From positions 1 to 13,926 of the forward strand of contig JAFGJF010000493.1 in the NCBI GenBank assembly GCA_016929205.1: 13,926 nucleotides of DNA. The letters run 5' to 3'. Both the position numbers and the translations under genes were made by a program. Below are positions 1-13,926 of this stretch, piece by piece (position 1 is the stretch's first letter; each line of letters starts with the position of its first letter). The DNA comes from Anaerolineae bacterium. GTDB lineage: Bacteria; Chloroflexota; Anaerolineae; JAFGEY01. Under the pieces are notes generated by a model. It ran no database searches and had not been told where the DNA came from. It saw only the letters and a program-made list of their open reading frames with translations.

Positions 1-106
1 CAAACTATGAGTGAGTTCTCCGGCAGACACGCCGAGCCTTGGGTCATGTGGCTCAATGTGGCCCGACCGGCTATCCGAGAGATCTCTTTATTCAAAGGAG
101 AATAAA
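1..106. other. Leader region upstream of glutamate dehydrogenase
   Basis: No gene is supported here. A reading frame in phase with the dehydrogenase is open from position 11, but its 32 extra residues resemble no GDH N-terminus and they lie upstream of a good ribosome binding site. A perfect 10-bp palindrome, AGAGATCTCT, lies at 78-87, seven bases before the Shine-Dalgarno AAAGGAG (94-100). It could be an operator, but nothing else supports that. I see no convincing -35/-10 pair. Confidence 0.4.
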
Positions 107-1366
107 ATGACAGCAGGAATGAACCCATTCGAGATCGCACAACGCCAGCTCGCGCTCGCAGCCCAAGTTATGGATCTAGACGAGGCTACACACGAACTAC
201 TGCGCTGGCCAATGCGCGAATTCCACGTCCGTTTTCCGGTCAAAATGGACGATGGCTCGACGCGCATCTTTGAGGGCTTTCGCGTGCAATACAATGATGC
301 ACGAGGCCCGACCAAGGGTGGCCTCCGTTTCCACCCCGATGAAACGTTCGACACCGTGCGCGCGCTGGCCGCGTGGATGACCTGGAAATGCGCCGTCGTC
401 GACATTCCCCTGGGCGGCGGCAAAGGCGGCGTCGTATGCAATCCCAAAGAAATGTCTCCGGGAGAACTGGAACGCCTCAGCCGGGGCTACATCCGAGCCC
501 TGGGACATTATATTGGCCCGGAAACGGACGTGCCGGCCCCCGACGTTTACACCAACCCTCAAATCATGGCCTGGATGATGGACGAGTATAGCAAAATAAT
601 CGGCTACAATGTACCGGGCGTGATCACCGGCAAGCCGATCCCACTGGGCGGCTCACAGGGGCGTGGCGATGCGACGGCCCGAGGGGGCATGTTTTGCATC
701 CGTGAGGCCGCTCAAGTGCTGGGCATCGATCTGAGCCAGGCAACGATTGCAATCCAGGGCTATGGCAACGCCGGACAGTTTGCCCACAAACTAACCACCG
801 AGATGTTTGGATCCAGGGTCGTCGCGATATCTGACTCGAAAGGTGCGATTTATTGCCCGGATGGGCTCGATTTTGCCAAGACGGCGGCGCACAAGCGCAG
901 CACCGGCAGCGTCGTGGGATACACCTGTTGCGAGGCCTGCCAGGATCTTGACAATGCCGCGCTACTTGAATTAGATGTAGACGTGCTGATTCCGGCCGCG
1001 CTGGAGAACGTCCTTCGCGAGGACAATGCGAGCAAGGTTAAGGCCAAGATCGTCGCCGAGCTGGCCAACGGCCCGACCACACCGGAAGCAGATGAGATTC
1101 TAAACAAGAACGGCATTTTTGTGATCCCCGACTTTTTGTGCAATGCAGGAGGCGTTACCGTCTCTTATTTTGAACAGGTCCAGAACGCCTACGATTTTTA
1201 TTGGGATATTGACGAGGTTTACAAGCGGCTGGATCAAAAAATGACCGCCGCATTCCACGCCGTCAACGATGCAGCAACCCGTTTCGAGATCAATCATCGT
1301 ATTGCCGCCTACGTCGTCGCCGTCGCGCGCGTCGCCGAGGTGTGCAAACTGCGTGGCTGGGTCTGA
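107..1366 (+). CDS. gdhA: Glutamate dehydrogenase (Glu/Leu/Phe/Val dehydrogenase family)
   Basis: This enzyme interconverts glutamate and 2-oxoglutarate plus ammonium with NAD(P)H in the cytoplasm, linking nitrogen assimilation to the TCA cycle. The 419-residue product has the usual length of hexameric bacterial and archaeal GDHs. Visible motifs are the substrate-binding lysine in [10 protein letters not shown] (K70), MTWKCAV (K94), the catalytic-lysine motif PLGGGKGG (K106), PAPDVYTN (D146), the Rossmann loop GYGNAG (218-223), [10 protein letters not shown] (321-330) and [12 protein letters not shown] (345-356). The ATG at 107 is chosen because AAAGGAG ends six bases upstream; a longer in-frame start at 11 has no such site. 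Cofactor preference cannot be settled; the second strand of the Rossmann fold ends in ISDS. An unusual TCCEAC cluster (273-278) sits in the nucleotide-binding domain. The next gene follows on the same strand after a 206-base gap. The family call is very secure; biosynthetic versus catabolic direction is not determined. Confidence 0.97.
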
Positions 1367-1419
1367 GCGGACAGCTCTCGTCTCCAAGAACGTGCTTCCA
1401 CGAAAAAGGTCTGAGCGGC
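1360..1419 (+). repeat. 11-nt direct repeat across the gdhA stop codon
   Basis: GGTCTGAGCGG occurs at 1360-1370, where it contains the TGA stop of the dehydrogenase gene, and again at 1409-1419 in the spacer. The copies are 49 bases apart. This could be a small duplication scar or chance. No terminator hairpin with a T-run was found in 1367-1488, although a T6 run occurs near 1448. Confidence 0.4.
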
Positions 1420-1502
1420 TTTCCGGGAGGATTATTGGCGCGGGCATTTTTTCATAACAAGTAACACACCAATCCGCCATACGGCAGATTGCCGAAACAG
1501 CC

Positions 1503-1540
1503 GGGGCGTCCCAAATCGACTGACTCACCAGGGACGCCTC
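1503..1540 (+). other. Inverted repeat (hairpin) in the leader of the PEP/pyruvate-binding gene
   Basis: GGGGCGTCCC (1503-1512) pairs with GGGACGCCTC (1531-1540) as a 10-bp stem with a single G-U pair and an 18-base loop. It lies 18 bases before the perfect Shine-Dalgarno of the next gene and has no downstream T-run, so it does not look like a terminator. It could be an RNA control element or a protein-binding palindrome. Confidence 0.5.
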
Positions 1541-1558
1541 TGGCATATATGCTGCAGC

Positions 1559-1566
1559 AGGAGGTG
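1559..1566 (+). promoter_or_regulatory. Perfect Shine-Dalgarno that selects a TTG start
   Basis: AGGAGGTG is fully complementary to the bacterial anti-Shine-Dalgarno. It lies six bases before the TTG at 1573, which is in frame with the long downstream coding region. The competing starts, TTG at 1489 and ATG at 1549, lack a comparable site, and the ATG lies upstream of this one. Confidence 0.75.
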
Positions 1567-1572
1567 TTGACC

Positions 1573-3948
1573 TTGAGCCTGAAAACAGCTGGTGGCGAGC
1601 CGGCAAGAGAATACCGCAACCCGATGCAGAGCCTCGACCTGGGTGCGCCAAAAGTGCTGGAATTGGTGCTGGAGCTAAAGCAATATCCCATTCTCTCTAA
1701 CCAGATTCGCGAACGTATGCGCCAAGAGATTTTTCAGCGTGGCGTAATCACCCGCGAGGACTTTGAACGCGAAGCCAGGCAAAAGGCGATCGATTCACAG
1801 CGCAGGGAAGGTCTGGTCGATCCACTTGACGAAGAAGCCCCCGACATCTGGCAACGCCGCATGGCGATCATTCGGGACGACCTCACCGACTTTTACTTTG
1901 CTCACAATTTTCCACACGATCTGTTTGAACAGATCGTACACGAGTTTGTAGCCAAAAGAACGCCGGACAAAGAGTTTGTGCTAACTGTCAACCCCGAACT
2001 AGCTCCCTGGGCAATTCTCTTTGCACTTGGCGAACAATACGAAAGCTACCCGCCCGAGGAAAAGGCCAGAATCCAACACCACCTCAAGGAAAGCATTGTT
2101 GTCCTCAGCAAAGGCATGCTCAGCGATCATCTGGACTTTGTTGGACTGGCACGAGAGTTTCTGACCATCGCCGACCTGAGAGAAATCCGCAGCAGGCGCA
2201 TCGGGCGAGGCAAGATCGGCGGAAAAGCGGCTGGTATGCTGATGGCCTGGAAAATCTGGCAAAAGGTCAAGGATCAAGAAGCACCGGAATTTGCCAACCG
2301 CATTGCACTGCCCGATTCATGCTTTGTCGCCGCCGACGTATTCTACGAGTTCCAGGCACTCAACAACCTCACGCCCTATATGAACCAAAAGTACAAAGAC
2401 AGGGATGAGATTGAAGCAGACTATCCCACGTTGCACCAGGCCTATATGTGTGGCAAGTTTCCACCCTACGTTGTCCAGCAACTTGAGCAAGAACTGGCCG
2501 GTATGGGCAAAACCCCACTCGTCGTCCGTTCTTCCAGCCTACTAGAGGATAATTTCGGCTTTTCCTTTGCCGGTAAATATGACAGTTTTTTCCTGCCTAA
2601 CCAGGGAACGCCAAAAGAAAACCTGCAAGCGCTACTACGCGCCATTTCGGCGGTGTATGCCAGCGCACTCAGCCCTGACGCACTAATCTACCGCCGCCGG
2701 ATGGGGCTGCTCGACTATGATGAACGGATGGCCGTCTTGATCCAAAAAGTCATCGGCGAGCCGTATCGAGACTATTTTTTCCCCGCGCTGGCCGGCGTTG
2801 CCTTTAGTCGCAATCCTTTTCGCTGGAACCAACGCATCCGCCGCGAAGACGGTATGATCCGCCTGGTGTTGGGCCTGGGCACACGCGCCGTCGATCGTGT
2901 CGCCAGCGACTACCCGCGTATGATCGCGCTCAGCCATCCTACACTGCGGCCCGAAGTGGGCGCCCAGACGATCAAATACTCGCAGCACCTTGTCGACGTA
3001 CTCAATCTCAGGACAAACGAATGCGAAACTTTGGCCGCTTCCCAATTGATCGATGGCCACTTTCCTGGCTTGAAACTGATCGCCTCGATAGACGAGGGTG
3101 GCTATGTGCAGCCGATGCTCTCCCTCCTAAATACGCCGTCGCCCGAATCACTGGTGCTGACCTTTGACACCCTGATCACAAAAACTGACTTTTGTGAGGT
3201 CATGAAATCATTACTTCAGACCATCGAAAAGCACTACAAACGCCCGGTTGACATCGAATTTGCGGTCAGGCGACTGAGCGATCGCAGCGCCGACAGGTGC
3301 GAGATCACACTGCTGCAATGCCGCCCGCTCAGTTTCCGGCAGGAAGGACAGCCGATCGCCATCCCGGCTCACATTCCACCAGACGATACTATCTTTTCAG
3401 CCAACCGGCTGGTGCCCCAGGGTATCGTCTCCGGCGTGCGCTACATTATCTGGATCGATCCCAGAACCTATGATCAGATTCCCGATACCGATACCCGGCT
3501 AGAACTCGCGCGGACGGTCGGGCAGCTCAACTATGCGCTGGAAGATGAGCGGTTCATCCTAATGGGACCTGGACGGTGGGGCAGTTCCAACCTGAGTTTG
3601 GGCGTCAAGGTCTCCTATGCCGACATTAGCAACGCCCGCATGTTGATCGAGGTGGCGCTCGCGCATGGCGAGCAAACACCCGAGGTATCGTATGGCACAC
3701 ATTTTTTCCAAGACCTGGTCGAATCACAGATCTATCCCCTGCCGCTTTATCCAGACGACGACAAGACAACGTTCAACTGGAAATTCATCCAAAATTCACC
3801 TAACGTGCTTGGCGAGATCATACCTCAGTATGCTCACTATGCTCCCTATATCAAAGTCATTGACGTATCGGCCGTGACAGGGGGCTACACGATCGAGATT
3901 ATTATGAATGGCGAACAAGAAAAAGCCCTGGCTTTTATCAAACGCTGA
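1573..3948 (+). CDS. PEP/pyruvate-binding (PPDK N-terminal, ATP-grasp) domain protein
   Basis: The protein has the nucleotide-binding, PEP/pyruvate-binding domain of pyruvate phosphate dikinase and PEP synthase. From the TTG at 1573 it has 791 residues. An N-terminal helical region (about 1-200) is followed by GKIGGKAAG (213-221), VVRSSSLLED and FAGKYDSFF (317-340), VAFSRNPF (409-416), LVLGLGTRAVDRV (431-443), DIEFAV (560-565) and LLQCRPLS (580-587), matching the ATP-grasp fold. A C-terminal domain carries GPGRWGSSNLSLGV (665-678). I see neither the phosphohistidine swivel domain nor the PEP-binding TIM barrel, so it cannot be a complete dikinase or synthase. Related stand-alone proteins occur in many bacteria with no settled role; some phosphotransfer or regulatory function is a guess. 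It follows gdhA on the same strand. The start could instead be ATG 1549 or TTG 1489. Confidence 0.85.
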   Translation: MSLKTAGGEPAREYRNPMQSLDLGAPKVLELVLELKQYPILSNQIRERMRQEIFQRGVITREDFEREARQKAIDSQRREGLVDPLDEEAPDIWQRRMAIIRDDLTDFYFAHNFPHDLFEQIVHEFVAKRTPDKEFVLTVNPELAPWAILFALGEQYESYPPEEKARIQHHLKESIVVLSKGMLSDHLDFVGLAREFLTIADLREIRSRRIGRGKIGGKAAGMLMAWKIWQKVKDQEAPEFANRIALPDSCFVAADVFYEFQALNNLTPYMNQKYKDRDEIEADYPTLHQAYMCGKFPPYVVQQLEQELAGMGKTPLVVRSSSLLEDNFGFSFAGKYDSFFLPNQGTPKENLQALLRAISAVYASALSPDALIYRRRMGLLDYDERMAVLIQKVIGEPYRDYFFPALAGVAFSRNPFRWNQRIRREDGMIRLVLGLGTRAVDRVASDYPRMIALSHPTLRPEVGAQTIKYSQHLVDVLNLRTNECETLAASQLIDGHFPGLKLIASIDEGGYVQPMLSLLNTPSPESLVLTFDTLITKTDFCEVMKSLLQTIEKHYKRPVDIEFAVRRLSDRSADRCEITLLQCRPLSFRQEGQPIAIPAHIPPDDTIFSANRLVPQGIVSGVRYIIWIDPRTYDQIPDTDTRLELARTVGQLNYALEDERFILMGPGRWGSSNLSLGVKVSYADISNARMLIEVALAHGEQTPEVSYGTHFFQDLVESQIYPLPLYPDDDKTTFNWKFIQNSPNVLGEIIPQYAHYAPYIKVIDVSAVTGGYTIEIIMNGEQEKALAFIKR

Positions 3949-3993
3949 TCGAAACGCACACAATGAATCAGTCGACATAACCGGCGTGCGATT

Positions 3994-4022
3994 TTGACAC
4001 CCACGAAAGAAAGTGATATACT
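3994..4022 (+). promoter_or_regulatory. Sigma-70-type promoter of the cobalamin cassette
   Basis: The -35 box TTGACA (3994-3999) matches consensus exactly. A 17-base spacer leads to the -10 box TATACT (4017-4022), five of six matching. Transcription should begin near 4029-4030, about ten bases before the first strand of the riboswitch P1 helix. Confidence 0.85.
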
Positions 4023-4039
4023 GTTATTAACTGAAAAAC

Positions 4040-4224
4040 TATCAAGGTACTCTATGCCCGGATGCAATGAGTTGGCGAAATGACTCCAGTTGGAGTCTCC
4101 GCCAGGGGGAAGCCGGTGGCTGACAAAAGCCGAAAAGACAGCTTTTGTTTAGGAGGCCGGCGCTGTCCCGCAACTGTGATCTAGAAATTATGGTTTCTAG
4201 TAAGCCAGATTACCCGCCTTGATA
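4040..4224 (+). promoter_or_regulatory. Cobalamin (adenosylcobalamin) riboswitch
   Basis: The aptamer is complete. P1 is TATCAAGG (4040-4047) with CCTTGATA (4217-4224). The conserved core GGGGGAAGCCGGTG (4105-4118) and GCTGTCCCGCAACTGTGA (4162-4179) are present, as is the B12 box AAGCCAGATTACCCGCC (4202-4218). Peripheral stems are perfect: GACTCC/GGAGTC (4082-4097), CAAAAGC/GCTTTTG (4124-4130 with 4141-4147) and CTAGAAA/TTTCTAG (4181-4200). In this riboswitch family, ligand binding turns expression off. The following genes fit B12 uptake and adenosylation. Confidence 0.97.
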
Positions 4225-4349
4225 CATACGTTTGCCATCAGAAAGCCCTCGTGGATAAGGGAGACAGTGGTCTGCGACATGCGCTATTTCGGGTTGTTCA
4301 AAACACTGCGAGATAGGCACCGTGGTCATATAACCATCGTCGTCGCGAT

Positions 4350-4371
4350 GCATTGCCAGACAATGTTTTTT
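4350..4371 (+). terminator. Weak terminator-like hairpin in the riboswitch leader
   Basis: CATTG (4351-4355) and CAATG (4361-4365) form a five-base stem around CCAGA, extended by a G-U pair (4350/4366), followed by a run of six T (4366-4371). The stem is short, so it may only pause polymerase. It lies two bases upstream of a much stronger terminator. Confidence 0.45.
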
Positions 4372-4373
4372 CG

Positions 4374-4406
4374 ACCTCCCCTCAACGCGACCGAGGGGAG
4401 GTTTTT
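4374..4406 (+). terminator. Strong intrinsic terminator, likely riboswitch expression platform
   Basis: ACCTCCCCTC (4374-4383) and GAGGGGAGGT (4393-4402) form a perfect 10-bp, GC-rich stem with a nine-base loop, followed by TTTTT (4402-4406). It sits between the cobalamin aptamer and the Shine-Dalgarno of the first gene (4435-4440), as expected for transcriptional attenuation. I could not identify the antiterminator partner with confidence. GGGAG near 4257-4261 could pair with part of the 5' arm. Confidence 0.9.
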
Positions 4407-4446
4407 GTTATCATCGAATACGCTCGTAACTCGTAGGAGGAAAGAA

Positions 4447-5601
4447 ATGATTCACAAAAGATTTCTCGGTACAGCGATCGCGTTGATCATTATTTTCACC
4501 CTGACCGCGCCGGCATTTGCCGATGGTCCCAGCACTGTTGCCTGGCTGAGAACACAGCAAAATGCCGACGGCGGCTTTGGCAGCCCGGCCAGCAGCATCG
4601 GTGCGACCGCAGACACGGTTCTCGCCGTCGCGGCCAGCGGCGAAAATGGCTTTACCTGGAGCAATGCAGGCAAAACGCCGCTCGATTTCGTCAAAGCCAA
4701 TATCGGCTCGGTCAGCAAGGCCGGCGACCTGGCCAAAGTGATCCTTGCTTTGACCGCCAACGGTATGAGCCCACGCAAAGTCCTTGATGTAGATTTGATC
4801 AAAAAGCTGGAAGCCATGATTGGCAGTGACGGCAAGATCGGCGGGCAGGCCGATTTCATTAACGAACACTGTATGGCTATGATCGCCCTCAAGAGCGCCT
4901 TCAGGCCCAGCAACCCGCAAACGATCAGCTATTTGGCCAGCAAACAGATCAAGAATGGCACATGGTCGTGGAACGGCGATATGACCGAAGGCAGTGGAGA
5001 CAACAATACCACGGCGCTGGCTGTCGTTGCCCTGGTTGCCGCCGGCGTTCCACAAGACAACGGACAGATCCAGAAAGCGATGGTGCATCTAAAAACGCAG
5101 CAGAACGCGGATGGCGGATTCCCGTACATCAATCCCTCGCCATACGGCACCGACAGCGACTCGAACTCGACGGCCGTCGTTATGTGGGCAATCATTGCCG
5201 CAGGACAGGACCCCTCCGGCACGGACTGGAAATATTTTAGCCAGGACGGCACATCCGTCTATGACCGGATCGTCTCTTTCCAGAATGCCAGCGGCGCTTT
5301 CCGGTGGCAAGACGCCATGCCCGATGACAATTTTTTGAGCAGTGTGCAGGCCCTCATTGCCCTGGAGCAAAAAACCCTACCCTTTGCCAGATTTGACGTA
5401 GACCAGCCGGTCAAACCGACACCAACGCCAGCACCAGTGGACGAAACGACGACAGCTACCACAGAATCAACCACCGACGGTGAGGAGCCCGAATTGTTGC
5501 CCGTCTCCGGCGCCGATATGTGGCTCTATGCTATCACCCTGCTGAGCAGCGGCGCGACGCTGACGTCGATCGGTCTCAAACTGCGCAAACGCTCGTCCTG
5601 A
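4447..5601 (+). CDS. Secreted, surface-anchored prenyltransferase/squalene-cyclase-fold protein (transcobalamin alpha-domain-like)
   Basis: The 384-residue product starts with a signal peptide (basic MIHKR, hydrophobic 11-22, likely cleavage after APAFA at 25). The body carries alpha/alpha-toroid repeats: TQQNADGGF at 36-44 and again, identical, at 217-225, with related units KNGTWSW (169-175) and NASGAFRW (280-287). This fold is shared by terpene cyclases, prenyltransferase subunits and the alpha domain of transcobalamin and intrinsic factor. A Thr/Pro/Glu linker (about 322-348) precedes LPVSG (351-355), a membrane segment and a KLRKRSS tail, like an LPxTG sorting signal. ATG 4447 has AGGAGG six bases upstream; a longer in-frame start at 4219 would run through the riboswitch end and terminator. 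Placement directly behind the cobalamin riboswitch suggests capture of B12 or a corrinoid at the cell surface. No enzyme activity is apparent, and ligand binding is inferred. Confidence 0.85.
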   Translation: MIHKRFLGTAIALIIIFTLTAPAFADGPSTVAWLRTQQNADGGFGSPASSIGATADTVLAVAASGENGFTWSNAGKTPLDFVKANIGSVSKAGDLAKVILALTANGMSPRKVLDVDLIKKLEAMIGSDGKIGGQADFINEHCMAMIALKSAFRPSNPQTISYLASKQIKNGTWSWNGDMTEGSGDNNTTALAVVALVAAGVPQDNGQIQKAMVHLKTQQNADGGFPYINPSPYGTDSDSNSTAVVMWAIIAAGQDPSGTDWKYFSQDGTSVYDRIVSFQNASGAFRWQDAMPDDNFLSSVQALIALEQKTLPFARFDVDQPVKPTPTPAPVDETTTATTESTTDGEEPELLPVSGADMWLYAITLLSSGATLTSIGLKLRKRSS

Positions 5602-5613
5602 CCAAGATTTAGA

Positions 5614-5664
5614 CGTGAAACGTGATGCGTGATACATCAGATGTCACACGTCACGTTTCACGCA
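5614..5664. repeat. Palindromic element built from heptamer repeats
   Basis: The left arm is three heptamers of pattern CGTGANN (CGTGAAA, CGTGATG, CGTGATA; 5614-5634). The right arm has the complementary pattern (TCACACG, TCACGTT, TCACGCA; 5644-5664). CGTGAAACGTGA (5614-5625) and TCACGTTTCACG (5651-5662) form a perfect 12-bp inverted repeat. The element fills most of the 82-base gap between the surface-protein gene and cobO and lacks a T-run. It looks like a REP-type dispersed element rather than a terminator. Confidence 0.8.
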
Positions 5665-5683
5665 TCTTGTAGAAACAAACGCC

Positions 5684-6229
5684 ATGTCGCACCCCTCTCC
5701 CGGCCTGATTCATGTCTATACCGGCGATGGCAAGGGCAAGACCACCGCCGCCCTGGGGTTGGCCTTGCGCGCCGCCGGCCATGGGTGGCGCACCTACATC
5801 GGCCAGTTTATGAAGGGCCAGGAATATGGTGAGCTGCAAGCCGGCGTTCTGCTGGACGGACGGATCACGATCGAACAATTTGGCAATCCAGCCTTTATCC
5901 ACATCGATGCCGACGGGCGCTCGACGGCCAAGCCCGAGGATTATGACCTGGCCCAAAAAGGCATCGACGCCATTCGTAGTGCTATGGCAAGCGGCCAATA
6001 CCAGATCGTGGTGATGGACGAAATCAATGTCGCTCTCTATTTCAAACTACTTACCGTGCAAGAGGTGGTCGCCGTGGTTGAGGACAAACCGGACGGCGTC
6101 GAACTGGTGCTCACCGGGCGGCGCGTGCCACAAGAGCTACTGGACCGGGCCGATTACGTTACCGAAATGAAAGGACACAAGCATCCCTACGAACGCGGGA
6201 TCACGGCCCGCCAGGGGATCGAATTCTGA
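5684..6229 (+). CDS. cobO: Cob(I)yrinic acid a,c-diamide / cob(I)alamin adenosyltransferase, CobO/BtuR type
   Basis: The enzyme transfers the 5'-deoxyadenosyl group of ATP to cob(I)alamin or cob(I)yrinic acid diamide, giving adenosylated corrinoid in the cytoplasm. The 181-residue length is typical. A P-loop GDGKGKTT (14-21) lies near the N-terminus, followed by MDEIN (111-115), LTGRRVPQELLDRADYVTEM (143-162) and the C-terminal HPYERGITARQGIEF (167-181), all hallmarks of the CobA/CobO/BtuR family as opposed to PduO or EutT. No strong Shine-Dalgarno precedes the ATG at 5684, so it may be expressed by read-through. It sits 82 bases after the surface-protein gene and three bases before the ECF transporter gene, in the riboswitch-led cassette. 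Its product is the ligand the riboswitch senses, which closes a feedback loop. Salvage of imported B12 fits better than de novo synthesis, as no other corrin-ring gene is present. Confidence 0.96.
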   Translation: MSHPSPGLIHVYTGDGKGKTTAALGLALRAAGHGWRTYIGQFMKGQEYGELQAGVLLDGRITIEQFGNPAFIHIDADGRSTAKPEDYDLAQKGIDAIRSAMASGQYQIVVMDEINVALYFKLLTVQEVVAVVEDKPDGVELVLTGRRVPQELLDRADYVTEMKGHKHPYERGITARQGIEF

Positions 6230-6232
6230 CTT

Positions 6233-7255
6233 ATGCTGCATCCCCTCACCTGGGTTATATGGACGGCTAGCGCAACGGCCGCCGCCATCCTGACCCGCAA
6301 CCCGCTGTACGTCACCCTCATCCTCGGTGCGATTGCGATCAACCATACCGTGGTCAGCAAGGACCGTCCCGACGCGGCAAGCTGGCACACACTGCTCCGC
6401 ATCGCCATGGGATTGGCCCTGTTCACCATCCCTCTTAACGCGCTTGGCGTGCACACCGGCAGTCACGTCCTGTTCCGACTGCCGGCAAACTGGCCCATCG
6501 TTGGCGGCAAGATCACACTCGAGGCCGTGCTGTGGGGCGCATGCAGCGCACTCAACCTGATGACGCTGATGCTGCTCTTTGCCACATTTAACCTTGCCGT
6601 CAATCAGGCGCAAATCTTGCACCTGACTCCGGCCTTTATCTATGAAGCGGGGCTGATCGTCTCTATCGCCCTCACCTTTTTTCCACAAATGATGGCCAGC
6701 GCCAAGGAAATCCGCGAAGCGCAGTTGATTCGCGGCCACCGCATCCGCCGCATCCGCGACATGCTGCCCTTTGTGATGGCCTTACTCACGACCGGGCTGG
6801 AGCGCAGCTTTCAACTGGCCGAATCGATGGAATCGCGCGGGTTCGGCAATGTGCGCGCCCTGCCCAAAATGCGCGACGTGGTGTACCAAGTGTTGGTCCT
6901 GCTTGGACTGGGCGGGTTCTTGGGCGGGTTCTTTGGTTTGACCTATTTTGAGACGTTTCGAATCGCCGGCTGGGCGATCGTCGCCTTGAGCGCCACCTTG
7001 CTGCTCGCCGTCTTTTGGGCGCAAGGCAAGCGCATCACCCGCACACATTACCATCACCACCATATGACCTGGCGCGACGGCGTTATCCTCGCCGCCTGCC
7101 TGTACCTCACCTCGACTCTGGCCTGGTTTCGGATAGTTGACGCCGCATCGCTGCAGTACTATCCGTACACCAACCTGGTGCCCCCGTTCCAACCTGCGGT
7201 AGGGGCGGCGCTATTGACCCTGGTCCTGCCGGCCATCGTCCAACGCCAGAATTAA
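6233..7255 (+). CDS. ecfT: Energy-coupling factor (ECF) transporter transmembrane T component (EcfT/CbiQ family)
   Basis: This is the membrane subunit that couples the ATPases of an ECF transporter to a substrate-binding S subunit. The 340-residue product has several hydrophobic segments in its N-terminal half and the two short coupling motifs of EcfT: QLIRGHR (164-170) and ESRGFG (200-205), each with the Arg-Gly that contacts EcfA. It starts three bases after the cobO stop, so translational coupling is likely; only a weak purine stretch precedes it. The protein is longer than many EcfT proteins. After the second motif come further membrane segments (about 217-237 and 245-263), a cytoplasm-like loop with a histidine cluster HYHHHH (272-277) and two more hydrophobic stretches (284-298, 322-336). 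Neither an S component nor an EcfA ATPase gene is in the window, so it may use a shared module elsewhere. Cobalamin or cobalt are the likely substrates given the context. Confidence 0.9.
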   Translation: MLHPLTWVIWTASATAAAILTRNPLYVTLILGAIAINHTVVSKDRPDAASWHTLLRIAMGLALFTIPLNALGVHTGSHVLFRLPANWPIVGGKITLEAVLWGACSALNLMTLMLLFATFNLAVNQAQILHLTPAFIYEAGLIVSIALTFFPQMMASAKEIREAQLIRGHRIRRIRDMLPFVMALLTTGLERSFQLAESMESRGFGNVRALPKMRDVVYQVLVLLGLGGFLGGFFGLTYFETFRIAGWAIVALSATLLLAVFWAQGKRITRTHYHHHHMTWRDGVILAACLYLTSTLAWFRIVDAASLQYYPYTNLVPPFQPAVGAALLTLVLPAIVQRQN

Positions 7256-7483
7256 CCAAAACCCCCGATACAGAATTTACCAAAAAGATATACAGGATTA
7301 ACAGGATTTTCATGATTAACGGGATTCGATATCAAGCCAGATCCTGCCCGTCAAACTCGATCCCGGGGGCAAAACTGCTGAAACAAGGCCCAGCGTTCCC
7401 TACCCCCGGCGCGCCGCTTCCGTCTGTAAACTCGCCACCGTCCGGGGCTGCCAGTTGTCTCTGCCGGGCAAACGTTTCACGCA
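7256..7483. other. Convergent intergenic gap between ecfT and nadE
   Basis: No gene is supported in these 228 bases. They hold the 9-nt tandem repeat at 7292-7327 and a loose inverted repeat CCGGGGG (7363-7369) / CCCCCGG (7403-7409) with a 33-base loop. I find no classic terminator with a T-run for either of the two converging genes. Confidence 0.6.
7292..7327 (+). repeat. Tandem 9-nt repeat, four units
   Basis: Four consecutive nonamers read ACAGGATTA, ACAGGATTT, TCATGATTA and ACGGGATTC. A related copy, ACAGAATTT, lies slightly upstream at 7270-7278. The same unit family recurs at 9320-9347, so the two arrays flank nadE. It resembles short intergenic dispersed repeats rather than coding sequence. 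Confidence 0.8.
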
Positions 7484-9250
7484 TCATTCTTCCCGATACC
7501 AATTTGTAATCGGCGGCCGCCGGTCTTTTCCGAAGGCACGCGGCGTGATCTTGACCCCGGGGGGCGCCTGGCGGCGCTTGTACTCGGCGCGATCGACCAT
7601 ACGGATCACGTCGACAACCGTCTCCCGTTCAAAGCCCAAGTCAACGATCTCTTGCATACCGCGATCCTCCTCGACATAGGCGTGCAAGATCGCATCGAGC
7701 ACGGGATAGGGTGGCAACGAATCCTGGTCGGTCTGGTTGGGTCGCAGTTCGGCAGTCGGAGCCTTGTCAAAGATGCGCTGGGGCACGATCTCGCGTCCCG
7801 CGCGCGCGTTGATGTACCCGCACAGCCGGTAAACCAGATCTTTGGGCACGTCCTTGATCACGGCATAACCGCCAGCCATATCCCCGTACAGCGTAGCATA
7901 ACCCACGCTCATCTCACTCTTGTTGCCGGTGGTCAATACCAGCCAGCCAAACTTGTTGCTCAAGGCCATCAGAATGTTGCCCCGGATGCGCGCCTGGATA
8001 TTTTCCTCGGCCACATTTGGCTCGGTACCGGCAAAGGCATCAGACAGCATGTCGAGATAGGATTGAAAGGTGTCATCGACCGGAATCGTCAGATAACGAA
8101 TCCCCAGGTTGTGAGCCAATTTGCTGGCGTCCTCACGGCTGTCGTTCGACGAGTAACGCGAAGGCATAAACACAACGGTCACGTTTTCGGGGCCCAGCGC
8201 ATCGCTGGCGATGCAGGCCACCAATGCCGAGTCGACGCCGCCCGAAAGTCCGATCACGGCCTTGTGAAAACCATTCTTGCGTATATAATCGCCCGTACCC
8301 AGTACAATCGCCTGGTAGACCTCGGCCAGAGGATCGAGCACCGGCACGACCTTGGACACCTCAGCACCCTGCCCCGCATCCCCTTCTGCCCCTTTTTGTG
8401 TTCCCGCTGTGGGCTCTGTATTCCCGCTCCGCAACACAACCTGTTGTATCGCTTCGGCAGCGAGCGAGATGCGCTCTTTGCGGCGGCGAGGATCGTGCAG
8501 CCGCTGCCGGAACACGGCGCTCAGATCGAGGTCGGCAACGACCAGGTCTTCGACAAATTGCTTGCCACGGGCCACAACCTCACCACGCTCGTCGACGATC
8601 ACGCTGCCACCGTCGAAAACCAGCTCGTCCTGCCCGCCAACAAGGTTACAGAAGGCCATCAGCACCACGTTGTCAGCGGCACGGGTGGCCAACATCCGCT
8701 CGCGCGACGTCCCTTTGCCGGCGTGATAAGGCGATGCCGAAATGTTGACCACCAACTGCGCCCCAGCCAACGCCTGGGTCTTGGTCGGCCCGGCAGGATA
8801 CCACACGTCCTCACAGATGTTGACGCCAACCTTTGTCCCACCCAACGAAAAGACCAGGGGACACTCCCCGGCCCGGAAATAACGTTCCTCGTCGAACACC
8901 GAATAGTTGGGCAGGTATGTTTTGTGATATACGCCCGCGATCCGGCCATCGTCTAGCACCGCGGCGGCGTTATAGATGTCGTCGTCGCGATCGACAAAGC
9001 CCACGATGGCCACAATGCCGCTCGTCTGGCACGCGATCCGCTCCAATACCCGCCGGTTTGCCTCGACAAAGCTGGGCTTGAGCAGCAAATCTTCCGGCGG
9101 GTAGCCGGTCACGGCCAGTTCCGGAAAGGCAACGATATCGGCGCCCAGCTTGATCGCGCGCGCGATATGGTTCAAAATCTTGGTTTCGTTTCCCCGCAGA
9201 TCCCCGACCGTCGGGTTGATCTGCGCTAAGGCAATGCGTAACGTCGTCAT
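7484..9250 (-). CDS. nadE: Glutamine-dependent NAD+ synthetase
   Basis: The enzyme amidates nicotinate adenine dinucleotide to NAD+ using ATP, with ammonia supplied by its own glutaminase domain. The 588-residue protein begins with a carbon-nitrogen hydrolase (nitrilase-fold) domain whose catalytic triad is visible: E44 in FPELAVTGY, K110 in YHKTYLPNY and C146 in GVNICEDVW. The C-terminal synthetase domain has the PP-loop LSGGVDSA (335-342), then TTGNKSEMSVGY and DKAPTAELRPNQTDQDSLPPY. A Gly/Glu/Ala/Thr-rich stretch (about 276-300) between the domains looks like a flexible linker and adds to the length. ATG 9250 has AAAGGAT about six bases upstream on the minus strand. The gene stands alone, convergent with ecfT and divergent from the DUF3307 gene. 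The assignment is very secure. Confidence 0.97.
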   Translation of the reverse strand: MTTLRIALAQINPTVGDLRGNETKILNHIARAIKLGADIVAFPELAVTGYPPEDLLLKPSFVEANRRVLERIACQTSGIVAIVGFVDRDDDIYNAAAVLDDGRIAGVYHKTYLPNYSVFDEERYFRAGECPLVFSLGGTKVGVNICEDVWYPAGPTKTQALAGAQLVVNISASPYHAGKGTSRERMLATRAADNVVLMAFCNLVGGQDELVFDGGSVIVDERGEVVARGKQFVEDLVVADLDLSAVFRQRLHDPRRRKERISLAAEAIQQVVLRSGNTEPTAGTQKGAEGDAGQGAEVSKVVPVLDPLAEVYQAIVLGTGDYIRKNGFHKAVIGLSGGVDSALVACIASDALGPENVTVVFMPSRYSSNDSREDASKLAHNLGIRYLTIPVDDTFQSYLDMLSDAFAGTEPNVAEENIQARIRGNILMALSNKFGWLVLTTGNKSEMSVGYATLYGDMAGGYAVIKDVPKDLVYRLCGYINARAGREIVPQRIFDKAPTAELRPNQTDQDSLPPYPVLDAILHAYVEEDRGMQEIVDLGFERETVVDVIRMVDRAEYKRRQAPPGVKITPRAFGKDRRPPITNWYREE

Positions 9251-9303
9251 ATCTATCCTTTCACCACAGGCTCTTCCGGTTAACGTCGTGCTACCCTGGC
9301 GCT

Positions 9304-9312
9304 ATTATAACA
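9304..9312 (-). promoter_or_regulatory. Extended -10 promoter of nadE
   Basis: On the minus strand, TGTTATAAT is a perfect TATAAT box with the TGN extension (-10 hexamer at 9309-9304). It lies about 55 bases before the nadE start. No good -35 box is visible where one would fall (about 9327-9332), which an extended -10 can tolerate. That upstream area is occupied by the 9-nt repeat family. Confidence 0.65.
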
Positions 9313-9319
9313 CACATTC

Positions 9320-9347
9320 GCAGGACTACACAGGATTGCCCGGATCT
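9320..9347 (+). repeat. Second array of the 9-nt repeat family, upstream of nadE
   Basis: GCAGGACTA (9320-9328), ACAGGATTG (9330-9338) and CCCGGATCT (9339-9347) match the nonamer pattern of the array at 7292-7327 and have the same orientation on the plus strand. ACGGATCTC at 9361-9369 may be a further degenerate unit. The array overlaps the expected -35 region of nadE. Confidence 0.6.
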
Positions 9348-9376
9348 TTACGCAAAATTTACGGATCTCGAAACCC

Positions 9377-9392
9377 TGTGATCCAGATCATA
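9377..9392 (+). promoter_or_regulatory. CRP-type binding box
   Basis: TGTGA-TCCAGA-TCATA matches the E. coli CRP consensus TGTGA-N6-TCACA at nine of ten fixed positions. It is an imperfect 16-bp palindrome with half-sites TGTGATC and GATCATA. It lies about 126 bases upstream of the DUF3307 gene, on whose strand the CRP/FNR-family gene follows. In the intergenic regions I see no second site this good. The -10-like TACACT at 9414-9419 is close downstream. Confidence 0.55.
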
Positions 9393-9447
9393 GCAGGCCC
9401 GCCCCAAACCTGGTACACTATAGTCGAATACACGAGAGTCTAAACCA

Positions 9448-9464
9448 CATCGTCGAAACAAGCG
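9448..9464 (+). repeat. 17-mer shared with the CRP-family promoter, copy 1
   Basis: CATCGTCGAAACAAGCG matches CATTGTCGAAACAAGCG at 10298-10314 with one difference. Here its 3' part forms a hairpin, ACAAGC-GATT-GCTTGT (9458-9473). A 9-nt direct repeat TTGTTCAGG follows at 9470-9478 and 9497-9505; its second copy overlaps the Shine-Dalgarno of the DUF3307 gene. Confidence 0.7.
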
Positions 9465-9517
9465 ATTGCTTGTTCAGGCACAATTCATTCGTTTATTTGT
9501 TCAGGAGGCGATCACCT

Positions 9518-10234
9518 ATGAAAGACACAACCATGCTGCAAGCCATCTTTTTTGCACACCTGCTGGGCGATTACGTTTTCCAGACCGATCGCATCGCCAT
9601 GTGGAAAAGTCGCAGCATATGGGGCGTGCTGGTCCACGGCGGCATCGTCACCGCGTTCACACTGCTGTGTGCGCTGCCTTTTGCCCTCGACTGGTGGCCT
9701 TATGCCCTGCTGCTTGGCACGATCCACACCTTGATCGACGTCGCCCGCACCAAGGCCGGCAAGACGGACGCAGCCACGACGTTGTTTCTGTTTTTGCTCG
9801 ATCAGGCGCTGCATGTCCTGGCAATCGTGCTCGTGGTGAGCTGGTCGGGCTGGCTGGCACGACGTCCGGTCGAATCCGCACTGGGAACCTGGCTGCAAGA
9901 GGGCAACCGTTTGTTCTTTGCCATTGGCTATGTTTTGCTCAGCATGCCGGCCTGGGTGTTGATCCACTTTGTGGTCAAAGGCACAGGCGCGGAAAGCAAG
10001 AGTTTACCCGGCCGGCCCGGCGAGCGGTACGTCGGGATGCTGGAGCGCGGGTTGATTGCCACCTTTGTGATGCTCGGCCAGTTTCTGCTCGTGCCATTGG
10101 TCGTCGCCCCCAGGCTGGCACTGGACGGGGCCAACGCACAGATCGATGACGAGCGGATCGGCTACCTGGGCGAGCTGCTGGTCAGCGTCAGCCTGGCCGT
10201 CGCCGTGGGATTGTTCCTGAGAGAGCTGGCATAG
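9518..10234 (+). CDS. DUF3307 family membrane protein
   Basis: The family is found widely in bacteria and has no established biochemical role. The 238-residue product shows the typical N-terminal signature HLLGDYVFQTDRIAMWK (14-30), then conserved polar residues inside hydrophobic segments: H40, HTLID (70-74) and LLDQALH (93-99). The second family motif, GERYVGMLERGLIATF (168-183), follows. About six hydrophobic segments are apparent (roughly 36-56, 61-77, 98-112, 132-153, 178-198 and 217-234), implying an integral inner-membrane protein. ATG 9518 is preceded by AGGAGG (9503-9508) with nine bases of spacing; the 16-residue upstream extension has no such site. The CRP/FNR-type gene follows within 34 bases of its stop if the early start is used, so the two may be cotranscribed. 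A CRP-type box lies upstream. Confidence 0.88.
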   Translation: MKDTTMLQAIFFAHLLGDYVFQTDRIAMWKSRSIWGVLVHGGIVTAFTLLCALPFALDWWPYALLLGTIHTLIDVARTKAGKTDAATTLFLFLLDQALHVLAIVLVVSWSGWLARRPVESALGTWLQEGNRLFFAIGYVLLSMPAWVLIHFVVKGTGAESKSLPGRPGERYVGMLERGLIATFVMLGQFLLVPLVVAPRLALDGANAQIDDERIGYLGELLVSVSLAVAVGLFLRELA

Positions 10235-10255
10235 ACACCTGCTGGGCTGTCTGAA

Positions 10256-10271
10256 AAGGAGTGAAACCATG
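10256..10271 (+). promoter_or_regulatory. Alternative Shine-Dalgarno and start for an N-extended CRP-family protein
   Basis: AAGGAG (10256-10261) stands seven bases before an ATG at 10269 that is in frame with the regulator and adds 40 residues rich in Thr, Pro and Ala. A read-through transcript from the DUF3307 gene would carry this start, whereas a transcript from the promoter at 10300-10328 would not. Confidence 0.5.
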
Positions 10272-10297
10272 ACAACCAGGAACAAAACAACAACACC

Positions 10298-10328
10298 CAT
10301 TGTCGAAACAAGCGGAATGGTGTACAAT
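10298..10328 (+). promoter_or_regulatory. Internal promoter of the CRP-family gene, with 17-mer copy 2
   Basis: The -35 TTGTCG (10300-10305), a 17-base spacer and the -10 TACAAT (10323-10328) make a good sigma-70-type promoter. The repeated 17-mer (10298-10314) covers the -35 box and half of the spacer, where a bound regulator would interfere with polymerase. The promoter lies inside the 40-codon extension of the long form, so its transcript can only yield the form starting at 10389. Confidence 0.7.
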
Positions 10329-10388
10329 ACGTGCCGACCAGCCAGCCGAACGACCGCACCCGTTCCAGCCGTTGGAGGAGCACGGTCC

Positions 10389-11099
10389 ATGTCCCAAAAC
10401 AACTTGCTGCCCTTTCTGCACACCATTCCCATGTTTGCCGAAATGGACGACACGGAATTGATGCAACTGGGCAGAGACCTGAAACGAAAACGCGTCGACG
10501 CCGGGGAAAATATCTTTTTCCAGGGCGACCCGGGCGAAGCGGTCTACATTGTCGAGTCGGGCACGGTACGGATCTATGTTCACGCCGAGGATGGACAGGA
10601 AGTATCGGTCAGAATTTACGGACCCGGCGACCTGTTTGGCGAAATGTCGCTGCTCGACCAACGCCCCCGTTCGGCCACGGCCGTGGCGGTCGAAAAAGCG
10701 ACACTGTGGGTGATGAGCGACCAAGACTTTTACCGGCACCTGCGCACCAGCCACCAGTTGGCGCTCAACGTGATGCTGACCTTGAGCACCCGGCTGCGCG
10801 AGACAAACGAGTCGATCAAATCGCTGGCCTCGCTCGACGTGACCCGGCGCATCGCCAAGCGGCTGCTCTCGCTGGCCCTGCGGCAAGGCGAACGGATCAC
10901 CAGCGACCGCATTCGGATCACCAGCCCCCTGACCCAGGGCGACCTGGCGAGCCTGATCAGCGCCAGCCGCGAGAGCACCAACCGCGCCCTGCGCGCCTTG
11001 CAACGCAAAGGCCTGATCGACATGCAGGAAGGTTACCTCATTTTGCTCAAGCCGGACGAGCTCTCCGGCTTGCTCTGCACGGACGAAACGTGGTGGTAG
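10389..11099 (+). CDS. CRP/FNR-family transcriptional regulator
   Basis: The 236-residue protein has a cyclic-nucleotide-binding domain followed by a Crp-type helix-turn-helix, the standard two-domain layout. The phosphate-binding cassette FGEMSLLDQRPRSATA (83-98) keeps the Glu (E85) and Arg-Ser pair (R94, S95) that bind cAMP in E. coli CRP, so a cyclic nucleotide ligand is plausible. No cysteine cluster for an FNR-type iron-sulfur centre is present. The recognition helix SRESTNRAL (193-201) retains the Arg, Glu and Arg (R194, E195, R199) that in CRP read TGTGA, consistent with the box at 9377-9392. GGAGGAG (10374-10380) stands eight bases before ATG 10389, which gives the usual family length. 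An in-frame ATG at 10269 with its own Shine-Dalgarno could add 40 residues. Targets beyond its own neighbourhood are unknown. Confidence 0.92.
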   Translation: MSQNNLLPFLHTIPMFAEMDDTELMQLGRDLKRKRVDAGENIFFQGDPGEAVYIVESGTVRIYVHAEDGQEVSVRIYGPGDLFGEMSLLDQRPRSATAVAVEKATLWVMSDQDFYRHLRTSHQLALNVMLTLSTRLRETNESIKSLASLDVTRRIAKRLLSLALRQGERITSDRIRITSPLTQGDLASLISASRESTNRALRALQRKGLIDMQEGYLILLKPDELSGLLCTDETWW

Positions 11100-11129
11100 A
11101 TGACGCTCGTTTTTCTTGTTCGCTCGAGT

Positions 11130-11183
11130 TTTAACCGGCTTCTTACCATTTCTTACCATCATTTAACTTTTTTACGATACACT
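11130..11183 (+). promoter_or_regulatory. Direct-repeat array and candidate promoter for the glmS leader
   Basis: Heptamers TTTAACC (11130-11136), CTTACCA (11142-11148), CTTACCA (11152-11158) and TTTAACT (11162-11168) recur at 12-, 10- and 10-base steps. The middle two are part of a perfect 10-bp tandem repeat, TTCTTACCAT. A -10-like TACACT (11178-11183) follows, but the -35 position has no consensus hexamer. This arrangement resembles activator-dependent promoters of OmpR/PhoB-type regulators. Transcription from here would include the ribozyme and glmS. Confidence 0.45.
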
Positions 11184-11265
11184 ATGGCCACAAAGGAAGG
11201 TTGCTTCATTCCGGATCACCAAAGGAGGCGCCGATAAGCTCATAGACCAACAACAGGAGAAAAAA

Positions 11266-11410
11266 AGCGCATGGCCCACGCCCCGTGCGTGGGTGACGAG
11301 GAAGGGGGTTCCCGGCGTCACAGCCGGGCCAAGGGCGATGAAAAAAGATCATCGCTCGAAAATCGACAGATCAGCGGAAGCCCCCAGGCCGTTTCCACCG
11401 GCCTTTTGAC
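11266..11410 (+). ncRNA. glmS ribozyme (glucosamine-6-phosphate-activated self-cleaving RNA), with an inserted two-hairpin segment
   Basis: The order of conserved glmS ribozyme elements is present. The cleavage-site block AGCGCATGG (11266-11274; consensus about AGCGCCUGG) would be cut between A11266 and G11267. P1 is CCCACGC/GCGTGGG (11275-11281 with 11287-11293). TGACGAGG (11294-11301) follows, including the guanine proposed as general base in characterised ribozymes. P2 is GGGGG/CCCCC (11304-11308 with 11381-11385), then ATCGA (11362-11366) and ATCAGCGGAAG (11370-11380). CGC (11268-11270) can pair with GCG (11374-11376) as P2.2. A P3-like hairpin AGGCCG/CGGCCT (11386-11391 with 11399-11404) follows. 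Between GGTT and ATCGA about 51 extra bases form two hairpins: CCCGGC/GCCGGG (11311-11328) and a 9-bp stem (11333-11341 with 11349-11357). Lying upstream of glmS, it would shut glmS off when glucosamine-6-phosphate accumulates. I compared it with B. anthracis and B. subtilis ribozymes from memory. Confidence 0.75.
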
Positions 11411-11674
11411 CTTTCTCCTTCAATCAAGCGGGCAGATGGCGAAACCTAACGCCCCCTCGCCTGCCAGCCAGCGAACGCGCAAAACCCGTTGGGCGACCTC
11501 GGCACAATGGCGTTCGGCAGTGGAGCCTTTTTCCAGTCACAATTCAAGACGGTTACCGGGAACAGCCAACCCTGGTCAAGGTTGATCGGCGCTTGCGCGA
11601 TCGTGCCGTTTGCGCCAGCCCACGCCGGACCATCCAGTAGAATGTGACTAGTCGCTACACGAAGGAGAACAATC
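11411..11674 (+). other. Long untranslated spacer between the ribozyme and glmS
   Basis: No gene is supported. A near-palindrome GATC-G-GCGC-TT-GCGC-GATC lies at 11584-11602. TAGAAT at 11638-11643 is -10-like but has no -35. The glmS Shine-Dalgarno AAGGAG is at 11662-11667. I could not find the P4 domain that follows P3 in most glmS ribozymes. A short T-run follows GGAGCC near 11528, without a strong stem. Confidence 0.5.
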
Positions 11675-13534
11675 ATGTGCGGCATTGTCGGATATATCGG
11701 GCCACGCCAGGCTCCGCCTATCGTCATGGAAGGGCTGCGCCAGTTGGAATATCGCGGCTATGATTCGGCCGGGTTGGCGGTCATCGATGGAAAGGGCGAC
11801 CTGCAGGTGCGCCGCCAGAAAGGCAAACTGATCAACCTCGAAAGGCTGCTGCAAAACGATCCCGTCGCCGGGCACATTGCCATCGGCCACACCCGCTGGG
11901 CCACACACGGCCCGCCCTGCGAGCGCAACGCCCACCCCCACAGCAGTCCCGATGGCGAACTGGTCGTGGTGCAAAACGGGATCGTCGAAAATTTCGCCGA
12001 GCTGCGTCTCCGATTGCAGTCCGCCGGGTATTGTTTCAACAGCGACACGGACACCGAGGTGATCGTCCACTTGATCCACAGCCACTATCACAACGGCAGC
12101 GACGGCGACCTGGTTCGCGCCGTGCGCGCCGCGCTCGAGGAACTACAAGGTCCCAGCGCGATCGTCGTGCTCAGCAAGGCCCATCCTGGGCACCTGATCG
12201 CCGCCCGCCTGGGCAACGCCGGCGGCGTCGCGATCGGGTACGGCAATGGCGAAATGTTTGTCGCCAGCGACATCCCGGCCATTCTGCGCCACACGCGGCG
12301 CATGTGTTTTCTCGAGAACCGCCAGATGGCGATCGTCAGCGCCGGCGGCCTGGTCTTGACCGATTTGGCGGGCAACGCGGCCGTGCCCGAAAAAACAACC
12401 ATCGGCTGGGACCCCGTTGCGGCGGAAAAGGGCGCTTACCGCCATTTTATGCAAAAAGAGATTTACGAACAGGGGCGCAGCCTGGCCGACACACTGCGCG
12501 GGCGGCTGGATTTCAAGCGCCAGCGGGTGGTGCTCGACACGCTCAACCTGCTGCCAGAACAGGTGGCCCAATTATCCAAGATCACGATCATCGCCTGCGG
12601 GACGAGCTATTACGCCGGACTGGTCGGCAAGTTTATGATCGAGAACCTGGCGCGGCTGCCGGTCGAGGTCGATTACGGCAGCGAGTTCCGCTATCGCAGC
12701 CCGATCTTTGCTCCCGGACACATGGTGCTGGCGATCACCCAGAGCGGGGAGACGGTCGACACGCTGGCGGCGCTGGAAGAAGGGCGCGAGAACGGCGCGT
12801 TTACAGCAGCGATCGTCAACACGATTGGCAGCCAGGCCGCTCGCTTGTGCGATGGGGTGATGTACATGCAGGCCGGGCCGGAGATCGGCGTGGCCAGCAC
12901 CAAGGCCTTTACAACCTCGCTGGTCGATCTGTTCCTGCTGGCTGTTTACCTGGGACAGGAGCGCGGCCTGCTCGACGAGGCGCAACGCGCCGCGCTGATT
13001 CGCGCCGTCGTGGCCCTGCCGGGCCTGGCCGGGGAGCTGCTGGACGAGGCCCAGCACGGCTACCGCTACAAGTTCCTGGCCGAACGCTTTTACCAGTGCC
13101 ACAACGTGTTGTACCTGGGCCGGGGGATCAATTATCCCGTGGCGCTGGAAGGGGCGCTCAAGCTCAAAGAGATCAGCTATATCCACGCCGAAGGCTACCC
13201 GGCGGGAGAGATGAAACACGGCCCAATCGCGCTGATCGACGAGCACATGCCTACGGTCGTCGTCGCGCCACGAGACGGGGTCTATGACAAGATGATCAGC
13301 CAGATCGAACAGGTGCAGGCGCGCAACGGGCAGGTGCTGGCCGTGGCCTACGACGATGACGAGCCGATCCACGGCAAGGCCGACGAAGTGCTACCAATCC
13401 CGCGCACGCACGATCTGCTGACCCCGGTGCTGGGGGTGCTGCCGCTGCAACTGCTGGCCTACGAGATCGCGGTGCGGCGGGGGTGCGACGTGGACCAACC
13501 GAGGAACCTGGCGAAGAGCGTGACGGTCGAGTAA
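11675..13534 (+). CDS. glmS: Glutamine--fructose-6-phosphate aminotransferase (isomerizing)
   Basis: GlmS makes glucosamine-6-phosphate from fructose-6-phosphate and glutamine, the committed step towards UDP-GlcNAc and cell-wall amino sugars. The 619-residue protein has the full layout. An N-terminal class-II glutaminase starts with MCGIVGYIG, whose Cys2 is the nucleophile after Met removal, and continues with GHTRWATHG (71-79) and NGIVENF (101-107). Two SIS domains follow, marked by CGTSYYAG (308-315) and TQSGETVDT (355-363). The isomerase region HAEGYPAGEMKHGPIALID and the C-terminal NLAKSVTVE supply the expected Glu, His and Lys. ATG 11675 has AAGGAG seven bases upstream and begins at the obligatory MCGI. 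It is transcribed alone behind a long leader containing a glmS ribozyme, so feedback by its own product is likely. The assignment is very secure. Confidence 0.98.
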   Translation: MCGIVGYIGPRQAPPIVMEGLRQLEYRGYDSAGLAVIDGKGDLQVRRQKGKLINLERLLQNDPVAGHIAIGHTRWATHGPPCERNAHPHSSPDGELVVVQNGIVENFAELRLRLQSAGYCFNSDTDTEVIVHLIHSHYHNGSDGDLVRAVRAALEELQGPSAIVVLSKAHPGHLIAARLGNAGGVAIGYGNGEMFVASDIPAILRHTRRMCFLENRQMAIVSAGGLVLTDLAGNAAVPEKTTIGWDPVAAEKGAYRHFMQKEIYEQGRSLADTLRGRLDFKRQRVVLDTLNLLPEQVAQLSKITIIACGTSYYAGLVGKFMIENLARLPVEVDYGSEFRYRSPIFAPGHMVLAITQSGETVDTLAALEEGRENGAFTAAIVNTIGSQAARLCDGVMYMQAGPEIGVASTKAFTTSLVDLFLLAVYLGQERGLLDEAQRAALIRAVVALPGLAGELLDEAQHGYRYKFLAERFYQCHNVLYLGRGINYPVALEGALKLKEISYIHAEGYPAGEMKHGPIALIDEHMPTVVVAPRDGVYDKMISQIEQVQARNGQVLAVAYDDDEPIHGKADEVLPIPRTHDLLTPVLGVLPLQLLAYEIAVRRGCDVDQPRNLAKSVTVE

Positions 13535-13926
13535 AGGCAAAGAATGGATCGTGCTCCTCTTGAGTTCGGACATTGCGAGAGGGCAATCTGAACCGCCAAG
13601 ACGCAAAGAGCACAAAGGAGGCAGGGGAAGCGCCCGATCCCGATCTCAGAGGCTGTGGTTCCCGTTACCGGTAATTGTTTTTTCGCGTTTTTTTTATTTT
13701 TTTTGAGCAGGAGCAGCCGCTCGATGGGGCTGAGGGCCGAGCCGGCCGAGGCGATCCATTCGAGGAGCGGGCGAAGGCGACCGCGCCGGGAGGGAGGGAA
13801 ATCATCCAGACAGGCCTTGAGCTGGCGATCGAAGAGGGCAGCGGCGACCTGCGAGGCAAGCTGAGAGAGCAGACGGCTGGTGGCAACGAGGGTCAGAGCG
13901 GGATCACCGGCGCGGGCGTGGATGGA
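13459..13926 (-). CDS. Partial open frame entering from the right edge; unrecognised protein, 3' end uncertain
   Basis: Reading leftwards from 13926, this minus-strand frame has no stop until TAG at 13459-13461 (about 155 residues). No start is visible, so the 5' end lies outside. The first 75 or so codons look genuinely coding: almost every third base is G or C and the sequence predicts amphipathic helices (for example LTLVATSRLLSQLASQVAAA). I do not recognise the family. The frame then crosses two runs of eight A on this strand (about 13685-13702), encoding KKNKKNAKK, after which it runs through a dispersed repeat and overlaps the 3' end of glmS by 76 bases, where the coding look is lost. 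A one-base shift in the A-runs would end the protein at TAA 13665-13667 with a Lys-rich tail. Either a frameshift, natural or from sequencing, or a genuinely long tail is possible. Confidence 0.45.
   Translation of the reverse strand, partial: SIHARAGDPALTLVATSRLLSQLASQVAAALFDRQLKACLDDFPPSRRGRLRPLLEWIASAGSALSPIERLLLLKKNKKNAKKQLPVTGTTASEIGIGRFPCLLCALCVLAVQIALSQCPNSRGARSILCLYSTVTLFARFLGWSTSHPRRTAIS
13564..13618. repeat. Hairpin and 8-nt tandem repeat downstream of glmS
   Basis: ATTGC-GAGAGG-GCAAT (13572-13587), flanked by GTTC (13564-13567) and GAAC (13590-13593), forms an interrupted stem about 30 bases after the glmS stop. It has no T-run. Immediately after come CGCCAAGA (13594-13601), CGCAAAGA (13602-13609) and GCACAAAGG (13610-13618), a degenerate octamer array of the type scattered between genes in environmental bacterial genomes. 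No clear glmS terminator was found. Confidence 0.5.

Follow-up and report, generated by a model that had tools for sequence, protein, structure and literature searches.

What becomes of a glmS ribozyme when two hairpins are inserted into its core? The question is raised by the glmS leader in a 13,926-nucleotide stretch of DNA from an Anaerolineae bacterium (hereafter the window), in which a preliminary description placed a glmS ribozyme with an interrupted core and offered two readings of the insert, a second sensing module or the mark of a decayed copy. Judged by comparison with related sequences, the leader is a genuine glmS ribozyme, and the insert in its core is widespread, covaries across relatives and is neither decayed nor unique to the window. 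We consider it very probable that this RNA is a Chloroflexota member of the glmS ribozyme class with a conserved, droppable structural side domain and with a helix (P0) of which one strand also complements the glmS ribosome-binding site. P0 and its link to the ribosome-binding site lie beyond the coordinates of the preliminary description and are the more surprising part.

A glmS ribozyme in the leader of glmS

The Rfam covariance model RF00234 matches positions 11255-11450 with 39.7 bits (cut-off 37) with the insert left in place; the E-value of 1.8e-6 takes in the whole window on both strands and 4227 families. AGCGC, GACGAGG, AUCGA and [GA]GCGG are all present in that order, and on re-reading the sequence every core block lies where the preliminary description had put it, exact to the base. 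The blocks are conserved in an alignment of 94 leaders. The bounds given earlier, 11266-11410, hold for these blocks and fall short of the full element, which apparently runs from 11255 to 11523 and includes P0, P3, P4 and the P3.1 partner (Table 1). A second model, R1, built from 39 two-hairpin leaders, matches 11255-11417 with 123.4 bits, the window being one of its 39 training rows. The element is the leader of an open glmS frame, which scores 759 bits with TIGR01135 (cut-off 418) and whose ATG at 11675 lies 298 nt past the last G of GCGG. By GlmS sequence, the nearest kin are Anaerolineae (63% identity to L001, and 71% over 217 columns to L184). A promoter scan for the transcription start of the leader found nothing.

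The P2.1 and P2.2 pseudoknot pairs (three each) are present in the window; they are invariant in the alignment of 39 leaders described below (A1), and covariation therefore speaks neither for nor against them. The support domain (P3, P4 and CCAC/GUGG) was located by position, P3.1 being read by eye, and a simple pattern finds P4 in 64/100 Chloroflexota leaders and the P3.1 partner in 36/100. Comparison with relatives suggests that this domain sits further downstream than Rfam places it. The Rfam placement of P4 in the window, where the match stops at 11450, is probably wrong, and the low RF00234 score follows from the insert and, probably, from this misplacement. An unconstrained fold of 11255-11530 yields P0, P1, P2, both insert hairpins and P3, with an energy modestly below that of shuffled sequences (z = -1.84; 6 of 200 shuffles were as good).

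Table 1. Predicted features of the glmS leader and its surroundings in the window
Feature	Position	Strand	Basis or remark
Predicted glmS ribozyme leader, P0 to P3.1 partner	11255..11523	+	RF00234, R1, location of P4 and P3.1
P0 5' strand AGGAGAAA, directly upstream of cleavage site	11255..11262	+	pairs perfectly over 8 bp with 11412-11419
Predicted cleavage site A(-1)/G1, in AGCGC	11266..11267	+	homology; numbering after PMC7125110; A and G invariant in 94 leaders
P2.2 5' strand CGCA, opposite 11373-11376	11268..11271	+	fourth pair A11271-A11373
P1 hairpin, arms 11274-11280/11288-11294	11274..11294	+	covarying helix
GACGAGG core block	11295..11301	+	invariant in 94 leaders; CGA 11297-11299 forms P2.1 with UCG 11363-11365
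P2 5' strand GGGGG, partner 11381-11385	11304..11308	+	double changes at 3/5 pairs, other 2 never vary
GGUU	last base 11310	+	sequence position
Insert hairpin 1, 6 bp, loop GUCACA	11311..11328	+	double changes at 7/7 pairs; 96.9% of cells paired (A2)
Junction CCAA, consensus CYAA	11329..11332	+	two As conserved at 99-100%
Insert hairpin 2, 8 bp, length varies in relatives	11333..11357	+	double changes at 5/5 pairs; 92.5% of cells paired (A2)
Junction GAAA	11358..11361	+	71/80 two-hairpin leaders; 87-100% column identity
AUCGA, cofactor-pocket strand	11362..11366	+	conserved at 98-100%; role of UCG as core 43-45 from PMC7125110
AUCAGCGG, contains P2.2 3' strand	11370..11377	+	position; alignment
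P2 3' strand CCCCC	11381..11385	+	pairs with 11304-11308
P3 hairpin	11386..11404	+	loop CCAC 11395-11398 is a possible partner of GUGG 11520-11523 (P3.1)
P0 3' strand (11412-11419) overlapping anti-Shine-Dalgarno UUCUCCUUC (11413-11421)	11412..11421	+	pairing tests
Extra hairpin GGCAG...CUGCC, between P0 and P4	11431..11465	+	fold
P4/P4.1 domain, CGAACGC 11472-11478/GCGUUCG 11510-11516	11472..11516	+	similar layout in relatives
glmS Shine-Dalgarno region GAAGGAGAA	11661..11669	+	9 pairs with 11413-11421
glmS, glutamine--fructose-6-phosphate transaminase	11675..13534	+	TIGR01135, 759 bits

Leaders used for comparison

RF00234 exceeds its cut-off at 5 of the 16 GlmS loci to which it was applied. 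Among 396 genomes of the same class it has matches with E-values up to 0.01 in 199, and 117 of these pass the cut-off. Eighty were taken from at least 120 further matches in near score order, so that weaker matches are under-sampled. In total, 112 of 195 records could be parsed, giving 106 distinct leaders, 100 from Chloroflexota (window included) and 6 from Bacillota. Seventeen unparsed loci (L081 onward) were read by eye and stand outside the class counts; among them L107, L141, L172, L180 and L188 (cut by the contig end) appear to have two hairpins, L192 has one, L142 and L167 lack the insert, and L146, L152 and L179 are sister RNAs (see below). Alignment A1 comprises 39 of 48 leaders chosen by length and P0 rules. 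Of 301 genomes sampled from across the phylum, 102 have R1 matches, with the insert present or absent; from this draw 20 leaders were picked by hand (non-randomly), of which 11 entered the two-hairpin alignment A2 (94 rows). A separate Bacillota set holds 50 loci and 5 earlier ones, of which 54/55 were parsed (L322 was missed, and L070 was misparsed). After length and N filters, the tests on the ribosome-binding site used 89, 79 or 73 leaders.

A helix joins the flanks of the ribozyme

The strand preceding the cleavage site can pair with the strand following P3. The resulting helix, P0, formed in the window by AGGAGAAA and UUUCUCCU, had been missed in the preliminary description. P0 strands pair better with their own partners than with swapped ones in 80 two-hairpin leaders (score 19.7 versus 15.6; 0/2000 permutations) and in 16 insert-free leaders (18.5 versus 15.1; 0/2000), and the excess survives thinning to 34 and to 21 leaders (0/5000 each). 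It is absent in four one-hairpin leaders (991/2000) and in six Bacillota leaders (258/2000), and in the 54 parsed Bacillota leaders the true partners have no advantage over swapped ones (2687/3000). These permutation tests ran on parsed leaders, free of the selection applied to A1; P0 counts made on A1 itself are biased upward, its rows having been picked for length and for at least six P0 pairs. Taken across relatives, the predicted P0 helix is supported by covariation.

The P0 3' strand and the glmS ribosome-binding site

In the window, UUCUCCUUC at 11413-11421 and GAAGGAGAA at 11661-11669 are exactly complementary to each other. The P0 3' strand pairs better with its own ribosome-binding site than with swapped sites in 73 leaders (0/5000 permutations), in 89 leaders (0/5000) and in 62 leaders at less than 80% GlmS identity (0/5000). 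The excess remains when the set is thinned further, to below 70% (n = 34; 0/5000) and below 65% identity (n = 21; 19/5000), and under a stricter length filter (n = 79, 0/3000; n = 32 at less than 70%, 18/3000). Control windows from the middle of the leader gave 590/3000 and 844/3000, and the 18 nt before the site gave 1005/3000 and, when thinned, a nominally low 86/3000. For the P0 5' strand against the site, the values run from 149/5000 in the unthinned set through 235/5000 and 1292/5000 to 2552/5000 below 65%. Along the leader, the stretch that best complements the site begins within the P0 3' zone for 32.5 of 79 leaders, where 6.0 would be expected, and for 12.8 of 32 (2.6 expected) after thinning. 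CUCC follows P3 in 31/73 leaders, the shuffles averaging 20.4 with a maximum of 30. The post-P3 strand of Bacillota has no excess complementarity to the site (914/3000).

The complementarity of P0 and the ribosome-binding site suggests, as a lead, a cleavage-gated translational switch. By analogy with the class, plentiful glucosamine-6-phosphate (GlcN6P) would bind beside AUCGA as an acid cofactor, and self-cleavage of the RNA between A11266 and G11267 would lower the expression of glmS. In the proposed switch, P0 would sequester the anti-ribosome-binding-site strand in the intact leader; the GlcN6P-driven cut would release the P0 5' strand, and the freed 3' strand would then cover the glmS ribosome-binding site.

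P0 may instead do no more than close the ribozyme like a clamp, shaping it or retaining the 5' piece after the cut; the complementarity to the site would then reflect sequence bias, and control would be exerted by cleavage and RNase J decay only, as in Bacillus. We see the chances of this explanation as evenly balanced. P0 is strong by itself, and since its 5' strand is rich in G, its 3' strand has to be rich in C, so that some matching to the site could arise from composition; the low value of the thinned control just before the site fits this. However, the excess of own pairs with the site outlasts thinning, and the stretch that best matches the site begins in that zone of P0 far more often than expected, both of which argue against bias as the whole explanation. 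Folding before and after the cut, calculated at equilibrium and without pseudoknots, favors the clamp in the window, where the site is paired with the post-P3 zone with probability 0.996 before and 0.9995 after cleavage and no switching is seen. Among relatives, accessibility of the site after the cut (changes above 0.1) is lower in 19/69 and higher in 6/69 two-hairpin leaders, with corresponding counts of 4/14 and 3/14 for insert-free, 2/4 and 0/4 for one-hairpin and 0/5 and 2/5 for Bacillota leaders; mean pairing of the site with the zone in the 69 two-hairpin leaders rises from 0.20 to 0.31 upon cleavage. As isolated duplexes in the window, P0 is worth -9.1 and the site duplex -12.0 kcal/mol, and a switch there would thus have to be kinetic, with P0 forming first during transcription.

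As to the decay route, TIGR00649 (MG423), a model of the RNase J family, scores above its cut-off in 9/9 Chloroflexota genomes tested and in 9/14 control genomes. Decay of the mRNA after the cut is known from Bacillus (PMC10907184, PMC11780869).

The two-hairpin insert is a covarying side domain

The two hairpins between GGUU and AUCGA are confirmed, and the stretch measures exactly 51 nt (11311-11361). It falls where RF00234 has 6 model positions and the window 57. In keeping with the preliminary description, most Firmicutes RNAs lack the insert: judged by spacing, 51/54 parsed Bacillota leaders have none. By the same measure, the 100 parsed Chloroflexota leaders divide into 80 with two hairpins, 4 with one and 16 without an insert, although one counted among the 80 (L098) proved on inspection to have its hairpin at another site.

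RNAalifold predicts both insert hairpins and P0 from A1 unasked. Standard pairs occupy 91.4% of the cells in A1 versus 70.8% when shuffled, and the covariation score is 0.573 versus 0.201 (0/500 shuffles), slid partners reaching at most 0.185. Every counted pair of hairpin 1 (7/7), hairpin 2 (5/5) and P0 (5/5) shows double changes. In the larger alignment A2, which was fitted to the model and leans toward it, 96.3% of cells are paired versus 66.0% shuffled, with a covariation score of 0.797 versus 0.216 (0/500).

Conservation within the insert is limited to junction nucleotides and a frequent GNRA cap, the helix letters being variable. The UU preceding hairpin 1 is conserved at 98-100%. Hairpin 1 has a median length of 18 and ends in a GNRA cap in 50/90 parsed leaders, whereas linker and hairpin 2 together span 14-85 nt. 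The side domain is laid out as UU, hairpin 1, CYAA, hairpin 2 and GAAA, between P2 and AUCGA. Its conservation pattern is consistent with the junction and hairpin 1 stacking on or docking against the core and stabilizing P2/P2.1, and with hairpin 2 pointing outward. A tetraloop contact would not apply in that form in the window, since the hairpin 1 loop there is GUCACA. A UAA/GAN internal-loop motif was considered at CYAA/GAAA; no outer closing helix was seen, and we do not claim it.

On a tree of 99 GlmS proteins, leaders with no or one hairpin are scattered among two-hairpin ones. The two-hairpin label changes 10 times versus 25.3 when shuffled, a count that does not tell gains from losses and in which L098 is mislabeled. 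The scatter fits a droppable helper domain with repeated loss and does not fit a ligand pocket.

It is very improbable that the insert is a second sensing module, in which the hairpins would recognize a further metabolite and control the ribozyme as a second input. Such a sensor would be well placed, the insert adjoining the strand of the cofactor pocket, and its CYAA and GAAA junctions are almost invariant. Yet the helix letters covary freely, the loop of hairpin 2 is conserved neither in sequence nor in length among relatives, near kin include insert-free and one-hairpin states, and no other Rfam family is listed inside the insert at E up to 1. From these comparisons we infer that the insert serves as a structural junction and not as an additional sensor.

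In the numbering of PMC7125110, the insert enters just before residues 42-45, of which 43-45 belong to the cofactor pocket; the same paper has single-base double-incorporation insertions tolerated better than deletions or base changes. Two Clostridia-class leaders (L331 and L332; 2/54 parsed Bacillota leaders) carry one hairpin at the site of the insert. In five Chloroflexota loci (L094, L103, L104, L111 and L120) a hairpin sits between AUCGA and GGCGG, and L138 has one at both sites. Together, the L331/L332 hairpins and those between AUCGA and GGCGG indicate that the core takes stems at more than one point. In another Clostridia leader (L322), the P1 region of the glmS ribozyme extends over ∼210 nt with repeated hairpins.

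An A-A pair is an ordinary state of the lineage

The fourth P2.2 pair of the window is A-A (11271/11373), as first described. Among the 106 distinct leaders, pair 5-53 is C-G in 57, A-A in 48 and U-G in one, with no C-A or A-G; the 54 leaders of the separate Bacillota set have C-G there in 52 cases, A-A in one and A-G in one. The A-A of the window thus is an ordinary state of its lineage. According to PMC7125110, pair 5-53 is poorly conserved in nature, yet point changes damage a C-G core; in an engineered core RNA with a C-G background, single changes at 5-53 other than C5U cost at least 200-fold. In L142 and L167, P2.2 reads GCGUU/AACGG, with C-G replaced by U-A at both pairs 4-54 and 5-53.

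That the window holds a decayed, inactive copy, as its long insert, A-A pair and low Rfam score might suggest, is likewise very improbable, given that the core blocks are intact (although at positions invariant in the 39 aligned leaders this is so by construction, the set including the window), that nearly half of the leaders share the A-A pair, that the insert covaries across relatives, that the score is accounted for by the insert and probably P4, and that the ribozyme precedes an open glmS frame.

Sister RNAs with a related core

Two R1 matches per genome occur in 15/301 genomes. The second copy lies before a gene for type I glutamine synthetase in L230, L232 and L234 (TIGR00653 above cut-off), where the gene lies 155-181 nt past the R1 match, and also in L152 and L284 (by protein motif), that is, in five genomes in all. 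GlcN6P is a feedback inhibitor of glutamine synthetase. A second type of sister RNA is followed by Ada-like genes (AraC and O6-methylguanine methyltransferase), often together with an EamA-type gene, at 11 loci identified by eye (L215, L216, L217, L218, L219, L220, L221, L224, L225, L227 and L231); the Ada-like genes were checked with Pfam in L215, L216 and L218 and EamA in L218, and they score below the Ada cut-off of NCBI. A pattern search for sister RNAs matched in 139/392 genomes, a figure not used as a count, as the pattern was too loose and its reversed control matched as well.

The sister RNAs retain the insert. The core of the Ada type reads [CU]ACGAGG, AUCGGAUAGAUCAGCGG or close to it, and GCUAA. 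The glutamine synthetase type and 9/11 Ada-type loci contain AGCGGCUG, L219 and L220 differing there. This sequence could let P2.2 form an unbroken helix that lacks the bulged residue 6. Deletion of residue 6 is harmful according to PMC7125110. That Chloroflexota glmS ribozymes are cleavage-gated translational switches, and that the same fold spawned glutamine synthetase and Ada-like sister RNAs without the bulged residue 6, which may sense while remaining uncut, is a tentative proposal that we regard as possible but rather unlikely.

The glmS ribozyme L228 (genome G194), which has a normal core and bears the insert, stands before a glutamate-synthase-like frame (PF01645) rather than glmS; this genome has a second R1 match.

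Elsewhere in the window, positions 4035-4235 match the cobalamin riboswitch RF00174 (36 bits). It stands ahead of a possible B12 uptake operon, made up of a frame that encodes a squalene-cyclase-like domain and, read by eye, an LPVSG tail, together with genes for a CobO/BtuR adenosyltransferase and for a CbiQ-like protein.

Comparison with known systems

The window shares with canonical glmS ribozymes (RF00234; Thermoanaerobacter tengcongensis and Bacillus) the cleavage motif, P1, P2, P2.1, P2.2, AUCGA, P3, P3.1, P4 and the position before glmS. It differs from them in the 51-nt two-hairpin insert, in P0, in A-A for C-G at 5-53 and in the extra hairpin between P0 and P4. Members with such an insert score too low under the current Rfam model. 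glmS ribozymes are said to be highly uniform, and all but two reportedly precede glmS (McCown and colleagues, 2011). The same work, by McCown, Roth and Breaker, reportedly describes Deinococcus-Thermus variants with additional stems in the catalytic core and altered supporting substructures. The likeness of these variants to the window, in having extra core stems, is drawn from that description; our own leader comparisons took in Chloroflexota and Bacillota. The suggestion that the insert widens the known architecture thus holds insofar as the insert lies outside the Rfam model and is weakened insofar as extra core stems as such appear to have precedents. The Clostridia-class L331 and L332 have their hairpin at the same site between P2 and AUCGA; unlike the window they have one only and lack the GAAA joint. 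The strand leading into the cofactor pocket naturally bears inserts of very different size. Among the titles and abstract openings listed, in a library lacking most subscription papers, none described a glmS variant from Chloroflexota, the P0 helix or a role as anti-Shine-Dalgarno strand.

glmS ribozymes are described as acting via mRNA decay. A 2024 review (PMC10907184) classes them as metabolite-responsive ribozymes and not as riboswitches, as they do not instruct the expression machinery, and calls for more examples. The riboswitch question becomes directly testable with a variant that is widespread in Chloroflexota and combines a side domain in the core with P0, a helix spanning the cleavage site, and a strand complementing the ribosome-binding site. 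In translational riboswitches, an anti-Shine-Dalgarno strand pairs either with an upstream partner or with the ribosome-binding site. The arrangement proposed for the window would differ in that the upstream partner would be cut off rather than displaced by ligand-induced folding.
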